Below are positions 1 to 64,000 of a stretch of DNA of 64,000 nt, piece after piece. Under the pieces are notes generated by a model. That model was not told where the DNA came from. It saw nothing but the letters and a program-made list of their open reading frames with translations, and made no database searches. Both the position numbers and the translations under genes were made by a program. Within the stretch, counting starts at the first letter, position 1. Each line of letters opens with the position of its first letter. Origin of the DNA: Methanocella arvoryzae MRE50. GTDB taxonomy: Archaea; Halobacteriota; Methanocellia; Methanocellales; Methanocellaceae. Location of the stretch: NCBI RefSeq assembly GCF_000063445.1, contig NC_009464.1:2728001-2792000 (forward strand), in the 5' to 3' direction.

Positions 1-842
1 CTTACGGCATACGGTGCATCACTGGAGAGATTCGAGACACCTGGCAATTCTTCGACTGCTCTTTCTAACCAGGTCATGCCATAAGGTAATGTCGTGTATA
101 CTCTTCTGCCGTTTTCTTCGTCAGCCCTGAAGTCCAGCACCCACTCTACGATCTGACTGTCCTTGACTGCGGTAAGCTTATACCAGCCCGGAGATACGTT
201 CCCGAAAGAATAGAAGCCACGATAGTCTCCTGTGCCAGACATAACCGGGTTATTTTCTATCTCTGTGGCAAGCACGGGTGTGCCATAACGGCCATTCTGC
301 CTGAACAGGGTGACTGTAGCGTTACCAATATTACTGCCATATATATCTGTAGTCCAGCCGTAGATCGTGTTGCGGTCCAGGTTAACAGTACCGGGAACCT
401 TATTGCCCGGATTATCGACCATCACTGATAAGACACAGTCGGCTGAATCTGGGGTTGATGACGTGAACGCCTGCCACGTTTTATCTTCCCTCGTTGCGAC
501 GATCTCGTAATCGCCGTAGGGCACGCCGTAAAACCTGTATAAGCTATCCCCACAGAAAACTACATTCGAGGCGTTCAGGGGATTCCCCGGTATGTTTACG
601 AGCTCCAGGTCATCATGGCCAGTGGATACATTGTACCCCAGCATTCTGTATAGTGCCACGTTAGCATCAGCCAGATATTCGTGCCTGCCGTACTGCAAGC
701 CGAAGGTGATCGTGCCGGTGCTTTGCTCTGAGCTGTTATTACTGAATGATTGAGCGTATACGCATGCCGTATCTGATGCAATTGCCAGGAGACAAAGCAG
801 CCCGGCCAGCAATATTGCTTTTAGCGAGACACTGGTTTTCAC
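1..842 (-). CDS. Secreted surface protein with carboxypeptidase-regulatory-like beta-sandwich repeats (3' end outside window)
   Basis: The reading frame runs open from a GTG at 842 off the left edge, so only the N-terminal 280 or so residues are present. The GTG is preceded by GGCAGGT and followed by a clear signal peptide: MKTS, then a Leu/Ala-rich core, with a likely cleavage after CVYA near residue 30. The body has no catalytic motif. It is rich in Gly, Tyr and Asn with short beta-strand stretches such as YGDYEIVA and GWYKLTAV, typical of the carboxypeptidase regulatory-like or Cna-B-like domains found in archaeal surface proteins. An ATG at 849 is in another frame and was not used. Export outside the cell is well supported; the specific function is unknown. 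Confidence 0.75.
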   Translation of the reverse strand, partial: MKTSVSLKAILLAGLLCLLAIASDTACVYAQSFSNNSSEQSTGTITFGLQYGRHEYLADANVALYRMLGYNVSTGHDDLELVNIPGNPLNASNVVFCGDSLYRFYGVPYGDYEIVATREDKTWQAFTSSTPDSADCVLSVMVDNPGNKVPGTVNLDRNTIYGWTTDIYGSNIGNATVTLFRQNGRYGTPVLATEIENNPVMSGTGDYRGFYSFGNVSPGWYKLTAVKDSQIVEWVLDFRADEENGRRVYTTLPYGMTWLERAVEELPGVSNLSSDAPYAV

Positions 843-1019
843 GTTTCATACCTGCCTATACAGCTGAAAGACAGGATGGTATATGAAGGTTCTATCATAA
901 TCAGATATGGCCCTGACGCTCTGTGATAATAGTAAGCGGTGTACCTTATCCGGAGGCTGTCTTCACCTGGTATAATTTTTTCTATCCGGGAAGATACTGT
1001 GAAAAAAAGGTCCCGAAGG

Positions 1020-1733
1020 TCACGATGGCAACACCGTGACCTCCTGCAGTTTCTCTCCTTCCTTAAACACCGTGATCGTCAGAGGCTTCCCCTGCGGTAT
1101 GCTTTCGGCAGACGTATCGATGATGGTGGCGATGATCTCTTCCTTCTCGAGCATCGTGTCGTTATCCGCATTGCACCAGTCAACCGGCTTCGGCGTCCAG
1201 ACATCCCTGAAGACGCTGCCCTCACACTGCATGTCTATCGTCACTTTGCTGATATCGACGGGCTCAGAGTGTTTCAGCAGCTGCAGGGTGATCAGGCACT
1301 TGCCGTCGGCCTTGTTCAGGGATGCGTGCATGCTAAACGGGCCATCGTTACTAATCACGGGCCCCGGAGTGGGTGTGATCACCTGAGTCGGTTCCGGAGT
1401 GGCCGTCGGCTCTGGCGTAGCTTCCGGCGTAGGCTCAGGAGTGGCCGTGGGTATTGGGGTTGGGGTAGCTATGACCTTACCTCTCAATGCGTCATATCCG
1501 GCAGTGGCAGCGACGACCACGATCAGGGCCAGTAAGACGATGCCGAGGGCTAATATGGCAATTCTTCTCACATCTGCAGGCGGCTTTTTCTTCCTGCCCT
1601 CCAGGGGGCTTCTCTTATCCGCCCCACGTGGTTTCCTGTTTCTGTCTACCAGCGATCTCAGCCTGTTCAGCAGTGGCTCTTTCTTCTCTGCAGGCGGTAT
1701 CCTCCTTTCCTTTCGTGGTCTTATCTGTTCCAT
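1020..1733 (-). CDS. Single-pass membrane-anchored extracellular protein with Pro/Thr stalk
   Basis: The product is 237 residues. Residues 1-56 are very basic (many Arg and Lys) and should be cytoplasmic. One membrane segment follows at about 57-80 (IAILALGIVLLAL). A stalk of TP/EP repeats covers about 90-125 and is a probable O-glycosylated spacer. A roughly 110-residue C-terminal domain has alternating beta-strand pattern and three Cys. The architecture (basic tail, anchor, TP stalk, small beta domain) resembles other methanogen surface proteins, including the one at 43834-44853 in this window, although that one is anchored at its C-terminus. No enzyme motif was seen, so function is unknown. 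The neighbours do not suggest an operon. Confidence 0.75.
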   Translation of the reverse strand: MEQIRPRKERRIPPAEKKEPLLNRLRSLVDRNRKPRGADKRSPLEGRKKKPPADVRRIAILALGIVLLALIVVVAATAGYDALRGKVIATPTPIPTATPEPTPEATPEPTATPEPTQVITPTPGPVISNDGPFSMHASLNKADGKCLITLQLLKHSEPVDISKVTIDMQCEGSVFRDVWTPKPVDWCNADNDTMLEKEEIIATIIDTSAESIPQGKPLTITVFKEGEKLQEVTVLPS

Positions 1734-2037
1734 CGAGTCACGACCGTATCAAGCTTGAAGTACACAGTATTCTTTAGATTAAACAGTATTCTTTAGATAA
1801 TTGATCTATAGTCGATGTTTTTTAAGCCTTCTGTCACAAAAAGTTAATCTGCAGATGCCATGGCAGCATGCATGTAGCCTATCCTCTCAGGCCTTTCCAC
1901 ACTCCCCGACCTCCTCTCAGACCTCCCTCTCCTCCATGAGCTCCCACAATGAAGATCCTCCCGGACCTCCGGATACCTCTCGAACCTCCCATCCTTCCAG
2001 GTTCTCATAAGTAGCCATACATAGTAACAGCAGTGAT
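1734..2037. other. Intergenic gap, AT-rich at one end and CT-rich at the other
   Basis: This 304-base gap lies upstream of the anchored surface protein and downstream of cbiM. The first 120 bases are AT-rich with a direct repeat (AGTATTCTTTAGAT occurs twice near 1768 and 1786) and could hold the surface-protein promoter. The rest is the CT-rich repeat listed separately. I see no gene in it. Confidence 0.5.
1879..2009. repeat. CT-rich degenerate repeat (GGAGGTC family, CCTCC strand)
   Basis: About 130 bases built from short reiterated words such as GACCTCC, CTCTC, CCTCC and CTCCC. The same vocabulary appears on both strands in the island at 48990-50010. It codes for nothing recognisable in any frame. 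It is one of several dispersed word-repeat tracts confined to gaps between genes in this window. Confidence 0.6.
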
Positions 2038-2691
2038 TCATCTCCTCTCTGCTACTCTCGTAACCCCCAGCATATCGGGCCTCACTTTCTGGATGTAGGC
2101 GACGATGTACGCGGTGACGAACGCCTCTATGACTGCCATGGCTATGTTGGCGGCAGCGACGAGGGAGAGCTCGGCGAGTACCACGTCTTTGCCCTGAATG
2201 CCCGAGACCAGGATGATGCCGATCATGACCGCATTGCCGAGGAACAGCCCCAGAAAGGTGGCGATGCCAGCCGAGTAAAGCGCTCTCATCTTCATGCTCC
2301 GGGTGAGCCAGGTGTAGATAAGGAAGGCTCCGACTATTTCGGCCATGTTGACGATGGCGTTAGCCCCGATGATGCCCCAGCCTTCGTGCCCGATTGCCGC
2401 CGAGAAAACGTTCACGATGAGGACGATGACGCCGCCGACCGCGGGGCCTGCCAGGATGCCGATCAGCGGGGTCAGGCTCAGGTGGACTCCGCCGAAGACC
2501 GGTATCTCGATCTGGAAGACTGCAAAGGCCGCAGCGGTACATAGTGCAGCGAGTGTCATCAGCCTGCTGTCCATCTTTCTCACGTTGCGCAGCCAGAATA
2601 TGCAGATGCCGATGATGACGAGCGCTATGATCGTCCATATGATGACCCACTGTAAGTAGAATGAGCCGTCTTCTAAGTGAATGTGTGCCAT
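2038..2691 (-). CDS. cbiM: Cobalt/nickel ECF transporter substrate-binding subunit CbiM/NikM
   Basis: This is the substrate-capturing membrane component of a group I ECF transporter that imports Co2+ or Ni2+. It has 217 residues and about six membrane segments. The family binds metal through the free N-terminus and the His at position 2. Here the sequence starts MAHIH, so removal of Met (expected before Ala) would put His at position 2 of the mature protein. A second expected ligand is His70 in GGVHLSLTP. The ATG overlaps the last base of the upstream cbiO stop codon and has GGAGGGAT in front, so the genes are translationally coupled. No cbiN-like small subunit follows. For a methanogen both metals matter: Ni for F430 and hydrogenase, Co for corrinoids. 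The sequence does not decide between them. Confidence 0.9.
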   Translation of the reverse strand: MAHIHLEDGSFYLQWVIIWTIIALVIIGICIFWLRNVRKMDSRLMTLAALCTAAAFAVFQIEIPVFGGVHLSLTPLIGILAGPAVGGVIVLIVNVFSAAIGHEGWGIIGANAIVNMAEIVGAFLIYTWLTRSMKMRALYSAGIATFLGLFLGNAVMIGIILVSGIQGKDVVLAELSLVAAANIAMAVIEAFVTAYIVAYIQKVRPDMLGVTRVAERR

Positions 2692-3632
2692 TAGATCCCT
2701 CCGCTTGCGAAGTCTTTACTGCTATTTTGGGTATCCCCCAAATTTGTTTTCAGCCTCTCCTTCAGCATCTCTTCCACACACAGTGCAAGATCCTCCGGCG
2801 TAATCGGCCTGTTGCAGGGCGATGTACCGGTGACCCTGCATATGGCCTCGTATGTCTCGGCTACCCGGGGCTTCTTCAGGCCTGATTCCGCGAGTATCTG
2901 CCCGTCGTAGAACACGTCTGCCGGCGTCCCGTCTGCGATGATGGAGCCGCCTTTGACGACGCAGATGCGATCGCACAGCCTTGCGGCCATATCCATGTCG
3001 TGCGTCGCGATAACCACGCTTATGCCATGCCTGTTCCGCAGGTCCCGGATGATCTGCTCGACTATCTCGGCATGCTGGGGATCGAGGTCCGACGTCGGCT
3101 CGTCCATGGCGATCACTTTGGGCTTCATGGCCAGGACGCCCGCAATGCAGACCAGGCGTTTCTGGCCTCCCGAGAGGTAGTTCGGCATCTTCTGGGCCAG
3201 GTGTGCGGCTCCTACTGTCTCCAGCGCTTCTTCTGCGGCCTTCTTTGCGTCTGCGATGCTCAGGCCCATGTTGATCGGGCCGAACATGACGTCGTCCAGA
3301 ACGGTCGGCGCGAACAGCTGATCGTCAGACCTCTGGAAGACGATGCCCACGTTCTTCCAGATGTCCTTTCGCCTGCCCTTCATATCCGCCCCGAGCACGG
3401 CTATTCTGCCTTCCGAGGGCTCCAGCAGCCCGTTCAGGTGCTCGATCAGCGTCGACTTTCCGGAGCCGTTCGCCCCGCAGAGGCCGACGATCTCACCGGG
3501 GTGGACGCGGAAGCACATCTGGTGGATGCCTACGCTGCCGTCCGGGTAGGTGTGGCTCACGCAGTCTACGTGGATCAGCTCCTGTCCTTCAGGGCAGGCT
3601 TCATGTTGATTGGTGAATCTGTGTAACGTCAT
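2691..3632 (-). CDS. cbiO: Cobalt/nickel ECF transporter ATPase CbiO
   Basis: This is the ATP-hydrolysing subunit of the ECF transporter and has 313 residues. Visible motifs are Walker A GANGSGKST at about residues 53-61, a Q-loop region with VFQRSDDQLF typical of CbiO/EcfA proteins, the signature LSGGQKR, Walker B VIAMDEPTSDLD and the H-loop ATHD. About 25 N-terminal residues precede the ABC domain. A C-terminal tail of some 60 residues follows it. The ATG comes directly after the cbiQ stop codon, with no intergenic base. It works in the cytoplasm against the coupling helices of CbiQ. Confidence 0.93.
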   Translation of the reverse strand: MTLHRFTNQHEACPEGQELIHVDCVSHTYPDGSVGIHQMCFRVHPGEIVGLCGANGSGKSTLIEHLNGLLEPSEGRIAVLGADMKGRRKDIWKNVGIVFQRSDDQLFAPTVLDDVMFGPINMGLSIADAKKAAEEALETVGAAHLAQKMPNYLSGGQKRLVCIAGVLAMKPKVIAMDEPTSDLDPQHAEIVEQIIRDLRNRHGISVVIATHDMDMAARLCDRICVVKGGSIIADGTPADVFYDGQILAESGLKKPRVAETYEAICRVTGTSPCNRPITPEDLALCVEEMLKERLKTNLGDTQNSSKDFASGGI

Positions 3633-4442
3633 CTACAACCCCCTCCAGGCGAGGCAGGCGGTTACCGCCACGGAAAGCAGCACGAACCCGTAGTCGGCCA
3701 GCTTCATGGGCGGCAGTCTGGTCACGGCGATGTACTTGCCGCTATAGCCGCGGCTTTCCATGGCCTTGTTGATTCGGTCGGCCCTGTCGTATGAGCGGAT
3801 GAACACGAGGGCGAAAACTTCGGCAAACAGCCTTCCCTGCTTTGCCACTCCTGATATCAGGCCGCTGCCCCTCGATCGCAGTGCCTTGATCATCGCGTCC
3901 ACCATCTTCAGCGTGATGAAGATAAAGCGGTAGGACATCAGGAAGATCTGGTCGACAGGGGCGGGAAAGATCCGGTAGATCATCGTCGAGAAATAATTGT
4001 ACTTCGTCGTCATCAGGAAGAACAGCGAGAAGGTCACGGAGATTAGCGCTTTAATCGTGAGCCGGGCTACGAGTAGCAGCCCGTTATCTGTCAGCGTCAC
4101 GCTGTAGCCTGCAACGCCGATGGAAAACAGGGTATTCCCCGGCACGTTCCACATCATAAGCAGGACCAGCGATAGCACGAAGATTAGGGGCAGTGTATAC
4201 CATGCGAACAGGCGCCTCAGTGGCAGTCCTGCAACGGCGTAGACCAGCAATACGGCAACATATAGCGCTGCCAGCAGAGCCATGCTTTTGATCAGCGTGA
4301 TGAAGAGCACGATAACGACCAGCATCAGCGCTTTAGTCCACGGGCTCATCCTCCCGAAGAAAGTGCGGTTGTTCTCGCTGTAATACGTGATCAGGTCAAG
4401 GTCTGGAATGTGCCCGGAAGTATTGCTGGGCATGGCTCTCAC
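3633..4442 (-). CDS. cbiQ: Cobalt/nickel ECF transporter transmembrane subunit CbiQ
   Basis: This is the energy-coupling T-component, with 269 residues. There are five or more hydrophobic segments between residues 35 and 265. The cytoplasmic loop carries two Ala-Arg-Gly type signatures, seen here as ALRSRGSG and AMESRGYSG, which dock onto the ATPase. The start is taken as the GTG at 4442, immediately after the stop of the upstream regulator; an ATG three codons later is possible. The gene order regulator-Q-O-M with no gaps indicates one transcript. Confidence 0.9.
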   Translation of the reverse strand: MRAMPSNTSGHIPDLDLITYYSENNRTFFGRMSPWTKALMLVVIVLFITLIKSMALLAALYVAVLLVYAVAGLPLRRLFAWYTLPLIFVLSLVLLMMWNVPGNTLFSIGVAGYSVTLTDNGLLLVARLTIKALISVTFSLFFLMTTKYNYFSTMIYRIFPAPVDQIFLMSYRFIFITLKMVDAMIKALRSRGSGLISGVAKQGRLFAEVFALVFIRSYDRADRINKAMESRGYSGKYIAVTRLPPMKLADYGFVLLSVAVTACLAWRGL

Positions 4443-4880
4443 CTACATGTCGTCATTCGGGCAGCAGCAGCACGTGTCGTGCTTGATCCGCCCGCAGAGG
4501 CCCATTGTCGGGTGGCCCAGCGAAGCGCAGATCCGGTCGATCGTCTCTTTGCTTACGTAGCTCTCGAATCTGGAGGCCTCGGCGCACGCCTCTTCGTGGG
4601 TGAGCCCGTAGTGGGACAGCATCAGCCCCAGAATGCGGTGCCGCCGTATCAGAAAACCTGCATACTCCCTGCCCGTATCTGTCAGCGTGACGCCCCTGTA
4701 TGGGACGTGCTCGATCAGCCCGGTGACCGACAGCTCACCGATCATCTTGGTGATCGTGGACGGGTCGACGCTGAAGTCCCCTGCGATGTCTGTGGTCTTC
4801 GCCACTCCGTCCCGTTCCAGCAGGTACTTGAGCAGCTCGTTCTTTTTTGGGCTCAGCTCGTACCCGTCGATGTCTTTCAT
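4443..4880 (-). CDS. DtxR/MntR-family metal-dependent regulator of the Co/Ni transporter operon
   Basis: The 145-residue product has an N-terminal winged helix (about residues 8-70; TTDIAGDFSVDPSTITKMI is the helix-turn-helix) followed by the DtxR-type dimerisation and metal-binding region. In the latter, RRHRILGLML and HEEACAEASRFE carry the His, Glu and Cys expected of metal ligands. It lacks an SH3-like C-terminal domain. It ends instead in a short Cys/His/Asp tail, CGRIKHDTCCCCPNDDM, which could form an extra metal site. As first gene of the transporter operon it most likely represses its own operon when Co or Ni is sufficient (inference). A palindromic site lies in its promoter. Confidence 0.85.
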   Translation of the reverse strand: MKDIDGYELSPKKNELLKYLLERDGVAKTTDIAGDFSVDPSTITKMIGELSVTGLIEHVPYRGVTLTDTGREYAGFLIRRHRILGLMLSHYGLTHEEACAEASRFESYVSKETIDRICASLGHPTMGLCGRIKHDTCCCCPNDDM

Positions 4881-4904
4881 GGTTTAGGTATACTCTGCTC
4901 TATG

Positions 4905-4945
4905 GATATAAAAGTTTGGGGTGGTACCAAATTACTTTATAAAAT
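4905..4945 (-). promoter_or_regulatory. Promoter and putative operator of the regulator-cbiQOM operon
   Basis: Read on the minus strand, ATTTTATAAA at 4945-4936 fits an archaeal TATA box. About 25 bases downstream an inverted repeat, TTTGG/CCAAA with a 7-base spacer (4915-4931), would cover the region between TATA box and transcription start. This is where an archaeal repressor of the DtxR type usually binds. A second TATA-like stretch lies at 4914-4905. The assignment is by position and symmetry only. Confidence 0.5.
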
Positions 4946-4980
4946 TAATCCGGTGAAAGCAAGTATTAGAAAAGGATGCT

Positions 4981-5475
4981 CTATAGTTCGAGCGTAACGC
5001 CATCCACGTACCTGACGACGATCTTGCCGGTCGCAAGATCGAATCTCATGGTACGGCCTTTGTTGCCCAGGACTTCTTCACCGGCAATCCTGATCTTTTG
5101 CGCCTTCAGGCAGTTCCTGCAGGCGGCGACGTTGCTCTCGCCGATGTTGAAAACTCCCGTTCCGTTGCCTGCCGGCCCCTTGAACATGCTGGCGCCGCCG
5201 ACCAGCCTGGCGGTCATCCCGATCGGGTCAGCCCCAAGCTTTTTCATGCGATCCACCATGGTAGGCAGGCCGACGTCGGCGTATTTTTCCATCACTGTGC
5301 CCGGCCTGGAGCGACTGCTGTCCGGCAGCATGATATGGGCCAGTCCCCCGATGCGGCCCTTCGGGTAGTAGAGGGCTACTCCCACGCACGATCCGAGGCC
5401 GATGATGGTCAGGATGCCAGCGTTTCTGGCAACCGCTATGTCCCCCATGCCTACTTTGATCTCTTCAACCGCCAT
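4981..5475 (-). CDS. cheD: Chemoreceptor glutamine deamidase CheD
   Basis: CheD deamidates specific Gln residues of chemoreceptors and interacts with CheC, so it takes part in adaptation. The product is 164 residues. The catalytic Cys30 in GLGSCVG and His47 in LAHIMLP stand where the family has its catalytic pair. GGASMF and GESN further on are also conserved family positions. The ATG overlaps the 3' end of cheC by 11 bases, with AAGGTTA just ahead. It is the last gene of the taxis operon. Confidence 0.95.
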   Translation of the reverse strand: MAVEEIKVGMGDIAVARNAGILTIIGLGSCVGVALYYPKGRIGGLAHIMLPDSSRSRPGTVMEKYADVGLPTMVDRMKKLGADPIGMTARLVGGASMFKGPAGNGTGVFNIGESNVAACRNCLKAQKIRIAGEEVLGNKGRTMRFDLATGKIVVRYVDGVTLEL

Positions 5476-6097
5476 TAACCTTGGCCCCGAGCAGCGTCAA
5501 CATATTTTCGAGTGTCTGCGGCTCCGGCAGCAGGAGCAGGTAGCCGTTTACGTTGTTGGTTTCATTTGTCAGCGCCGTCTTGAAGAGGATCGCGTTTTTT
5601 GTGGTCTTGCCGAGATCGGCTACTATTTCGTTGATCAGGCTTCTCGCCATATCGTGCCTGTACGTCGGGGTCGAGGGCAGCATGGTGATGCCCAGAAGCT
5701 CTGCCGAAGCGTCTCCGAAGGAGGATATAAGTACGTTACCCACCTCCATCAGGGCAGACTTCTCGAGGTCCGTAATCTCCCTGGTCGTGCCTTTTTCCAG
5801 GCACATGAGCATGTCCGAGATCGAGTATGCGCTCTCCTCCGGGAAGAGCAGGTAGATGTGGCCGTCGCTGTTAGAGTCCCCGTCGATTAGCTGGAAGTAA
5901 ATGCCTATTACTTTTTCGTCGGGGTTAATCAATGAGCCGATAGACTCCAGCGGGGCGATCTCTATCTCTGGCACCCTCATGTCGATGTCGTGACCGATCA
6001 TTATCGAAAGCGATGTAGCCGCATGCGCGGAGCCGATGTTGCCCAGCTCTTTCAGGGAGTCCATCTGGAACTCGCTCAGTTGTGTCATGTCGTTCAT
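5465..6097 (-). CDS. cheC: CheY-P phosphatase CheC
   Basis: CheC removes phosphate from CheY-P and is stimulated by CheD. The 210-residue product contains two copies of the phosphatase signature: DSLKELGN near residue 13 and SALMEVGN near residue 113. Each has the Glu and Asn pair and a downstream Pro. Both active sites therefore look intact, as in CheC rather than CheX or FliY. The start ATG overlaps the cheA stop as ATGA, with AGAGGTGA as ribosome binding site inside cheA. Confidence 0.95.
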   Translation of the reverse strand: MNDMTQLSEFQMDSLKELGNIGSAHAATSLSIMIGHDIDMRVPEIEIAPLESIGSLINPDEKVIGIYFQLIDGDSNSDGHIYLLFPEESAYSISDMLMCLEKGTTREITDLEKSALMEVGNVLISSFGDASAELLGITMLPSTPTYRHDMARSLINEIVADLGKTTKNAILFKTALTNETNNVNGYLLLLPEPQTLENMLTLLGAKVNGG

Positions 6098-8061
6098 TTT
6101 TTCACCTCTGTGATGGTCGCCACATCGAGGATGGGGACGACTCTGCCGTTGCCCATGATCGTGACGCCTTCCAGGCCTTTGACGTTCTGCAGCAGCCCGC
6201 CGAGCGGCTTGACGAAGATCTCCTGCTGGCTCTCGATTGAGTCTACCAGCAGCGCAACTTTTTCCTCACCTTTCTCTACGACGACAGCCGTATGCCGTTT
6301 CAGTGAAGAGTCCACTTCTACGTCGAAGAACTTGTAGAGCCTGTATAGCGGCAGGATTGTGTCTCTGATTACGATGACCTCGTTACCGTTGATGGTCTTG
6401 ATGTCCTTGTCTTTCACGTATTCGGTTTCCACTACGTTGGTGATGGATATGGCGTACTTTTCCGCGCCCACGTTGACCAGCAGCGCCTGGACAATGGCGA
6501 TAGTCGGGGGGAGCTTCAGGATTGTTTTCGTACCCTTGCCCAGATGGGTTTCGATCTTCACTGTGCCGCCGAGGCTCTCGATCTTGGTCTTCACAATGTC
6601 CATGCCCACGCCCCGGCCGGAGACTTCCGTGACCCTGTCGGCGGTAGAGAGGCCGGGCTTGAAGATGAGCATGACTCCTTCTTCCTCGCTCATGGCATCT
6701 GCCTGAGCCTGAGTGATCAGGCCTTTATCAATCGCCTTCCTTTTCACCCGGTCCACATCGATGCCTTTGCCGTCGTCGATGATCTCGATGATGACGTTGC
6801 TTCTCTCCCTGCGGGCGATCAGCTGGATCTGGCCAGTAGCCGGCTTGCCCTGGGCGATCCGGTCTTCGGGCTTTTCGATGCCGTGGTCCACGGCGTTGCG
6901 GATCAGGTGGTTCAGCGGGTCGCTGATCTCGTCCAGCACTGTCCTGTCAAGCTCTGTGTCCTGGCCTTCGATGGTGAACTCGATCTCTTTGCCTTCTTTC
7001 TTGCTGATGTCCCGGACTATCCTGGGGAACCTGTTGAAAACGTGGTCTACCGGAAGCATGCGGATGCGCATGACTTCGTTCTGCAAATCCGTAATCGACC
7101 GGTCGACCATGCCGAGGGTCTCGTTCAGCTCATGGATACCCTGCTTGCCGCAAATCTCGAACAGCCGGCCTCTGCTGATCACCAGCTCGCCGACCAGGTT
7201 CATGATAATGTCCAGCCTGTCTATGTCGATGCGGACACTGTGGATCACTTTAGTCCCTTCTTTGCCCGCAGGCCTCGCCGGCCCTCCCGCAGCTTCCTTC
7301 CTCACTATCTCGGTGACCTTTGCGGCGCCAATCTCTGCCACATTCCTGGCTTTCTTCTCAATTTCCCCGGCAGTCCTGTCCGACTGCAGCAGGACCGTGA
7401 ACTCCTGCCCGAACCTCTCGTCTTCGATGTCCTTGATATCCGGCACCGTGCTGGCCACCTTGCCGATCTCAGAGAGCTGCTGGATGACCAGGAAGGCCCG
7501 GATACCCTTGAACTCGCAGGACTTCTCTACAGTCACGACGACCTCGAACTCTTTAGAGCCCGCAGCGGCGCCTGCCGGGATTGCCATGGACTGTACCTCC
7601 GGCGTATCTGCGGCAGCGTGAGCGGCGCCCGACGGCTGCGCTTCGTGGGCTTGCACTTGCGGCTGAGGACCGGAGCAGGCGCTGTTCACGTCCATGCTCT
7701 CGATCTCTTTCACGAGGGCTGCAACGTCGAGGCTGCCCGACTCTCCGGCCTCGATGGCGTCGACCATCGCCTCCAGCGTGTCCAGCGATTTGAAGAGAAC
7801 CGTCACGACTCTGGTATCGGCGACCAGCTGCCCGTTCCGGATCCTGTCGAATAGGTTCTCGGTCCTGTGGCAGAGCGTCTCCATCTCCTTAAAGCCCATT
7901 GATGCCGACATGCCTTTGAGCGTATGGGCCGATCGAAAGATCTCCTGGATCACGTCAGCGTCGGTGGGGCACTTCTCAAGCGCCAGCAGCGAACTGTTCA
8001 GGTTCTGCAGGTGCTCCCTTGCCTCGCTTACAAACATATCCCTGTATGCAGACATATCCAT
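6094..8061 (-). CDS. cheA: Chemotaxis histidine kinase CheA
   Basis: CheA phosphorylates itself and passes the phosphate to CheY and CheB. The 655-residue product has the full domain set: an HPt domain with the phosphorylated His46 in RSAHTLKG, an Ala/Pro linker, a P2-like region at about 165-255, the P3 dimerisation helices at about 270-335, the ATPase with HLIRNAVDHGIE, DDGKGID and GRGVGMD, and a C-terminal CheW-like domain from about residue 515. Domain length and motifs look normal. The cheB stop is 3 bases upstream of its ATG. Confidence 0.96.
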   Translation of the reverse strand: MDMSAYRDMFVSEAREHLQNLNSSLLALEKCPTDADVIQEIFRSAHTLKGMSASMGFKEMETLCHRTENLFDRIRNGQLVADTRVVTVLFKSLDTLEAMVDAIEAGESGSLDVAALVKEIESMDVNSACSGPQPQVQAHEAQPSGAAHAAADTPEVQSMAIPAGAAAGSKEFEVVVTVEKSCEFKGIRAFLVIQQLSEIGKVASTVPDIKDIEDERFGQEFTVLLQSDRTAGEIEKKARNVAEIGAAKVTEIVRKEAAGGPARPAGKEGTKVIHSVRIDIDRLDIIMNLVGELVISRGRLFEICGKQGIHELNETLGMVDRSITDLQNEVMRIRMLPVDHVFNRFPRIVRDISKKEGKEIEFTIEGQDTELDRTVLDEISDPLNHLIRNAVDHGIEKPEDRIAQGKPATGQIQLIARRERSNVIIEIIDDGKGIDVDRVKRKAIDKGLITQAQADAMSEEEGVMLIFKPGLSTADRVTEVSGRGVGMDIVKTKIESLGGTVKIETHLGKGTKTILKLPPTIAIVQALLVNVGAEKYAISITNVVETEYVKDKDIKTINGNEVIVIRDTILPLYRLYKFFDVEVDSSLKRHTAVVVEKGEEKVALLVDSIESQQEIFVKPLGGLLQNVKGLEGVTIMGNGRVVPILDVATITEVKK

Positions 8062-8064
8062 TTT

Positions 8065-9105
8065 TTAGTACCCCTTTACCATATCGACTATTTCGTTCGC
8101 AATGTCGCCCAGCGGCGCGACCCTGTCCACGCATCCCAGCTCTATCGCCGCCCTGGGCATGCCGAAAATCACGGAGGTCTTCTGATCGCAGGCGATCGTG
8201 CGGCCTCCGTGGTCCTTGATATCCTTCAGCCCGAACGCCCCGTCGCTGCCCATGCCGGTGAGGATGACTCCCACGATCTGGTCGCCGAACGCCTTTGTAG
8301 CCGATTTCATGGTGACGTCGGCCGCCGGCCTGACTGCGTGCACCGGGGGCTCCTGGTTCAGGGTGATCAGATGGCTCAGGCCTTTTCTGATGAGCATGTG
8401 ATAATTGCCGGGAGCGATCAGCGCTCTCCCTTCGAGGATGGCGTCCCCTTCCTCGGCTTCCTTGATGTCGATCTCGGAGATTCGGTTCAGCCTGTCTGCC
8501 AGCGATCTGGTGAAGCCTGCCGGCATGTGCTGGACCACCAGAATGCCTGCCTTCAGGTCGCCAGGTAGCCGGGTCAGCACTCTTTCCAGCGCTCCCGGGC
8601 CGCCTGTCGACGAGCCTATCACGACCAGCTTCCTGGCTTTGACGGCGTTCGCCTTCATGGGCTTTGCTTTCTCGGGCAGATCGCCTGTAAGGCACCGCAG
8701 CTTATCTCTGTCCACCCTGCAGGCTGCCCGGATCTTCTCAAGAAGAGGCTCCCTGACTTTGTCTATGTCCAGAGAGATCGACCCTGAGGGCTTGGGTACG
8801 AAGTCGAACGCTCCTGCCGAGAGGGCTGACATAGTCTCCCTGGCACCCTGCTGAGTCATGGCAGATAGCATGATCACAGGCGTCGGCTTTTCCTTCATGA
8901 TCGCCCTGACAGCGGTGATGCCGTCCATCTTAGGCATCTCGACGTCCATGGTGATCACGTCGGGAGACAGCTTTTTAGCCATCTCGACGCCTTCCAGGCC
9001 GTTCCGTGCCGTTCCTACGACGGTGATCTCGCCGGGGACGTTAATGACGTCCGTCAGGATCGTCCGCATGAGGATCGAGTCGTCGACTACCAGTACCCTG
9101 ATCAA
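8065..9105 (-). CDS. cheB: Protein-glutamate methylesterase CheB
   Basis: CheB demethylates and deamidates chemoreceptors when phosphorylated by CheA. The product is 346 residues. It has an N-terminal receiver domain with Asp8, Asp9 and phospho-acceptor Asp54. A linker leads to the methylesterase domain with the expected catalytic triad Ser166 (SSTGG), His193 (VQHMP) and Asp288 (GMGSDG). I take the TTG at 9105 as start because GAGGT precedes it and the protein then begins MIRVLVVDDS like other CheB. A longer open frame upstream overlaps cheY and has no family similarity. Confidence 0.94.
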   Translation of the reverse strand: MIRVLVVDDSILMRTILTDVINVPGEITVVGTARNGLEGVEMAKKLSPDVITMDVEMPKMDGITAVRAIMKEKPTPVIMLSAMTQQGARETMSALSAGAFDFVPKPSGSISLDIDKVREPLLEKIRAACRVDRDKLRCLTGDLPEKAKPMKANAVKARKLVVIGSSTGGPGALERVLTRLPGDLKAGILVVQHMPAGFTRSLADRLNRISEIDIKEAEEGDAILEGRALIAPGNYHMLIRKGLSHLITLNQEPPVHAVRPAADVTMKSATKAFGDQIVGVILTGMGSDGAFGLKDIKDHGGRTIACDQKTSVIFGMPRAAIELGCVDRVAPLGDIANEIVDMVKGY

Positions 9106-9122
9106 GAGCAAACCTCGCTTTC

Positions 9123-9485
9123 TCAGGAGCCGAGTACTTTCTGGACTTCTTCCAGTACCTTTGGCGCCTGGAACGGCTTGACGATATAGCCTTTGGCGCC
9201 GCTCATGATCGCTGCCCTGACCATGTTCTCCTGCCCTACGGCAGTACACATGATCACCTTTGCGTTAGGATCGAATTCCCTGATCTGCTTGAGCGCCTCG
9301 ATCCCGTTCACGTTGGGCATCACGATGTCCATGGTCACGAGGTCCGGCTTCAGTTCCTTGTACTTGTCGACGGCAACCGCGCCGTTTTCGGCCTCGCCGG
9401 CGATCTCGTAGCCCTTCGGGAACAGGATGTTTTTCAGCAGGGTTCGCATGAACGCCGCGTCGTCGACAATCATAATCTTTGCCAA
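9123..9485 (-). CDS. cheY: Chemotaxis response regulator CheY
   Basis: This is a stand-alone receiver domain of 120 residues. The acidic pocket is Asp8 and Asp9, the phospho-acceptor is Asp53, and the conserved Thr and Lys are in CTAVGQ and VKPF. In archaea CheY-P docks to CheF and switches the archaellum. The start is a TTG at 9485 preceded by AGGAGGATAAGAC, a strong ribosome binding site. An ATG would require dropping the first strand. The downstream gene cheB also starts with TTG. Confidence 0.94.
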   Translation of the reverse strand: MAKIMIVDDAAFMRTLLKNILFPKGYEIAGEAENGAVAVDKYKELKPDLVTMDIVMPNVNGIEALKQIREFDPNAKVIMCTAVGQENMVRAAIMSGAKGYIVKPFQAPKVLEEVQKVLGS

Positions 9486-9496
9486 GTCTTATCCTC

Positions 9497-10390
9497 CTAT
9501 TTTTTCTCAGTGGTAAAGTTGCTCATCATGTCTGTGACAAACTTGACCCCCTTGGGAGTCAGCTCGAGCTCTCTTCTGACCCGGACGACATTCGCCATGC
9601 CGAGCTTCAGGAGATTGTCGTAATATTGATCCATGGTCTTGTTGTCGATGTTCAGCATCGACTGGATGGTGTTCGAATCCACTCCGCTGTAGATCAGCGT
9701 CGCCACCTGGCCTTCGATGTCAGTCAGCTTCTGATCTTCTCCCAGGCTGTTGTACTTCTCCATCAGGTCGGTGAGATACCTCTCCAGCAGATCCATGGTA
9801 TTGTCAGGGCACAGTACGATGCTGCTGAGCGACTCGTTCTTCTCGAAGTAGTCGATGGAAAGCACGTAGCGGTCCTTCCCGCCCATCTTCCTCGCCTCGC
9901 GCTTGATCTTGGTGATGCTGTCCAGCCCGACGCGGACCTGCTTGTCTTTGGATATGAACCAGATCGACTTCTGGGTAGCCAGCAGCAGTCCTTTATCCCA
10001 GGCTACGTTAGTCAGGACTACGCCTCCCCGGGAGGCGGGGGAAATATAATAGATGCTCGTCTTGAACGCGTCGGAGATGAACTGGATGAGAAATTTCCGC
10101 AGCGTCTCCAGAGCATGTGGGGATGCAGAGAGAGCGTATGACTTGAACTTGCCCTCGTCGTAGCGTGTCATGACCAGGATGTGCCTCTCTCCCGCCATCC
10201 TCATGTCCACGTCTTCCAGGCCTTTCAGCGGGATGGCCTGCGTCGCAGTAGCCGTGCTGAGCTTGAAATTCAGGTTAGTTATGGTTAGCAGGCCATTTTT
10301 CACCCATGCTCTCTCGTCGAACGGCCCTTCGGGTTTCGGGGGAAACATAAAGTCTACGTTCGTCTTAGCCAGCACTGTTTCATTTTCCAT
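9497..10390 (-). CDS. cheF: Archaeal taxis adaptor CheF
   Basis: CheF (DUF439 family) links CheY-P to the archaellum motor and exists only in archaea. The 297-residue product has the expected length. Its N-terminal two thirds are beta-rich, with GLLTITNLNFKL and a second similar strand pattern around SIWFISKDKQVRVG. The C-terminal third (from about 225) looks like a winged helix (QVATLIYSGVDSNTIQSML, then ELTPKGVKFV). It begins the operon; its ATG is preceded by GGGTGATC. Identification rests on protein pattern and position beside cheY, so it is strong but not certain. No archaellum genes are in the window. Confidence 0.85.
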   Translation of the reverse strand: MENETVLAKTNVDFMFPPKPEGPFDERAWVKNGLLTITNLNFKLSTATATQAIPLKGLEDVDMRMAGERHILVMTRYDEGKFKSYALSASPHALETLRKFLIQFISDAFKTSIYYISPASRGGVVLTNVAWDKGLLLATQKSIWFISKDKQVRVGLDSITKIKREARKMGGKDRYVLSIDYFEKNESLSSIVLCPDNTMDLLERYLTDLMEKYNSLGEDQKLTDIEGQVATLIYSGVDSNTIQSMLNIDNKTMDQYYDNLLKLGMANVVRVRRELELTPKGVKFVTDMMSNFTTEKK

Positions 10391-10785
10391 AACAGATCAC
10401 CCATGATCATGCCCTGTGCAGCCGGGCTTTTACCCGATTGCCGAACTCGCTTCAAATTGTTTGTCCGGTACCCCCACACCGGCTCACAGGGTTATTTTAC
10501 GTACGGTTGAGTATACTGACCATTTAAACAGGCTATATTAAAAAATATTTTGTCGAAATAATAGAATTATAGTGCGTGAATTACAAAAAGGTAATTTAAA
10601 ATGGGCTATTATTGGAAATGGGGCATAATGTAGGCTTCTAGTACCGGCCTGAACAGATGCACCACGCAGACAAGGGGCCTTGATGAACAGCGGATATTCA
10701 GTGTGAGCTTCTATTGGCATCCGGCGTTACGACCCTCAACCGGAAAGTACATAACAATATGCGCATATAGCTATATTGTTATACT
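10391..10785. other. Divergent intergenic region between cheF and arsR
   Basis: This 395-base gap contains no gene. On the minus strand a TATA-like TTTTAATATA lies near 10542-10533, suggesting a cheF leader of roughly 120 bases or a second promoter nearer the gene. The stretch around 10540-10615 is notably AT-rich, unlike the flanking genes. At the right end is the arsR operator, listed separately. Confidence 0.5.
10751..10782 (+). promoter_or_regulatory. ArsR operator/promoter: perfect 10-bp inverted repeat
   Basis: ATAACAATAT at 10751-10760 and its exact complement ATATTGTTAT at 10773-10782 flank a 12-base AT-rich centre that itself contains GCATAT. The site ends only 3 bases before the arsR ATG at 10786, so the transcript is probably leaderless or nearly so, and the TATA element lies inside the palindrome. 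A dimeric winged-helix repressor bound here would block the promoter directly. Confidence 0.75.
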
Positions 10786-11124
10786 ATGGACTGCGATTCT
10801 ACGTGCGAGCTGTCGAAACGGATGGCGGAAGTTTTCAAAGCCCTCGGCGACGCTAACCGGATGTACCTGATCTACCTCCTGGCTTCGGACGGAAAGGAGC
10901 GGATATGCGTTACTGAGCTGGCGGAGCAGCTGGGGATCTCCCAGCCGGCAGTTTCCAGGCATCTGAGCACTTTGAAGCACGCCGGAATTGTGAAATCTGA
11001 AAAGGATGGCAACCGCATCTACTACACGTTCGATCGGGAGGCAATGGTCCGGTACAAGGCGAACATCGATCTCCTGTTCGGGAACGTGATGCAGAAGTGC
11101 GACCGGCTGGAAAAGAGGGGCTAA
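10786..11124 (+). CDS. ArsR-family winged-helix repressor
   Basis: The 112-residue protein has the classical ArsR fold: helix 1 with FKALGDANRMYLIYLL, and a helix-turn-helix at about residues 44-66 (VTELAEQLGISQPAVSRHLSTL). The wing is GIVKSEKDGNRIYYTF. Two Cys near the N-terminus (Cys3, Cys7) could be an inducer site, but the classical ELCVC metal motif is absent; the matching position reads ERICVTEL with one Cys. It probably represses itself through the palindrome at 10751-10782. The next gene, three bases downstream, is broken, so the intended target may already be lost. Confidence 0.85.
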   Translation: MDCDSTCELSKRMAEVFKALGDANRMYLIYLLASDGKERICVTELAEQLGISQPAVSRHLSTLKHAGIVKSEKDGNRIYYTFDREAMVRYKANIDLLFGNVMQKCDRLEKRG

Positions 11125-11127
11125 AGT

Positions 11128-11680
11128 ATGGCAGCAACGATCTATTATTTTACGGGCACCGGGAACTCGCTCTATGTAGCGAGGACTGTAGCTCAAAAGC
11201 TCGGCGACTGCAAGCTCGTCAACATGGCGAAGCCTGGTTATGCCGGATAATGCCTATATCGGGATCAACCTCGTCACCCCTGTCGAGAAGCGGGAAGGTG
11301 TGCTGAAAGCGGCAGATCGGGAGCTCGCTAAGATCGTCGAAGCGTTGATGAAGAAGGAACAGGTTGTCTCAAAGGAGAACGCTTTAAAGTGGCGTGCCCT
11401 CGGTAGCCTTTCAAGCACTTTTGCAGCAATAATCTACCGGCTGCCCCGGCGGTATCATACCACTGACAAGTGCAACGCCTGTGGCACCTGCGTCAAAGTG
11501 TGCCCGGTCAACAACGTGACATTGACTGACAGGAAGGTCACCTGGGGCCCGAACTGTATACACTGTCTGGCCTGCTTCCACTGGTGTCCGGCCAGAGCTG
11601 TAGAGATCGGCGGGAAATCTGCTGATATCGCAAGGTACCATCACCCGGCGATTAGCGTTAAGGATATTATGATAAAATAG
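11128..11680 (+). pseudogene. Broken EFR1-type flavodoxin/ferredoxin fusion gene
   Basis: The first 40 codons (11128-11250) encode the start of a flavodoxin-like domain with the phosphate loop in YYFTGTGNSLYVART. That frame ends at a TAA. A second frame, shifted by one, opens at or before 11240 with MPDNAYIG. It continues to 11680 and contains the C-terminal part with two [4Fe-4S] motifs, CNACGTCVKVCPV and CIHCLACFHWCPA. In intact EFR1-family proteins about 90-100 residues of the flavodoxin domain lie between these parts. A deletion plus frameshift near 11225-11235 explains what is seen. The ferredoxin part could still be translated from the ATG at 11240, which has no strong ribosome binding site. 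Confidence 0.8.
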
Positions 11681-11803
11681 GGGTCAAATACGGACGGGGC
11701 CACTACCTCCAGCTATTTAACTCCTCTTCAACATTTTCATGTAGATCATATGCATGAAGTAGCGCTTGCATTCTCTGATTGTCCGGGTTCGGTGAGACAG
11801 CAA

Positions 11804-11974
11804 GACGATCGCTGCGCTGTGCTGGGACACAGATTTAACAGATTGTACAGATTGCACAGATGAACACAAAAGATAAAACAGGTAATGATCGCCACTATCC
11901 GACTGATTCGACGACCATCTGTCTAATCTGTCTAATCTGTACAATCTGTGTCCAGGCACAGCGCAGCGATCGTC
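11804..11974. repeat. Long imperfect inverted repeat built from CAGATT words
   Basis: The left arm (11804-11861) and right arm (11917-11974) are about 58 bases each and nearly complementary. The outer 15 or so bases of each arm (GACGATCGCTGCGC and its complement) pair perfectly. The inner parts are reiterated CAGATT words spaced 10-11 bases. The roughly 55-base loop is AT-rich. A hairpin this long in a gap suggests a non-autonomous mobile element or a structured repeat. No flanking target duplication was recognised. Confidence 0.8.
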
Positions 11975-11981
11975 ATCACAT

Positions 11982-12024
11982 CGCCCGCATCGGACGCCTG
12001 CAAGTGCAGGCGTCCTGGCGGGCG
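11982..12024. repeat. GC-rich hairpin next to the CAGATT repeat
   Basis: CGCCCGC and GGACGCCTGCA on the left pair with TGCAGGCGTCC and GGCGGGCG on the right across a 2-base loop, giving a stem of about 20 pairs with one small bulge. There is no clear T run after it, so it is more likely part of the repeat cluster than a terminator. Confidence 0.6.
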
Positions 12025-12122
12025 AACTAGTGGGATAAGATCGTACTGTTTCTCTAATAAGGATAATTAGTTCCTTATTGTATAACGAAAACGAATTATG
12101 AGACAGCCATCTTGGCTCCTTA

Positions 12123-12297
12123 GCGTTCCATGAAAAATGAGCTCTTGGCGAGCTTGGCTCCTTGGCGTGCCTGGCGGTATTTTCGACTCACACAGGGCCA
12201 ACTTTCAATTTTTCATAGCCTCTACCTGAATACCACATTTTTCATAAGGCGAGTGCCTTGTAGTATTCCCGACCGATACAGGTCCAACTTTCAATTC
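12123..12297 (-). repeat. CTTGGCG-family dispersed repeat, copy 1
   Basis: Bases 12123-12229 match the reverse complement of 49334-49440 with one mismatch in 107. Beyond that, 12230-12297 contains a more degenerate second unit: GATACAGGTCCAACTTTCAATT resembles the CCCTGTATAGG...GTTGG part of unit 1 at 49 kb. The tract carries reiterated CTTGGC and CCTTGGCG words at its left end. It is non-coding; the open frame through it is a repeat artefact. Confidence 0.8.
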
Positions 12298-12407
12298 GAG
12301 GGCCGGGCAGGTTTTCGTAGAGCTATCCGGATCGTTCAGGCCGCCCGTGAGAAAAATTTGTTAAATCTATCAATTCGCCATGCATCCCTGATAGATCGGT
12401 GGTATGA

Positions 12408-13034
12408 ATGGATAAACTGAGAACAGTCCTGTGTGTCTTGATTTTTTCTTCGCTCTTACTGGCCCTTGTAGCCCCGGCGCAGGCGCAGACGCAGGGGATA
12501 TCAGGTAATACGAAAGCCAGCGCTATGGTGCCTGTAGAGCGATCTGACAAAGATATGCTCCCGGCAATGATGGAGACTAAAGACCTCAGCATCGCTTCGA
12601 CAGCGATGAAAACGGCAGGGCTGGAAGGCATGATGATGCCCGGAGGTAAATACACGCTGTTCGTCGCCTCGGATACGGCCCTGAACGCCACGAGCCCGGA
12701 CATGAAAAATGCGATGAGGGAAAAGCTGAACGATAAACGGGTAGCCCGTGAATTTGTCAACGGTCACCTGGTTAACCGGATGGTTACGCCTGACGAGTTA
12801 ACGGATGGCAGGATGCTCACCACTCTGAACGGGATGCCGCTGAAAGTCAGCAGGGCAGAAGGGAAGATTATGTTGGACGACGCCACACTCCTCAAGGCCA
12901 TCGAGACTAATGATGGCATTGTCTACGTGATGGACAAGATTCCCTCAGCGATAGGGGGAATGATGGAGCAGATGGGCATGATGCCTCCGGCCACCAGAAA
13001 CTTTATAAGTTCGCATGCATACGAACTTAATTGA
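12408..13034 (+). CDS. Secreted fasciclin (FAS1) domain protein
   Basis: The product is 208 residues. An N-terminal signal peptide (VLCVLIFSSLLLALVAPAQAQ) is followed from about residue 50 by a single FAS1 domain. Its conserved blocks are visible: LEGMMMPGGKYTLFVASDTALNA (H1-like) and, near the end, TNDGIVYVMDKI (H2-like). FAS1 domains mediate adhesion or bind small ligands at cell surfaces. Met is very abundant in the middle (GMMMPGG, MMEQMGMMPP), which could suit metal binding, though this is speculative. The ferredoxin-like gene starts 8 bases downstream, so co-transcription is possible, but an internal promoter-like palindrome overlaps its 3' end. Confidence 0.85.
   Translation: MDKLRTVLCVLIFSSLLLALVAPAQAQTQGISGNTKASAMVPVERSDKDMLPAMMETKDLSIASTAMKTAGLEGMMMPGGKYTLFVASDTALNATSPDMKNAMREKLNDKRVAREFVNGHLVNRMVTPDELTDGRMLTTLNGMPLKVSRAEGKIMLDDATLLKAIETNDGIVYVMDKIPSAIGGMMEQMGMMPPATRNFISSHAYELN
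13001..13028 (+). promoter_or_regulatory. TATA-like box and 22-bp near-palindrome before the ferredoxin gene
   Basis: CTTTATAAG at 13001-13009 fits an archaeal TATA box. Directly overlapping it, AAGTTCG (13007-13013) and CGAACTT (13022-13028) flank CATGCATA, giving a 22-base palindrome with one mismatched pair. It sits inside the last codons of the fasciclin gene, 14 bases before the ATG at 13043. This looks like an internal promoter with an operator for an unidentified dimeric regulator. Confidence 0.55.
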
Positions 13035-13042
13035 GCGTTTTT

Positions 13043-13903
13043 ATGAAGCGGAAGATTATAGAAATCGACGAAGATAAGTGCACAGGATGCGGGCAGTGCG
13101 TCCCCGACTGCCCGGAGGGAGCTATCCAGATCATCGACGGTAAGGCCCGGCTAATCAGTGATTTATTCTGCGACGGCCTGGGCGCGTGTATCGGCACGTG
13201 TCCTGAAGGCGCTATATGTGTGGTCGAGCGGGAAGCCGCTCCTTATGACGAAAAGAAGGTCATGGAGAACATCGTCCGGCAGGGCCCGTCCGTCATCAAG
13301 GCTCACCTGGAACACCTCGCCCACCACGGGCAGACCGATTTCTACAACCAGGCGATCGAATACCTGAACGAGCACAAGATCAGCGTGCCCGGCATGGCGC
13401 AGGCCGGCGGCTTACCTCACGCGCCTGCTACGGGCGGTATACCTCACGCACCCCACGCCGGCTGCCCGGGATCGATGATGAAGAGCATTACCCGAAACCG
13501 CCCTGCTTCCGGTCAAAAATCGACAGAAAAGGCCGAGTCCGAGCTCCGGCAGTGGCCGGTACAGCTTAAGCTCCTGAACCCCGCAGCTCCATATTTCGAC
13601 AATGCCGACCTGCTGATCTCGGCAGACTGCGTTCCCTTCGCCTACGCAGGCTTCCATACCGAGCTCCTCCGGGACAAGATCGTCATTATCTTTTGCCCGA
13701 AGCTGGACTCGGACCTCGAAGGCTATGTCACTAAGCTGGCGGAAATCTTCAAGAGACACACGATTAAGTCCATCACGGTCGCCCGCATGGAAGTCCCCTG
13801 CTGCAGCGGCGTGCGCAGCGTCGTGGACAAGGCGCTGGAAAGATCGGAGAAGAAGATTGAGGTCAGAGAGAAGATCATCACGATACAGGGCGATTTGAAG
13901 TAA
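13043..13903 (+). CDS. Two-[4Fe-4S]-cluster protein with conserved C-terminal domain
   Basis: The 286-residue protein begins with a ferredoxin domain carrying CTGCGQCVPDCPEG and CDGLGACIGTCPEG. A His/Pro/Gly-rich linker at about residues 130-152 follows (PHAPATGG, PHAPHAGCPG). A C-terminal domain of about 115 residues contains SADCVPFAY, FCPKLDS and VPCCSGV with further Cys. Homologous proteins are common in anaerobes, usually annotated only as 4Fe-4S dicluster proteins. The role is probably electron transfer or redox sensing in the cytoplasm, not assigned further. I chose the ATG at 13043 rather than the TTG at 13031 because the ferredoxin domain starts directly after it. Confidence 0.85.
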   Translation: MKRKIIEIDEDKCTGCGQCVPDCPEGAIQIIDGKARLISDLFCDGLGACIGTCPEGAICVVEREAAPYDEKKVMENIVRQGPSVIKAHLEHLAHHGQTDFYNQAIEYLNEHKISVPGMAQAGGLPHAPATGGIPHAPHAGCPGSMMKSITRNRPASGQKSTEKAESELRQWPVQLKLLNPAAPYFDNADLLISADCVPFAYAGFHTELLRDKIVIIFCPKLDSDLEGYVTKLAEIFKRHTIKSITVARMEVPCCSGVRSVVDKALERSEKKIEVREKIITIQGDLK

Positions 13904-13912
13904 AAAAGTAAA

Positions 13913-13932
13913 GCTGGGGCAAACTCCCCAGC
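13913..13932. terminator. Bidirectional hairpin between convergent genes
   Basis: GCTGGGG (13913-13919) and CCCCAGC (13926-13932) form a 7-bp stem with a 6-base loop in the 49-base gap between the ferredoxin and MMPL genes. A T-rich stretch follows on the plus side and an A-rich stretch (TAAAAAAGTAAA) precedes it, so it could help end both transcripts. Confidence 0.6.
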
Positions 13933-13952
13933 ACTGTTGTTTTGCTTGGGCT

Positions 13953-16900
13953 TTACTCTTTCTTTGTTTTCTCGGGCACCACCAGCTTTGCAGGTTCTGC
14001 TACTTTATCCTCACCCGGCTTCGCCGGCTCTTCACGGTCCTCAGACCTCTGGCCCCCGAAGGGCCACCACCAGTTCCACTTGCCCATGATGATCATGATC
14101 GCGGGTACCACGATCATGAGCATCAGCGTGGCGTCGATGAGCACGCCGGAACTTAGGGCGAAGCCTATCTGCTGCATCATCTGCATGCTGGACAGCATGA
14201 GGGTGCCGAACGCTCCAGCCATGATGAAGGCGCAGATCAGGATGATCAGCCCGGTCGAGGAGATCGCTTTTTTGATCGCTTCCCTGTCGCTCCTGCCTTT
14301 CTGCTTTTCTTCCAGGATCCTCGTCACGAGGAAGATGTCGTAGTCTACGCCCATGCCCATGAGGGCACAGAACAGCATCATGGGGAGCATGAAGATCATC
14401 GTCGCCCCCTGCCCTATCTGGTAGACTATTACGTAGGCTGCGAGGGTAATGCAGATGCTCAGGGATAGCGTGAGCAGAATGCGGAGCGGGAGGAATACCG
14501 ACCGCAGCAGCACGATCAGGATGAGCAGGATGCCCACGATGACGATGGGCAGGACAACCATGAAGCCGTTGATGTTGGCAGCCTCTACGTCTCTCGTCAT
14601 GGCCGGGGAGCCTCCCACGTGGAACTCCGTGCCTTCGAGGGCTCCGGTGCTGTTATCCTTGAACATGGCCCGCATCTCATCGATGGCGTGGAATGCGTCA
14701 TTGGAGTACGGGGAGCCGTTGAACGAGGCATAGATTACCGTGGTGCGGCCGTCTAAGCCGGTCGCGTTGTCCATATATTGCTCGTAGTACGCCTTCTCAA
14801 CCATCGAGTAGCCGGACAGGTTAGCGTACGTGATGGTCTCGCCGTCGGGGCGGGTCATGGAGTAGACTTTATCCACGCCGTGGATGCCGCTGATCATGGC
14901 GGAGATGTTCTCTATCCTGTCCATTGCGGCCACTGACTGGTTGCCCGAGTCGTCGGTCAGGTTCACCGGCAGGGTGGCCGTGATCATGACCCTGCCCATC
15001 AGGCTGCTGCCCATGGACTCTTCCAGCACGTCGTAGCCTGTCTTGCTTTCCACGTTGTCCGGCAGCATCGAGACCATGTCCATGCCCGTGCTGAGCTGGG
15101 CGGCGAAGAAGATCGCCGGCACTGCCAGCAGCACTGCGAGGGCCACGATGACCTTTGAGCGCTTCATCACGTTACTGGTGAGCCTGTCCCATAAGCCCGT
15201 CAGGGTCTGGCCCGACTTCACGTTGAAGATCTTGTTGGGCCAGAACAGGCGATCGCCTACCAGCATCAGTACCGCCGGGATCAGTGTTAGAGCGGTGATC
15301 ATCGAGACGATCAGGCCGATGGATATGCCGGCGCCGATTGAGGTAAACATGCCCTGGCCGCTGAAGACCAGCGCGCCGAAGCCCAGCGCCGCTGTCAGGC
15401 CGCTGGAGGTGATGCTCTTGCCGGCGTGCTCAACCATGGTGACAACGGCAGTCTTCTTATCTCTGCCCTCGCGCCGCTCTTCGACGTACCTCGAGAGCAT
15501 GAAGACGCAGTAATCGATGCCTGCGCCCATCATGATCACGACGATCAGGGTCTGGATGATGTAGTAAAGATCCATATAGTAGCTGATGATCGTCAGCGCG
15601 CCCATGGTGCTCACGATGGCCACGCCGATGGCTGCCAGAGGCACGAACGGGGTCAGGACCGACCTGAAGTACAGCAGCAGGAGGATCAGCACGACCAGTA
15701 TGGTGAACTTGTCGATGTTGCTGATGTCGCTCATCGAGGCCTTCTCCGTATCTGTAGTCATGGCTCCCGAGCCGGTCACGTAGGCGTTGACCGAGGAGAA
15801 TTCTCCCCCGGCTTTCAGGTCGATGATATGCTTCCTGAGCTGTGCGATGTCGGCGTTGATAATGTCGGTGTCCACCGCGCTGTCAGCGTCCAGGGCCACC
15901 AGGAAAAGCGTCACGTTACCCGCGGTCAGGCTTTTCGTGATCTGGTCCGGGAAAATCCTGGGGCTGTTGTAGTCGTGGGTGTCCGCCCAGTTGCCCGCGA
16001 AGGCTTCCAGCTCGGAATCAGAAAGGTTCCTGTCGAGGTCCAGCAGGGCAAAGAAGTAAGAGTTGTCCCCGCCTGTCGTGTTCATGCTGTCGACGATCTT
16101 CCCCACGACGTAAGCCTTGATGCTATCGTTTGAGGCGTTGCGGCCGAGGTTGTAGACCTCCATGATAGTCTGGTTCTCGGAGGCGTTCTTGCCAGCCATC
16201 GCCTGTCTCAGCACGTAGTCGGCGACAGTGGAATTGTTCGGCTTCGGGCCCCAGCCAAAGATCTCTTTCACTGTGGCGGTCTCAGACTCGTTCATGTCCC
16301 TGGTGATCTTCCGCAGGACGTAGTTGTTAGCCTCTTCTTCGGTCGGGTTGCCCAGGTCCCAGGCTTCCTGGATGAGCTGCCTGGCATCCGGGTCGTCCGT
16401 GCTCTCCTTGGCCTTCTGTACCAGATAGTCGGCTATCCGGTCAGGGCTGGGGTTCCTGCCCATGTAATAGATGTCTTTGACTGCCTGGAACTGATCGTCG
16501 GTGACGCCCGGCATCGAGCGGGCTCCAGCCAGCACCATGTTATCGTAGGCATCTGCAGAGGGGTTTGGGCCGAGGTCGTATACTGCCTCGAGCTGTGGCT
16601 TGTAGCTGTCCTCCAGGTTCCCCTGCGCCATGGCAGTGTTGACGCAGAAAGACTTGACTGTGGCCGGGCTGTAAGAGTCGTAGCTCATGCCGGCGTAGGC
16701 TGCCTGAAACATGGCACTCTGGACCGGATCAGTTATACCTGCCAGAACCTGGGGGAACGCTGCCTGAATGGCTGCTTTAGCCCTCTCGTCAGGGTTGGCG
16801 ATGGAATTGATGCCGGGGCTGTTCCAGGCACCGTAAAATGCGGACAGGTACCCGGAGGCCGGGCCGCTGGCACTACCGCTTACCGCGCTGTAGGCTGCCT

Positions 16901-17603
16901 GGCTTCTCTGTGAATCGTTTAAAGCCGGGTCCTGGGAAGCCTGCTGGTATGCGCCGACGAATCCGTGAGGCAGTCCATAGATCATGTCGGGGGCAGCTTT
17001 GATCTGGTACATACCATCGTGACCAGAGACGAGCTTATCTCTGCCAGCGTAAAGCTGGCTGCTCATCGAGAGCATCTGCCGCTGGCCACGGTGGATCTGG
17101 TCGTTGATCTGCAGGGCAGCCTCTTTCAGGTCGTACATGCCCTTGCTGGTGTTGAGCAGCATATCGGTGGCATTATACATCTCGAAGTTCGCCTTCGAAA
17201 TATTTTCGTATCCGGCGTGCAGCCCTTCGTGAAGGTCGGGTGTCATGCTGACCAGCATCGCCCGCTGCATGCCGCAGAGGGAAGTGGTGCTTGACAGGTT
17301 CTGGATCGCGCTGTCGTTAACGACAGTAGAGTTGAGCCTCCTGATGAAGTCGGAGGCCGCAGTCCGGTTATCTGACTCGACGACTACGATCAGTTGCGTA
17401 GTTACCGGGGCCGGGAACTGGGCGTCGTAAATATCCTGGGCTCTGGACGAGTCCGTGTCCTTCGGCATGAAGTTCGTCGCGTCGTACTTCAGTGTGTCAG
17501 AGAGGTTCAGCGCCAGCGGCGCCATGAGTATCAGAATGAGTACCCATACTCCGATGACCACCAGCGGTTTGCTGGCGATTAGTTCACCGAGTTTCTTGAA
17601 TAT
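13953..17603 (-). CDS. MMPL/RND-superfamily exporter (HAE3-like) with tandem-repeat periplasmic-side domain
   Basis: The protein has about 1200 residues and the duplicated RND layout. TM1 is near the N-terminus, followed by a very large external domain, then six helices (from about residue 605) including GAGIDYCVFMLSRY. A second external domain and a final helix bundle with GMGVDYDIFLVTR complete it. The acidic GxGxDY motifs are the proton-relay signature. Between about residues 328 and 525, five units of about 34 residues repeat a YDLGxNPS...YVL pattern. The start is unclear: the first ordinary start codon is GTG at 17561, placing TM1 at residue 2, but the open frame continues upstream and GAAGGTG sits before an ATA at 17603 that would give a normal IFKKLGELIASKP start. 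The substrate is unknown; lipids, sterol-like compounds or drugs are exported by relatives. Regulation is probably by the neighbouring MarR protein. Confidence 0.85.
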   Translation of the reverse strand: MFKKLGELIASKPLVVIGVWVLILILMAPLALNLSDTLKYDATNFMPKDTDSSRAQDIYDAQFPAPVTTQLIVVVESDNRTAASDFIRRLNSTVVNDSAIQNLSSTTSLCGMQRAMLVSMTPDLHEGLHAGYENISKANFEMYNATDMLLNTSKGMYDLKEAALQINDQIHRGQRQMLSMSSQLYAGRDKLVSGHDGMYQIKAAPDMIYGLPHGFVGAYQQASQDPALNDSQRSQAAYSAVSGSASGPASGYLSAFYGAWNSPGINSIANPDERAKAAIQAAFPQVLAGITDPVQSAMFQAAYAGMSYDSYSPATVKSFCVNTAMAQGNLEDSYKPQLEAVYDLGPNPSADAYDNMVLAGARSMPGVTDDQFQAVKDIYYMGRNPSPDRIADYLVQKAKESTDDPDARQLIQEAWDLGNPTEEEANNYVLRKITRDMNESETATVKEIFGWGPKPNNSTVADYVLRQAMAGKNASENQTIMEVYNLGRNASNDSIKAYVVGKIVDSMNTTGGDNSYFFALLDLDRNLSDSELEAFAGNWADTHDYNSPRIFPDQITKSLTAGNVTLFLVALDADSAVDTDIINADIAQLRKHIIDLKAGGEFSSVNAYVTGSGAMTTDTEKASMSDISNIDKFTILVVLILLLLYFRSVLTPFVPLAAIGVAIVSTMGALTIISYYMDLYYIIQTLIVVIMMGAGIDYCVFMLSRYVEERREGRDKKTAVVTMVEHAGKSITSSGLTAALGFGALVFSGQGMFTSIGAGISIGLIVSMITALTLIPAVLMLVGDRLFWPNKIFNVKSGQTLTGLWDRLTSNVMKRSKVIVALAVLLAVPAIFFAAQLSTGMDMVSMLPDNVESKTGYDVLEESMGSSLMGRVMITATLPVNLTDDSGNQSVAAMDRIENISAMISGIHGVDKVYSMTRPDGETITYANLSGYSMVEKAYYEQYMDNATGLDGRTTVIYASFNGSPYSNDAFHAIDEMRAMFKDNSTGALEGTEFHVGGSPAMTRDVEAANINGFMVVLPIVIVGILLILIVLLRSVFLPLRILLTLSLSICITLAAYVIVYQIGQGATMIFMLPMMLFCALMGMGVDYDIFLVTRILEEKQKGRSDREAIKKAISSTGLIILICAFIMAGAFGTLMLSSMQMMQQIGFALSSGVLIDATLMLMIVVPAIMIIMGKWNWWWPFGGQRSEDREEPAKPGEDKVAEPAKLVVPEKTKKE

Positions 17604-17680
17604 ATTAACACCTTCTCTCGTTGCGGTTGTGACAGGCAGCCGGATAAGCCGGATACCCTTTCATCAAAGGCTGTTCATAT

Positions 17681-17732
17681 TTAGTAAGTGGGCTTACTAA
17701 GCGCAACTTATACCTTTGCTTACTATAAATAC
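17681..17732 (-). promoter_or_regulatory. Promoter and MarR-type operator upstream of the MMPL exporter
   Basis: TTAGTAAG (17681-17688) and CTTACTAA (17693-17700) are exact complements with a 4-base spacer. Upstream for the exporter, at about 17719-17732, the minus strand reads ATTTATAGTAAGC: a TATA-like box overlapping another TAGTAAGC half-site. Two related half-site clusters flanking the expected transcription start fit cooperative binding by the MarR homologue encoded at 17839-18387. Confidence 0.65.
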
Positions 17733-17838
17733 TTTGGGACTTCGACAGGTAAGTTTAAATACGGTGCCATCGCAATATATCCTTTCATTTTTCAGTTACC
17801 TGTTGTAAAAAGATAGCTTATTTGCCCTTTCGATTAAT

Positions 17839-18387
17839 TTAACGTAGCCTGTTCAATATTTTGATAAAAGTATCCATGTCCTCGCCGACAGCGGCGAAGA
17901 ACTCCTGATCGAACTTGATGGCCTCTTTCAAGGCGACGTCTATAGTTTCTCTTCCCTTGTCAGTGATCACGAGGGATTTCGCTCTCCTGTCGACCGGGTG
18001 GTCCTGCCTGTCGATATAGCCCTTCTTTTCCAGAGTGCGCAGCACCTCGGAAACCATCATCTTATCCGCGCTCAGGAAGGCCGCAAGGTCCGCCTGGGTG
18101 ACCAGCTTGCCGTTTTTGGTTATCATCATCAGGCTGGCCAGCATGGTCAGCTGAGTGCTGGTGAGGTCGAAGCCGGCGAGCCTTTCCTTAATCCGCTTCT
18201 GCCAGGTGTGGATAACCTCAAGCAAAAGGAAGCTCGGGCTGGCCGTGAGCATGCTCATCTCCGGCGACATCTCTTTCCAGTCATCTTCGGGGGCCGGGCA
18301 AGGCATGGGATCTTTATCCCACTCGACGTCCATGTTCGGGTAAATGTTCGTGGCATGATAAAAATTTATCGTCTCGTCCTGCAGCAT
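17839..18387 (-). CDS. MarR-family transcriptional regulator
   Basis: The 182-residue protein has a MarR winged-helix core at about residues 60-160. The recognition helix region is TQADLAAFLSADKMMVSEVLRTLEKK; the wing is DRQDHPVDRRAKSLVITDKG. It has about 40 extra N-terminal residues rich in Asp, Pro and Met, with two possible later starts (Met19, Met28), so the true start may be downstream. The gene lies upstream of the exporter in the same direction with a 235-base gap containing the palindromic TTAGTAAG site. Repression of the exporter and relief by its substrate is the usual arrangement, and inferred here. Confidence 0.85.
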   Translation of the reverse strand: MLQDETINFYHATNIYPNMDVEWDKDPMPCPAPEDDWKEMSPEMSMLTASPSFLLLEVIHTWQKRIKERLAGFDLTSTQLTMLASLMMITKNGKLVTQADLAAFLSADKMMVSEVLRTLEKKGYIDRQDHPVDRRAKSLVITDKGRETIDVALKEAIKFDQEFFAAVGEDMDTFIKILNRLR

Positions 18388-18517
18388 TACCTCCCCTGCA
18401 TGTCTGGCAGCCGGCGATGCGAACCGGCCGACGTATGCCTGTATTTTGGGCAGACAGCATTCTTTCGGACACCACTAACTATTAAATAAAAGAATATGAT
18501 TAAGTAATGGTCCTATC

Positions 18518-21055
18518 ATGAGCTCTTCGAAGAAGAAGTCACGTGCACCTAAACAGAAGCTCCCTGAGGTCACGATCGACAAAACCGTGGCAGTTACCTC
18601 TTCTACTCAGGAACCCGCCGCGGAAATGCCTGCTGCCGCCCTGAATCCGGAAGCGCCGCAGACTCAGGCCTCTCTGGCAAGCAAAATACTTTCTATGAAG
18701 CTGTCGCTTTCCAGTTTTCTGTTGCTGGGCATCCTCGCCGTAGGCCTGGCTTTCAGGATGCTGCCCTCTACCTATGCCATCCGGGATGGCTACGTGCTGT
18801 TCGCAGAGTTCGACCCTTACTATCATATGCGCAGGATCACCTACGCCGTCGAAAATTTCCCGTTCACCAACGTGTTCGACCCGTATGTGAACTACCCACA
18901 CGGCTTCTTCGTGGGCTGGCCGCCGCTCCTCGATGTGATGGGAGCTACCCTGGCCTTGATCGTCGGCCTCGGCAATCCTGACACTTTTACCATCGAGATC
19001 GTGTCGGCCTTACTGCCGGTGGGCCTCGGCCTGCTTGCCATCGTGGCTGCATACTTCTTCGTCAGGGACGTCTTTAACGAGAAGGTAGCGCTGCTGGCGG
19101 CGTTCGTCATGGCCATCCTGCCGGCCTCCATCTTCCGGGCCAGCTTCGGATACGTCGACCACCACGTGCTGGAAGTCCTGCTCTCGCTGACTACATACGT
19201 GCTCTTCATGCGGGCGGTGTCCCGGGCAAAGGCGCAGGGGCTGACGCTGCGGAACCTGACGCAGAACCGGGAGCCGGTGATCTACGCTGCCCTCGCCGGC
19301 GTAGCCACGGCTGCCATGGTCTTCGCCTGGGATGGGGCGCCTATCTTTCTCGGCATTATCGTTCTTTACTCGCTGCTACAGTACACCGTCGATGCGTGGA
19401 GAAAGGATAGCTCTGAATATCTCTCTTCAGTCGGCATCGTCACTGCAGTCGTAGCCCTCCTCCTCGTAGGTCCGGCAGCGGTTACCAGCTACCATGGCAT
19501 GCGATTCGAGATCAGCGCCATACACCTGTCTCTCTTCCATCTGATTTTAATGGCCGGCCTGGCCGGATTTTTCCTGTGCATGGAAGGCCTGCGCCTGGCC
19601 GTAGCCAGGGCTAAAGCACCATGGTTTGTCCTTCCCGCGGGTATCGTCATACTGGGCGCTATCGGAGCGCTCGTCGTCAAAACTTTCCTGCCGGCCGTAT
19701 TCCATAACCTGGAAGCCGGCCTCACTTTCCTGCGGAGCGGGAGCCTCGTTCTCTCATCAATCTCCGAAGTGGCGCCGCTGCTCTACTGGACAGGGCAGTT
19801 TTCGCTGACCCTCATCGAAGCTTTCCTCTCCTCGGCAGTGCTGCTGGCCATTGTGGGGATGGCATGGTTCATCTATCTGTTCCCGGCCAGGCGGCCTTCT
19901 AACGAGGAGATCTTTTTCCTCACCTGGTCGGTGGCCATTATCGTTCTCGGGCTGCTGCAATCCCGGTTCATCTACCTTCTCGGGGCTTGCGTGGCAATAT
20001 ATGCGGGCTACGGGATGTATAAGATCCTGGCTACTGCCGGGCTGGAACAGCTGCTCGAAGGGCTTCGCAAGCCTGTAAAAGAGCAAAGCCGGGCTCGCAA
20101 TCCTGTAAAAGTCCCGCCTCTGCTGATAGTCGCCGCTGTCCTCTTACTGCTGCTGCTCGCGCCTACGGCTTACGCTTCCTATACCCGGTATACGACTCCG
20201 GAGCCCTATACCATGGACTGGAACCAGGCGGCGCTGTGGCTCAAAGACAATTCGCCCGCTACTTCATTCACCTATTCGGCAAACATGAGCGCCAGGCCCG
20301 AGTACAGCGTCATGAACTGGTGGGACGACGGCAACTTTATCCTGTACCGGGCTGAGCGGCCTGCAGTCTCTAATAATTTCCAGACCGGCATCGATGCCTG
20401 TTCCAGGTATTTCATTGCCCAGGACGAGGCCTCCGCCAATCAGATCATGGATGAGCATAACAGCCGCTATGTGATGATAGACAAGCGTATGACCTCGGGC
20501 ACTCTCGGCTACAGCATCGGAACGTTCGAGAACATGCCGACGCTTGCCGGCGAGGATCCTTCCCGGTACTTCATGACCTACCGGATGCCTCAGCCGTACA
20601 GGTCGGAAATCGCCTACGAAGGGAACGACCGGTACTACGGCACGATGTTTTCCCGGCTCTGGTACGGGTGGGGCTGTGGCGGCATGAGCCCGATCGGAGG
20701 GCTCCAGAACGGCCTTGAGCACTACCGGCTCCTGTATATCACCGATGGCGTAGATCCTGTCATGATCTTCGAGTACGTCAGGGGTGCGACCATTTCCGGC
20801 ACATCGGAGCCCGGCGCTAAAGTGGAGATCAGGCTGAACGTGACTTGCGGGGACACTACCAGAATTTATAATAGCATCGCCACAGCCGACTCCTCCGGGG
20901 CCTACAGCTTTACCGTGCCTTACCCGACCGGCATGGCTGGCGACGTCCGGACAGGCCCTGAATACACAATCACCTCGGGCGCAGGGACAGTAAAGGTCCA
21001 GGTGCCGGAGGATGCTGTCACCGATGGCAGGACCATTACCGCCGGAGGTATGTGA
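18518..21055 (+). CDS. aglB: Oligosaccharyltransferase AglB (STT3), copy 1
   Basis: AglB transfers the lipid-linked glycan to Asn of exported proteins. The 845-residue product has a basic N-terminal tail, about 13 membrane helices from residue 65 to 550, and a C-terminal external domain. Catalytic features are visible: the acidic EFDPYYHM motif near residue 97, DHH near 214 (GYVDHHVLEVL), and the Asn-sequon-binding motif near residue 600. That motif reads WWDDG instead of the WWDYG seen in the other two copies here. The C-terminal 80 residues form a small beta domain (GTSEPGAKVEIRL). It is followed without a gap by a PQQ-propeller protein. It is clearly diverged from AglB2 and AglB3, so it may prefer different substrates. 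Confidence 0.93.
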   Translation: MSSSKKKSRAPKQKLPEVTIDKTVAVTSSTQEPAAEMPAAALNPEAPQTQASLASKILSMKLSLSSFLLLGILAVGLAFRMLPSTYAIRDGYVLFAEFDPYYHMRRITYAVENFPFTNVFDPYVNYPHGFFVGWPPLLDVMGATLALIVGLGNPDTFTIEIVSALLPVGLGLLAIVAAYFFVRDVFNEKVALLAAFVMAILPASIFRASFGYVDHHVLEVLLSLTTYVLFMRAVSRAKAQGLTLRNLTQNREPVIYAALAGVATAAMVFAWDGAPIFLGIIVLYSLLQYTVDAWRKDSSEYLSSVGIVTAVVALLLVGPAAVTSYHGMRFEISAIHLSLFHLILMAGLAGFFLCMEGLRLAVARAKAPWFVLPAGIVILGAIGALVVKTFLPAVFHNLEAGLTFLRSGSLVLSSISEVAPLLYWTGQFSLTLIEAFLSSAVLLAIVGMAWFIYLFPARRPSNEEIFFLTWSVAIIVLGLLQSRFIYLLGACVAIYAGYGMYKILATAGLEQLLEGLRKPVKEQSRARNPVKVPPLLIVAAVLLLLLLAPTAYASYTRYTTPEPYTMDWNQAALWLKDNSPATSFTYSANMSARPEYSVMNWWDDGNFILYRAERPAVSNNFQTGIDACSRYFIAQDEASANQIMDEHNSRYVMIDKRMTSGTLGYSIGTFENMPTLAGEDPSRYFMTYRMPQPYRSEIAYEGNDRYYGTMFSRLWYGWGCGGMSPIGGLQNGLEHYRLLYITDGVDPVMIFEYVRGATISGTSEPGAKVEIRLNVTCGDTTRIYNSIATADSSGAYSFTVPYPTGMAGDVRTGPEYTITSGAGTVKVQVPEDAVTDGRTITAGGM

Positions 21056-21056
21056 A

Positions 21057-22316
21057 GTGAGAAAAGCACTGGCAATTGCATTACTCCTCGCCATGCTGGC
21101 TACCGTGCCCGCTCAGGCGATCGCAGAGGACTGGACAATGGTCAGGAAGAATGTGCAGCACACCTCTTATACTGGCGAAAAACTGTCTCCTCCCCTCGAG
21201 GCGGCCTGGGTGAACAACGTAGGCAGCGGTATCATCGGCTCTGCGGTGATCCACGGCAATACTGTCTATTATGCGAACGGCGCGGGGAACGCTCTGACTG
21301 CGGCCGACCTGGCCACTGGTAAGGTGCAGTGGATTTTCAGGACTGACGGCTCCATTGAGAATACGCCCGCGCTGGCGAACGATACTCTGGTTTTCGGCTC
21401 GTATGACAGCCACGTCTACCGGGTCCGCATATCGGACGGGTCGCTCGTATGGAAAACGCCTGTAGGCGACGGCATGTACTCATCGCCGCTGGTCTACGAT
21501 GGCCGGGTTTACGCTGGTACTGATGGCAGCAACTTCTACGCACTGGATCTGGCCACTGGCAACGTTGTCTGGAAGCTGGAGCGTAACACGACTCAGGCCT
21601 CACCCGCCGGCGATCAGGGCAAAGTCTTCATCGGCATGCATGACGGCCACGTCTACGCGCTGGACGCGGCGACGGGCAACGTAGTATGGTCTTACGATAC
21701 AGCCAGCCAGATACACGCCTCCCCCATGATCTTCGACGGCAAGGTCTTCATCGCCACCCGCGGCGGCGAACTCTTCGCGTTCGACGAGGCTTCAGGGGCA
21801 GTACTCTGGCAGGCTGACCTGGGCTACAGGGCAGACACCACGCCTTCGGCAGATCCGGAGCAAGGCACGGTTGTCGTTGGCACGTATGGCGGTTATGTGA
21901 AGGCGTTCCACGCGGATAATGGAACGCTGAAGTGGGCCTCTGGGTTCTACGGGCCGATGTACTCGACGCTTACTATATCCGGCGACTCGATCTATGGAGT
22001 TACCCAGGACGGCTGGATATTCGCCCTCGACAGAGAGGACGGATCGGGCTTGTGGGGCACAGACCTCGGCGGAGTGACCTTCGCGTCTCCCGTAATTGCG
22101 GGCGGACGCCTGGTGATCGGCACTCTGGCCGGACAGGTCATCGCTTTCAAAACCTCCGCAGCATTGCCCTCTCCCTCGCCTGCACCGGCCACTTCTGATG
22201 TGCTCCCGGCAGTACCGGGAGATCAGGTGGCCACCCCTGTCCAGACCCCGTTCCCGGGAGTCATGGCAGCCATCGGCATGCTCCTTCTTGCCTTTATCCT
22301 TGGCAGGCGGCGATAA
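21057..22316 (+). CDS. Exported PQQ-type beta-propeller protein with C-terminal membrane anchor
   Basis: The 419-residue protein starts at a GTG one base after the aglB1 stop, with GGAGGT eight bases ahead. It begins with a signal peptide (MRKALAIALLLAMLATVPAQA). The body is a series of WD/PQQ-like blades, each with the pattern ALDLATGNVVWKLE, about seven in all. The C-terminus has a Pro/Thr linker, then TPFPGVMAAIGMLLLAFILGRRR-like anchor: a PG motif, one membrane helix and an Arg cluster. This tripartite end resembles archaeosortase-processed PGF-CTERM or PEF-CTERM signals. Propellers of this class are usually scaffolds or BamB-like. Direct linkage to AglB1 suggests a surface role, possibly as a glycosylation target or partner (inference). 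Confidence 0.85.
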   Translation: MRKALAIALLLAMLATVPAQAIAEDWTMVRKNVQHTSYTGEKLSPPLEAAWVNNVGSGIIGSAVIHGNTVYYANGAGNALTAADLATGKVQWIFRTDGSIENTPALANDTLVFGSYDSHVYRVRISDGSLVWKTPVGDGMYSSPLVYDGRVYAGTDGSNFYALDLATGNVVWKLERNTTQASPAGDQGKVFIGMHDGHVYALDAATGNVVWSYDTASQIHASPMIFDGKVFIATRGGELFAFDEASGAVLWQADLGYRADTTPSADPEQGTVVVGTYGGYVKAFHADNGTLKWASGFYGPMYSTLTISGDSIYGVTQDGWIFALDREDGSGLWGTDLGGVTFASPVIAGGRLVIGTLAGQVIAFKTSAALPSPSPAPATSDVLPAVPGDQVATPVQTPFPGVMAAIGMLLLAFILGRRR

Positions 22317-22361
22317 AAGTATATAACATGCAGGCCATTGGCAATCTTAGAGGAGTCTGAA

Positions 22362-23360
22362 ATGAAGGTGGTCATACCCGCAGCAGGCGCCGGAAAGCGG
22401 CTCTACCCCCACACGTATACAAAGCCCAAGCCTATGGTATACGTGGCCGGTAAGCCGATCATCGGCCACATCCTCGACAAGGCCGTCGATCTGCAGCCTG
22501 ACGAGCTGATCATTGTGGTCGGGTATATGAAAGAGAAGCTCATCGACTATGTAGATGAGCATTACTGCGGTATTTTTAAGAAGATCACGTATGTCCACCA
22601 GGATCAGCAGCTGGGCCTCGGGCACTCGATATACGTGGCCCGGGAAGCGATCGACGATGCTCCGATCATGATAGCGCTCGGGGATATGATATTCAAGGGC
22701 GGGTACAGCGACTTTGCCAGGCTGCACGCGTGCAACGGAAAGTGCTCAGGCTCTATCGGGGTAAAGGAAATCGATAACCCGAGCCACTATGGCATCGTAT
22801 TCCTCAATGGCGACGGCACGATCAAGAAGATGGTGGAAAAGCCGAAGAAGTCCTCCTCCCGGCTCGGCATCGCGGGCGTCTACTTTATAGACGATACGCC
22901 CGGGCTGATCAGGGCTCTAGAAAAAGTGGTTGAAAACAGGGGTGAGGGAGAGGTGCAGCTGACCGACGCGCTCCAGAAGGCCATCGAGGCAGGCTCGGAC
23001 TATAAACCTTTCGAAGTGAGCAGCTGGTACGACTGCGGCAGGCCTGAGTCGCTGCTCGAGGTCAACAGGCTCCTGCTGGCTGAAAAGAGTAAGATGAGCT
23101 GGAAGCCCCGGAACTCTATCCTGATCGAACCGGTATGCGTGGGACAGGACGTCGAGATCGAGAACTCTATCATTGGGCCTAACGTCTCAATTTCAGACGG
23201 GGCCAGAATTACGAGTTCCATCATCGAGGACAGCATCATCGGCTCGCATGCCGAAATCAGGCGGATGGCCCTTCGCTCGTCCATCGTCGGTGACGGAGCG
23301 ATCATTTCCGGAAAAGCCAACTCCCTGAACATCGGGGATTCTTCCACAATTGAGTTTTAG
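22362..23360 (+). CDS. Sugar-nucleotide nucleotidyltransferase with left-handed beta-helix tail
   Basis: The 332-residue enzyme begins with the nucleotidyltransferase signature IPAAGAGKRLYPHTYTKPKPM and has GDMIF as metal-binding Asp region near residue 105. The C-terminal 90 residues have the isoleucine-rich hexapeptide pattern (ENSIIGPNVSISDGARI) of a left-handed beta-helix. This is the layout of glucose-1-phosphate thymidylyl/uridylyltransferases and bifunctional GlmU-like enzymes of archaea. It would make an activated sugar for the glycan pathway. I prefer the ATG at 22362 because GAGGAGT lies 6 bases before it. The exact sugar and nucleotide are not determined. Confidence 0.85.
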   Translation: MKVVIPAAGAGKRLYPHTYTKPKPMVYVAGKPIIGHILDKAVDLQPDELIIVVGYMKEKLIDYVDEHYCGIFKKITYVHQDQQLGLGHSIYVAREAIDDAPIMIALGDMIFKGGYSDFARLHACNGKCSGSIGVKEIDNPSHYGIVFLNGDGTIKKMVEKPKKSSSRLGIAGVYFIDDTPGLIRALEKVVENRGEGEVQLTDALQKAIEAGSDYKPFEVSSWYDCGRPESLLEVNRLLLAEKSKMSWKPRNSILIEPVCVGQDVEIENSIIGPNVSISDGARITSSIIEDSIIGSHAEIRRMALRSSIVGDGAIISGKANSLNIGDSSTIEF

Positions 23361-23369
23361 GTGATATTC

Positions 23370-24326
23370 ATGACAGTGACATCGCTGGTTACGGGTGGCT
23401 CGGGCTTCATCGGCTCTCACCTCTGCGAATACCTGCTCGGGAAAGGCGAGAACGTCATAGCAGTCGACAACCTCGGCAGCGGGCGCCTCGAAAATATAGG
23501 CGGGGTCATGGGCAACGATCGGTTCAGGTTCATCCGGCATGACATCCGGGAGCCCTTGCAGATCGACGGCAAGATCGATTTTGTGTACAACCTGGCCTCG
23601 AGGGCGTCTCCGGTGGACTTCTTCACCCAGGCGGAAGAGATCCTGATGACCAACAGCCTCGGCACGTACAATATGATCCAGCTGGCCCTGGAAAAGAAAG
23701 CCCGGTTCCTGGAAGCCTCGACATCGGAGAGCTACGGCGATCCGACTATCAGCCCCCAGCCTGAGACCTACTGGGGTAACGTCAACCCGATCGGTCCCCG
23801 GGGCTGCTATGATGAAGCCAAGCGGTTTTCCGAAGCGCTCACCATGGCCTTCGTCAGGTACCACGGGCTCGATGGCAGGATCATCCGGATCTTCAACACT
23901 TACGGCCCGAGAATGCGCCCGGATGACGGGCGGGTGGTGCCGAACTTCACCATGCAGGCGCTGGCCGGGGAGCCGATGACTGTTTACGGTGAAGGCAGCC
24001 AGACCCGCAGCTTCTGCTATGTGTCGGACCTGGTTCGGGGGATATACCTCGCGATGAACCGGGATGTCAGGGGCGAGGTTATCAACCTCGGCAACCCCAC
24101 GGAGATGACTGTGCTGGAGTTCGCGAAGAAGATCAAGGCCATAACTGGCAGCAGCAGCGAGATCGTGTTCAGGCCGCTGCCAGAGAACGATCCCATGCAG
24201 CGCAGACCTGATATTGGAAAGGCGAAGAGGCTGCTGGGGTGGGAGCCGGAAGTCGGGCTCGACGAAGGATTGCAGCTGACGATCGAGTGGTTCCGGCAGA
24301 GCCTGAATTGTCCGAAGCCAGCTTGA
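23370..24326 (+). CDS. SDR-family sugar-nucleotide enzyme, UDP-glucuronate decarboxylase-like
   Basis: The 318-residue protein is an extended short-chain dehydrogenase. It has the NAD-binding loop [10 protein letters not shown] near residue 8 and the catalytic YDEAK with the preceding Ser/Thr cluster STSESYGDP. The block [14 protein letters not shown] followed by [15 protein letters not shown] is typical of UDP-xylose synthase (UDP-glucuronate decarboxylase) rather than of GalE. It would supply a pentose or related nucleotide sugar to the glycosyltransferases nearby. The ATG at 23370 is preferred over the GTG at 23361, which overlaps the ribosome-binding GGTGAT. The gene directly follows the nucleotidyltransferase and is probably in the same operon. 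Confidence 0.85.
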
Positions 24327-24363
24327 AAATGGTTAAATACCTGTCACCGGATTCATCATTACC

Positions 24364-26010
24364 ATGCGCCCGAACATAGATCCTGAAAAACGATCCGCAT
24401 CCGCCAGCGCGGATCGTTTTACTGCCGCTTTGAGAAAGTACCGGTACGATCTCTTCTTTATCGGCCTAATCCTCGTAATAGCTCTCGGTGTCAGGCTGTA
24501 CGGCTTGATGGACGCCGGGATAACCTGGGATGAGCCCCTGACCGTAATTGCCGGGATGAAGTACGCCCATAATTTCCTGACTCTCAACTTCAGCGGTGAT
24601 GCATGGTCGCTGGTAGCCGAACACGGGCCGATCAGCAAATACATATATGCCTTTGCCCTGGGGCTGTTTTTACACAAGACTGTGGACTACGAGACGTTTG
24701 TCATAGCGAAAGCGGCCAGTACCGTGGTTGGCGCAGCAGTGTGCGTGCTGGTGTACCTGTTCTGCAGGGAGTTTTTATCCCGGCGCATCGCCGTGGCTTC
24801 AGCCCTCATCCTGGCGCTGACACCAGTGTTTGTTGCCCATACTCAGATAGCGGCGGTCGATGGTCCGGTGGCTTTGTTCTTTACTCTGACCATGTACCTC
24901 TTCCTGCTGGCTTTAAAAACGGAAAAGCCTGCCTACTACATCGCTTCAGCTATCTCCCTCGGGTTACTCATCGACACGAAATACAATGGCCTCATCATAC
25001 TGCCAGTGCTGTTCCTGCTCTTCCTGATCCACCGACACCAGAAGCTGAACGAAGGTCAGACTGAACTAAAACCAGTGCAGATAAGGGGTCTCGGGGATGT
25101 TCTGAAACTCGGAGCTTATTATATTCCTGTAGTTCCTACACTACTCTTTCTGTCCACCGCTGCTATCACTATGTTCGTAGCATGGCCGTGGCTCTGGACT
25201 GATACGTTTAATCACCTGATCCACTCGCTGACTCACTGGACATACATACCCGAGGAGTATTTCCTGGGCCAGCTACAGGTGCCCCCGAAATATTATTACC
25301 TGGTATATTTCCTGGTGACGACTCCGGAGGCGCTGTTGCTGCTGGCACTGGCAGGGGGAGCGATCGCTCTGAAGTGTCGGGGTACCACAATGTGGGCTCT
25401 CCTGTTGTGGCTCATCGTGCCTTTCAGCTATAATTTTACCTCTTTTATCCAGGATGGCATGCGCTATCTCCTGATGATCTACCCGGCACTTGCCATACTC
25501 TGCGCTGTAGGTATTGATGGAATTGCCGTCTACCTGGCCGGTCGCCTGAAAAAGATCGAGAGCGGTATGCTGTTTAGCGCCATTACGGGGATAACCCTGC
25601 TCTGCCTGATCGCTTCGCTTTTATCGGTGGCCCCCTACTACCTCGATTACTATAATTATGTGTCGGGAGGGCCGGCATCTGCTTACGAGCAGAGGAACTA
25701 TGAGTTTTCGTGGTGGGGAGAGGGGCTGTATGACAGCGTGCTTTACCTGGAGAAGTACGCTCCACCAGGCTCGACAGTGTTCGTTGCGGCCAGGCCTAAC
25801 ACCCCTGTGGAATACTATGCGAAGAACCACACCTACATCCTCTGGAACATCGACGATAAGCAGCTGACCCCCGACGTCAGATACCTGATCACCAATCAGG
25901 ATAATGATCGGTATCATCCTTTCGAGTTCAACCAGTCGGAGTTCCGGGTCATCTACGAGACAAAAGTACAGGGGCTGCCCCTGGCTACGGTGTATGAAAA
26001 AATAAGATGA
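24364..26010 (+). CDS. GT39-like polytopic membrane glycosyltransferase
   Basis: The 548-residue protein has a basic N-terminus and about 11-12 membrane helices. The first external loop carries TWDEP near residue 57, the acidic motif expected of GT-C transferases such as protein O-mannosyltransferases and ArnT. These enzymes take the sugar from a polyprenyl-phosphate donor on the outer face of the membrane. The acceptor could be protein or lipid-linked glycan. A 12-bp perfect inverted repeat lies in its first 20 codons (listed separately), leaving slight doubt whether the real start is the ATG at 24364 or the TTG near 24430. Confidence 0.82.
   Translation: MRPNIDPEKRSASASADRFTAALRKYRYDLFFIGLILVIALGVRLYGLMDAGITWDEPLTVIAGMKYAHNFLTLNFSGDAWSLVAEHGPISKYIYAFALGLFLHKTVDYETFVIAKAASTVVGAAVCVLVYLFCREFLSRRIAVASALILALTPVFVAHTQIAAVDGPVALFFTLTMYLFLLALKTEKPAYYIASAISLGLLIDTKYNGLIILPVLFLLFLIHRHQKLNEGQTELKPVQIRGLGDVLKLGAYYIPVVPTLLFLSTAAITMFVAWPWLWTDTFNHLIHSLTHWTYIPEEYFLGQLQVPPKYYYLVYFLVTTPEALLLLALAGGAIALKCRGTTMWALLLWLIVPFSYNFTSFIQDGMRYLLMIYPALAILCAVGIDGIAVYLAGRLKKIESGMLFSAITGITLLCLIASLLSVAPYYLDYYNYVSGGPASAYEQRNYEFSWWGEGLYDSVLYLEKYAPPGSTVFVAARPNTPVEYYAKNHTYILWNIDDKQLTPDVRYLITNQDNDRYHPFEFNQSEFRVIYETKVQGLPLATVYEKIR
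24387..24420. repeat. 12-bp perfect inverted repeat inside the start of the GT39-like gene
   Basis: AAAACGATCCGC (24387-24398) and GCGGATCGTTTT (24409-24420) are exact complements separated by 10 bases. The stem ends in TTTT, like an intrinsic terminator, and lies 60 bases after the stop of the upstream sugar enzyme. It could end that transcript or fold near the ribosome binding region of the GT39-like mRNA. Confidence 0.5.
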
Positions 26011-26022
26011 CAGGATTAAGTG

Positions 26023-27198
26023 TTACTGGAGTTCACTGTAGGCGGATCTAAGCAAAGCGGAAACCCTGTCGAGGCCGAACTGTTCGACAGCCCTTTTCCT
26101 GGCCTTCATAGCAAGGCTTTTACAATACGCTTCGTCTTTGCTCAACTCTCTTACCGCATCGTAGATCGAGACCGGATCAGCGGGCTGGATCAGCTGGCCT
26201 GCGTCACCTACCACTTCGGGGATCGAGCCACTCATCGTCGAGATCACCGGTAAGCCGGAAGCCATCGCCTCAACCAGCACCATCCCGAACTGCTCTTGCC
26301 ACCAATGGACAGGGATGCTGGGCAGGAGAAATGCCTTGGCTATACGATATAGCCCCGGTATCTCGTCGTAAGTGAAGTTTCCGGCCAGCTTTACCCTGTC
26401 CTCGATTCCCAGCTTCTTTATTGCTGCGTTCATCGCACTTTTCTCCGGCCCGTCTCCTGCGATGAGGAATTTCACCTTACTCAGATCCGGATCTCTCGAC
26501 ACCAGTCGGGCAGCATATAGCATGTCATATATCCCTTTTTCCCGGGTCAGGCGCCCGACGAACAGGATAGTGAAATCGTCGCCTGAAATGCCCAGTGTCT
26601 TTAACAAGCCCTCATCTGCAGGCCCCGGAGTAAACCGGTCCGTATCTATACCTGCTGGCACTACCCGGATACGCTCTTCGTTCACACCTTCGATGATCAG
26701 GGCATTTTTCGCACGCTCAGTGACAGCTATGAATATATCTGTATTATCTCTGACATAGCTGACGACCTTCTCGTTGCTCAGCCCGCCTCTGAACCTGTGC
26801 AGGGTAAGAAAAGGTACGTTTTCCCAGACGGTCAGGACCAGCTTCTTCTTCATTCCTGTTTTCACCCGGGCGGCCTGGTAGGAATAGCCGTTATAGGTCT
26901 CCGCCGCGTGAAGTATGTCCATACTGGCGAGTTCCTTCTCCAGCCCGATCATTCTATAGTTGCCGCCGTAAGGCAACAGCATGCCGTAGGCAAGCGATTT
27001 TCCAGGCCATGGCAGACGTTCGTAGTATTCTTCCATGATGTGCAACTTTTTCACTGGAAAACGGATACGCTTAATGTCATAATTATTGATATACGATGCG
27101 AAGCCGGTCAAATCGTAGCCGGATGCAAGCGGTTCGTAGGACTGCATCTCAAAGGGATTCATGTTACTGCCGCGTACAATGGCTACCTTCATAGTCAT
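26023..27198 (-). CDS. GT4-family glycosyltransferase
   Basis: The 391-residue protein has the GT-B fold. The N-terminal acceptor domain runs to about residue 190. The C-terminal domain has FVGRLTREKGI for the donor phosphates and the EX7E motif (EQFGMVLVE) followed by AMASGLPVIST. A retaining mechanism with a nucleotide-sugar donor is expected. It is cytoplasmic or membrane-associated. It converges with the GT39-like gene, with only 12 bases between the stops. It is the last gene of a minus-strand set with the flippase and a second GT4. Confidence 0.88.
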   Translation of the reverse strand: MTMKVAIVRGSNMNPFEMQSYEPLASGYDLTGFASYINNYDIKRIRFPVKKLHIMEEYYERLPWPGKSLAYGMLLPYGGNYRMIGLEKELASMDILHAAETYNGYSYQAARVKTGMKKKLVLTVWENVPFLTLHRFRGGLSNEKVVSYVRDNTDIFIAVTERAKNALIIEGVNEERIRVVPAGIDTDRFTPGPADEGLLKTLGISGDDFTILFVGRLTREKGIYDMLYAARLVSRDPDLSKVKFLIAGDGPEKSAMNAAIKKLGIEDRVKLAGNFTYDEIPGLYRIAKAFLLPSIPVHWWQEQFGMVLVEAMASGLPVISTMSGSIPEVVGDAGQLIQPADPVSIYDAVRELSKDEAYCKSLAMKARKRAVEQFGLDRVSALLRSAYSELQ

Positions 27199-27239
27199 GC
27201 CTCAACCAGTAACAACGATTATCTATAATGTATATAACC

Positions 27240-28712
27240 CTAACCTCTCAGGGCTTTTCTAATCATCGGGATCTTAGTCGTGATTATGCTTTTTACCAGA
27301 GCTATATCGTCTTTGTCTATACATCCGAGGATATACAATATGGCTGTATAGAGAACAATAGCTGCTGCGATGACCGCAAAGACGTAGAAGCTCTTCACAA
27401 GTATTACAAATGCTCCCATGATCAGGCTTGCTATGGCAACCTTAATCAGATCGACTAGTATCTCTCTGCTCAGGCCGTATCCTATGCGATAGCTCAGTAT
27501 GAAGTATAATGCCATCGATACGAATTCCGCTATCATCGTGCTCCAGGCCAGGCCAACGTAGCTGAACCTGTCGATCAGTATGATGTTAAGGGCCAGGTAG
27601 ACCAACATGCATACGCCAGCGATGTTGGTGGTGGTTTTCTGCCTGTTGGTGGACATGAACAGGCAGCCGTAGGCACTACTTAAAAAGATGAATAAGGCGG
27701 CCCAAATGATGATTTGTAGCACGATTATCGATTGCACATATCCCTCCTTGAACACGAAAAGGATGATATTATCGGCAAGGAGAGTTCCCCCGATCGCCAT
27801 TGGTATGCCTACCATCGCCATGTACTTCAGGTACTTGAAAAAGGCCATGTTCAGGTGGTCCGCAGAGGTGACGAAGAACCTCGACATAGCCGGAAATAAT
27901 GACATACTGAAAACCTGGGGGATGAAGAGGATGAAGAGGAACAGTCTGTAGGCTGCACTGAAAATGCCCAGCTCGGAGTCTCCCTTCATCAACGACAGCA
28001 TCACCGAGCCTGCATAGTAGTATATAGTTCCATAGAACATCCCCAGCGCGAAGGGCACTGTTTCTTTAAGTGTCGACCTGATAAAGCCGGGATCTATCCT
28101 CAGGCTGAACCTGGCGAACTTCAACGAGTACACGGCCAGACAATAGAAGACAACTATCAGGTTAGAGGTGAAATAGACCATCGAATAGCCTACCACATCG
28201 AAATTCTGGTTGATGGCGAATAGCGCCCCGAGGATCAGCAACAGATTGCCTAGCACTGATCCCACAGACTGGTACTCGATTTTTTCGAATGCCTGGAAAA
28301 TCGAGTTGAAGATGGCTGTAATGGCCAGAAATACAGTTGAGAAGCCGAAGATGCAAACCACCAATGATGTCTGCCACGATGTACCTGTGATGAGCACATA
28401 AGCGAGAAGCGCGAGGAAAAATATGATCGCGAGCGCCAGTTTCAATACCAGAATGTTGGTGACGAACTTATTAACCAGCGCCTTATCTCTTGACACTTCC
28501 CTGGTGATGTAAGAGTTGATCCCGAGATCGACTATCACACCCAGGATGGTCGTGACTGACAGAGCCACGTTAATGACTCCAAAGCCGTCAGTTTCGAGGT
28601 ATCTGGCTGTGTAGGCTATGTAGAGAAAGCTCAGCAGCATGTTTACGAACTGAGCTGCCAACAACACAGTGGTATTTTTTATTATGACGCTAGCGTTTCC
28701 CATCAGATGCAC
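27240..28712 (-). CDS. Wzx/AglR-type polysaccharide flippase
   Basis: The 490-residue protein has about 14 hydrophobic segments and the MATE/MOP-superfamily pattern. The first helix includes NTTVLLAAQFVNMLLSFLYIAY. A conserved YLETDGFGVINVALS follows near residue 40. Such proteins move lipid-linked oligosaccharides across the membrane, here for N-glycosylation or another surface glycan. The start is the GTG at 28712, or the ATG three codons later (MGNASVIIK). The gene is visibly more AT-rich than the glycosylation genes on either side, as often seen in exchanged surface-sugar loci. Confidence 0.88.
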   Translation of the reverse strand: MHLMGNASVIIKNTTVLLAAQFVNMLLSFLYIAYTARYLETDGFGVINVALSVTTILGVIVDLGINSYITREVSRDKALVNKFVTNILVLKLALAIIFFLALLAYVLITGTSWQTSLVVCIFGFSTVFLAITAIFNSIFQAFEKIEYQSVGSVLGNLLLILGALFAINQNFDVVGYSMVYFTSNLIVVFYCLAVYSLKFARFSLRIDPGFIRSTLKETVPFALGMFYGTIYYYAGSVMLSLMKGDSELGIFSAAYRLFLFILFIPQVFSMSLFPAMSRFFVTSADHLNMAFFKYLKYMAMVGIPMAIGGTLLADNIILFVFKEGYVQSIIVLQIIIWAALFIFLSSAYGCLFMSTNRQKTTTNIAGVCMLVYLALNIILIDRFSYVGLAWSTMIAEFVSMALYFILSYRIGYGLSREILVDLIKVAIASLIMGAFVILVKSFYVFAVIAAAIVLYTAILYILGCIDKDDIALVKSIITTKIPMIRKALRG

Positions 28713-28742
28713 TGCCTGTGTGTACGTAAGATCTCGACAAAC

Positions 28743-29975
28743 TTATCCAGATTTGCCTTTTCCGGCTATCGTCTCTCTTATTAGTCTATCCAGCGTGCCG
28801 CAGATGACCTTCCAGTCGTAGTTGTCTATTACGAATGACGCGTTAGCAGCCGATTTATCCTCGATCTCTCCCTCATGGCTCATCATGTACCCTAATTTTT
28901 GTGCAAAACACTCGATATCCTTGACAGGGCACAGGTAGCCCAACTTACCATAATCCGTTAGTTCCTTAATGGATGGAATGTCACTGCCCAGGATGACATC
29001 TCCAAAGTAGGCGGCCTCGAGGGATGCAAGGCTAAAGCCCTCGAACCTCGATGGCATCAGCAGAATCTTCGCTCTCTGGTAGTAGTCGAATACCTGCTCC
29101 CGGTGCTCCAGGAACCCGACACAGTCTACCCGGGACCTGAGCTCCGGGTGTCGGACGAAAAAGTCCTCCAGTTCTCCGGGGAAGTAGCTCTCTACCGGTC
29201 CTACCAGCACCAGCTTCCAGGCCGGGAATTCAGCGGCAACCCGGGAGAAAGCCTCGAGTGCTATATCTGTCCCTTTTTGTGGGTTGCCCAGTCTGCCTAC
29301 ATGCAGCACAATTCTCTCCTTAGCCACCTCTCTCCGGAACGTTTCTAGTGTTTTTACACTGGTGCCGTTGGGTATATAACAGACATTTTTATGTTTGTAG
29401 TAAAGGTGGTTCTCAGTGAGCACTTTCACCGCGTGTCTAGTCTCGGCAGTAATAAGATCAAAGCTAAGCGACTCGTAAATGCGCGAGCTCCTCGTTCCGT
29501 CTTTGCCCCTGCGCTCGAACTCCTCCACAACTTCCGAGCTGATGTCCAGCTTGAGGTATAGTTTTCCACGTGGATTGACCAGCCTGTAGATCCAGCCGAT
29601 CACGATCGACTCGTCCTTCAGGTGGTAAAGCTGAAGCACGTCGATCATACGACCCATTCGGAGCATGACCGGCAGGGCGTCCAGTGCCGTGCATAGTGCC
29701 TCGATACCCCTGACGATCAGGCCTTTTTTAAAGATCGCCAGCGTCCATTCTCTCAGAAGGTGCCACGGACCTTTCTTCAGGAAGATAAGCCGGAGCCCGG
29801 GCACTTCTGTTTGTAGATAGGGGTAGTCCCCATTACGATAACTGATGAGATACGAATCGTAGCCGTGATTCTTGTATAGTACATAGGGTATCATACCCAC
29901 GTCTTTAGTCAGGTGGATGTTTTCGCAGCCGGGAAAAAAGGTTGCAAATACAAGCCGTCTATCCACCATAATCAC
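28743..29975 (-). CDS. GT4-family glycosyltransferase
   Basis: The 410-residue GT-B enzyme carries LHVGRLGNPQKGTDIALEAF and the EX7E motif EGFSLASLE followed by AAYFGDVILGSDIPS. The N-terminal domain contains a hydrophobic stretch at about 95-125 that may touch the membrane. It lies 30 bases upstream of the flippase in the same direction. The start is GTG at 29975 with an ATG two codons later as alternative. Donor and acceptor are unknown. Confidence 0.85.
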   Translation of the reverse strand: MIMVDRRLVFATFFPGCENIHLTKDVGMIPYVLYKNHGYDSYLISYRNGDYPYLQTEVPGLRLIFLKKGPWHLLREWTLAIFKKGLIVRGIEALCTALDALPVMLRMGRMIDVLQLYHLKDESIVIGWIYRLVNPRGKLYLKLDISSEVVEEFERRGKDGTRSSRIYESLSFDLITAETRHAVKVLTENHLYYKHKNVCYIPNGTSVKTLETFRREVAKERIVLHVGRLGNPQKGTDIALEAFSRVAAEFPAWKLVLVGPVESYFPGELEDFFVRHPELRSRVDCVGFLEHREQVFDYYQRAKILLMPSRFEGFSLASLEAAYFGDVILGSDIPSIKELTDYGKLGYLCPVKDIECFAQKLGYMMSHEGEIEDKSAANASFVIDNYDWKVICGTLDRLIRETIAGKGKSG

Positions 29976-30114
29976 GTTACCCCGGGCGAATTATAACCTA
30001 CAATTACTTTATTCTGCATTTACTTAGTGTATTAATAGATAATCCTTTGTGTTCTACCCGAAAAGATAAGATTATATTGGTAGAGAAATAGTGGTTGGTG
30101 GACGTATCTTGTAC

Positions 30115-30996
30115 ATGCCACCCCAAGTTGCCATTGTGATACTTAACTGGAACAACGGTACGGTAACAGTTGACTGCCTCCGCTCGCTGGAAAAACTCAG
30201 CTACAGCAACTTTTTCACTCTCGTCCTGGACAACGGCTCTACCGACGATTCCCTTGAAATCCTGCACCGTGCTTACCCGGGCATTTCTGTCGTGCAGAAC
30301 GACAAAAACCTGGGCTTTGCCGGCGGCAATAACCCCGGCATCCGGCTGGCTCTCGAACAGGGCGCTGACTACGTGCTCCTCCTCAACAACGACACAGAGG
30401 TCGCCCCGGACTTCCTCGACGAGCTGATCAAAGTCGCCGAGGCCGATCCGAAGATCGGCATCGCCAGCGCCAAAATATACTATTACTCAGAGCCGGATCG
30501 GCTCTGGTTCGCCGGCGGCAAGGTCAACTACTGGAAAGGCTGGACGCAGCACCTCGGCGATCTCGAAAAAGACGTGGGACAGTACGATCATACCACAGAT
30601 ACAGATTTCGTCTCAGGGTGCGCAATGCTCATCAGGCGAGAGGTCATCGAGAAGATCGGCGTGCTGTATGAGCCTTTCTTCCTCTACTACGAGGATAGCG
30701 ACTATTGCTCCCGGGCTCGCCGGGCGGGGTACCGCATCGTCATGGCCCCTAAAGCGAAGGTCTGGCATAAGGTCTCCAGCACTACCGGCAAAATTAAGGA
30801 TCTGCAGCTCTTCTACGGCCAGCGGAACATGCTTGCCTTCGAGCGCAGGAACGCCAGTCCGGTCCGGCTAGCTTTCTTCCTGCCATACTATTTTGGCAAG
30901 TTCGTCGCATACAACTCTCTCCGGGCGCTCTTATCCGGCAATTCAGGCCGGGCGAAGCTCATCTGGAAAGCGGCGCTGGAAGGGCTGTTTATCTAG
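30115..30996 (+). CDS. GT2-family glycosyltransferase, rhamnosyltransferase-like
   Basis: The 293-residue enzyme has the GT-A fold. VAIVILNWNNG is the first strand, then LDNGSTDDS. NNDTEV near residue 96 is the metal- and nucleotide-binding DxD-like motif, and YYEDSDYCSR contains the catalytic-base ED. The spacing fits the WbbL-like rhamnosyltransferase subgroup, though the sugar is only a guess. I use the ATG at 30115 since the protein then begins at the first beta strand. It is divergent from the GT4 at 28743-29975, and its 3' end overlaps the convergent GT4 gene at 30993 by 4 bases. Confidence 0.87.
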   Translation: MPPQVAIVILNWNNGTVTVDCLRSLEKLSYSNFFTLVLDNGSTDDSLEILHRAYPGISVVQNDKNLGFAGGNNPGIRLALEQGADYVLLLNNDTEVAPDFLDELIKVAEADPKIGIASAKIYYYSEPDRLWFAGGKVNYWKGWTQHLGDLEKDVGQYDHTTDTDFVSGCAMLIRREVIEKIGVLYEPFFLYYEDSDYCSRARRAGYRIVMAPKAKVWHKVSSTTGKIKDLQLFYGQRNMLAFERRNASPVRLAFFLPYYFGKFVAYNSLRALLSGNSGRAKLIWKAALEGLFI

Positions 30997-32042
30997 CCCT
31001 TGTTTTCCATTTTTTTGATAATATCCAGATACTGCCTGACAGTGCTCTTCGTGGAGAACCGGTCGACGACTTTCTGTCTTACTCCCGGATCCTCCCTGGC
31101 GTCAGACAGGTGCTTGACGAGGGCATCTTTAAACTCCTCCCTGTTTTTGGCCAGAGTGCCGTAGTACACGACTTCCGGGTGAGAGCAGTTATCAAATGAT
31201 ACGGCTGGCTTTCTCATGTACTGTGCCTCGATCACCGGCCTGTCTTCCCCTTCCCAGGCGGAGCAGGTAGCGTAGACTGTGGCCCCGGCATAATACCGCC
31301 ACACGTCCGGCACGTAGCCGAGCATGTGGACGTTACCCGCTTTCCTGGCCAGCGCCTGCAGCTTTTCACCATATCCTGGGTCCGCCCGGCCGATCGTGAC
31401 GAGGTGCACATCCTCGCCGAGTTCCTTTCTCGCTTCGCCAAAGATCTCTATCAGTTGATCGACACCTTTGTACGGGGTGTGGCGTCCTACGTAGAGCACG
31501 TAGCGACCGTACTTCTCTGCCTCAGGTGCTGGCTCCGCATCCCGGAACTCAATGCCCGACGGCAGGATTTCCATCGGGCCTCTGTACAGGTACCGGCGTC
31601 TGAAACCATCGCCTATATACCTGGAAATGGGCAGCACCATAGCGGCCTTCCACGCGGAGAACAGGCGGAACATGTGGACTTCCGTCCACAGCATGAACTC
31701 CCCCCGGTTGTGCATCATCGACCTCAGGGGTGCTACACCGTGGTCCTGAAGCAGGTGTGGCGTACGCATGAATGTGGCCACCCCGTCGAACGGCAGATAG
31801 TTCGTGGAGATATAGTCAAACCGCTGGCTGTCCAGCTCTCTAGCCACAGCGCGCATCTTCCAGGGCCTGTTGGCCGGATAACTGGTAACCTCCACGCCAG
31901 GGACTTCCATGTCACTTTTAATGACCGCTATCTTCACGTTGTGATATCTGGCGAGCTCTTTCGCAAACTCGGCTACCGTGACGTCTATACCGTTACCCTT
32001 GCTCAGCGAATAGTTAGCCAGGCAGAAGCTCAGTGTTTCCAA
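30993..32042 (-). CDS. GT4-family glycosyltransferase
   Basis: The 349-residue protein shows YVGRHTPYKGVDQLIEIF for donor binding and the EX7E motif as EGEDRPVIE, then AQYMRKPAVSFD. The N-terminal domain starts at the first strand (LSFCLANYSLSKGNG) with no signal peptide. It is the last of four tandem minus-strand GT4 genes with intergenic spaces of 1-4 bases, so one operon is very likely. Such tandem arrays usually add successive sugars of a single glycan. The start codon directly follows the upstream gene by 3 bases. Confidence 0.87.
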   Translation of the reverse strand: METLSFCLANYSLSKGNGIDVTVAEFAKELARYHNVKIAVIKSDMEVPGVEVTSYPANRPWKMRAVARELDSQRFDYISTNYLPFDGVATFMRTPHLLQDHGVAPLRSMMHNRGEFMLWTEVHMFRLFSAWKAAMVLPISRYIGDGFRRRYLYRGPMEILPSGIEFRDAEPAPEAEKYGRYVLYVGRHTPYKGVDQLIEIFGEARKELGEDVHLVTIGRADPGYGEKLQALARKAGNVHMLGYVPDVWRYYAGATVYATCSAWEGEDRPVIEAQYMRKPAVSFDNCSHPEVVYYGTLAKNREEFKDALVKHLSDAREDPGVRQKVVDRFSTKSTVRQYLDIIKKMENKG

Positions 32043-32045
32043 AAG

Positions 32046-33161
32046 TTATCTCCGTCCACTGTTACATATAGTCTCTACATAGGCCGGCATGACACGGCCT
32101 ATGTCGAAGTATTTCGCAGAGTCGACTGCCCGGCCCGCGAGTGACTCGTAGTACTTCCTGTCTTCTCTCAGACACTGGATACAGGCGACCATATCCCGGG
32201 TGTTGCCCTGCTCGTAGATCAGGCCGGCGTCCCCTGCTGTCTCGGGCATAGCGCCTGCAAACGGCACTACCACCGGCTTTCCTGCGGCCATCGCCTCGAC
32301 GATCGGCACGCAGAAGCCTTCGTGCTCGCTCGCTGTCACCCATGTATCACAGGCCGCATAGTAGTCTGGCAGTTCTTCGTCTGGCACCCTGCCGGCAAAG
32401 ATTACTTTCTTGCCTGAGGCTTTTGCCATCGTTTCCAGCCGCTCTCGCTCCGGGCCTCCGCCGACGATCACCAGGGCTATATCTCCGTCAAGCCCTTTCA
32501 TTGCCTCAATCAGCCTGTCTACACGTTTCGCCGGGGCGAGCCTGCCGACATATAACAGGACGAAGTCAGACTCCAGGCCATGTTTAGCCCTTATCTTCCG
32601 CTTATCTCCCGTGGCAAATGCTCTCGTATCGATAGCGAAGGGCTCAGGCCTAATCAGGCTGTCTTCTATCCCCTCCGCCAGCAGCTCAGACTTGACGTAA
32701 AAGCTGAAGGTCTGGACTGTATCGCTACGCATCATCGACCACAGGTACGCCCGTTTTCTCGCCATTGTCAGCAGCCTGTCTTTCAGCGATGGCAGGAACT
32801 CGGAAGGAGTCAGGCTATGGTAGACCCAGAACAGCCTGATCCGGGGGTTGAGCTTCTTAGCCCTGTGTACTGCAGGAAGCACTCCCACGTCCGGGCCGGC
32901 CAGGACGAGGAGATCGTAGGTTGCCAGCTCTCTGGCCAGCTTTCCAGTACTGAGGAGCGCCCTGACATTGGCGCCGATACTGTGGCCGTTACTGCCCCCG
33001 ACGTACCTGATGTCCACTCCCTCGACTGGGCTGCGCTCGTAGGCGAACGTGAACAGCGTAACCTTGCCACAGCGCTTTCTCAGCTCTCTGAGCGTGGCCT
33101 CGGTAAAGTTGCCCTGGGCATCTTTTTCGACCAGCCTGGTGGTGACAAAAGCTACATCCAT
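32046..33161 (-). CDS. GT4-family glycosyltransferase
   Basis: The 371-residue GT-B enzyme has YVGRLAPAKRVDRLIEAM and the EX7E motif EGFCVPIVE followed by AMAAGKPVVVPFAG. The acceptor domain is basic with many Arg, as in enzymes working at a phospholipid surface. It is separated by 1-3 bases from its neighbours on either side, so translation is coupled. It probably acts third in the four-gene array by position. Confidence 0.87.
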   Translation of the reverse strand: MDVAFVTTRLVEKDAQGNFTEATLRELRKRCGKVTLFTFAYERSPVEGVDIRYVGGSNGHSIGANVRALLSTGKLARELATYDLLVLAGPDVGVLPAVHRAKKLNPRIRLFWVYHSLTPSEFLPSLKDRLLTMARKRAYLWSMMRSDTVQTFSFYVKSELLAEGIEDSLIRPEPFAIDTRAFATGDKRKIRAKHGLESDFVLLYVGRLAPAKRVDRLIEAMKGLDGDIALVIVGGGPERERLETMAKASGKKVIFAGRVPDEELPDYYAACDTWVTASEHEGFCVPIVEAMAAGKPVVVPFAGAMPETAGDAGLIYEQGNTRDMVACIQCLREDRKYYESLAGRAVDSAKYFDIGRVMPAYVETICNSGRR

Positions 33162-33162
33162 G

Positions 33163-34311
33163 TTATTTACCGCTCCTGCCGGCGATCTCCCGGGCGATCT
33201 CCAGATACTGCATAGCGATCACAGGCCAGTCGAACTTCTCTACGATACGCTTCCTGGCAGCAGTGCCCATCTCCGCCACTCTCTCCCGGTTCCCGGCCAG
33301 CAGCACGATTTTCTCGGCAAGTGCCTCCGGATCGGAAGGCGGCACCAGGAAACCGGTCTCGCCGTGGGCGACTGTGTCCCTCATGCCCCCGATGTCGCTG
33401 CACACCGTCGGCTTGCCGCAGGCCATGGCCTCCAGCACTGCGATGCCGTACGGCTCGACCACGCTTGGCTGCACGTACAGGTCGGCGCTGGAGTACACGG
33501 CAGGCATCTCGGTGTTAGGTACCGGCGTCTCCACGAATCGCACCACGTCGGATACACCTAAGTCTGCAGCCAGCATTTTCAGCTCATCTGCCTGCGGGCC
33601 TCTGCCCATAATATACAGGACTGCGCCCGGCGCTTTCTTCACGACGATCTGCATGGCCCTGATAAGCGTGTCGAGGCCTTTGTACGGGTGCAGCCTCGCC
33701 ACCGTCAGTATCTTAAACTTGCCTTCGGTGAGGGGCGTCTTGCCTTCCGTGGGCCGGAAGATGCCGGAGTCGACGCCGACGTTTACTACCCTCATCCTGC
33801 CGGCCGGCACCCGCAGGTGCTCCTCTGCGAAAGCCCTGGCCGCGTTACAGTGAGCGGTATATACTGTAGCACTCTTCCTTGTGTACGCGTTGAGTGTCAG
33901 GTCAAAGCCGCCGAGTACGAGCCTCTTAAATCCTGCCGGAAAATACGTACGCTCGGTCGAAAGCACGGTGGGAATTCCGCTCATTCTGGCGGCGAAGCTG
34001 GCAAGGTGACATATCGGCTGATAGTCCTCCTGCAAGAGCAGCACATCGTAGCCTCCCCGGCGGATTTCACCGAGGATTGAAGGTGTCAGTGGCAGTTCAC
34101 CTAAATCTACAAGAGTCCGGAGGTACCTGACCTTGAACGGCTCTGAATTCTCCGTCCTGTAGTCTGTCTTAAGCATTTTTTCCCGGGGTGCCTTACCCGT
34201 CGACGTGAGGACCGTGACGTCCTGTCCCAGCCTGGCGAGGCCATCTGCCAGCCCGTACTCGTTGCCCCTGACATACGGGGTGAAATATGGCACGACAATA
34301 CCGATCTTCAC
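33163..34311 (-). CDS. GT4-family glycosyltransferase
   Basis: The 382-residue enzyme has the family pattern in full. GNEYGLADGLARLG lies near the N-terminus, VARLHPYKGLDTLIRAM binds donor phosphates, and EPYGIAVLE is the EX7E motif followed by AMACGKPTVCSDIGG. It resembles mannosyltransferases of the PimB/WbaZ type, but this is only pattern-level. The ATG is 2 bases after the upstream GT4 stop. Confidence 0.87.
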   Translation of the reverse strand: MKIGIVVPYFTPYVRGNEYGLADGLARLGQDVTVLTSTGKAPREKMLKTDYRTENSEPFKVRYLRTLVDLGELPLTPSILGEIRRGGYDVLLLQEDYQPICHLASFAARMSGIPTVLSTERTYFPAGFKRLVLGGFDLTLNAYTRKSATVYTAHCNAARAFAEEHLRVPAGRMRVVNVGVDSGIFRPTEGKTPLTEGKFKILTVARLHPYKGLDTLIRAMQIVVKKAPGAVLYIMGRGPQADELKMLAADLGVSDVVRFVETPVPNTEMPAVYSSADLYVQPSVVEPYGIAVLEAMACGKPTVCSDIGGMRDTVAHGETGFLVPPSDPEALAEKIVLLAGNRERVAEMGTAARKRIVEKFDWPVIAMQYLEIAREIAGRSGK

Positions 34312-34313
34312 TC

Positions 34314-35360
34314 TTATCCCTCCTGGTAAACGGCCAGCAGCCTGCGTACGACGTCATCCCAGTCCAGGATTTCCTTCGCATACGGTACTCTTTCGGCCTT
34401 CCTGATCATGTCTGCCAGCAGTTCCGGCGCTACCGGCAGGTCAACGCTCCTGCAGAGCCTGCCGTCCACGAATTCGGTCAATGCCGAACCATTAGCTACG
34501 ATAGTGGGCACGCCCGCCGTCAGCGCCTCAGCGACCGTGATGCCGTAAGCCTCGTACTTCGACAGCATGATTGTGACTGTAGCAGATCCGTAGCACCTTA
34601 ACAGCTCCTCCCGGGTCAGTCCCGAGAGAAACTCTGTTCTATCCGAGACCCCCATATCAGAGGCTTCCTTGGCCAGGGCTTCCTTATACGGGCCTTTACC
34701 GACGATCTGCAGGCGGTAGTCAGGCAGTTCCCGCAAGGCCCTGATGGCGTACTGGACGCCTTTGTACTGCTCCAGCCTGCCCACATATAATATTACTTTT
34801 TCTTTTCCGGCGGGCTTCAGCCCGGCAAACTCGCGCTTGACGACCCCGTTCGGGATGACCTTCACTCTGCCGTCGCACCCGAAATCCCGGCACACCAGGC
34901 CTTTCTCGAATTCAGAGACACAGATGACTGAGTCGGCCCTGCGGAAAACCCGGCTGCCAGCGAGCCTGTAAGGCTTTAATAACAGGTTCCTGAGAGGGGT
35001 GTGGCCCTTTCCATGGTAGTGGGGGGTGAAGACGAACATCGGGGCTTTAGTGCCCGACGCCAGCAGCGCGGGAAATGCGTGGTAGCCGTGGACGTGCACC
35101 ACATCGTAATCCCGGCTCTTTTTCATATGCCTGTATAAGGCTGAGGAGAAGTAATATGCGTCACCCGGGGCAAAAGCCGGAAATCTCAGCACCCTGACTC
35201 CGTCGATCACGCTTTCGGGCGGGTACCTGCCGGCCGGGTCTGTGGTGATCACCGTCACCTCATGGCCTGCCCTTGCGAGCCGTCCGCTGATCTCGGACAC
35301 GTGAGTCTCGACACCGCCGATGTACGGCGGGTAGCGCGGGCAGACCTGGGCGATTCTCAT
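34314..35360 (-). CDS. GT4-family glycosyltransferase, first of a four-gene array
   Basis: The 348-residue enzyme begins with MRIAQVCPRYPPYIGGVETH, the usual Gly-rich acceptor-domain start of GT4 enzymes. It has YVGRLEQYKGVQYAI, and EAYGITVAE as EX7E followed by ALTAGVPTIVANG. As the most upstream gene of the array its promoter should lie in the gap 35361-35483, which it shares with the divergent GT4 at 35484. Confidence 0.88.
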   Translation of the reverse strand: MRIAQVCPRYPPYIGGVETHVSEISGRLARAGHEVTVITTDPAGRYPPESVIDGVRVLRFPAFAPGDAYYFSSALYRHMKKSRDYDVVHVHGYHAFPALLASGTKAPMFVFTPHYHGKGHTPLRNLLLKPYRLAGSRVFRRADSVICVSEFEKGLVCRDFGCDGRVKVIPNGVVKREFAGLKPAGKEKVILYVGRLEQYKGVQYAIRALRELPDYRLQIVGKGPYKEALAKEASDMGVSDRTEFLSGLTREELLRCYGSATVTIMLSKYEAYGITVAEALTAGVPTIVANGSALTEFVDGRLCRSVDLPVAPELLADMIRKAERVPYAKEILDWDDVVRRLLAVYQEG

Positions 35361-35483
35361 AGGCGAGTATCCTTTATGATGAGCGGGTTAAATATGTTTC
35401 GGCAAGCCAGAAATACTCTTGCCCGCAGGGAGAAAAGTGTATAAATCAACGAGACTCTTATGCTTACAACATCGGTGCATGTC

Positions 35484-36626
35484 ATGTCGGGGAAGAAAAT
35501 CTGCGTCGTAGGCCCGTCCAAAAAATTTCTCAGCGGTATCAGCTACTATACGATTCGCCTTTCTAACGCGCTGGCCGCAAAATATGGTGTGGCGGTCGTT
35601 TGTTTCCGCAATCTGCTGCCGAAGTTTCTCTTTCCGGGACACAAGCACGTGGGCCAGGATCTGTCTGACCTGAACTTCGGGCACGATGTAGCGGTGTTCG
35701 ACGGCATGGACTGGAACAACCCGCTGACCTGGTACTGGGCTTATAAATTCCTGCTGAGAGAGAAGCCGGACACGATAATTCTTCAGTGGTGGACATCTTC
35801 CGCCGCTCACATGCACATGATCATCTGCCTGATCAACCTCCGGCTAAGGGCGAAGATCATCCTCGAGTTTCACGAGGTGGTGGATCCGTTCGAGGAGTCC
35901 ATTCTGCCTATCCGCCTGTACTCCCGGGTGATGGGGCGCCTGCTGATCCGCAGGGCTAACGGCTTCGTGACTCACTCGGACTCGGACAAGAACCTGCTGG
36001 CAGAGAAATACCGGATGAGCGCAGAGCGTATCCTGGTCATCCCCCACGGCCTCTACGATCAATATAAGGCTGTCGACCGGGCCGAAGCCCGGAAGTCCAT
36101 CGGTATCGGGCAGGAGCAGGTGATCATGTCCTTCGGGCTGATCCGGCCGTACAAGGGCATTCCTAACCTCATCAGGGCTTTCGGGGAACTGCCGGCCGAC
36201 GTCGCCACAAAATCAAGGCTGTTGCTGGTCGGAGAGATATGGGAAGACCGGGAATCCGTCGTCAGGGCAATCGAGGAGTGCCCGTACAAAGATCGCATCG
36301 TGCTGCTGGACCGGTACGTTTCCGACGACGAGGTGGCGAAGTACTTCTCGGCTGCGGACATCGTAGTACTGCCCTATCTCCGGGCTTCACAGAGCGGGGT
36401 GGCCCACATCGCCATGACCTTCGGGAAGCCGATCATCGTCTCAAAGGTGGGCGGCCTCCAGGAATCTCTGGCCGATTACGCGGGCACATATTTTATAGAG
36501 CCCGGAAACATCTCAGCTATAAAAGACGCTATCCTCAAGGTGCTGGATGATAAGCCGGGGCCGTTCGAGCCGCCGAAGCGCGGGTGGGAAGAGATAGTGG
36601 AAAAGTACGCTAAGCTCATTGAGTAG
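35484..36626 (+). CDS. GT4-like glycosyltransferase with altered EX7E region
   Basis: The 380-residue protein has a GT-B layout with GPSKKFLSGISYYTIRL near the start and SFGLIRPYKGIPNLIRAF in the donor domain. Where the other GT4 enzymes have EX7E it reads LRASQSGVAHIAMTFG, so the first Glu is absent. This ASQSG version is a known subgroup, so activity is not excluded. I use the ATG at 35484, preceded by GGTG at 35474. An in-frame ATG at 35460 would match a leaderless transcript from the TATAAAT at about 35440, so the choice is open. Confidence 0.83.
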   Translation: MSGKKICVVGPSKKFLSGISYYTIRLSNALAAKYGVAVVCFRNLLPKFLFPGHKHVGQDLSDLNFGHDVAVFDGMDWNNPLTWYWAYKFLLREKPDTIILQWWTSSAAHMHMIICLINLRLRAKIILEFHEVVDPFEESILPIRLYSRVMGRLLIRRANGFVTHSDSDKNLLAEKYRMSAERILVIPHGLYDQYKAVDRAEARKSIGIGQEQVIMSFGLIRPYKGIPNLIRAFGELPADVATKSRLLLVGEIWEDRESVVRAIEECPYKDRIVLLDRYVSDDEVAKYFSAADIVVLPYLRASQSGVAHIAMTFGKPIIVSKVGGLQESLADYAGTYFIEPGNISAIKDAILKVLDDKPGPFEPPKRGWEEIVEKYAKLIE

Positions 36627-36735
36627 CGGAATCCTCCTATTTATTATTTATTCGATAATAGCCCGAAAGGTAAATATATAACAGCGCTTATTGATGCTTA
36701 ACCAATAATATGTCGAGCGAGTATTGGGTGAGCAT

Positions 36736-39588
36736 ATGGCTAAAACTGACAGGGGGCGGGGCAGGCAGGCCGGTCAAGTCAGGCCGAAGAAGCCTGGTGT
36801 TGTGGAGAGACAGGCATCGCAGACCGGACCATCGGTAAAAGTAGAGGAGCCTGTACCGGCGATCGAAAAAACAGTGCAGGTGAGCGAAACCACCTCCCGG
36901 CAGCCTTTTGATCTGGCAGCCTATGCAAAGTCTATAGCCTGGGCTTATCCGCTGGCGCTTCTCGGGATTATGGCGCTGATGCTGTATCTCCGGGTCGTAC
37001 CATCGTATGGCCAGGTGTTCACCGGCTGGGAAGGCAACTATGTCAACTTTGCTTCCGACGACGCCGTCTACCACATGCGTCTCGTCCACGAGACTGTCAC
37101 CCACTTCCCGGAGAGGATCTTCTATGATCCCTTCACTCACTACCCGTTCGGCAGCATGATCCACTTCGGGCCTCTGCTGACACTGATCATTGCCGGGGCC
37201 TCATTGATCGTGGGGCTGGGTAATCCCAGCATAGCTCTGGTTGATGCCATCGGCGCATACACTCCTGCGATCATGGGCATGTTGTGCGCAGTGCCGGTGT
37301 ACTTCATCGGCAAAAAGCTCTTTAGCCGAAACGTGGGTATCATCGCTGCGTTTACGCTCGCGCTGCTGCCCGGACAGTTCCTGGGCCGGTCGATGCTCGG
37401 CTTCACCGATCACCACATTGCGGAAGTACTGTTCTCGGTAGCGACCGTGGCTTTCCTGATCTATGCCCTGGAGTATGCTCGAACATCAGGGCTGAACCTG
37501 GAGAAGCTCAAGAACAGAGATAAGGGAGCCCTGACCTCGCTGGGCTTCGGGGTACTGGCGGGCTTCTCCTTCGGCCTGTACATGCTGACCTGGCCAGGCG
37601 GCCTGATCATAGGTATGATCATCTTCCTGTACTTCGTCATCCAGGCAGTCGTGGACTACGTGAAGAACCGGGAAACGGAATACCTGCTCATCCTCTCCTC
37701 GGCGACTTTCCTGATACCCGCAGTCATGGTCTTGCCATACTCGCTGACCGACCTTAGCTTCCAGCTACTTTACTACTCTCTGACTCAGCCGTTTTTCCTG
37801 GGTCTGGCGCTGGCTGGTGTCGGCGCCGTTTACGGGCTGGCCGCGGTGCACAAAAAGACTAAAGCAGAGCCCTGGACCTTCCCGGTCACGCTGCTCGGGC
37901 CGGGAGTCATAGGCATGCTGTTCCTCTACCTCTTTGCCCAGCAGATCTTCGGGCTGGTCATGGCGGGCATCCATGTTTTCACCCCCAGCGGCGGCATGCT
38001 GGTCGTGAGGGAGGCCACACCTTCGTACATCAACCCCGCGACCGGCCAGATTGACTTTAGCATGCTCTGGGGGATGTTCTTCTGGACCTTCCCCATCGCC
38101 ATCGTCGCCATCGCCATGATCGCTTTCCGCACCTTCAAAGATAACCGGCCGGCAGAGTGGCTGTTCCTGGTGTGGAACCTGATCATGCTGGCGGCCACGT
38201 TTTCCCAGAACCGCTTCGCTTACTACTTCGCGGTGAATGCCGCGCTGCTGACCGGCTACTTTGTCTACGCCGTCTTCAGGGCCTTCGACTGGGACAGGTT
38301 TACCCAGAACTGGCGGAAGAAGGTGAAAACCGGGGACGATATAGGCAGGTTTGTCTCGGGCCACGCAGGCCAGGTCCTCGGATTCGCAGCGCTTGCCGGA
38401 ATCGCCCTGATAGTCATCACCTGGCCAGCTACCTCTCTGTCAACCGGTGCCTACTCGTCTGTCGACATTGCGAAAGATCCCGGTGCATACTTCTTCACCG
38501 GGGTTACAGAGCTCATGTCTCGGGACGGGCCCGGAGGTATCAACCACGAGTGGTATCAGACGCTGCTGTGGATGAAGAATAATACTCCTGATCCTCAGGG
38601 TTCCGACGCATCTTCGACGCTGCGCTACAGTAGCGGTTCCTACAACCGGCCGAAAGACTCGGATACATATGCTTATCCGGCCTCTGCCTATGGCGTCATG
38701 AGCTGGTGGGACTACGGCCACATCATTACCTACGTCGCTCACAGGATTCCTAACGCCAATCCCTTCCAGGCGGGCATTCTCGAGTACAACAATACCTGCG
38801 GAAGCGCCCCTTTCTTTTTAGCTACGGATGGGGGTAAGGCGTACGCAAACCTGCGTAGCCTTGGCAGCCGCTACGTAGTCGTGGAAAACCGGGACGCCAA
38901 TGGCTATGTTGCAGCGATGAGCGTCTGGGCCGACGATAAGGACGGCTGGATGACGGAGAAAGAGTTCCCGCTCTACAAGAATCAGCCGAGCGTAGCCCTT
39001 CCCGTCAACAGCCAGAAGTACGAGCAGTGCATGCTGAACCGGCTGTACTACCAGGACGCCAACGATATGGACCACTTCCGTCTGGTGTACGAGTCTCCAG
39101 GCGACTATATCGTCAACGTTAATCTGCTGGATACGCGGGACGGATCGATCTACTTTGACAGGTCCTTCAACGTGGCGAACTACACCGAAGCCTACGGTTA
39201 TTACGTCGATGCCATAGAGCCGGTGCTGGCCAGCCAGGACGGCTCCATGATCGCCTACGGCGCCCGGCCTCCCGCGAAGTGGGTGAAGGTCTTTGAGGTC
39301 GTCAAAGGTGCCAGCATCACAGGAACGGCTGACCCGGGCACCACCGTGACTGTCTCTCTCGATCTGACTACCGGGGACAGGACATTTAAGTATCTGCAGT
39401 CTGCAGTCGCAGACTCCTCCGGCAGCTTCACGCTGACCGTGCCGTATGCGACCGAGGCGATGAACGGGACGGGCTATTCGTCTGCTGTGACGCCTGCCGG
39501 CAAGTACACTCTGACCATTGGTAACTCGACCTCCCAGGTCGACGTGCCGGAGCGTGCAGTCCAGAACGGCGAGACCATAAACGTATAA
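36736..39588 (+). CDS. aglB: Oligosaccharyltransferase AglB (STT3), copy 2
   Basis: The 950-residue protein has a basic Lys/Arg/Gly tail of about 60 residues, 12-13 membrane helices and a C-terminal external domain of roughly 370 residues. Catalytic motifs are all present: the acidic ASDDAVYHM region, TDHHIAEVL, and WWDYGH near residue 657 for binding the Asn sequon. A beta-sandwich (GTADPGTTVTVSLDL) closes the protein. I choose the ATG at 36736 because GGGTGAGC sits 3-9 bases before it. It is followed by a tandem paralogue at 39769. The last 120 bases differ from that gene at only 3 positions. Confidence 0.94.
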   Translation: MAKTDRGRGRQAGQVRPKKPGVVERQASQTGPSVKVEEPVPAIEKTVQVSETTSRQPFDLAAYAKSIAWAYPLALLGIMALMLYLRVVPSYGQVFTGWEGNYVNFASDDAVYHMRLVHETVTHFPERIFYDPFTHYPFGSMIHFGPLLTLIIAGASLIVGLGNPSIALVDAIGAYTPAIMGMLCAVPVYFIGKKLFSRNVGIIAAFTLALLPGQFLGRSMLGFTDHHIAEVLFSVATVAFLIYALEYARTSGLNLEKLKNRDKGALTSLGFGVLAGFSFGLYMLTWPGGLIIGMIIFLYFVIQAVVDYVKNRETEYLLILSSATFLIPAVMVLPYSLTDLSFQLLYYSLTQPFFLGLALAGVGAVYGLAAVHKKTKAEPWTFPVTLLGPGVIGMLFLYLFAQQIFGLVMAGIHVFTPSGGMLVVREATPSYINPATGQIDFSMLWGMFFWTFPIAIVAIAMIAFRTFKDNRPAEWLFLVWNLIMLAATFSQNRFAYYFAVNAALLTGYFVYAVFRAFDWDRFTQNWRKKVKTGDDIGRFVSGHAGQVLGFAALAGIALIVITWPATSLSTGAYSSVDIAKDPGAYFFTGVTELMSRDGPGGINHEWYQTLLWMKNNTPDPQGSDASSTLRYSSGSYNRPKDSDTYAYPASAYGVMSWWDYGHIITYVAHRIPNANPFQAGILEYNNTCGSAPFFLATDGGKAYANLRSLGSRYVVVENRDANGYVAAMSVWADDKDGWMTEKEFPLYKNQPSVALPVNSQKYEQCMLNRLYYQDANDMDHFRLVYESPGDYIVNVNLLDTRDGSIYFDRSFNVANYTEAYGYYVDAIEPVLASQDGSMIAYGARPPAKWVKVFEVVKGASITGTADPGTTVTVSLDLTTGDRTFKYLQSAVADSSGSFTLTVPYATEAMNGTGYSSAVTPAGKYTLTIGNSTSQVDVPERAVQNGETINV

Positions 39589-39768
39589 AAGCCAGGCCTG
39601 TGCAGGATGTCCCGGACGGCCTCCAGTCTGGGACATTCCGGCTGGCGATACCGTAGCCGGGCTGTCGCGGCAGCATATTCTTTTTATACGTTTCACGGCT
39701 CTGCGACAAACGCGAAAGGTATATGTAAATAGTGCTCAATCATGGATAACCATATTAAAGGTGAGCGA

Positions 39769-42588
39769 ATGGGAAAGTCTGGAAAGAGCGGTGGCAAGTC
39801 CGCCGGCACTGCCGGGAAAAAGATCCGGCCAGCTAAAGAGACTCCGGCTCAGTCCGGGGATGTGGCAGAGGCTGTCAAGCAGGACTCTGTGAGAGAAATG
39901 GCGGTCCAGGTCGAAGCGACCGGGAACCGGAAATCTTTCGATCTGGCTAAGTACCTGAAATCGTATGCCTGGGTTTACCCTGTGGCCCTGATCCTCATCA
40001 TGGTCCTGATGTTCTACATCCGGGCAGTACCTTCATACGGGGCTGTATTTACCGACTGGCCGGAGAAATATGTGAATATCGCGGCTGATGACGCGCCTAT
40101 GCATATGCGTCTGGTCTTCAACACGCTGGCCCACTTCCCGGAAAGGATCTTCTATGATGCGTACACGCACTACCCGTTCGGCAGCACAGTCCACTTCGGG
40201 CCATTATTCACGCTTCTGATAGCCGGGACCTCCCTAGTCGTCGGCCTCGGCAGCCCCAGTGCTGCGACGGTCACTACCATCGGTGCCTACATGCCTGTCA
40301 TCCTTGGTATGCTCTGCGCTGTCCCGACCTACTTTATCGGCCGAAAGCTCTACGGCAGAAAAGTCGGCCTGCTCGCAGCTATCACGCTGGCGCTGCTGCC
40401 CGGGCAGTTCCTGGCCCGATCGATGCTCGGCTTCGCTGACCACCACGTGGCCGAGGTTCTGTTTTCGGTTGCCACTGTGGCTTTCCTCGTCTACGCTCTC
40501 GAGAATGCCAAAGCCTCGGGACTCAGCCTCGAGAAACTCAGGGCCAAAAATAAGGATGCGCTGGTAGCGCTGGGCTTTGCTGCCCTCGCAGGCATCTCTT
40601 TCGGCCTCTACATGCTCTCGTGGCCGGGCGGTCTGCTCGTCGGGTTCGTCCTGTTCATCTACTTCGCTATCCAGGCTATCGTCGATCACACCCGGGACAC
40701 CCCGATGGATTACCTGATCATCGTGGCTGCCGCTATGTACCTGATACCGACGGTCATGCTCCTGCCCTACTCGCTCCAGGATTTGAGTTTCCAGCTTATG
40801 TACTACTCCGTCACCCAGCCAGTGTTCCTGACGCTGGCGCTGGTCGGCCTCGGCGTCATGTACGGGCTGTCCAGAGTGCTCAAGAGCAACAAAGCCGAAG
40901 CGTGGACTTACCCTGTGGCGCTCCTGGGTATCGGAGTCATCGGGCTGCTGGCGACCTACATCGTTCTCCCGAACATCTACGGGCTGATCATGGCAGGGTT
41001 TAACGTCTTCGCGCCCAGCGGCGGCATGCTGTGGGTGCAGGAAGCCCGGCCTTCGTACATGACTGCGACGGGTCAGTTCACTCTCGACCTCCTGTGGAGT
41101 TCGTTCTTCTGGACTTTCTGGCTTTCCATCATCGCCATCGTGCTGCTCGCCTTCCGGGTGTTCAAGAACAACCGGCCTGCAGAATGGCTGTTCCTCGTGT
41201 GGAACGTAGTCATGCTCTGGGCTGCCTTTACGCAGATCAGGTTCACCTACTACTTCGCAGTGAACGCAGCGCTCCTTACTGCATACTTCGTATACGCTGT
41301 GTACAAGGCGTTCGACTGGGACAAGTTCAGTGACAGCTGGCAGAAGAAGGTCAGGTCGTTTGAAGACGCTCAGAGGTTCATCGGCAAGAACAGCGGCCAG
41401 GTCCTCGTGTTCGCTGTACTGGCCATCGTGTTCGCGACGCTGATCGTCTGGCCGGCCACTTCGCTGTCCACCGGGGCATACCGGTACATCGACCCGGTCA
41501 AAGACCCTGCCGGCTTCCTTTTCACCGGCTACACCGAGGCTTATGCCCAGGGCGGCTCTGGCATGGGCTACGAGTGGTACGACGCCCTGCTCTGGATCAG
41601 GGACCACACCCCTGACCCACAAAGCGCGGGCTTCAGCTATAACGGCACCTACGTGCAACCTTCCGAAGGCCGGTACAACTATCCGTCCAGTGCTTATGGT
41701 GTGATGAGCTGGTGGGACTACGGGCACATCATCACCTACGTAGCTCAGAGGATACCGAACGCTAACCCCTTCCAGGCCGGCATTAACGAGGCTAACAACA
41801 CCGGCAGCGCTCCCTTCTTCCTGGCAACGACGGAAGAGAAGGGATATGCTAACCTGCAGGACCTCGGGAGCAAATACGTCGTCATCGACAATGACATGGC
41901 GACGGGTAAGTTCTACGCGATCACCGTCTGGGCAGACGATCTGAACGGCTGGGAAACCGAGAAGGAGTTCCAGCTATCCAAGACTCAGATTGTGCCCCTG
42001 CCAGTCGACAGCCAGAAGTATGCCAACAGCATGATGAGCCGGCTGTACTACCAGGACGCCAACGAGATGGACCACTTCAGGCTGGTCTACGAATCCGCGG
42101 GCGACTATCAGGTCCGGGTGAGGCTGCTGGACCTGAATACTGGCACGATCAACAGCGCTGCCCAGATTAGCATGGCCAACTACACCGAAGCCTATGACCT
42201 GTATACCCAGGCAATTGACCTTGTCCAGGCCAGCAGCGACGGCACCAAGGTCGCCTACGATGCCAGGCCGCCTGCCAAGTACGTCAAGGTCTATGAGGTC
42301 GTGGACGGCGCTAAGATCACGGGTAAAGCTGAACCGGGCGCTAATGTGACGGCTTCGCTGCCGCTGACCATCGGCGACAGGACGTTCACGTACACTCAGA
42401 CGGGCATCGCAGACCCGGCTGGCAACTTCGTGCTGACCGTGCCGTATGCGACAGAGGCGATGAACGGCCCGGACTACTCGTCTGCTGTGACGCCTGCCGG
42501 TAAGTACACCCTGACCATTGGTAACTCGACCTCCCAGGTCGACGTGCCGGAGCGTGCAGTCCAGAACGGCGAGACCATAAACGTTTAA
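39769..42588 (+). CDS. aglB: Oligosaccharyltransferase AglB (STT3), copy 3
   Basis: The 939-residue protein is collinear with AglB2 throughout: AADDAPMHM acidic motif, ADHHVAEVL, and WWDYGH near residue 648, with the same C-terminal beta domain. The N-terminal tail is Lys/Gly-rich. The ATG at 39769 has AGGTGAGCGA directly before it. An ATG at 39742 is in frame but lacks a ribosome binding site. The 180-base gap to AglB2 carries its own TATA-like TTTTTATACG near 39681. Expansion of AglB to several copies is known in methanogens; different donors or stress-specific use would explain keeping three. Confidence 0.94.
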   Translation: MGKSGKSGGKSAGTAGKKIRPAKETPAQSGDVAEAVKQDSVREMAVQVEATGNRKSFDLAKYLKSYAWVYPVALILIMVLMFYIRAVPSYGAVFTDWPEKYVNIAADDAPMHMRLVFNTLAHFPERIFYDAYTHYPFGSTVHFGPLFTLLIAGTSLVVGLGSPSAATVTTIGAYMPVILGMLCAVPTYFIGRKLYGRKVGLLAAITLALLPGQFLARSMLGFADHHVAEVLFSVATVAFLVYALENAKASGLSLEKLRAKNKDALVALGFAALAGISFGLYMLSWPGGLLVGFVLFIYFAIQAIVDHTRDTPMDYLIIVAAAMYLIPTVMLLPYSLQDLSFQLMYYSVTQPVFLTLALVGLGVMYGLSRVLKSNKAEAWTYPVALLGIGVIGLLATYIVLPNIYGLIMAGFNVFAPSGGMLWVQEARPSYMTATGQFTLDLLWSSFFWTFWLSIIAIVLLAFRVFKNNRPAEWLFLVWNVVMLWAAFTQIRFTYYFAVNAALLTAYFVYAVYKAFDWDKFSDSWQKKVRSFEDAQRFIGKNSGQVLVFAVLAIVFATLIVWPATSLSTGAYRYIDPVKDPAGFLFTGYTEAYAQGGSGMGYEWYDALLWIRDHTPDPQSAGFSYNGTYVQPSEGRYNYPSSAYGVMSWWDYGHIITYVAQRIPNANPFQAGINEANNTGSAPFFLATTEEKGYANLQDLGSKYVVIDNDMATGKFYAITVWADDLNGWETEKEFQLSKTQIVPLPVDSQKYANSMMSRLYYQDANEMDHFRLVYESAGDYQVRVRLLDLNTGTINSAAQISMANYTEAYDLYTQAIDLVQASSDGTKVAYDARPPAKYVKVYEVVDGAKITGKAEPGANVTASLPLTIGDRTFTYTQTGIADPAGNFVLTVPYATEAMNGPDYSSAVTPAGKYTLTIGNSTSQVDVPERAVQNGETINV

Positions 42589-42599
42589 AAAATGGTGAA

Positions 42600-42657
42600 G
42601 GCGGTCAGGCAGCAATGGTTGCTGCCCGGCCGCCAGCACTCTATTTTTCTTTTCTCC
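42600..42657 (+). terminator. Hairpin and T-rich tract after AglB3
   Basis: GGCGG and GGCAGCAA pair with TTGCTGCC and CCGCC across a TGG loop (42600-42634). ATTTTTCTTTTCT follows about 8 bases later. This fits an archaeal U-tract terminator with a preceding stem. Confidence 0.6.
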
Positions 42658-42724
42658 CATTCCGACTTTTTCTCCAGCGCCAAACACAAGAATTATTACG
42701 ATCAACCATCTGTTATATGGTTAG

Positions 42725-43624
42725 ATGAGAGAGAACGTCTGCATCCTGATACCCACTTTGAACGAGGGTAAAACCATCGGCAAGCTGGTAGAAGCTTACA
42801 AGGCGATGGGCTTCACTGACGTGCTGGTCGTCGACGGACACAGCACTGATAATACTGTGGCTGCGGCCCAGGCAGCAGGCGCAAGAGTAGTGCTGCAAAA
42901 CGGCAAAGGCAAGGGTGCAGCCGTTCAGCAGGCCTTCGGCATGATCGACAAGGAGATCACGATCATGGTCGACGGTGATGGCACTTACCTTCCCGAAGAG
43001 GTGGACCGGCTCATCGAGCCCATCGTCAACGGCTCTGCAGACCACGTTCTCGGCAACCGCTTCGCCAACTACGGCAAGGGCGCATTTACCAGGCTGAACC
43101 ACTTCGGCAACAAGATGCTGAACCTCATGTTCAACTTCGCCTACCACGTCCGGCTCAACGACATACTTACCGGCTACCACGCCTTTAACCGGAAAGCACT
43201 CAAAATGGTGAACCTCAACCAGTCCGGCTTCGGCATAGAGGCCGAGCTGGCAGTGGAGTGCCTGAAGAAAGACCTGCGCATGTGCGAGGTTCCTATCACC
43301 TACCTTGCCAGAGCGGACGGGGCCCCGACCAAGCTCAACCCGCTGAACGACGGCTTCAAGATCGGCTACACGATCTACAAGCTGGGCAAGACCTATAACC
43401 CGATGCTATACCTGACTCTGATCTCGATCGCCATCTTCCTCCTGGGACTCGTGGTAGGCGTTTATGTGGTCTGGGAACAGTTCCGGGGCATACCGCATAA
43501 CCAGATGGCGATTTTGACGGCCCTGCTGATCATCTCGGGGATCCAGATTTTTATCTTCGGCTACATCATCGACATGATCGTGCAGATGCAGCGGGAAATG
43601 ATGAGGGAGATCCGTAAGAGGTAA
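42725..43624 (+). CDS. aglJ: AglJ-like dolichol-phosphate glycosyltransferase (GT2)
   Basis: The 299-residue protein has a GT-A catalytic domain: LIPTLNEGKTIG, VVDGHSTDNT, and MVDGDGTY for metal binding. Two C-terminal membrane helices lie at about 228-250 and 262-285. AglJ of haloarchaea has this size and layout, and loads the first sugar onto dolichol phosphate for N-glycosylation. Dpm1-like enzymes look similar, so the symbol is a best guess. Location after three AglB genes and the transferase array supports the pathway. The start ATG at 42725 lies close to a TATA-like region, so the message may be nearly leaderless. Confidence 0.8.
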   Translation: MRENVCILIPTLNEGKTIGKLVEAYKAMGFTDVLVVDGHSTDNTVAAAQAAGARVVLQNGKGKGAAVQQAFGMIDKEITIMVDGDGTYLPEEVDRLIEPIVNGSADHVLGNRFANYGKGAFTRLNHFGNKMLNLMFNFAYHVRLNDILTGYHAFNRKALKMVNLNQSGFGIEAELAVECLKKDLRMCEVPITYLARADGAPTKLNPLNDGFKIGYTIYKLGKTYNPMLYLTLISIAIFLLGLVVGVYVVWEQFRGIPHNQMAILTALLIISGIQIFIFGYIIDMIVQMQREMMREIRKR

Positions 43625-43833
43625 GTATCACTCCTCCTTAACTTATCTGCCCGGGTCAGGCGAAGCCCTCAGGGTCCAACCAATCTCTCATTAATCGACT
43701 TACGTCGGGCACATCAAAAAGTATATCTCTCAACAGGTCTTAATCAGCGCAAGAAAAAGCCAGACGGATGGTCGTCTATTAATTCAGCCGTACAGGTGCC
43801 TGGACGGACATTTATCTTGCAGAAGGGATCTTT

Positions 43834-44853
43834 GTGGCTAACCGATGCTCGAAAACGATCGTTCAAAAACTCATCAGCATATCACTGTTGTGCTTACTCT
43901 TACTTGTAGCAGTACCGGCCGCTCTGGCTGAGCCCGGTAAAGCCGCTACTTCAACTCCCGTACCTACCGAGACAGTCACTCCTGCGCCGGCAATTACGCC
44001 GACTCCCGACGCTACGCCCGCTGTAACTCCTGATCCGACACCGACCACTAGAAAGGTTCTCTCGACGGCCAAGTGGGAGAACGACCACGTGTCCATGCTG
44101 GTGACCAACAACGGCGGCCCGGTTACTGTCGAGGCTTACATTGATGACCCATCAAACGCTGTCACTACTACAGTAAAGCAGGGTGCGACCGTCCGGGTCA
44201 ACACTAACTCGATCACTGCAGAGGAGGGCCAGATCATCGTCTTCGGCTTCAAGGCTTTCGAGAACGGCGTCCAGATCGACGAGTTCGAAGGCAGCCTCAT
44301 AGTAGGCCAGACTCAGGTATCCCCGACCCCTCTGCCGGAGACGTCCAGCCTTAGCGGCACTGTCATCGACTCTGCCACAAACGCCCCTGTCGAGGGTGCC
44401 GAAGTAGTGCTGAAGTCGCAGTCGTTCGACAAGGACTACAAAGCCGTGACTGACAGCTCGGGGTCTTACCTCTTAGCCAATATCTACCCCGATACCTACG
44501 ACATTATCATTACAAAGAACGGCTACAAGCAGGAGGTCCGCCACACGATCAGCAAGATCGAAGGCGCAGAGACGCTGGACGCCATAGCCATCCAGAAGGC
44601 CGCTACTGGCACCACGCCGACCACTGCGCCAGGAGCCGCTCCCACGCCCACCCCGGCCTCGCCTCTCGATGCCTGGCTCAGCCTCATCCTCAACCCGACT
44701 GCCTGTATCGCAACAGCCGGCGGTGCCGTAGGCCTCATCCTCAGCCTGACCGCGCTGTACGAGTGGATCCAGAGGCAGAAAGAGCAGCGCCGCTCCCGCG
44801 AAAACGGCCAGCAGCCCCCGGCAGAGCAGCCCCCCCAAGAATTAATATTATAG
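43834..44853 (+). CDS. Surface protein with TP linkers, carboxypeptidase-regulatory-like domain and C-terminal anchor
   Basis: The 339-residue product starts at a GTG preceded by AAGGGA. A signal peptide (about residues 1-32) is followed by a TP-rich linker. A beta domain (KVLSTAKWENDHVSML) and then a classical carboxypeptidase regulatory-like domain at about 168-250 (LSGTVIDSATNAPVEGAEV, SSGSYLLANIYPDTYDI) come next. After a second TP-rich linker a membrane helix lies near residue 290-312, then a charged cytoplasmic tail. Such proteins are likely glycosylation targets. No catalytic residues were seen. Confidence 0.82.
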   Translation: MANRCSKTIVQKLISISLLCLLLLVAVPAALAEPGKAATSTPVPTETVTPAPAITPTPDATPAVTPDPTPTTRKVLSTAKWENDHVSMLVTNNGGPVTVEAYIDDPSNAVTTTVKQGATVRVNTNSITAEEGQIIVFGFKAFENGVQIDEFEGSLIVGQTQVSPTPLPETSSLSGTVIDSATNAPVEGAEVVLKSQSFDKDYKAVTDSSGSYLLANIYPDTYDIIITKNGYKQEVRHTISKIEGAETLDAIAIQKAATGTTPTTAPGAAPTPTPASPLDAWLSLILNPTACIATAGGAVGLILSLTALYEWIQRQKEQRRSRENGQQPPAEQPPQELIL

Positions 44854-45055
44854 CTGAATAGCTGACGCATCCTGGCGGCCGGAATCTGCTCTCTTTTCCA
44901 GCATAAACGCCCGATCTGCCTTCTATTCTGTTCTTTAGGCTTGAGTGGCAGCACCCAAAGCTTAAAATACCTTTAATCGTAATTAGAATCGGGATTTAAA
45001 ATGCACAGAAGGAATCGTTTTATTCTCCGATACTGTTAGATTTTTTGACACGACA

Positions 45056-46525
45056 TTGAGAGATGGGGAACAGACACCCGGTGTCAGCCTGATGCCGGAG
45101 GAAAAAGTCTGGATCGCCCGCAACCTTGATTCGCTTGGTGTGGACGTTATCGAGGCCGGTTCGGCCGTGACTTCCGCAGGCGAGCGGGAGGGCATTAAGG
45201 CTGTTGTAAAAGAGCGCCTGAATGCCGAGATATGCAGTTTTGCCAGAGTTCTTAAGCAGGACATAGACTGCGCGCTCGAATGTGACGTTGACTCAGTCCA
45301 CCTTGTGGTCTCTGTCTCCGACCTGCATATCAAAGCGAAGCTGAAGAAGGACCGGGATTCGGTCAGGCAGATGGCCGTCGACGCGGTGGAGTACGCCAAA
45401 AAGCACGGGCTGATCGTCGAGCTGTCGGGCGAAGATGCCTCCCGGGCGGATCTGGACTACCTGACTTCGGTCTATCGTGCCGGCATCGATGCAGGGGCGG
45501 ACCGGCTCTGCTTCTGCGATACCGTGGGCGTGATGAACCCTGAGAGGACCTACGACCTCTTCTCGAGGCTGACCTCCGAGCTTAAGGTTCCGATCAGCAT
45601 CCACTGTCACAACGACTTCGGCTTAGCAACTGCAAATACCGTTGCCGCTCTACGGGGAGGGGCCGCCCAGTGCCACGTAACCGTCAACGGAGTCGGAGAG
45701 CGGGCCGGCAACACGGCGATCGAAGAGGTGGCCGTCGTCCTCAAGTCTCTTTACCAGGTCAACACGAACCTTGTCCTCCAGAACCTCTATCCGACCTCAA
45801 AGCTGGTCAGTCGCCTGATGGGTATTCCTGTAGGCACGAACAAGGCCCTGGTGGGCGAAAACGCGTTCATGCACGAGTCTGGCATCCACACTCACGGCTT
45901 GATGGCGAATACAGCTACCTATGAGCCCATCACCCCGGAGACTATCGGCCGCAAGCGGCAGATCGTCCTCGGCAAGCACGCGGGCCGTACCTCTGTCGTT
46001 CTGGCGCTGCGGGAGATCGGGCTTGAGGCTACCGACTCACAGGTCGACGAGATCACCGCCCGGATCAAAGACCTCGGGGACAAAGGCAAGCACGTCACCG
46101 ACGCGGACCTGATGTCTATCGCGGACAGCGTGCTGGATATGCAGTCGGAGGCCCGGATCAAGCTGATCGACTGCACGGTGCTTTCGGGCAACCACGCCAC
46201 CCCAACGGCTTCGCTGAAGGTGACTATCGATGGCCAGGAGGTCGTCGAGTCCGGCGTCGGCCTGGGCCCTGTGGACGCAGCCCTGAACGCGTTGAGGAAG
46301 GCGGTCATGGGAGTTGCCGACATCAAGCTGGAAGAGTACCGTGTCGAAGCTATAACTGGAGGCACCGATGCGCTGGTCGAGGTCTGGGTCAAGATGTCCA
46401 GGGGCGACCGGTTCATCAGCGCCAGGGGCGCAGGGCCGGACATCATCATGGCTTCCGTCATCGCCTTCATCGAGGGAATGAACCGGCTGGTGCAGGAGAA
46501 GAATGGCATATCTGCAAAGCACTAG
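45056..46525 (+). CDS. 2-isopropylmalate/citramalate synthase family enzyme (LeuA/CimA)
   Basis: The enzyme condenses acetyl-CoA with a 2-oxo acid, opening the leucine (LeuA) or isoleucine (CimA) branch. The TIM barrel has RDGEQTPG at the metal site, SIHCHNDFGLATAN with the two metal His, and NGVGERAGNTAIEE. A LeuA-type C-terminal regulatory dimer domain occupies about residues 365-489 (VESGVGLGPVDAALNAL). The first ordinary start is the TTG at 45056, giving 489 residues. This would lack the first barrel strand: the open frame continues upstream with VRFFDTTL and no ATG, GTG or TTG before a TAG at 44984. LeuA and CimA cannot be separated by eye. It precedes ilvB by about 100 bases. Confidence 0.88.
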   Translation: MRDGEQTPGVSLMPEEKVWIARNLDSLGVDVIEAGSAVTSAGEREGIKAVVKERLNAEICSFARVLKQDIDCALECDVDSVHLVVSVSDLHIKAKLKKDRDSVRQMAVDAVEYAKKHGLIVELSGEDASRADLDYLTSVYRAGIDAGADRLCFCDTVGVMNPERTYDLFSRLTSELKVPISIHCHNDFGLATANTVAALRGGAAQCHVTVNGVGERAGNTAIEEVAVVLKSLYQVNTNLVLQNLYPTSKLVSRLMGIPVGTNKALVGENAFMHESGIHTHGLMANTATYEPITPETIGRKRQIVLGKHAGRTSVVLALREIGLEATDSQVDEITARIKDLGDKGKHVTDADLMSIADSVLDMQSEARIKLIDCTVLSGNHATPTASLKVTIDGQEVVESGVGLGPVDAALNALRKAVMGVADIKLEEYRVEAITGGTDALVEVWVKMSRGDRFISARGAGPDIIMASVIAFIEGMNRLVQEKNGISAKH

Positions 46526-46622
46526 CTGCGGTGGCTGAAATGAAGAATAATGATAAACTATTAATAATGCTAAAACGTTACCTTCAAGCACTATCTTTAA
46601 TGAATCTAAAGGAGGTAAGCAA

Positions 46623-48323
46623 GTGAGTCCGAATGAGTCCAGGAGGATCCCGGGCGCCAGAGCGCTGCTCGAGGCCCTCCAGCGCGAGGGTGTCGATACC
46701 ATTTTCGGCTACCCCGGCGGCCAGATTCTGCCGGTCTACGACGAGCTGTACGATTCAAAGCTGCGTCATATACTGGTCAGGCACGAACAGGCTGCGGCCC
46801 ACGCCGCAGACGGCTATGCTAGAGCAACGGGGCGCACAGGCGTATGCCTGGCAACGAGCGGCCCGGGGGCCACAAACTTAGTAACCGGCATAGCGACGGC
46901 CTACATGGACTCGGTTCCCGTCGTAGCAATCACGGGGCAGGTGCCCGTTCCGATGATCGGCAACGACGCGTTCCAGGAGGCGGACATCACGGGGATCACC
47001 ATACCGATCACCAAGCATAACTACCTCATCAAGAACGTCAAAGAACTCACTCACACGGTGAAAGAGGCCTTTTACGTCGCCTCGTCAGGCAGGCCCGGAC
47101 CGGTGCTGATTGACCTGCCCAAAGACGTCCAGAACGCGTTAGTCGAATTCTCCTATCCTGAGTCGGTACAGCTCCAGAGCTATAAGCCCACCTTCTCAGG
47201 CCACCCGCTCCAGATCAAGAAGGCGTGCGCCCTCATCGAGAAGGCCGAGCGGCCTGTGCTGTACGTCGGCGGCGGGGCCATCATCGCCGGCGCCCACGAG
47301 GAGGTCAGGACTCTGGCTGAGACGATCATGGCACCTGTGACCACCACGCTGATGGGCAAGGGTGCCTTCCCGGAGGATCATCCCCTGTCGCTGGGCATGC
47401 TGGGCATGCACGGCACCAGGTACGCAAACTACTCGATCATAGACTGCGATCTGTTAATTGCGATAGGCGCCAGGTTCAGCGATCGTGTGACTGGCAAGCT
47501 GGAAAGCTTCGCCCCTAACGCTAAGATCGTCCACATCGATATCGATCCGGCAGAGATGGGTAAGAATGTGAAGGTTGACGTGCCAATCGTGGGAGACGCT
47601 AAGGTGATCCTCAAGAAGATCATCTCCACACTGAAGCTGAAGCTTCCGAAGTCTGCGGAGTGGCTCAAGAAGATCGACCTCTGGAAGCGGGAGTACCCCC
47701 TGGACTTTGACGATGCTGCGGGCGACCTGAAGCCTCAGTATGTCATCAAGATGATAAACGAGATGACCAGAGACGGGATCTTTGTCACCGAAGTGGGCCA
47801 GGCACAGATGTGGTCGGCGCACTACATCAAGTGCAAGAGCCCGCGCACCTTCATCTCGTCGGGCGGCCTGGGCACGATGGGCTACGGCTTCCCCGCTGCC
47901 ATGGGCGCTAAGATCGGCTGCCCGGACAAGAACGTCTGGAACATCGCCGGGGACGGCAGCATCCAGATGAACATCCAGGAGCTGGCCACGGTGGTAGAGA
48001 ACGACATCAAGGTCAACGTGGCCATCATCAACAACCGGTACCTGGGCATGGTCCGGCAGTGGCAGGAGCTGTTCTTCAACAGGCGGTACTCCTACACGAA
48101 CATGACCGGCCAGCCGAACTTCGTCAAGGTCGCCGAGGCCTACGACGCAGTGGGCATAGAAGTGACAAAGAAGTCGGAAGTCAAGGACGCCATAAAGCAG
48201 TCGCTGAAGGCAGACAGATCAGTCTTCATCGACTTCAAGGTTTCGAGAGAGGAGAACGTGTTCCCAATGGTTCCTGCAGGCGCAAGTATCAACGAGTTCG
48301 TCGAGAGAGGGGGGTCGAGATAA
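46623..48323 (+). CDS. ilvB: Acetolactate synthase large subunit IlvB
   Basis: IlvB joins pyruvate with pyruvate or 2-oxobutyrate, the first common step to valine, leucine and isoleucine. The 566-residue protein has the catalytic Glu in [14 protein letters not shown] near residue 60, an FAD-binding middle domain, and the C-terminal thiamine-diphosphate motif GDGSIQMN ending in NN. The start is a GTG at 46623 with a complete AAGGAGGT seven bases ahead, the best ribosome binding site I noticed in the window. ilvN follows directly. Confidence 0.96.
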
Positions 48324-48845
48324 ATGGCCGCCGGCTCTACGAACGGAAGCTCCCGCACTCTGTCAGTGCTGGTAGCCAACAAGCCCGGTGTGCTCACGCA
48401 TGTGTCCGGCCTGTTCAGCAGGCGCGGCTATAACATAGACTCTCTCACTGTGGGGGTGACTGAGAACCCGGACATCTCTCGTATGACCATCGTGGTACAC
48501 GGCGACGAGCAGGTGATCGAACAGGTCACCAAGCAGCTCAACAAGCTCATCGACATCATCAAAGTGGTCGACATCAGCCACCAGGAATCCGTCGACAGGG
48601 AGCTGGCGCTGATCAAAGTCTCCGCCAAAGCCAAAGACCGCAGCGAGATCATCCAGATCGTCGACATCTTCCGGGCCAAAATCGTCGACGTCTCCTCCGA
48701 GAGCCTGATCATCGAGGTCACCGGCAGCATCGACAAGATCGACGCCCTCGAAGAGCTCATGCGGCCCTTCGGGATCAAAGAGATGGTGCGGACTGGGAAA
48801 GTGGCACTGGTCAGAGGCACGAAGCTCACTCAGTTCGATAAATAG
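48324..48845 (+). CDS. ilvN: Acetolactate synthase regulatory subunit IlvN
   Basis: The 173-residue protein has an N-terminal ACT domain ([29 protein letters not shown]) that binds valine for feedback control. A second ACT-like domain (about 90-165, [18 protein letters not shown]) completes it. It forms the holoenzyme with IlvB. The ATG follows the ilvB stop with no intergenic base, so the two are made together. Confidence 0.95.
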
Positions 48846-48900
48846 AGCGCTGAAGGCGCTCATAGGGCCTTCGGCCCGGGTTTGCCCGATTTAAAAAAAA
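48845..48900 (+). terminator. Paired hairpins after ilvN
   Basis: GAGCGC/GCGCTC (48845-48861) and GGGCC/GGCCC (48865-48877) are two perfect short stems overlapping or directly following the ilvN stop, followed by CCCGGG-type pairing and an A run. There is no strong T run on the plus strand, so terminator function is only probable. Confidence 0.4.
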
Positions 48901-49097
48901 CAAACCATTGTGTACCCTAAAAAACGGGGTACACTCCTTTCCCACGAAACTCAAGCTATAGACCTGCTGATTACAAGTCAAAATATTATTCTCTCCGATC
49001 CTCTCAGCCCCTCACCATACTCCTCTCTGATCCACCCGAGATCGTTCTCTCTGATCTCCGAGCACTCCGAAACCTCCGACCTCTGGGAACTCCCCAT

Positions 49098-49211
49098 CCT
49101 CTTAACGTGGTAATAGCTCAGAGACATGGGGACTTCAAGTTGGACGTCCAAATTAGACCTTTTAAGCTCGCATTTCAGGCATTCCTGGTATGCGGACTCA
49201 AGCATGCCCGG
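49098..49211 (-). pseudogene. Relic of a GxxExxY-family (PD-(D/E)XK_3-like) gene
   Basis: Read on the minus strand, 38 codons encode GMLESAYQECLKCELKRSN then LDVQLEVPMSLSYYHV. This matches the conserved start of GxxExxY proteins (Gly, Glu and Tyr at the defining spacing, then the ELxxxxLxVxxEVPxxLxY pattern). A full family member is about 125 residues. Both sides here run into repeat sequence instead. Function of the family is not established; it resembles PD-(D/E)XK nucleases. The fragment is embedded in the repeat island. Confidence 0.75.
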
Positions 49212-49220
49212 GCCGCCAAG

Positions 49221-49440
49221 CACTCGCATTATGAAAAATGGGATATTTAGGTAGAGGCTATGAAAAATTAGAAGTTGGCCCTGTATAGGTCGAAAATACC
49301 GCCAAGCACTCGCTGGATGATAAATGGGGATTTTCAGGTAGAGGCTATGAAAAATTGAAAGTTGGCCCTGTGTGAGTCGAAAATACCGCCAGGCACGCCA
49401 AGGAGCCAAGCTCGCCAAGAGCTAATTTTTCATGGAACGC
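49221..49440 (+). repeat. CTTGGCG-family dispersed repeat, copy 2 (two tandem units)
   Basis: Unit 1 begins with CACTCGC at 49221 and unit 2 with CACTCGC at 49307, a period of 86 bases. Both contain AGGTAGAGGCTATGAAAAATT and GTTGGCCCTGT. Bases 49334-49440 match the reverse complement of 12123-12229 with one mismatch. From about 49390 to 49525 the sequence passes into reiterated GCCAAG and CTTGGCG words, on one strand and then the other, forming another inverted repeat. Confidence 0.85.
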
Positions 49441-49539
49441 CAAGGGGCCAAGCACGCCAAGCCCTTTTAATCAGGATCATGATAAAGAAGTCCTTGGCGT
49501 GCTTGGCTTCTTGGCGTTCCATGAAAAATCTGGGTCAGG

Positions 49540-49800
49540 GAGGTGTTGAGAGGTCGGAGGGGAGGTCGGAGAGGTTCATGGAGTTTAGCGAGAACGTTCA
49601 AGCTGGGAGGTCAGGGAGGTCATGGAGGTCAGAGAGGAGGTTATGTGAGTACCCCGAGGTCAGAGAGAATTAACTTAAAAAATCCTCACGGACCTTTCCA
49701 CACTCCCGGGCCTCTTCTCCGACCTCTGACCCTCTCGAACCTCCCAGCTTGAAAATCCTCTCAGAACTCCCGGGAACTCCCCAACCTCCAGAGGTTTTCA
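49540..49800. repeat. GGAGGTC-word inverted repeat
   Basis: The left arm (about 49540-49670) is built of GGAGGTC, GGTCGGAG and GGTCAGAG words. The right arm (about 49690-49800) uses their complements (GACCTCTGACC, CGAACCTCCCAGCTTG). A short AT-rich spacer (TTAACTTAAAAAATCC) separates them. CAAGCTGGGAGGT on the left pairs with ACCTCCCAGCTTG on the right almost perfectly. Open frames through it are low-complexity and not genes. Confidence 0.75.
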
Positions 49801-50032
49801 TCGGCTTAACTTGAAAAACCAGTTATCATGAGATGAGTGCTTGGCGGCCTTGCAACCATCACCCATGCAACACGTTTTTCATATGGGTCCATGGAGATAG
49901 GAGTACATGAGAGGGGCCGGAGGATCAGAGGGAACTTTTCTCGGGAGGGGTCGGGGGGTCCGGAGGATCAGAGAGGGGGAAGGTGAGGAGCCAGAGGATC
50001 AGGGAGAATAAGTTAAACTATATTGAACACCA

Positions 50033-50203
50033 ATGAGTTCTACTATTCTGGAAAGACTTTATTTATCTACCGGCCAGGATGTGGCCAGTATACAGAATAA
50101 TCAATCATGCCAGAAGCACGGGGATAATGGTCTTACTTACAAGGGAGACCTTCGTATGGGCCATAACAGCGTTCCGATTGTTGTCTCACATCGTTTGGGC
50201 TAA
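50033..50203 (+). CDS. Possible 56-residue small protein
   Basis: An ATG at 50033 opens 56 codons to a TAA at 50201-50203, beginning MSSTILERLYLSTG and ending VPIVVSHRLG. A TATA-like AAACTATATTG lies 12-20 bases upstream, so at most a leaderless transcript is possible; no ribosome binding site is visible. I do not recognise it. Codon use is more AT-rich than in the neighbouring genes. It lies at the border of the repeat island and may be chance or a remnant. Confidence 0.3.
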   Translation: MSSTILERLYLSTGQDVASIQNNQSCQKHGDNGLTYKGDLRMGHNSVPIVVSHRLG

Positions 50204-50252
50204 CTGATACAAGTAATTGACCTGCTATAGCGGCACAGCCGCCGCCGAAAGG

Positions 50253-50295
50253 TTGACGTGCGTCAAACTCCATGCTGTTATATGGTCATGAGACC
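50253..50295 (+). promoter_or_regulatory. Promoter region with two palindromes before the MerR-type gene
   Basis: TTGACG/CGTCAA with a 2-base spacer (50253-50266) lies just upstream of a TATA-like GTTATAT (50277-50283). GGTC/GACC around ATGA (50284-50295) lies between the TATA box and the ATG at 50315. The first is placed for an activator, the second for a repressor. Autoregulation by the MerR protein is plausible. Confidence 0.45.
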
Positions 50296-50314
50296 ACTAT
50301 GCTGGTGATGTGTA

Positions 50315-51178
50315 ATGTCCCCTGACGACGACCTTCAGATTTCGATCGGCAAGTTTTCGCAGATCACGAGCCTCTCTCCGAGAGCTCTGCGGCTGTACGA
50401 CGAGAAAGGCCTGCTGTGCCCAAAACGAGATCTGTTCAACAACTACCGCTTCTATACGTCTGGCCAGATAGAAGTGGGCCTGAAGATCAGGACGCTGAGC
50501 TGGATGGGTTTCAGCTGTGCGGAAATCGAGGAGCTGCTGGGTTATCTGGACGACCCTGCCGGGCACGAGGCCCGGATCGAACAGATGTTCAAGGTAAGGC
50601 TCGCTCAGACGCAGATCGAGATCCAGAAGCTGAAGAAGGTCGAGGAGATCCTTCAGGGGAAGAGAGCCATCGAGGTGTTATACGTGACCACTACAGAACC
50701 CATAATCAAGGAAATCCCTGAAGTACGCGTGATCAGCAAACGCGGTACGGGCGCACCGCAGCAAGTCATCCCCGGCCTGATCGGCGCGGTGATGCAGCAG
50801 ATCTTCAGCCCGGCCAACCAGCGGGGCAACGTGAACATTTGCGGCCCTATCACGCTGCTGTTTAACGGAGAGACTCTGACGAAAACCCCTGAGGAGTGGG
50901 GCATAGCCCACCTCGAATGGGAAATTGCCGTACCCATAGTCGGACGCATCTCAGTCGAGCCGGGCTTCGAAGTCAAAGCGCTGCCGGGCGGCAGGATGGT
51001 GACTATTGTCTACACTGGCCCGTATCATGAGGTTGGGGGTGCATACACGAAGGTCATCGATTATATCGGCAGCCACGGGCTGACGGTAAACGGCCTTTGC
51101 AGAGAGATGTACCTGAACAACCCGCAGGAAGTGCCGGAGAGCAAGCTGATGACTGAAATCCAGATGCCGGTGGCCTGA
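50315..51178 (+). CDS. MerR-family regulator with GyrI-like effector domain
   Basis: The 287-residue protein has an N-terminal MerR winged helix (IGKFSQITSLSPRALRLYDEKGLL). A dimerisation coiled coil runs at about residues 88-118 (RLAQTQIEIQKLKKVEEIL). A C-terminal GyrI/SOUL-like ligand-binding domain starts near residue 128 and ends in YTGPYHEVGGAYTKVIDYI. This is the BmrR/TipA-like architecture that senses cationic or amphipathic drugs. No transporter lies next to it, so the target is unclear. It could act on its own promoter. Confidence 0.88.
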   Translation: MSPDDDLQISIGKFSQITSLSPRALRLYDEKGLLCPKRDLFNNYRFYTSGQIEVGLKIRTLSWMGFSCAEIEELLGYLDDPAGHEARIEQMFKVRLAQTQIEIQKLKKVEEILQGKRAIEVLYVTTTEPIIKEIPEVRVISKRGTGAPQQVIPGLIGAVMQQIFSPANQRGNVNICGPITLLFNGETLTKTPEEWGIAHLEWEIAVPIVGRISVEPGFEVKALPGGRMVTIVYTGPYHEVGGAYTKVIDYIGSHGLTVNGLCREMYLNNPQEVPESKLMTEIQMPVA

Positions 51179-51269
51179 GAGCGGCCACTATTTTCCGACA
51201 GGCTCCTGCTTAAAACGCATATTTTAATACTACCCTGCGCATAATGGCTTTAGCCAGCGGAGAAGTCAT

Positions 51270-52439
51270 ATGCGCAGGAATGTCTCAGCGGGAATCAGTG
51301 CGGCTATTAAGGGTCAGAGTCAGGCCTACGATAGGTCACTGTCCCTGTACGCCTGTAAAAATAGCGATGCCGTCAGGCGCCGCCCGGACCACGAAGATAT
51401 CCGCCAGCCATTTTTCCACGACGGCGACCGTATTGTACACTCCAAGGCCTACGCCCGGTACATCGATAAGACTCAAGTTTTCTACCTGGTGAAAAACGAT
51501 CACATCACCCACCGGGTGCTGCACGTCCAGCTGGTATCCAAGATCGCCCGGCTTATCGGAAGATCTTTGCAGCTGAACGAGGACCTGATTGAGGCTATCG
51601 CTCTCGGCCACGACATCGGCCATGCCCCGTACGGTCACGATGGCGAGACTTACCTGTCGAAGTGCTGTGTAAGGCATGGCATCGGAGGCTTCCACCACAA
51701 CGCGCAGAGCGTGTGGGCGCTGGACAGGATCGAGAGCCTCAACCTGACACTTCAGGTACTGGACGGCATTCTGGCCCATAACGGCGAGGCACACGACTTT
51801 GAAGTCCATCCTTGCCGGGATAAAAGCTGGGAAGTGCTGGACGAGGAAATGGCGCGGAGCATGCGCCAGCACGAAGGCTACTCGGGCATCATGCCGATGA
51901 CTCTGGAGGGCTGTGTCGTCAGAGTATCGGATACGATCAGCTATGTGGGCAGGGACATCGAGGACGCCATCACACTCGGGCTGATCAGCCGGGAAGACGT
52001 GCCTGCGGACTGTGCAGAAGTACTGGGAAGCACCAACCGGGACATCGTGAACAATCTTGTGGTCGACGTGATCGAGAACAGCTACAACAAGGATTATATT
52101 GCCCTCAGCGACGAGATGGCGCAGGCGATGAAAGCGCTCAAGGAGTTCAATTACCGGAATATCTACACGAACAAGGAGATCAAAAGCCAGTCGGCCAAGA
52201 TCCAGAACATGTTCGACATGATGTTCGATGAGTTGCTGGACGACGTCAGGAAGAACGGCAGCGAGTCCAGGATTTACATGAGCTACGCCAAAGCCCTCGA
52301 TGCCCGGAGGCTGGAAAAATATCTGGACGGCCTCTCCGAACCCGAGATTGTACGGGATTTCATCGCCGGCATGACCGACGAATACTTCAACGACACGTTC
52401 AGAGAGCTGTTCCTGCCTGTGAAAAAGGCGAGGTACTAG
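51270..52439 (+). CDS. HD-domain phosphohydrolase, dGTPase-like
   Basis: The 389-residue protein has the HD metal site: HITHRVLHVQLVSKIAR, then GHDIGHAPYGHDGE at about residues 112-125, and the later conserved Asp in VRVSDTISYVGRD. That arrangement is typical of dGTP triphosphohydrolase-related proteins. It probably hydrolyses dNTPs or another nucleotide. The start ATG is preceded by GCGGAG at a good distance. The gene ends 10 bases from a convergent methyltransferase gene. Confidence 0.85.
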   Translation: MRRNVSAGISAAIKGQSQAYDRSLSLYACKNSDAVRRRPDHEDIRQPFFHDGDRIVHSKAYARYIDKTQVFYLVKNDHITHRVLHVQLVSKIARLIGRSLQLNEDLIEAIALGHDIGHAPYGHDGETYLSKCCVRHGIGGFHHNAQSVWALDRIESLNLTLQVLDGILAHNGEAHDFEVHPCRDKSWEVLDEEMARSMRQHEGYSGIMPMTLEGCVVRVSDTISYVGRDIEDAITLGLISREDVPADCAEVLGSTNRDIVNNLVVDVIENSYNKDYIALSDEMAQAMKALKEFNYRNIYTNKEIKSQSAKIQNMFDMMFDELLDDVRKNGSESRIYMSYAKALDARRLEKYLDGLSEPEIVRDFIAGMTDEYFNDTFRELFLPVKKARY

Positions 52440-52449
52440 CGCCCGGCTC

Positions 52450-53082
52450 TTACCCTTTGCGGCCCACGACGAGGAATATCGTAAACTCTCCCTTCTCTCC
52501 GCCGGCCACCTGCTTCGTCATGCTGGCGGCAGTTCTGTCCCTGACGTCTTCAAAGCCGGCGTCTACTAACAACTGGCGCAGTTCTTTCCTGTCGAAGCCG
52601 TTGTGGAACACGCCGGTGCTGTCCTCGTGAAACCTGCCACCGTCCAGGTCGAGATCGGCGATGCAGAGATAGCCTGCCGGAACAAGGATGCGGTAGAACC
52701 GGTCCAGTAGCGGCTTGATGTCTTTGACGTGGTGAAGCGTCATGCTGCTGGTGACCAGGTTGTAACTGCCTTCGAGGCGGTCGCCTTTGTCGATATCGAT
52801 ATGCATGGTCCGGACGTTTGAGAGATCCAGTGCCTCGATCTTTGAGTTGAGGACTGATAGCATGCCCTGCGCACTGTCTACCCCTGTGACCGAGCGTACC
52901 GAGGGCAGCAGGTTCAGCGATAATAGGCCGGTGCCGCAGCCGAAGTCTAAAACGTCCATGTCCGGGGTCAGCCTGACCTCCTCAGATATGGCTCTGGCAA
53001 CATCTCCAGCAAGCTTCACCCTTCTGGGCTCCTCGTCCCATTTAGCTGCTGCTTTGTTGAAGTCTCTCTTTTCTGTGCGCAT
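52450..53082 (-). CDS. Class I SAM-dependent methyltransferase
   Basis: The 210-residue enzyme has the Rossmann SAM site VLDFGCGTGLLSLNLL (motif I), TGVDSAQGML (motif II) and a motif IV-like TSSMTLHHV. Between them and the C-terminus nothing fixes the substrate. It resembles UbiE/Methyltransf_11 proteins acting on small molecules. I use the ATG at 53082; a GTG at 53085 is adjacent. Upstream lies a dead histidine-kinase fragment, so promoter signals may lie within that relic. Confidence 0.83.
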   Translation of the reverse strand: MRTEKRDFNKAAAKWDEEPRRVKLAGDVARAISEEVRLTPDMDVLDFGCGTGLLSLNLLPSVRSVTGVDSAQGMLSVLNSKIEALDLSNVRTMHIDIDKGDRLEGSYNLVTSSMTLHHVKDIKPLLDRFYRILVPAGYLCIADLDLDGGRFHEDSTGVFHNGFDRKELRQLLVDAGFEDVRDRTAASMTKQVAGGEKGEFTIFLVVGRKG

Positions 53083-53088
53083 CACTGA

Positions 53089-53310
53089 TCAGTTTACCGG
53101 GTACTCAATAATAAAGGCCGTGCCGTTTTCATTTTTCACGGCGACTGTGCCTTCCGGCTGTGCAGCCAGGGTGTATACAAGCTACATGCCGAGCGTTTCC
53201 GTATTCCGGACGTCGAAGCCCGGGGGCATGCCCACTCCGTTGTCTCTCACCGCCAGAGAAACCAGCTTATTCGTTTTGGACAACTCTATCGTGAAGTATA
53301 AAAAAGGATA
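53089..53310 (-). pseudogene. C-terminal relic of a histidine kinase (HATPase G boxes) with in-frame stop
   Basis: Minus-strand translation gives ELSKTNKLVSLAVRDNGVGM, then PPGFDVRNTETLGM, a TAG, then LVYTLAAQPEGTVAVKN and FIIEYPVN before a TGA. This matches the end of the intact kinase at 58103-61138 ([11 protein letters not shown]...[20 protein letters not shown]). The TAG stands where that kinase has Gln (CAG), so one point change explains it. Upstream the similarity stops at the end of atwA, so the N-terminal parts are gone. Confidence 0.85.
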
Positions 53311-53331
53311 TTTCAGGTTTCGGGTACGTTT

Positions 53332-54915
53332 TCAGATATAGCTGGCTTTGATCACTGGAAGAATTTCTCGGGGCGTGCCTATCGCCACGATCTTTCCGCC
53401 TTTCATGTAAGCTACTCTGTCGCATGCTTTTTCCACGAAGTCCATGTCGTGGGATACGACGACGAAAGTCTCGCCGGTTTCCTCTCTGGCCGTAAACATG
53501 GAGCTCATTACCGACTGCTTGGTGATCGGATCCATGGTGCCCGTAGGCTCGTCCAGCACGATGACGTGCGGCTCCTTGATGAGCGCCCTCGCAAAAGAGA
53601 CTCTGTGTCTTTCGCCTTCAGACAGCTCTCCCGGGTACTTGTCCATGATCTCCCGGCTCCTCTCCTCGGTAAACCCGGACAGCAGCAACGTATGAATCGC
53701 CTTTTTCTCCGCGAGCTCAGCCGGGAACTCGAGGCCTATAGACTCTGTGAGGTTGTCAATCACCGTGCGGTGCGGGTACAGGTCATATTCCTGGTAAAGG
53801 AGCCCGATGTACGGCTTTGCTCTGCCCCTGGCGTAATAGCCAGGCTCGCACATGTTCACCCAGTCTTCTCCCACCCGCATCTCCACTGTGCCATCGGTCG
53901 GCTCCAGGTTGCCTGTCATGATGCTCATGAGCGACGTTTTGCCGGCTCCACTGGTCCCTACGATGCCGAAAATTTCTCCCTCTTTAATGTCGAGGGTGAC
54001 CTTATTGACCGCGTTGATGACCCCGCGGTCTACGGAAAAGTACTTTTTCGACAGATCCCTGATCCTGAAGATCGGCTCTCCTGTTTCGACGGGCTTCTTC
54101 TCTATCGTTTCCCTGCTCTGCAGGAACTCCTTGATGACCTGCGCCGGAGGCCCCGATCGGACGATCCTTCCCTCGTCCATCAGGATGGCCCGGGTCGTAA
54201 GCTCTTCTATGACCTCCGGGAAGTGAGAGGTGATCATGATGGTGATGCCGAGATCCCTGGACATCGACTTCATGCAGTCGTGAACGACCGTTGCTGTCCT
54301 GGGGTCAAGCGTACCGGTAGGCTCGTCTGCCAGCAGCATCATCGGCTCTTTGGCCAGCTGCCTGGCCAGGACCACACGCTGCTTTTCGCCTCCCGACAGG
54401 TCTCTGGCGATGTGCATCATGCGATGGGAAAGCCGGACGCTGTCGATCAGATCCGCCGCCCTGGCAACTCGATCGCCGTTATATTCGACACTGCTGAGCG
54501 CTTTGAGAACGTTCTCTATGACACTGTCGTCGCCATAGATGCCGAAGGTCCTCTGGATCATAATTGCCGTACGGACGGAGATATCTCTGATGGCCTTCTC
54601 GTCCGATCTGTCGAGTATGTCATAGGAGAACTCTTCAAGCCGGCCGCCGCACTTCGGACACGTTTTGCCCCCGGCGGACGGAGGCTCGATCCTTCCGCAG
54701 CGATCGCACCGGGCTACGTGGTAAATCACCTGGCCAGTTGCCGGTATCTCCTCGTCGAGGCCCCTTAGCACGTTCAGGAGCACAGTCTTGCCCGAGCCAC
54801 TTCTCCCTATGATGCCGATCGTTTCTCCTTCTGCGATCTCCAGGTTCACGTTGTCCAGCACGTTTTTACCGTTATACCTGACGCAGAGCCCTTTCACTTC
54901 TACAAGCAAGCTCAT
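53332..54915 (-). CDS. atwA: Methyl-coenzyme M reductase activation ATPase AtwA (component A2)
   Basis: AtwA uses ATP to help activate methyl-CoM reductase, the last step of methanogenesis, and is a methanogen/ANME marker. The 527-residue protein holds two ABC domains. Domain 1 has GRSGSGKT at 37-44, LSGGEKQR and [11 protein letters not shown]. Domain 2 has [16 protein letters not shown] and [12 protein letters not shown]. Domain 1 has a Cys4 insertion (Cys70, 73, 86, 89), expected to bind zinc, as in this family. There are no membrane segments. I chose the ATG at 54915 preceded by GGTGA. The gene follows mrp within 12 bases. Confidence 0.93.
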
Positions 54916-54926
54916 ACCTGTCACCG

Positions 54927-55790
54927 TTACAGTAAATCCTCAATTGTGCGGGTTATCTCCGCTGTCATTCTGACCGCCGGAGAGTCATCGGACGTGATAA
55001 TATCTTTACCAGTGTTCAGGGGGTCGAGTGGCATCTGCCCGATAAGCCTGAGCTGATACTTGTCCGACAGTGCCTTTACGTTACCTTTCCCGAAGGGATA
55101 CACCTTTTCGTGGCAGCCCGGGCACTCGTAGTACGCCATGTTCTCCACCATGCCTATGACTCTCACGTTCATCGTTTTTGCCATGTTGATGATCTTGCTG
55201 ACATCCAGAATGGAAAGGCTGGATGGAGTGCTCACAATGACGAGGCCTGTCAGCGGGATGGTTTGCATGATACTCAGTGGCTCGTCGCCTGTCCCCGGGG
55301 GCAGGTCGACCAGCAGATAGTCCAGTTCGCCCCAAAGCATATCTGCCAGAAACTGGTTGATGAGAGAGCTACGCATCGGCCCTCTCCAGACGATGGGCGT
55401 ATCGCTCGATTCCACTAGCGACTCGGCCGAAGCGATCTTGATGCCATATGCTGCAATGACCGGCAGCAAGCCCTCCTGTGAGACCTGCATCTTTTCCGCT
55501 TCCACGTTCAGCAGATGGGGAATGTTAGGGCCGCTGACGTCGGCGTCGAGAATCCCGACTTTGAGCCCGCTTCTGGCCAGATTATAAGCGATGCCAGCTG
55601 TAACCGTGCTCTTGCCGACGCCTCCCTTGCCGCTAACAATCGCTATACGGTGCCTGATGGCACCCAGGTTTTTACTGATCTTCATCTGCTGCTCTGTCTG
55701 ACCGGTGTTACCTTTCGAAGAGCAGGTGTCGCAGGCAGCAGAATTTTTACTCTGGCAGGTACTGCACTGTTCGGCTCCGGTATCGCTCAT
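54927..55790 (-). CDS. Mrp/NBP35-family iron-sulfur carrier ATPase
   Basis: The 287-residue P-loop protein builds or carries Fe-S clusters. It has the deviant Walker A GKGGVGKST, the switch regions DADVSGPNIPHLL and DLPPGTGDE, and the C-terminal CPGC pair that bridges a cluster between monomers. An added N-terminal tail has C-x2-C-x7-C-x2-C, like the ferredoxin-type tail of NBP35. It lies downstream of the NifX-like and DUF134 genes in one operon and upstream of atwA, a plausible link to metallocofactor assembly (inference). Confidence 0.92.
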   Translation of the reverse strand: MSDTGAEQCSTCQSKNSAACDTCSSKGNTGQTEQQMKISKNLGAIRHRIAIVSGKGGVGKSTVTAGIAYNLARSGLKVGILDADVSGPNIPHLLNVEAEKMQVSQEGLLPVIAAYGIKIASAESLVESSDTPIVWRGPMRSSLINQFLADMLWGELDYLLVDLPPGTGDEPLSIMQTIPLTGLVIVSTPSSLSILDVSKIINMAKTMNVRVIGMVENMAYYECPGCHEKVYPFGKGNVKALSDKYQLRLIGQMPLDPLNTGKDIITSDDSPAVRMTAEITRTIEDLL

Positions 55791-55801
55791 GTAACATCCC
55801 T

Positions 55802-56176
55802 CTAGTGGTGATGGCAGTTACAGGTCCCCATCGTCGATAGTTCCTGCAGCAGGCCATCGTTGAAGTCCTGGACTGCGTCGGAGACTTTGCCGACTGCGCC
55901 TGCATACACCTTGATCCCCTGGCCGGTCAGGCTCATCAGCGGCCTTCCGCCGATGCCCGAAACCAGGACTGCCTGCACGTCGTGGGCTTTCAGGAGAAAG
56001 GCTGGAGCAGCGCAATTATGCTGACCGTCCTCAGAACCGTTTCCGATAGCTTCCACTTCTGCGACATTCTTGCCATTCAGATTGATGATCGTAAAGTACT
56101 GGCATGAGCCAAAGTGGGCGCTAACTTCTGAATCGAGACCTTCATTGCTCATCGATGGTATTGCTATTTTTGTCAT
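55802..56176 (-). CDS. NifX/NafY-type dinitrogenase-cofactor-binding-like protein
   Basis: The 124-residue protein has the NifB/NifX fold: KIAIPSMSNEGLDSEVSAHFG at the start and GIGGRPLMSLTGQGIKVYAG in the middle. It ends in a metal-binding-looking tail, CNCHHH. Relatives bind iron-molybdenum or related metal clusters; many genomes without nitrogenase carry them too. No nif genes are in the window. The ATG at 56176 follows the DUF134 stop by 1 base with GGAGGAA inside that gene. Confidence 0.88.
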   Translation of the reverse strand: MTKIAIPSMSNEGLDSEVSAHFGSCQYFTIINLNGKNVAEVEAIGNGSEDGQHNCAAPAFLLKAHDVQAVLVSGIGGRPLMSLTGQGIKVYAGAVGKVSDAVQDFNDGLLQELSTMGTCNCHHH

Positions 56177-56177
56177 T

Positions 56178-56690
56178 TTATACACTTTCCTCCTGGTCGC
56201 CTACTGCTCTGTCCCCGTGCTTCGGGCAACAGAAGCCTCTCTCAGTATGCCGTTTTCCCCGCCCGTCGCCGCCCTTGCGGTAGATGCTCTCCGAGCCGCA
56301 CTTCGGGCAGTTCTCGGGGCGCTTCTCGTTGCAGGGGGTTTCCCATAAATGATTACACTTCTGGCAAAGGAACTCTACTTTGCATACCCCGCTGTTCACG
56401 TAGTCTCCACCGGAGATCTGGATGGCTTTACCGTTGACGAGGGCATCCGCCACCTTCTGGCGGGCCTTCTGCAGGTCGTTCCAGAAGGTTTTTCTGGAGA
56501 TGCCCATCTGGTCAGCGGCTTCATCCTGCGCAATCTGAAGGAGGTCGCAAAGCCGTATGGCTTCGAGCTCTTCTACGGACAAATTAATAATTTCGAGGTC
56601 GCACAAGGGTATCTCCCTCGGCTTATAGTAGGTAGCCTTCGGGAGACACGACACCCTGCGCTTTACTTTTCTGACCATCAAATTACTCAT
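56178..56690 (-). CDS. DUF134-family DNA-binding protein with C-terminal zinc ribbon
   Basis: The 170-residue protein begins with the DUF134 domain (KRRVSCLPKATYYKP, LSVEELEAIRLCDL). It includes a sigma-70 region 4-like helix-turn-helix (AADQMGISRKTFWNDLQKARQKVADAL). Residues 105-165 contain CQKCNHLW...CPKCGSES and a further CC/H group, forming one or two zinc sites. The TATA-like TTTATAGG about 28 bases upstream suggests a leaderless message. As first gene of the operon with NifX-like and Mrp proteins, it may sense metal or cluster status (inference). Confidence 0.88.
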   Translation of the reverse strand: MSNLMVRKVKRRVSCLPKATYYKPREIPLCDLEIINLSVEELEAIRLCDLLQIAQDEAADQMGISRKTFWNDLQKARQKVADALVNGKAIQISGGDYVNSGVCKVEFLCQKCNHLWETPCNEKRPENCPKCGSESIYRKGGDGRGKRHTERGFCCPKHGDRAVGDQEESV

Positions 56691-56766
56691 ATGCGATGTA
56701 GTACATATACTTTCCTATAAATTTTAACCCATAAGTAAGAATCATCATAAGTGCTCGGTTGACCGG

Positions 56767-56894
56767 ATGAAGTCGCTGATCAAGGCCGAGGTGTCAAGTG
56801 TGCTCGAAGATGCGGACGTGAGGTCCCTATGACGGACGACCTGCTGCACGCGATTCAGTTCCCTGACTGGAAAATAGCTGAGCGACCGGGATAG
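56767..56894 (+). other. Two tiny coupled open frames of doubtful status
   Basis: ATG at 56767 opens 21 codons (MKSLIKAEVSSVLEDADVRSL) ending in a TGA at 56830. This overlaps the ATG at 56829 of a second frame of 21 codons (MTDDLLHAIQFPDWKIAERPG) ending at 56894. The ATGA overlap is typical of coupled genes, and base use resembles coding sequence. They could be the remains of one larger gene broken by frameshift. I do not recognise either. Confidence 0.25.
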
Positions 56895-56921
56895 GGACTG
56901 CTCTCCCGGCTTATCTTTTCT

Positions 56922-57842
56922 TTAAAATATTTTCTTACCCAGCGCTGACGTGATCAGCCCGATCGCCAGCTTGCCTGTATTATTATAGCTGTCCAGAATG
57001 GGGTTCAGCTCTACTACTTCAAGCGATTTGAGCTTGCCGCACTCAGAGATCATTTCCATGGCGAGGTGGGCTTCTCTGTAAGTGATGCCGCCCTGTACCG
57101 GGGTCCCGACGCCGGGCGCTTCCATCGGGTCGATGGAGTCGAGGTCGAAAGAAACGTGGATCGCATCAGTGCCGTTGCAGGCGATCTTCATCGCCTTCTT
57201 CATGACTTTGTACATGCCTATCTCGTCGATATCCCTCATCGTGAACACGGTCACCTTCGATTTTTTGAGGGCTTCCCGCTCGAGGGGGTCCAGGTCTCTG
57301 GCACCGATCAGCACGCAGTTCTCCTCGCAGACGCAGGTTTTACCCATTTTGCCCACCAGGGCTTTCGTCCCTCTGCCTACTGAAGTAGCGAAGCTCATGC
57401 CGTGGATGTTGCCCGAGATAGTCGTTTCCTCTGTGTTAAAATCTCCGTGGGCGTCAATCCAGATCATTCCGATCTTTTTGTAGTGCTTGCTCAGTGCAGC
57501 CGTAGTGCCCATCGCTATGCTGTGGTCCCCGCCGATGACCAGCGGGAAGTAGCCGTCGGTGATTGCGTCGCTGACGAAGTCCCGGACCTTTTTGCAGGCG
57601 CAGAGCACTTCGTCATAGTGCTTGAGCTTCGGGTTTTTACACAGCCCGGGAGCTGGCCTGGGAATAAAAATGTTACCGGTGTCCTCCACTTCGATGTCCA
57701 GATCTGCTATCCGCTTGACCAGGCCATCGTTGCGCAGCGCGTCGGGACCCATGTCGATGCCCCGGCGGTCTGCGCCCAGATCCAGGGGCACACCTACAAT
57801 TCGCACCTTCTTAACCGGAGAATGCCCATTGCCGCCTGTCAT
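56922..57842 (-). CDS. rocF: Arginase-family (ureohydrolase) enzyme
   Basis: The 306-residue protein has the binuclear manganese site of arginases. GGDHSIAMGT is near residue 102, DAHGDFNT near 128, and SFDLDSIDP near 233. The loop SGNIHGMS and the start VGVPLDLGADRRGIDMGP fit arginase better than agmatinase. It would split arginine to ornithine and urea. A Cys-rich stretch KTCVCEENC near residue 170 is unusual for the family. The gene stands alone, divergent from the histidine kinase. Confidence in the family is high; in arginine as substrate, moderate. Confidence 0.85.
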   Translation of the reverse strand: MTGGNGHSPVKKVRIVGVPLDLGADRRGIDMGPDALRNDGLVKRIADLDIEVEDTGNIFIPRPAPGLCKNPKLKHYDEVLCACKKVRDFVSDAITDGYFPLVIGGDHSIAMGTTAALSKHYKKIGMIWIDAHGDFNTEETTISGNIHGMSFATSVGRGTKALVGKMGKTCVCEENCVLIGARDLDPLEREALKKSKVTVFTMRDIDEIGMYKVMKKAMKIACNGTDAIHVSFDLDSIDPMEAPGVGTPVQGGITYREAHLAMEMISECGKLKSLEVVELNPILDSYNNTGKLAIGLITSALGKKIF

Positions 57843-58102
57843 ATCTTGAGCAGACTATGATCTTCATAATTAAAGCTTTTTCTTCCAGGACCGGAAAATC
57901 TGTCAAATCCAGTGTTAAAGTTGACATGAAACCCTGGCGCAGATACCTTATTTACTGATATCGGAACCAGCTCTCGCCCGATCCTGCGGCGGCGATGCTC
58001 CTGTACCTCAACATAAACAAACCAAAAGAAAACCAAAAGATTATCATACTATAGCTTTATCATATCTGTTCAAAACAATTGTTAAATTGAGGTATACTGT
58101 CT

Positions 58103-61100
58103 GTGGGGGACGAACTAATTTTTAACCCCGGGCCCGGCGAAGAAATCCTGCGCCTGAGAAGCGAGGTAGCCAGTCTGCGGGAAGAGCTTGCGAAAAAAGA
58201 CCTGGAACTGCAGCGGCTGACGCTGGCCGATGAAGCTTTGCGGGAAAGCCAGGAGAAGTATTTAGAGTTGTTTGAGCTGGGCAAGGAATCTCTCTTCCTC
58301 ATCGACAACGATACTGGCAGACTTCTGGAAGCTAACACCGCGGCGACGGAGATGTATGGATACAGCCGGGACGAGCTGCTGCGGATGCGGAACGTCGACT
58401 TATCTGCAGAGCCGGAGGACACTCATAGAGTGACGACCGAGACGCCTGTGGGAGGAGTGGTAGTGCCTCTCCGCTATCACCGGAAGCGGGATGGCACCGT
58501 GTTCCCGGTCGAGATCACCGGCCGGTTCTTCTCCTGGAAAGGCAGGAAGGTCCACGTGGCAGCTATACGGGACATTTCCGAACGCTGCCAGACAGAAGCT
58601 TACCTTAGAAAGCTCAGCCTGCTGAAGGTACGGCTCCTCGGGATGGGCGACCTGAAAGCCCGGCTCCAGCAGATCGCCGACAGCGTGATCGATATCTTCG
58701 GCGCAGACTTCGCCCACATCTGGATGATCCGGGACGGAGACTTCTGCGAGAAAGGCTGCAGGTATGCGACTGTAGCCGGTGGAGAGCATGCCTGCAGGGA
58801 TCGAAACCGGTGCCTGCACCTGATGGCAAGTTCCGGGCGCTACACTTCTATCAACGACGACTATCGCCGGGTACCGATCGGTAACTGCCAGATCGGGCGC
58901 ATGATCATGGATGAGCCTGGCAAGTACATCACCAACGACGTCGTCAACAACCCCTTTGTAGATGATCGCGACCGGGCTCTGGGCCTCGGCCTGGTATCGC
59001 TGGCCGGCTTCCGCATCCTGTCCCGGGATGGTGAGGCCGTAGGTGCACTGGCGCTGTTCAAGAAGACGCCGATCAACCGCAACGAGGAGCTGCTGCTGGA
59101 GGACCTGGTCAGCACGACCTCCCAGGTCATCGTTGCTGGCAGGGCGGAAGAGGCTCTCAAAGCCAGCGAAACCCGGTTCCGCTCTCTGATTCAGCACTCC
59201 TCCGACATTGTCCGGATCATCGATCGGAATGGGCTGATCGTCTACGACTCCCCGTCATCCGAGCTTATCCTCGGCTATCCGCCGGGGTTCATGCTGGGCA
59301 AATCCCCCCTTGAGCTCATCCATCCCGCCGACCGAGACCGGGTTGCGCGGGACCTGAACGAGGTATTTGAGCAGAAGAACGACGGAAAGCCGACCGAGTT
59401 CAGGGTACGCAAGGCTGACGGCAGCTATCTTGAAGTGGAGTCCCTGGGTAGCAACATGCTCGGAGTGCCCGGAGTGGATGGCATTGTAGTCACGACTCGC
59501 CCGGTCGAGGACCGGAAGCGGGCCCAGGAGGCGCTACGCAGGAGCGAGAAAAAGTACCGGGAACTGGTGGAGAGCGCCAACAGCATCATCATCCGCTGGG
59601 ACATGGATGGCACTATCACCTTCGTCAACGAGTTCGCCACTCGCTTCTTCGGCTACTCGGAAAGCGAGATGCTCGGGAAGAACCTGATCGGCCTGATAGT
59701 CCCCGGTGCCGATACCGGTGGCCAGTATATCAATACGCTGACCCGGAAGATCACCGAGCATCCGGAGCGATATCTTACCTCAGTAAAGAAGAACGTGCGG
59801 AAGAACGGCGAATTTGTGTGGATCTCATGGACCAACCGGCCTATCACGGACGATGCTGGCAATGTGATCGAGAACCTCTCTGTGGGAAACGACATAACTG
59901 CCCAGAAGCTGGTCGAAGATGAGCGAAAACTGACGGTCGAGTTCCTGCGCCTGGTCAACGAAAGCCAGGACACCCGTGACCTGGTCCATTCCGCTACTGC
60001 GTTTTTCCAGAGATATTCCGGGTGCGAAGCCGTGGGCGTCCGCCTGAAAGAATACGACGATTACCCTTACTACGAATACCGGGGCTTCTCAGGCGAGTTT
60101 ATAGCGGCAGAGAACTACCTGTGCAGCCGTGACATCAATAGGCCGATCCTCTTCGAGGATGGCGAACCGATCTACGAATGCCTGTGCGGCAGCGTGATCA
60201 AGAATCGGGGCGACCCCTCTAAGCCATACTTCACCGCCCGGGGCAGCTTCTGGACGAACAGCACGACGGAACTGCTGGCCTGCCTCGGAGTGGCCGAGCG
60301 GCGGATGCTGAGCCGAAACCGGTGCAATAGATCAGGCTACGAATCTATGGCTCTGATCCCCCTGTGCTTCAGCGACGAACGAATGGGTCTACTGCAGCTG
60401 AACGACCGTAAAAAGGGGCGGTTCTCCCCCGAGTTCATCGCCCTCTGGGAGCGGCTCGCCGACTACCTGGCTGTAGCCCTCGCCAAGCTCCGCACAGAGG
60501 ACGCGCTCAGGGAATCCCTGAAAGAGAAGGAAGTGCTGCTCAAAGAGGTCCACCACCGGGTGAAGAACAACCTCCAGATCATCACCAGCCTGCTTAACCT
60601 GCAGATGTCCCAGATGCAGGACCCGGACACCGTGACTGCCCTGACCGAGAGCCAGAGCAGGATCAGGTCTATGGCTCTCCTGCACGAGAAGCTATACCAG
60701 TCCAAAGATCTGTCGAGCATCGACTTCGGCGACTACCTGCGAGGCCTTATCTCATCCGCATACTGTACCTATGGGGTTAACGAGGGACTCATCCGGGTAG
60801 AGATCGACGCTGGCAACGTTCGGCTCGGCATTGATACCGCTATTCCCTGCGGGCTGATCATCAACGAGATCTCCACCAACGCCTTCAAATATGCATTTCC
60901 CCGGGACCGGCAGGGCACGCTGACCATTAAAGTATCCTCGGAAGAGTCCGGGCAGACAGAGCTAATAATCAGCGACGACGGCGTGGGCCTGCCCGAAGGC
61001 TTTGATATCGACAACGTGACTACCCTCGGCCTGCAACTCGTAGTCTCGCTGGTCCACCAGCTCGAAGGCGAGATCGAGCTCAAAAACGAAGGCGGAGTCA

Positions 61101-61138
61101 CCTACCGCATCACCTTCAGGGAAAAGAGGCATGGCTGA
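58103..61138 (+). CDS. Multi-sensor histidine kinase (PAS-GAF-PAS-PAS-GAF-HisKA_2-HATPase)
   Basis: The 1011-residue cytoplasmic protein has no membrane segment. A coiled coil at about 14-47 leads into PAS 1 (about 48-170). GAF 1 (about 180-345) is Cys-rich ([17 protein letters not shown]). Two PAS domains follow (about 355-480 and 485-615), then GAF 2 (about 620-800, also with several Cys). A HisKA_2 domain has [11 protein letters not shown] with phospho-His near 817, and the ATPase has [11 protein letters not shown] and DDGVGLPEG. The clustered Cys could bind heme or a metal as in methanogen redox kinases (inference). The start is GTG at 58103. No response regulator is adjacent. A relic of a related kinase lies at 53089-53310. 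Confidence 0.9.
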
Positions 61139-61455
61139 TACTGGAAAGCTGCAGTCGCCCTCTTGAATACACCACAGAGGTTCACGGAGTTGCTGTTTTA
61201 CCACAGAGGCACAGAGACGCACAGAGATTTACTTTGTAATCGGGTAGCGCATCCATATCTTTCTTTTAACTTAAGGATCGGCCTACTTGCGTCATGCCTA
61301 TATAATTGATACTACTGAAAAACTTCGACATTTGTCATCCTTAAAATAGGAAATTTCTCTGTGCGTCACTGTGTTTCTCTGTGCCTCTGTGGTTGACCGT
61401 TTCTCTGTGAGTCTCTGTGGTGAACAATTAGTGTGTAGTTGTGGTTTCAGCAGTT
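61139..61455. other. Intergenic region filled by a CACAGAG repeat
   Basis: This 317-base gap lies between convergent genes. It consists mainly of the inverted repeat listed next, with an AT-rich loop of about 120 bases (61231-61352). I see no gene and no clear terminator other than the repeat itself. Confidence 0.6.
61171..61426. repeat. CACAGAG-word inverted repeat
   Basis: The left arm (about 61171-61230) carries ACCACAGAGG, CACGGAG, CCACAGAGGCACAGAGACGCACAGAG-type words. The right arm (about 61353-61426) carries their complements, CTCTGTGCGTCACTGTG and CTCTGTGCCTCTGTGG. Words repeat every 8-9 bases. It shares the design of the CAGATT repeat at 11.8 kb: word-built arms, AT-rich loop, placement in a gap. 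Confidence 0.75.
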
Positions 61456-62103
61456 TCAGACCGGGTGCACGTATTTTTCCAGCACTTTTTTCTCAGCCTT
61501 GCGGAGGTGCTCGACGGCGGTGGATGCGGATATCCCGAGCCGGGCGGCGACGTCTTCTATGGAAGCCCTGCGGGGCGAGTCGAAGTATCCCATCTCTACT
61601 GCGGCAGTGAGGGCGGAGGTCTGGCGTTCGGTGAGGCCTTCGCTGGAGTGGGCCGAAGCGGAGCTCCTGATGTAGGCAATCTCAGCGTGCTTTTCGAGGC
61701 TGGCGATAGCCTCCTGTAGTTCTACCCTGGATGGTGCCATGATCTGCCAGTTCTCGATTCCATCCCTGATGACTGTCGGTCCGATGAAGACACAGTTCGT
61801 CTTTAGCAAATGCTCTAAGATAGAGCTCTGCTCAGCCCATGTTACCACTTCAGCCCGCCCCGAGCCCCGGGACAGGATGGAATATCGCCTGATCTCGGGC
61901 AGCTTTGCGAGGTAAGGCCCGAGGCTGGCCAGCGCGGGTGTCACTATCGTCTGGTAGCCGTATAGCTGCCTGTTCGGCAGCACATACGTGTACCGGACCA
62001 GGATTGTAGCGTTGAGCCCTTTAGAGAGCTTGTAGTGCCAGCAGTCGTGATGTTTTATGCCGATGCTGATGGTAATGCTATTGCCGGTCGGCGACCTGTC
62101 CAT
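61456..62103 (-). CDS. Bacterio-opsin-activator-like HTH regulator (HTH_10)
   Basis: The 215-residue protein has a poorly conserved N-terminal domain of about 150 residues. A C-terminal HTH_10 domain follows: [50 protein letters not shown]. This is the hallmark of archaeal Bat-like regulators. It is divergent from ilvC with a shared promoter that contains two palindromes. Control of ilvC is plausible but unproven. I use the ATG at 62103 instead of the TTG at 62112. Confidence 0.85.
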
Positions 62104-62115
62104 ATATATCAATCA

Positions 62116-62154
62116 CCGAATATGTTCGGGCTCAATCTTAAAGTAATCGGCCGA
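62116..62154. promoter_or_regulatory. Divergent regulator/ilvC promoter with two palindromes
   Basis: CCGAA/TTCGG around TATG (62116-62129) and TCGGCCGA (62147-62154) lie in the 72-base gap. A TATA-like CATATATATC for ilvC lies near 62101-62110 and one for the regulator, read on the minus strand as CTTTAAG, lies near 62142. Both palindromes could be bound by the HTH_10 protein. Confidence 0.5.
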
Positions 62155-62175
62155 AGATGTAAGTATGGTGTTATA

Positions 62176-63174
62176 ATGGCGACCATCTACTACGAGAAGG
62201 ACGCAGATCTCAAGATCCTCAAAGGCAAGAAAATTGCGATCATCGGCTACGGCAGCCAGGGCATGGCCCAGTCCCAGAGCCTCAAGGACTCCGGCCTCGA
62301 CGTCGTCGTAGGCCTCCGCAAGGGCGGAGCCTCCTGGGAGCAGGCAAAGAAGGACGGCATGAAAGTGGCTACCATCGAGGAAGCCGCTCAGCAGGCTGAT
62401 TATATCCAGATGCTCATCCCTGACGAGTTGCAGGGCAAAGTGTACCACGAGCAGATCGAGCCGTATATGAAGAAGGGCAAGATCCTCGGTTTCTCTCACG
62501 GGTTTAACATCCACTACGGCATGATCAAGCCCGGCAAGGACATCGACGTCGTCATGATCGCCCCCAAGAGCCCGGGCCACCTCGTCAGGAGGATGTACCA
62601 GCAGGGCGCAGGCGTGCCGGCCCTCGTCGCCATTCAGCAGGACGCCTCCAAAAAGGCGCTGCAGTACGCCCTCGCCTATGCGGCAGGCATCGGCTGCACC
62701 AGGGCAGGCGTGCTCGCGACCACCTTCAAGGAAGAGACCGAGACCGACCTGTTCGGCGAGCAGGTAGACCTCTGCGGCGGCTGCACCGAAATGGTCAAGG
62801 CTTCGTTTGAGACCCTCGTCAACGCCGGCTACCAGCCTGAAATTGCGTACTTCGAGACCCTGCACGAGCTCAAGCTCATCGTCGACCTCATGTACGAGGG
62901 TGGCATGGCGGCCATGTGGGACAGCGTCTCCGACACCGCCCAGTACGGCGGCATGACCCGGGGCAGGAGGATCATCAACGAGCAGAGCCGCATGGAAATG
63001 TGGCGCACCCTCGAAGAGATCCAGGACGGCCGCTTTGCGAGAGAGTGGGTTCTGGAGAACATGGCCGGCAGGCCTCACTTCAACGCCCTGACCCAGCAGG
63101 ATGCAGAGCATCCGATCGAGATCGTGGGTAAAGAATTGAGATCCATGATGCCGTGGCTGAAACAGAAAAAATAA
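62176..63174 (+). CDS. ilvC: Ketol-acid reductoisomerase IlvC
   Basis: IlvC isomerises and reduces acetolactate or acetohydroxybutyrate, the second step to valine, leucine and isoleucine. The 332-residue class I enzyme has the Rossmann loop GYGSQG near residue 24, [13 protein letters not shown], and the metal-binding Glu/Asp helices in the knotted C-terminal domain ([32 protein letters not shown]). The start is the ATG at 62176 with GGTG five bases ahead; a longer frame upstream has no family similarity. It is separated from ilvBN by about 13 kb. Confidence 0.96.
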
Positions 63175-63193
63175 GCTTTCAGCTTGGCTCTAC

Positions 63194-63236
63194 CATGCCT
63201 TGCGGCATGCTGGCCCGTCGGAGTTGAAAGGCTCCG
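63194..63236 (+). terminator. Short hairpins after ilvC
   Basis: CATGCC/GGCATG with a TTGC loop (63194-63209) and CGGAG/CTCCG (63219-63236) follow the ilvC stop by 20-60 bases. No strong T run follows, so this is only a possible terminator. Confidence 0.3.
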
Positions 63237-63431
63237 ATCTGGCGCAACAAAGAGGGCGACCTGGCGAAACAAATCTTTAACCACAGTAGCCCAATTCTCA
63301 TTTTTAATGGGTTCTCCGGACGAGCTTCTGTCATTGCTGTTAAGATCATAATCCCCGCCTCACCTTCATCACCATATATACTGTACTGATCACCATAGCT
63401 CTGTCACCGAGCAGCATGTGGTCGCCAGCCT

Positions 63432-64000
63432 ATGGATTCCGTAAAAATAACTAAGTGGTGGGCAATCTCTGGAGATGAGGCGCTTAAATACCTGCACATC
63501 GACGTCCGCAGAGGCCTTTCGGCAGCACGGGTATCGGATAGCCGGGCACGGCACGGCGTGAATGCTGTTGAGCTTGCCAGGCCAACGGCCATCATATCTC
63601 TTCTCGCGGACAGCCTCCGCCAGCCGATGATTCTCCTGCTCCTCTCGATCGCCGGGCTTTCGCTTCTCTTCGGTAAATACCTGGAAGCCGTAGTCATGGC
63701 TTTTGTCATCATCGCTTACGTCGTCGTGGAGTTCCTCAACAAGTTCCGCACGGACCGGGTGATGGCCGGGCTGAAACGGCTCACGCTTCCCACGACGAGG
63801 GTGATCCGGGAGGGGAAAGTGACTGAGGTTCCTGCGGAGGATATTGTAGTCGGCGATCTTCTCGTTCTCTCCCCTGGCTTCAGCGTTCCCGCCGATGCCA
63901 GGCTTCTTGAAGCCGGCGGCCTGCTGGTAGACGAGGCTTCGCTGACGGGTGAATCCGGGCCGGTGCTCAAAGACTCAGATGCAATACTGCCTGACGAAAC
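63432..64000 (+). CDS. Cation-transporting P-type ATPase, N-terminal part
   Basis: The open frame starts at ATG 63432 and runs off the right edge after about 189 residues. It shows the cation-ATPase N-terminal domain (SGDEALKYLHIDVRRGLSAARV, RHGVNAV), two membrane helices around 68-105, and the start of the actuator domain. That domain includes PAEDIVVGDLLVLSPG and DEASLTGES, the dephosphorylation loop. The pattern fits the P2 group (Ca2+, Na+ or similar) rather than heavy-metal pumps, as no Cys-based metal-binding domain is present. The phosphorylation site lies outside the window. Confidence 0.88.
   Translation, partial: MDSVKITKWWAISGDEALKYLHIDVRRGLSAARVSDSRARHGVNAVELARPTAIISLLADSLRQPMILLLLSIAGLSLLFGKYLEAVVMAFVIIAYVVVEFLNKFRTDRVMAGLKRLTLPTTRVIREGKVTEVPAEDIVVGDLLVLSPGFSVPADARLLEAGGLLVDEASLTGESGPVLKDSDAILPDE

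Follow-up and report, generated by a model that had tools for sequence, protein, structure and literature searches.

Short oriented insertion cassettes nested in GCCAAG palindromes of Methanocella arvoryzae

The window analysed here, a stretch of 64,000 nt from the genome of Methanocella arvoryzae MRE50 (3,179,916 bp, one contig), carries a complete short cassette at one locus and, at another, a palindromic island whose arms are interrupted by a second short cassette, by an additional left part of such a cassette, and by a long cassette on the opposite strand (Table 1). The two complete short cassettes account for most of the inverted 107-nt match described in the original prediction. This match is real: window positions 49334-49440 equal the reverse complement of 12123-12229 at 106 of 107 positions, the single mismatch (A versus C) being at 49424, and the similarity extends to 131 nt with 94% identity (12111-12241 / 49322-49452). 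The truncated left part and the adjoining complete cassette form one 215-nt insertion, and a tandem copy of 86-87 nt lies at 49213-49396 (TRF period 87). A separate palindrome, composed of ACAGATT-type 9-mers and flanked by GATCGCTGCGCTGTGC, lies at window positions 11804-11974, and similar ones are found at loci L062 and L077.

Table 1. Cassettes and host palindrome at the two window loci (window coordinates)
Feature	Position	Strand	Description
Complete short-type (A) cassette	12127..12254	-	128 nt, ACTCG...CATGGA; copy 1 of the original prediction lies almost wholly inside
Extra, truncated left part of A cassette	49222..49307	+	Left end without a right end of its own
Complete short-type (A) cassette	49308..49436	+	129 nt, mostly covered by 49334-49440
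Complete long-type (C) cassette	49518..49838	-	321 nt, ends as in A
Host palindrome island	49211..49850	.	GGCCGCCAAGCAC-GCCAAG... loop ...CTTGGCGTGCTTGGCGGCC, arms interrupted by cassettes
Inner part of host palindrome	49437..49517	.	GCCAAG 9-mer array, loop, inverted array

The cassette family and its ends

The 107-bp match is far above chance, since a 21-nt core of the repeat has 55 genome-wide matches with at most three mismatches (27 and 28 on the two strands), as compared with none for the reversed control. The whole-genome search returned more than 100 partial matches to the repeat. The original prediction had the unit occurring twice and named a total of two copies with no defined ends as an outcome that would speak against it; the family in fact comprises dozens of copies, with 63 complete, sharply bounded cassettes in the genome, and the 107-bp repeat makes up the greater part of a single cassette in this large, diverging family. 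Nor do the two window copies form a special pair, the best relative of the 49.3-kb copy being located at genome position 1,733,353 (99.3% identity over the unit, versus 89.9% with the 12.1-kb copy).

The cassette ends were defined from aligned copies and from their counterparts in the sister species, and the cassettes were counted by searching the genome with each end and then pairing left and right ends. The left end is fixed as ACTCG-N3/4-ATGAAAA…TTTTCA-nGT…TATGAAAAAT, and the right end as ATTTTTCATGGA. The ATGAAAA and TTTTCA segments near the left end make a short hairpin, of weak fold, in most copies, and a 9-nt inverted match within the cassette, ATGAAAAAT / ATTTTTCAT, is subterminal rather than terminal. 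Short (A) cassettes, 47 in number, measure 118-130 nt, with 45 of them at 126-129 nt; the 16 long (C) cassettes measure 314-328 nt, mostly 321-325 nt, and have a GGAGGT-rich palindrome as their interior. The two types thus combine the same ends with unrelated interiors, and neither these interchangeable interiors nor the nesting of the cassette inside pre-existing palindromes had been foreseen in the original prediction. There is no transposase gene inside the cassette, and in the stretches around the matches no pair of left and right ends was found around a gene-sized interior; as in the classical description of a MITE, copy number is high and the ends are defined.

Insertion into host palindromes

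Degenerate GCCAAG 9-mers make up the host islands, which are large, imperfect palindromes located in intergenic regions and, according to crude gene calls, between convergent gene pairs in 22 of 51 cases. The most frequent insertion site, GCCAAGC^AC^GCCAAG, lies within the palindrome arms and is used in a single orientation: a forward GCCAAG array forms the left flank of 46 and the right flank of 54 of the 63 cassettes, and a reverse array is found on neither side of any of them. Most cassettes outside the arrays also have AGC-AC at their left border. The AC dinucleotide is present at both borders in most cassettes and once in empty sites, which limits any target duplication, a feature that the original prediction had suggested looking for, to at most 2 nt; the border AC may instead be part of the cassette. 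The nearest relative of a unit is not another unit of its own island (island mates rank 25-56), and the islands were therefore not built through local duplication; upkeep of the palindromes by arm-to-arm correction was rejected for the same reason.

Removal of the cassettes restores the symmetry of their hosts. In the window, excision of 49222-49436 restores the palindrome arm, and excision of both this segment and 49518-49838 leaves the arms GGCCGCCAAGCACGCCAAGGGGCCAAGCACGCCAAG / GGCCGCCAAGCACGCCAAGAAGCCAAGCACGCCAAG, a backbone that pairs arm to arm. Over all islands, the mean junction symmetry was 15.9 at zero shift versus 10.8 at random shifts (sd 0.39, maximum 11.8), and the optimum is sharp, with a drop within about 5 nt of the inferred borders. 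This restored symmetry is independent evidence both of insertion and of the position of the borders. A whole-island inverted-repeat score, calculated for the single window example, did not discriminate (21 of 200 controls were as high).

Empty sites, for which the original prediction had proposed a search, are present as uninterrupted sequences at other loci of the genome. A strict uninterrupted match elsewhere in the genome was found for 17 of 37 joined junctions, whereas 20 shuffles of the flanks gave 3-9 such matches and displacement of the breakpoints by 10-20 nt gave 0-4; because the array flanks are repetitive, some of these matches arise by chance, as they do in the shuffles. All of the empty sites are paralogous, coming from the same genome, and several of the comparisons rest on repetitive arrays; the best pair has a 323-nt insertion whose flanks match over 224 nt (96.0%) on one side and 103 nt (96.2%) on the other, and the second a 129-nt insertion between flanks of 213 and 111 nt (91%). 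No orthologous empty site was found for the two window loci, where synteny with the sister species is lost; synteny with this species was poor at the places tried.

Exchange at a single address was observed for a pair of loci separated by 9 kb (2.019 and 2.028 Mb), which share 98.6% identity over 2.7 kb of downstream flank. At this address one of them holds a short cassette where the other has a long one, and they differ also by a 33-nt CTTGGC-flanked insertion. The segmental duplication at genome 2.016-2.032 Mb (98.6%, 2.7 kb) is useful for dating island changes. A further, distinct family of insertions, about 343 nt long, was seen at genome 354495-355645 (L062) in comparison with L098 and L087, with TATAGTCATTTCTGAAACTTTTTGGAC-type inverted ends at its borders and an apparent TA duplication.

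Distribution in relatives and other phyla

The array pattern has 120 matches in this genome and 61 in one other species searched in the genus. Two other genera of the family gave no match, and of the remaining 291 genomes of the phylum sample only one had a match, a single one. In the sister species, a diverged cassette version of its own, alike in plan, gave about 30 matches. Genomes of other species contained no match to the exact 20-nt core.

Many bacterial phyla also contain the exact array pattern, which was detected there in over 100 stretches. AACC precedes 96 of 144 bacterial arrays, and 53 of the 144 are mirrored within 300 nt, as compared with 77 of 2,360 random pieces. The mirrored arrays are small intergenic palindromes, usually of the form AACC(GCCAAG..)n - loop - inverted, and are scattered sporadically across phyla. 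Viruses or plasmids as carriers were considered and rejected: the array pattern occurs in 28 viral stretches, and a consensus palindrome in one plasmid. Clustering of the GCCAAG arrays relative to other 9-mer families in other phyla was examined in too few cases to be informative. In a Phycisphaerae bacterium (L155, around 7793-7880), a GCCAAG palindrome occupies the centre of a ACGCAGATT palindrome, so that nesting of 9-mer palindromes occurs outside archaea too. In Sorangium cellulosum So ce26, a palindrome with the same flanks occurs twice (L148, L199); the copies are one 9-mer apart, a difference that suggests a copy-number change of the 9-mer.

No description of the GCCAAG host palindromes was found in open-access full text, and literature searches by sequence gave nothing relevant, the papers containing AACCGCCAAG / CTTGGCGGTT being mostly on nucleosome DNA. 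It is possible, if on balance doubtful, that the cassette and the host palindromes together represent an undescribed cross-phylum system, in which AACC-(GCCAAGNN)n … inverted arrays, known here from many bacterial phyla and one methanogen genus, would be landing sites for orientation-specific cassettes moved by a recombination activity distinct from known transposases. The host palindromes across many phyla are a question separate from that of the cassette.

Mechanism, alternatives and known systems

The repeat is likely, with a probability of about 0.8, to be a non-autonomous insertion cassette that has fixed ends, enters an (A)AGC-AC target in one orientation, and is moved in trans. The original prediction of a non-autonomous element, or of a repeat mobilised by an enzyme encoded elsewhere, is supported in its first part by the copies, ends and empty sites, and we infer the mover. 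An enzyme acting in trans would recognise the cassette ends together with the target motif, possibly moving folded single strands, as in IS200/IS605-type elements. The cassette would enter next to (A)AGC-AC, mostly in the arms of older GCCAAG 9-mer palindromes, the empty target being expected to read GCCAAGCACGCCAAG, and recombination between copies would add secondary shuffling. Neither a Y1/HUH transposase (PF01797) nor an IS110 recombinase (PF01548) was found in this genome, control genomes being positive for both, and REP/RAYT and IS110 were therefore rejected as movers. The mover may belong to a family outside Y1 and IS110, or may have been lost.

A narrower form of this reading, somewhat unlikely as it stands, takes the cassette for an IS200/IS605-derived PATE or REP-type repeat that has outlived its Y1 (HUH) transposase. 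Elements of this kind have been described from archaea (PMC3119063), and the short motif beside the left end, the left-end hairpin, the orientation-specific insertion and the lack of a clear target duplication would all agree with this origin. The sister species has a single Y1 gene; however, the cassette ends do not flank it, and this gene was rejected as the mover. In addition, the present genome has no Y1 gene, another genus possesses Y1 yet has no array-pattern matches, and the hairpin near the left end folds weakly. Homologous recombination or gene conversion between pre-existing islands, by template switching at GCCAAG hexamers and with no transposition, is an improbable sole cause, as cassettes are also found outside the arrays, at AGC-AC motifs, as their orientation relative to the target is fixed, as cassette lengths and ends agree to within a few nt for both of the unrelated interiors, and as conversion alone leaves the first arrival at new loci unexplained. 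Nevertheless, near-identical tracts shared between islands often end at GCCAAG, so that recombination probably adds shuffling, and part of the spread could be due to gene conversion between islands. The mosaics of unrelated units within an island also speak for this process, as do the exchange of A and C cassettes and the 33-nt insertion that separate the two recently duplicated loci.

By far the least probable alternative is a conserved structured RNA or regulatory hairpin under selection. The strong fold of the long type (z = -6.2 for window 49516-49840) and the intergenic, partly convergent setting of the islands would suit such a role, but the short cassettes fold no better than shuffled sequences (z about -1), the opposite arms do not evolve pairwise, and the positions display insertion and empty sites. 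A known conserved RNA gene, which the original prediction had named as a competing identity, was rejected, since no Rfam family reached its gathering score; microRNA matches below threshold were taken as chance hairpins.

The insertion cassette shares features with several described groups of small repeats. The IS605-related PATEs (PMC3119063) have a near-terminal palindrome and neither a target duplication nor an internal transposase gene. The cassette, too, has no transposase gene inside, its left-end ATGAAAA/TTTTCA may correspond to the near-terminal palindrome, and any target duplication would be of 2 nt at most; unlike PATEs, it occurs in a genome that lacks a Y1 gene, and no related autonomous element was found. 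The mosaic islands of palindromic intergenic repeats resemble REP/BIME with RAYT (PMC2817692), with the differences that no RAYT/Y1 transposase is present here and that the host repeat consists of a longer array of 9-mers. In the excerpts of the pneumococcal account (PMC3049150), BOX, RUP and SPRITE are likewise modular small repeats that are clustered, inserted into one another and enriched between convergent genes; there, however, BOX and RUP carry terminal inverted repeats and show target duplications, and those excerpts describe no oriented 9-mer target preference.

Judged by description, the cassette comes nearest to the small mobile repeats termed SMR-A in Haloquadratum walsbyi (PMC3119063), which are about 110 nt long, lack a transposase, reach a high copy number, and are inserted within palindromes of other repeats with no target duplication. 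Their mobilisation was called enigmatic, and different repeats were reported at the same position (PMC3119063). The cassette is similar in its short type of 126-129 nt with no coding gene, in its high copy number, in targeting palindrome arms of other repeats, and in same-position switches between repeats. Prominent terminal inverted repeats mark the SMR-A, whose targets are IS605-type elements and PATEs (PMC3119063), whereas the cassette has the subterminal ATGAAAAAT / ATTTTTCAT match, one end pair with two interiors, and GCCAAG 9-mer palindromes as targets. Because prominent terminal inverted repeats are absent, we do not class the cassette as an SMR-A, although, by description, it works like one. 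Transposase-free, palindrome-targeting small mobile repeats, of unexplained mechanism, had earlier come from one haloarchaeon. The family reported here adds a second, from a cultured methanogen, in which one end pair serves two interiors, empty sites are numerous and the sister species has a diverged counterpart; it opens the mobilising activity to experiment.
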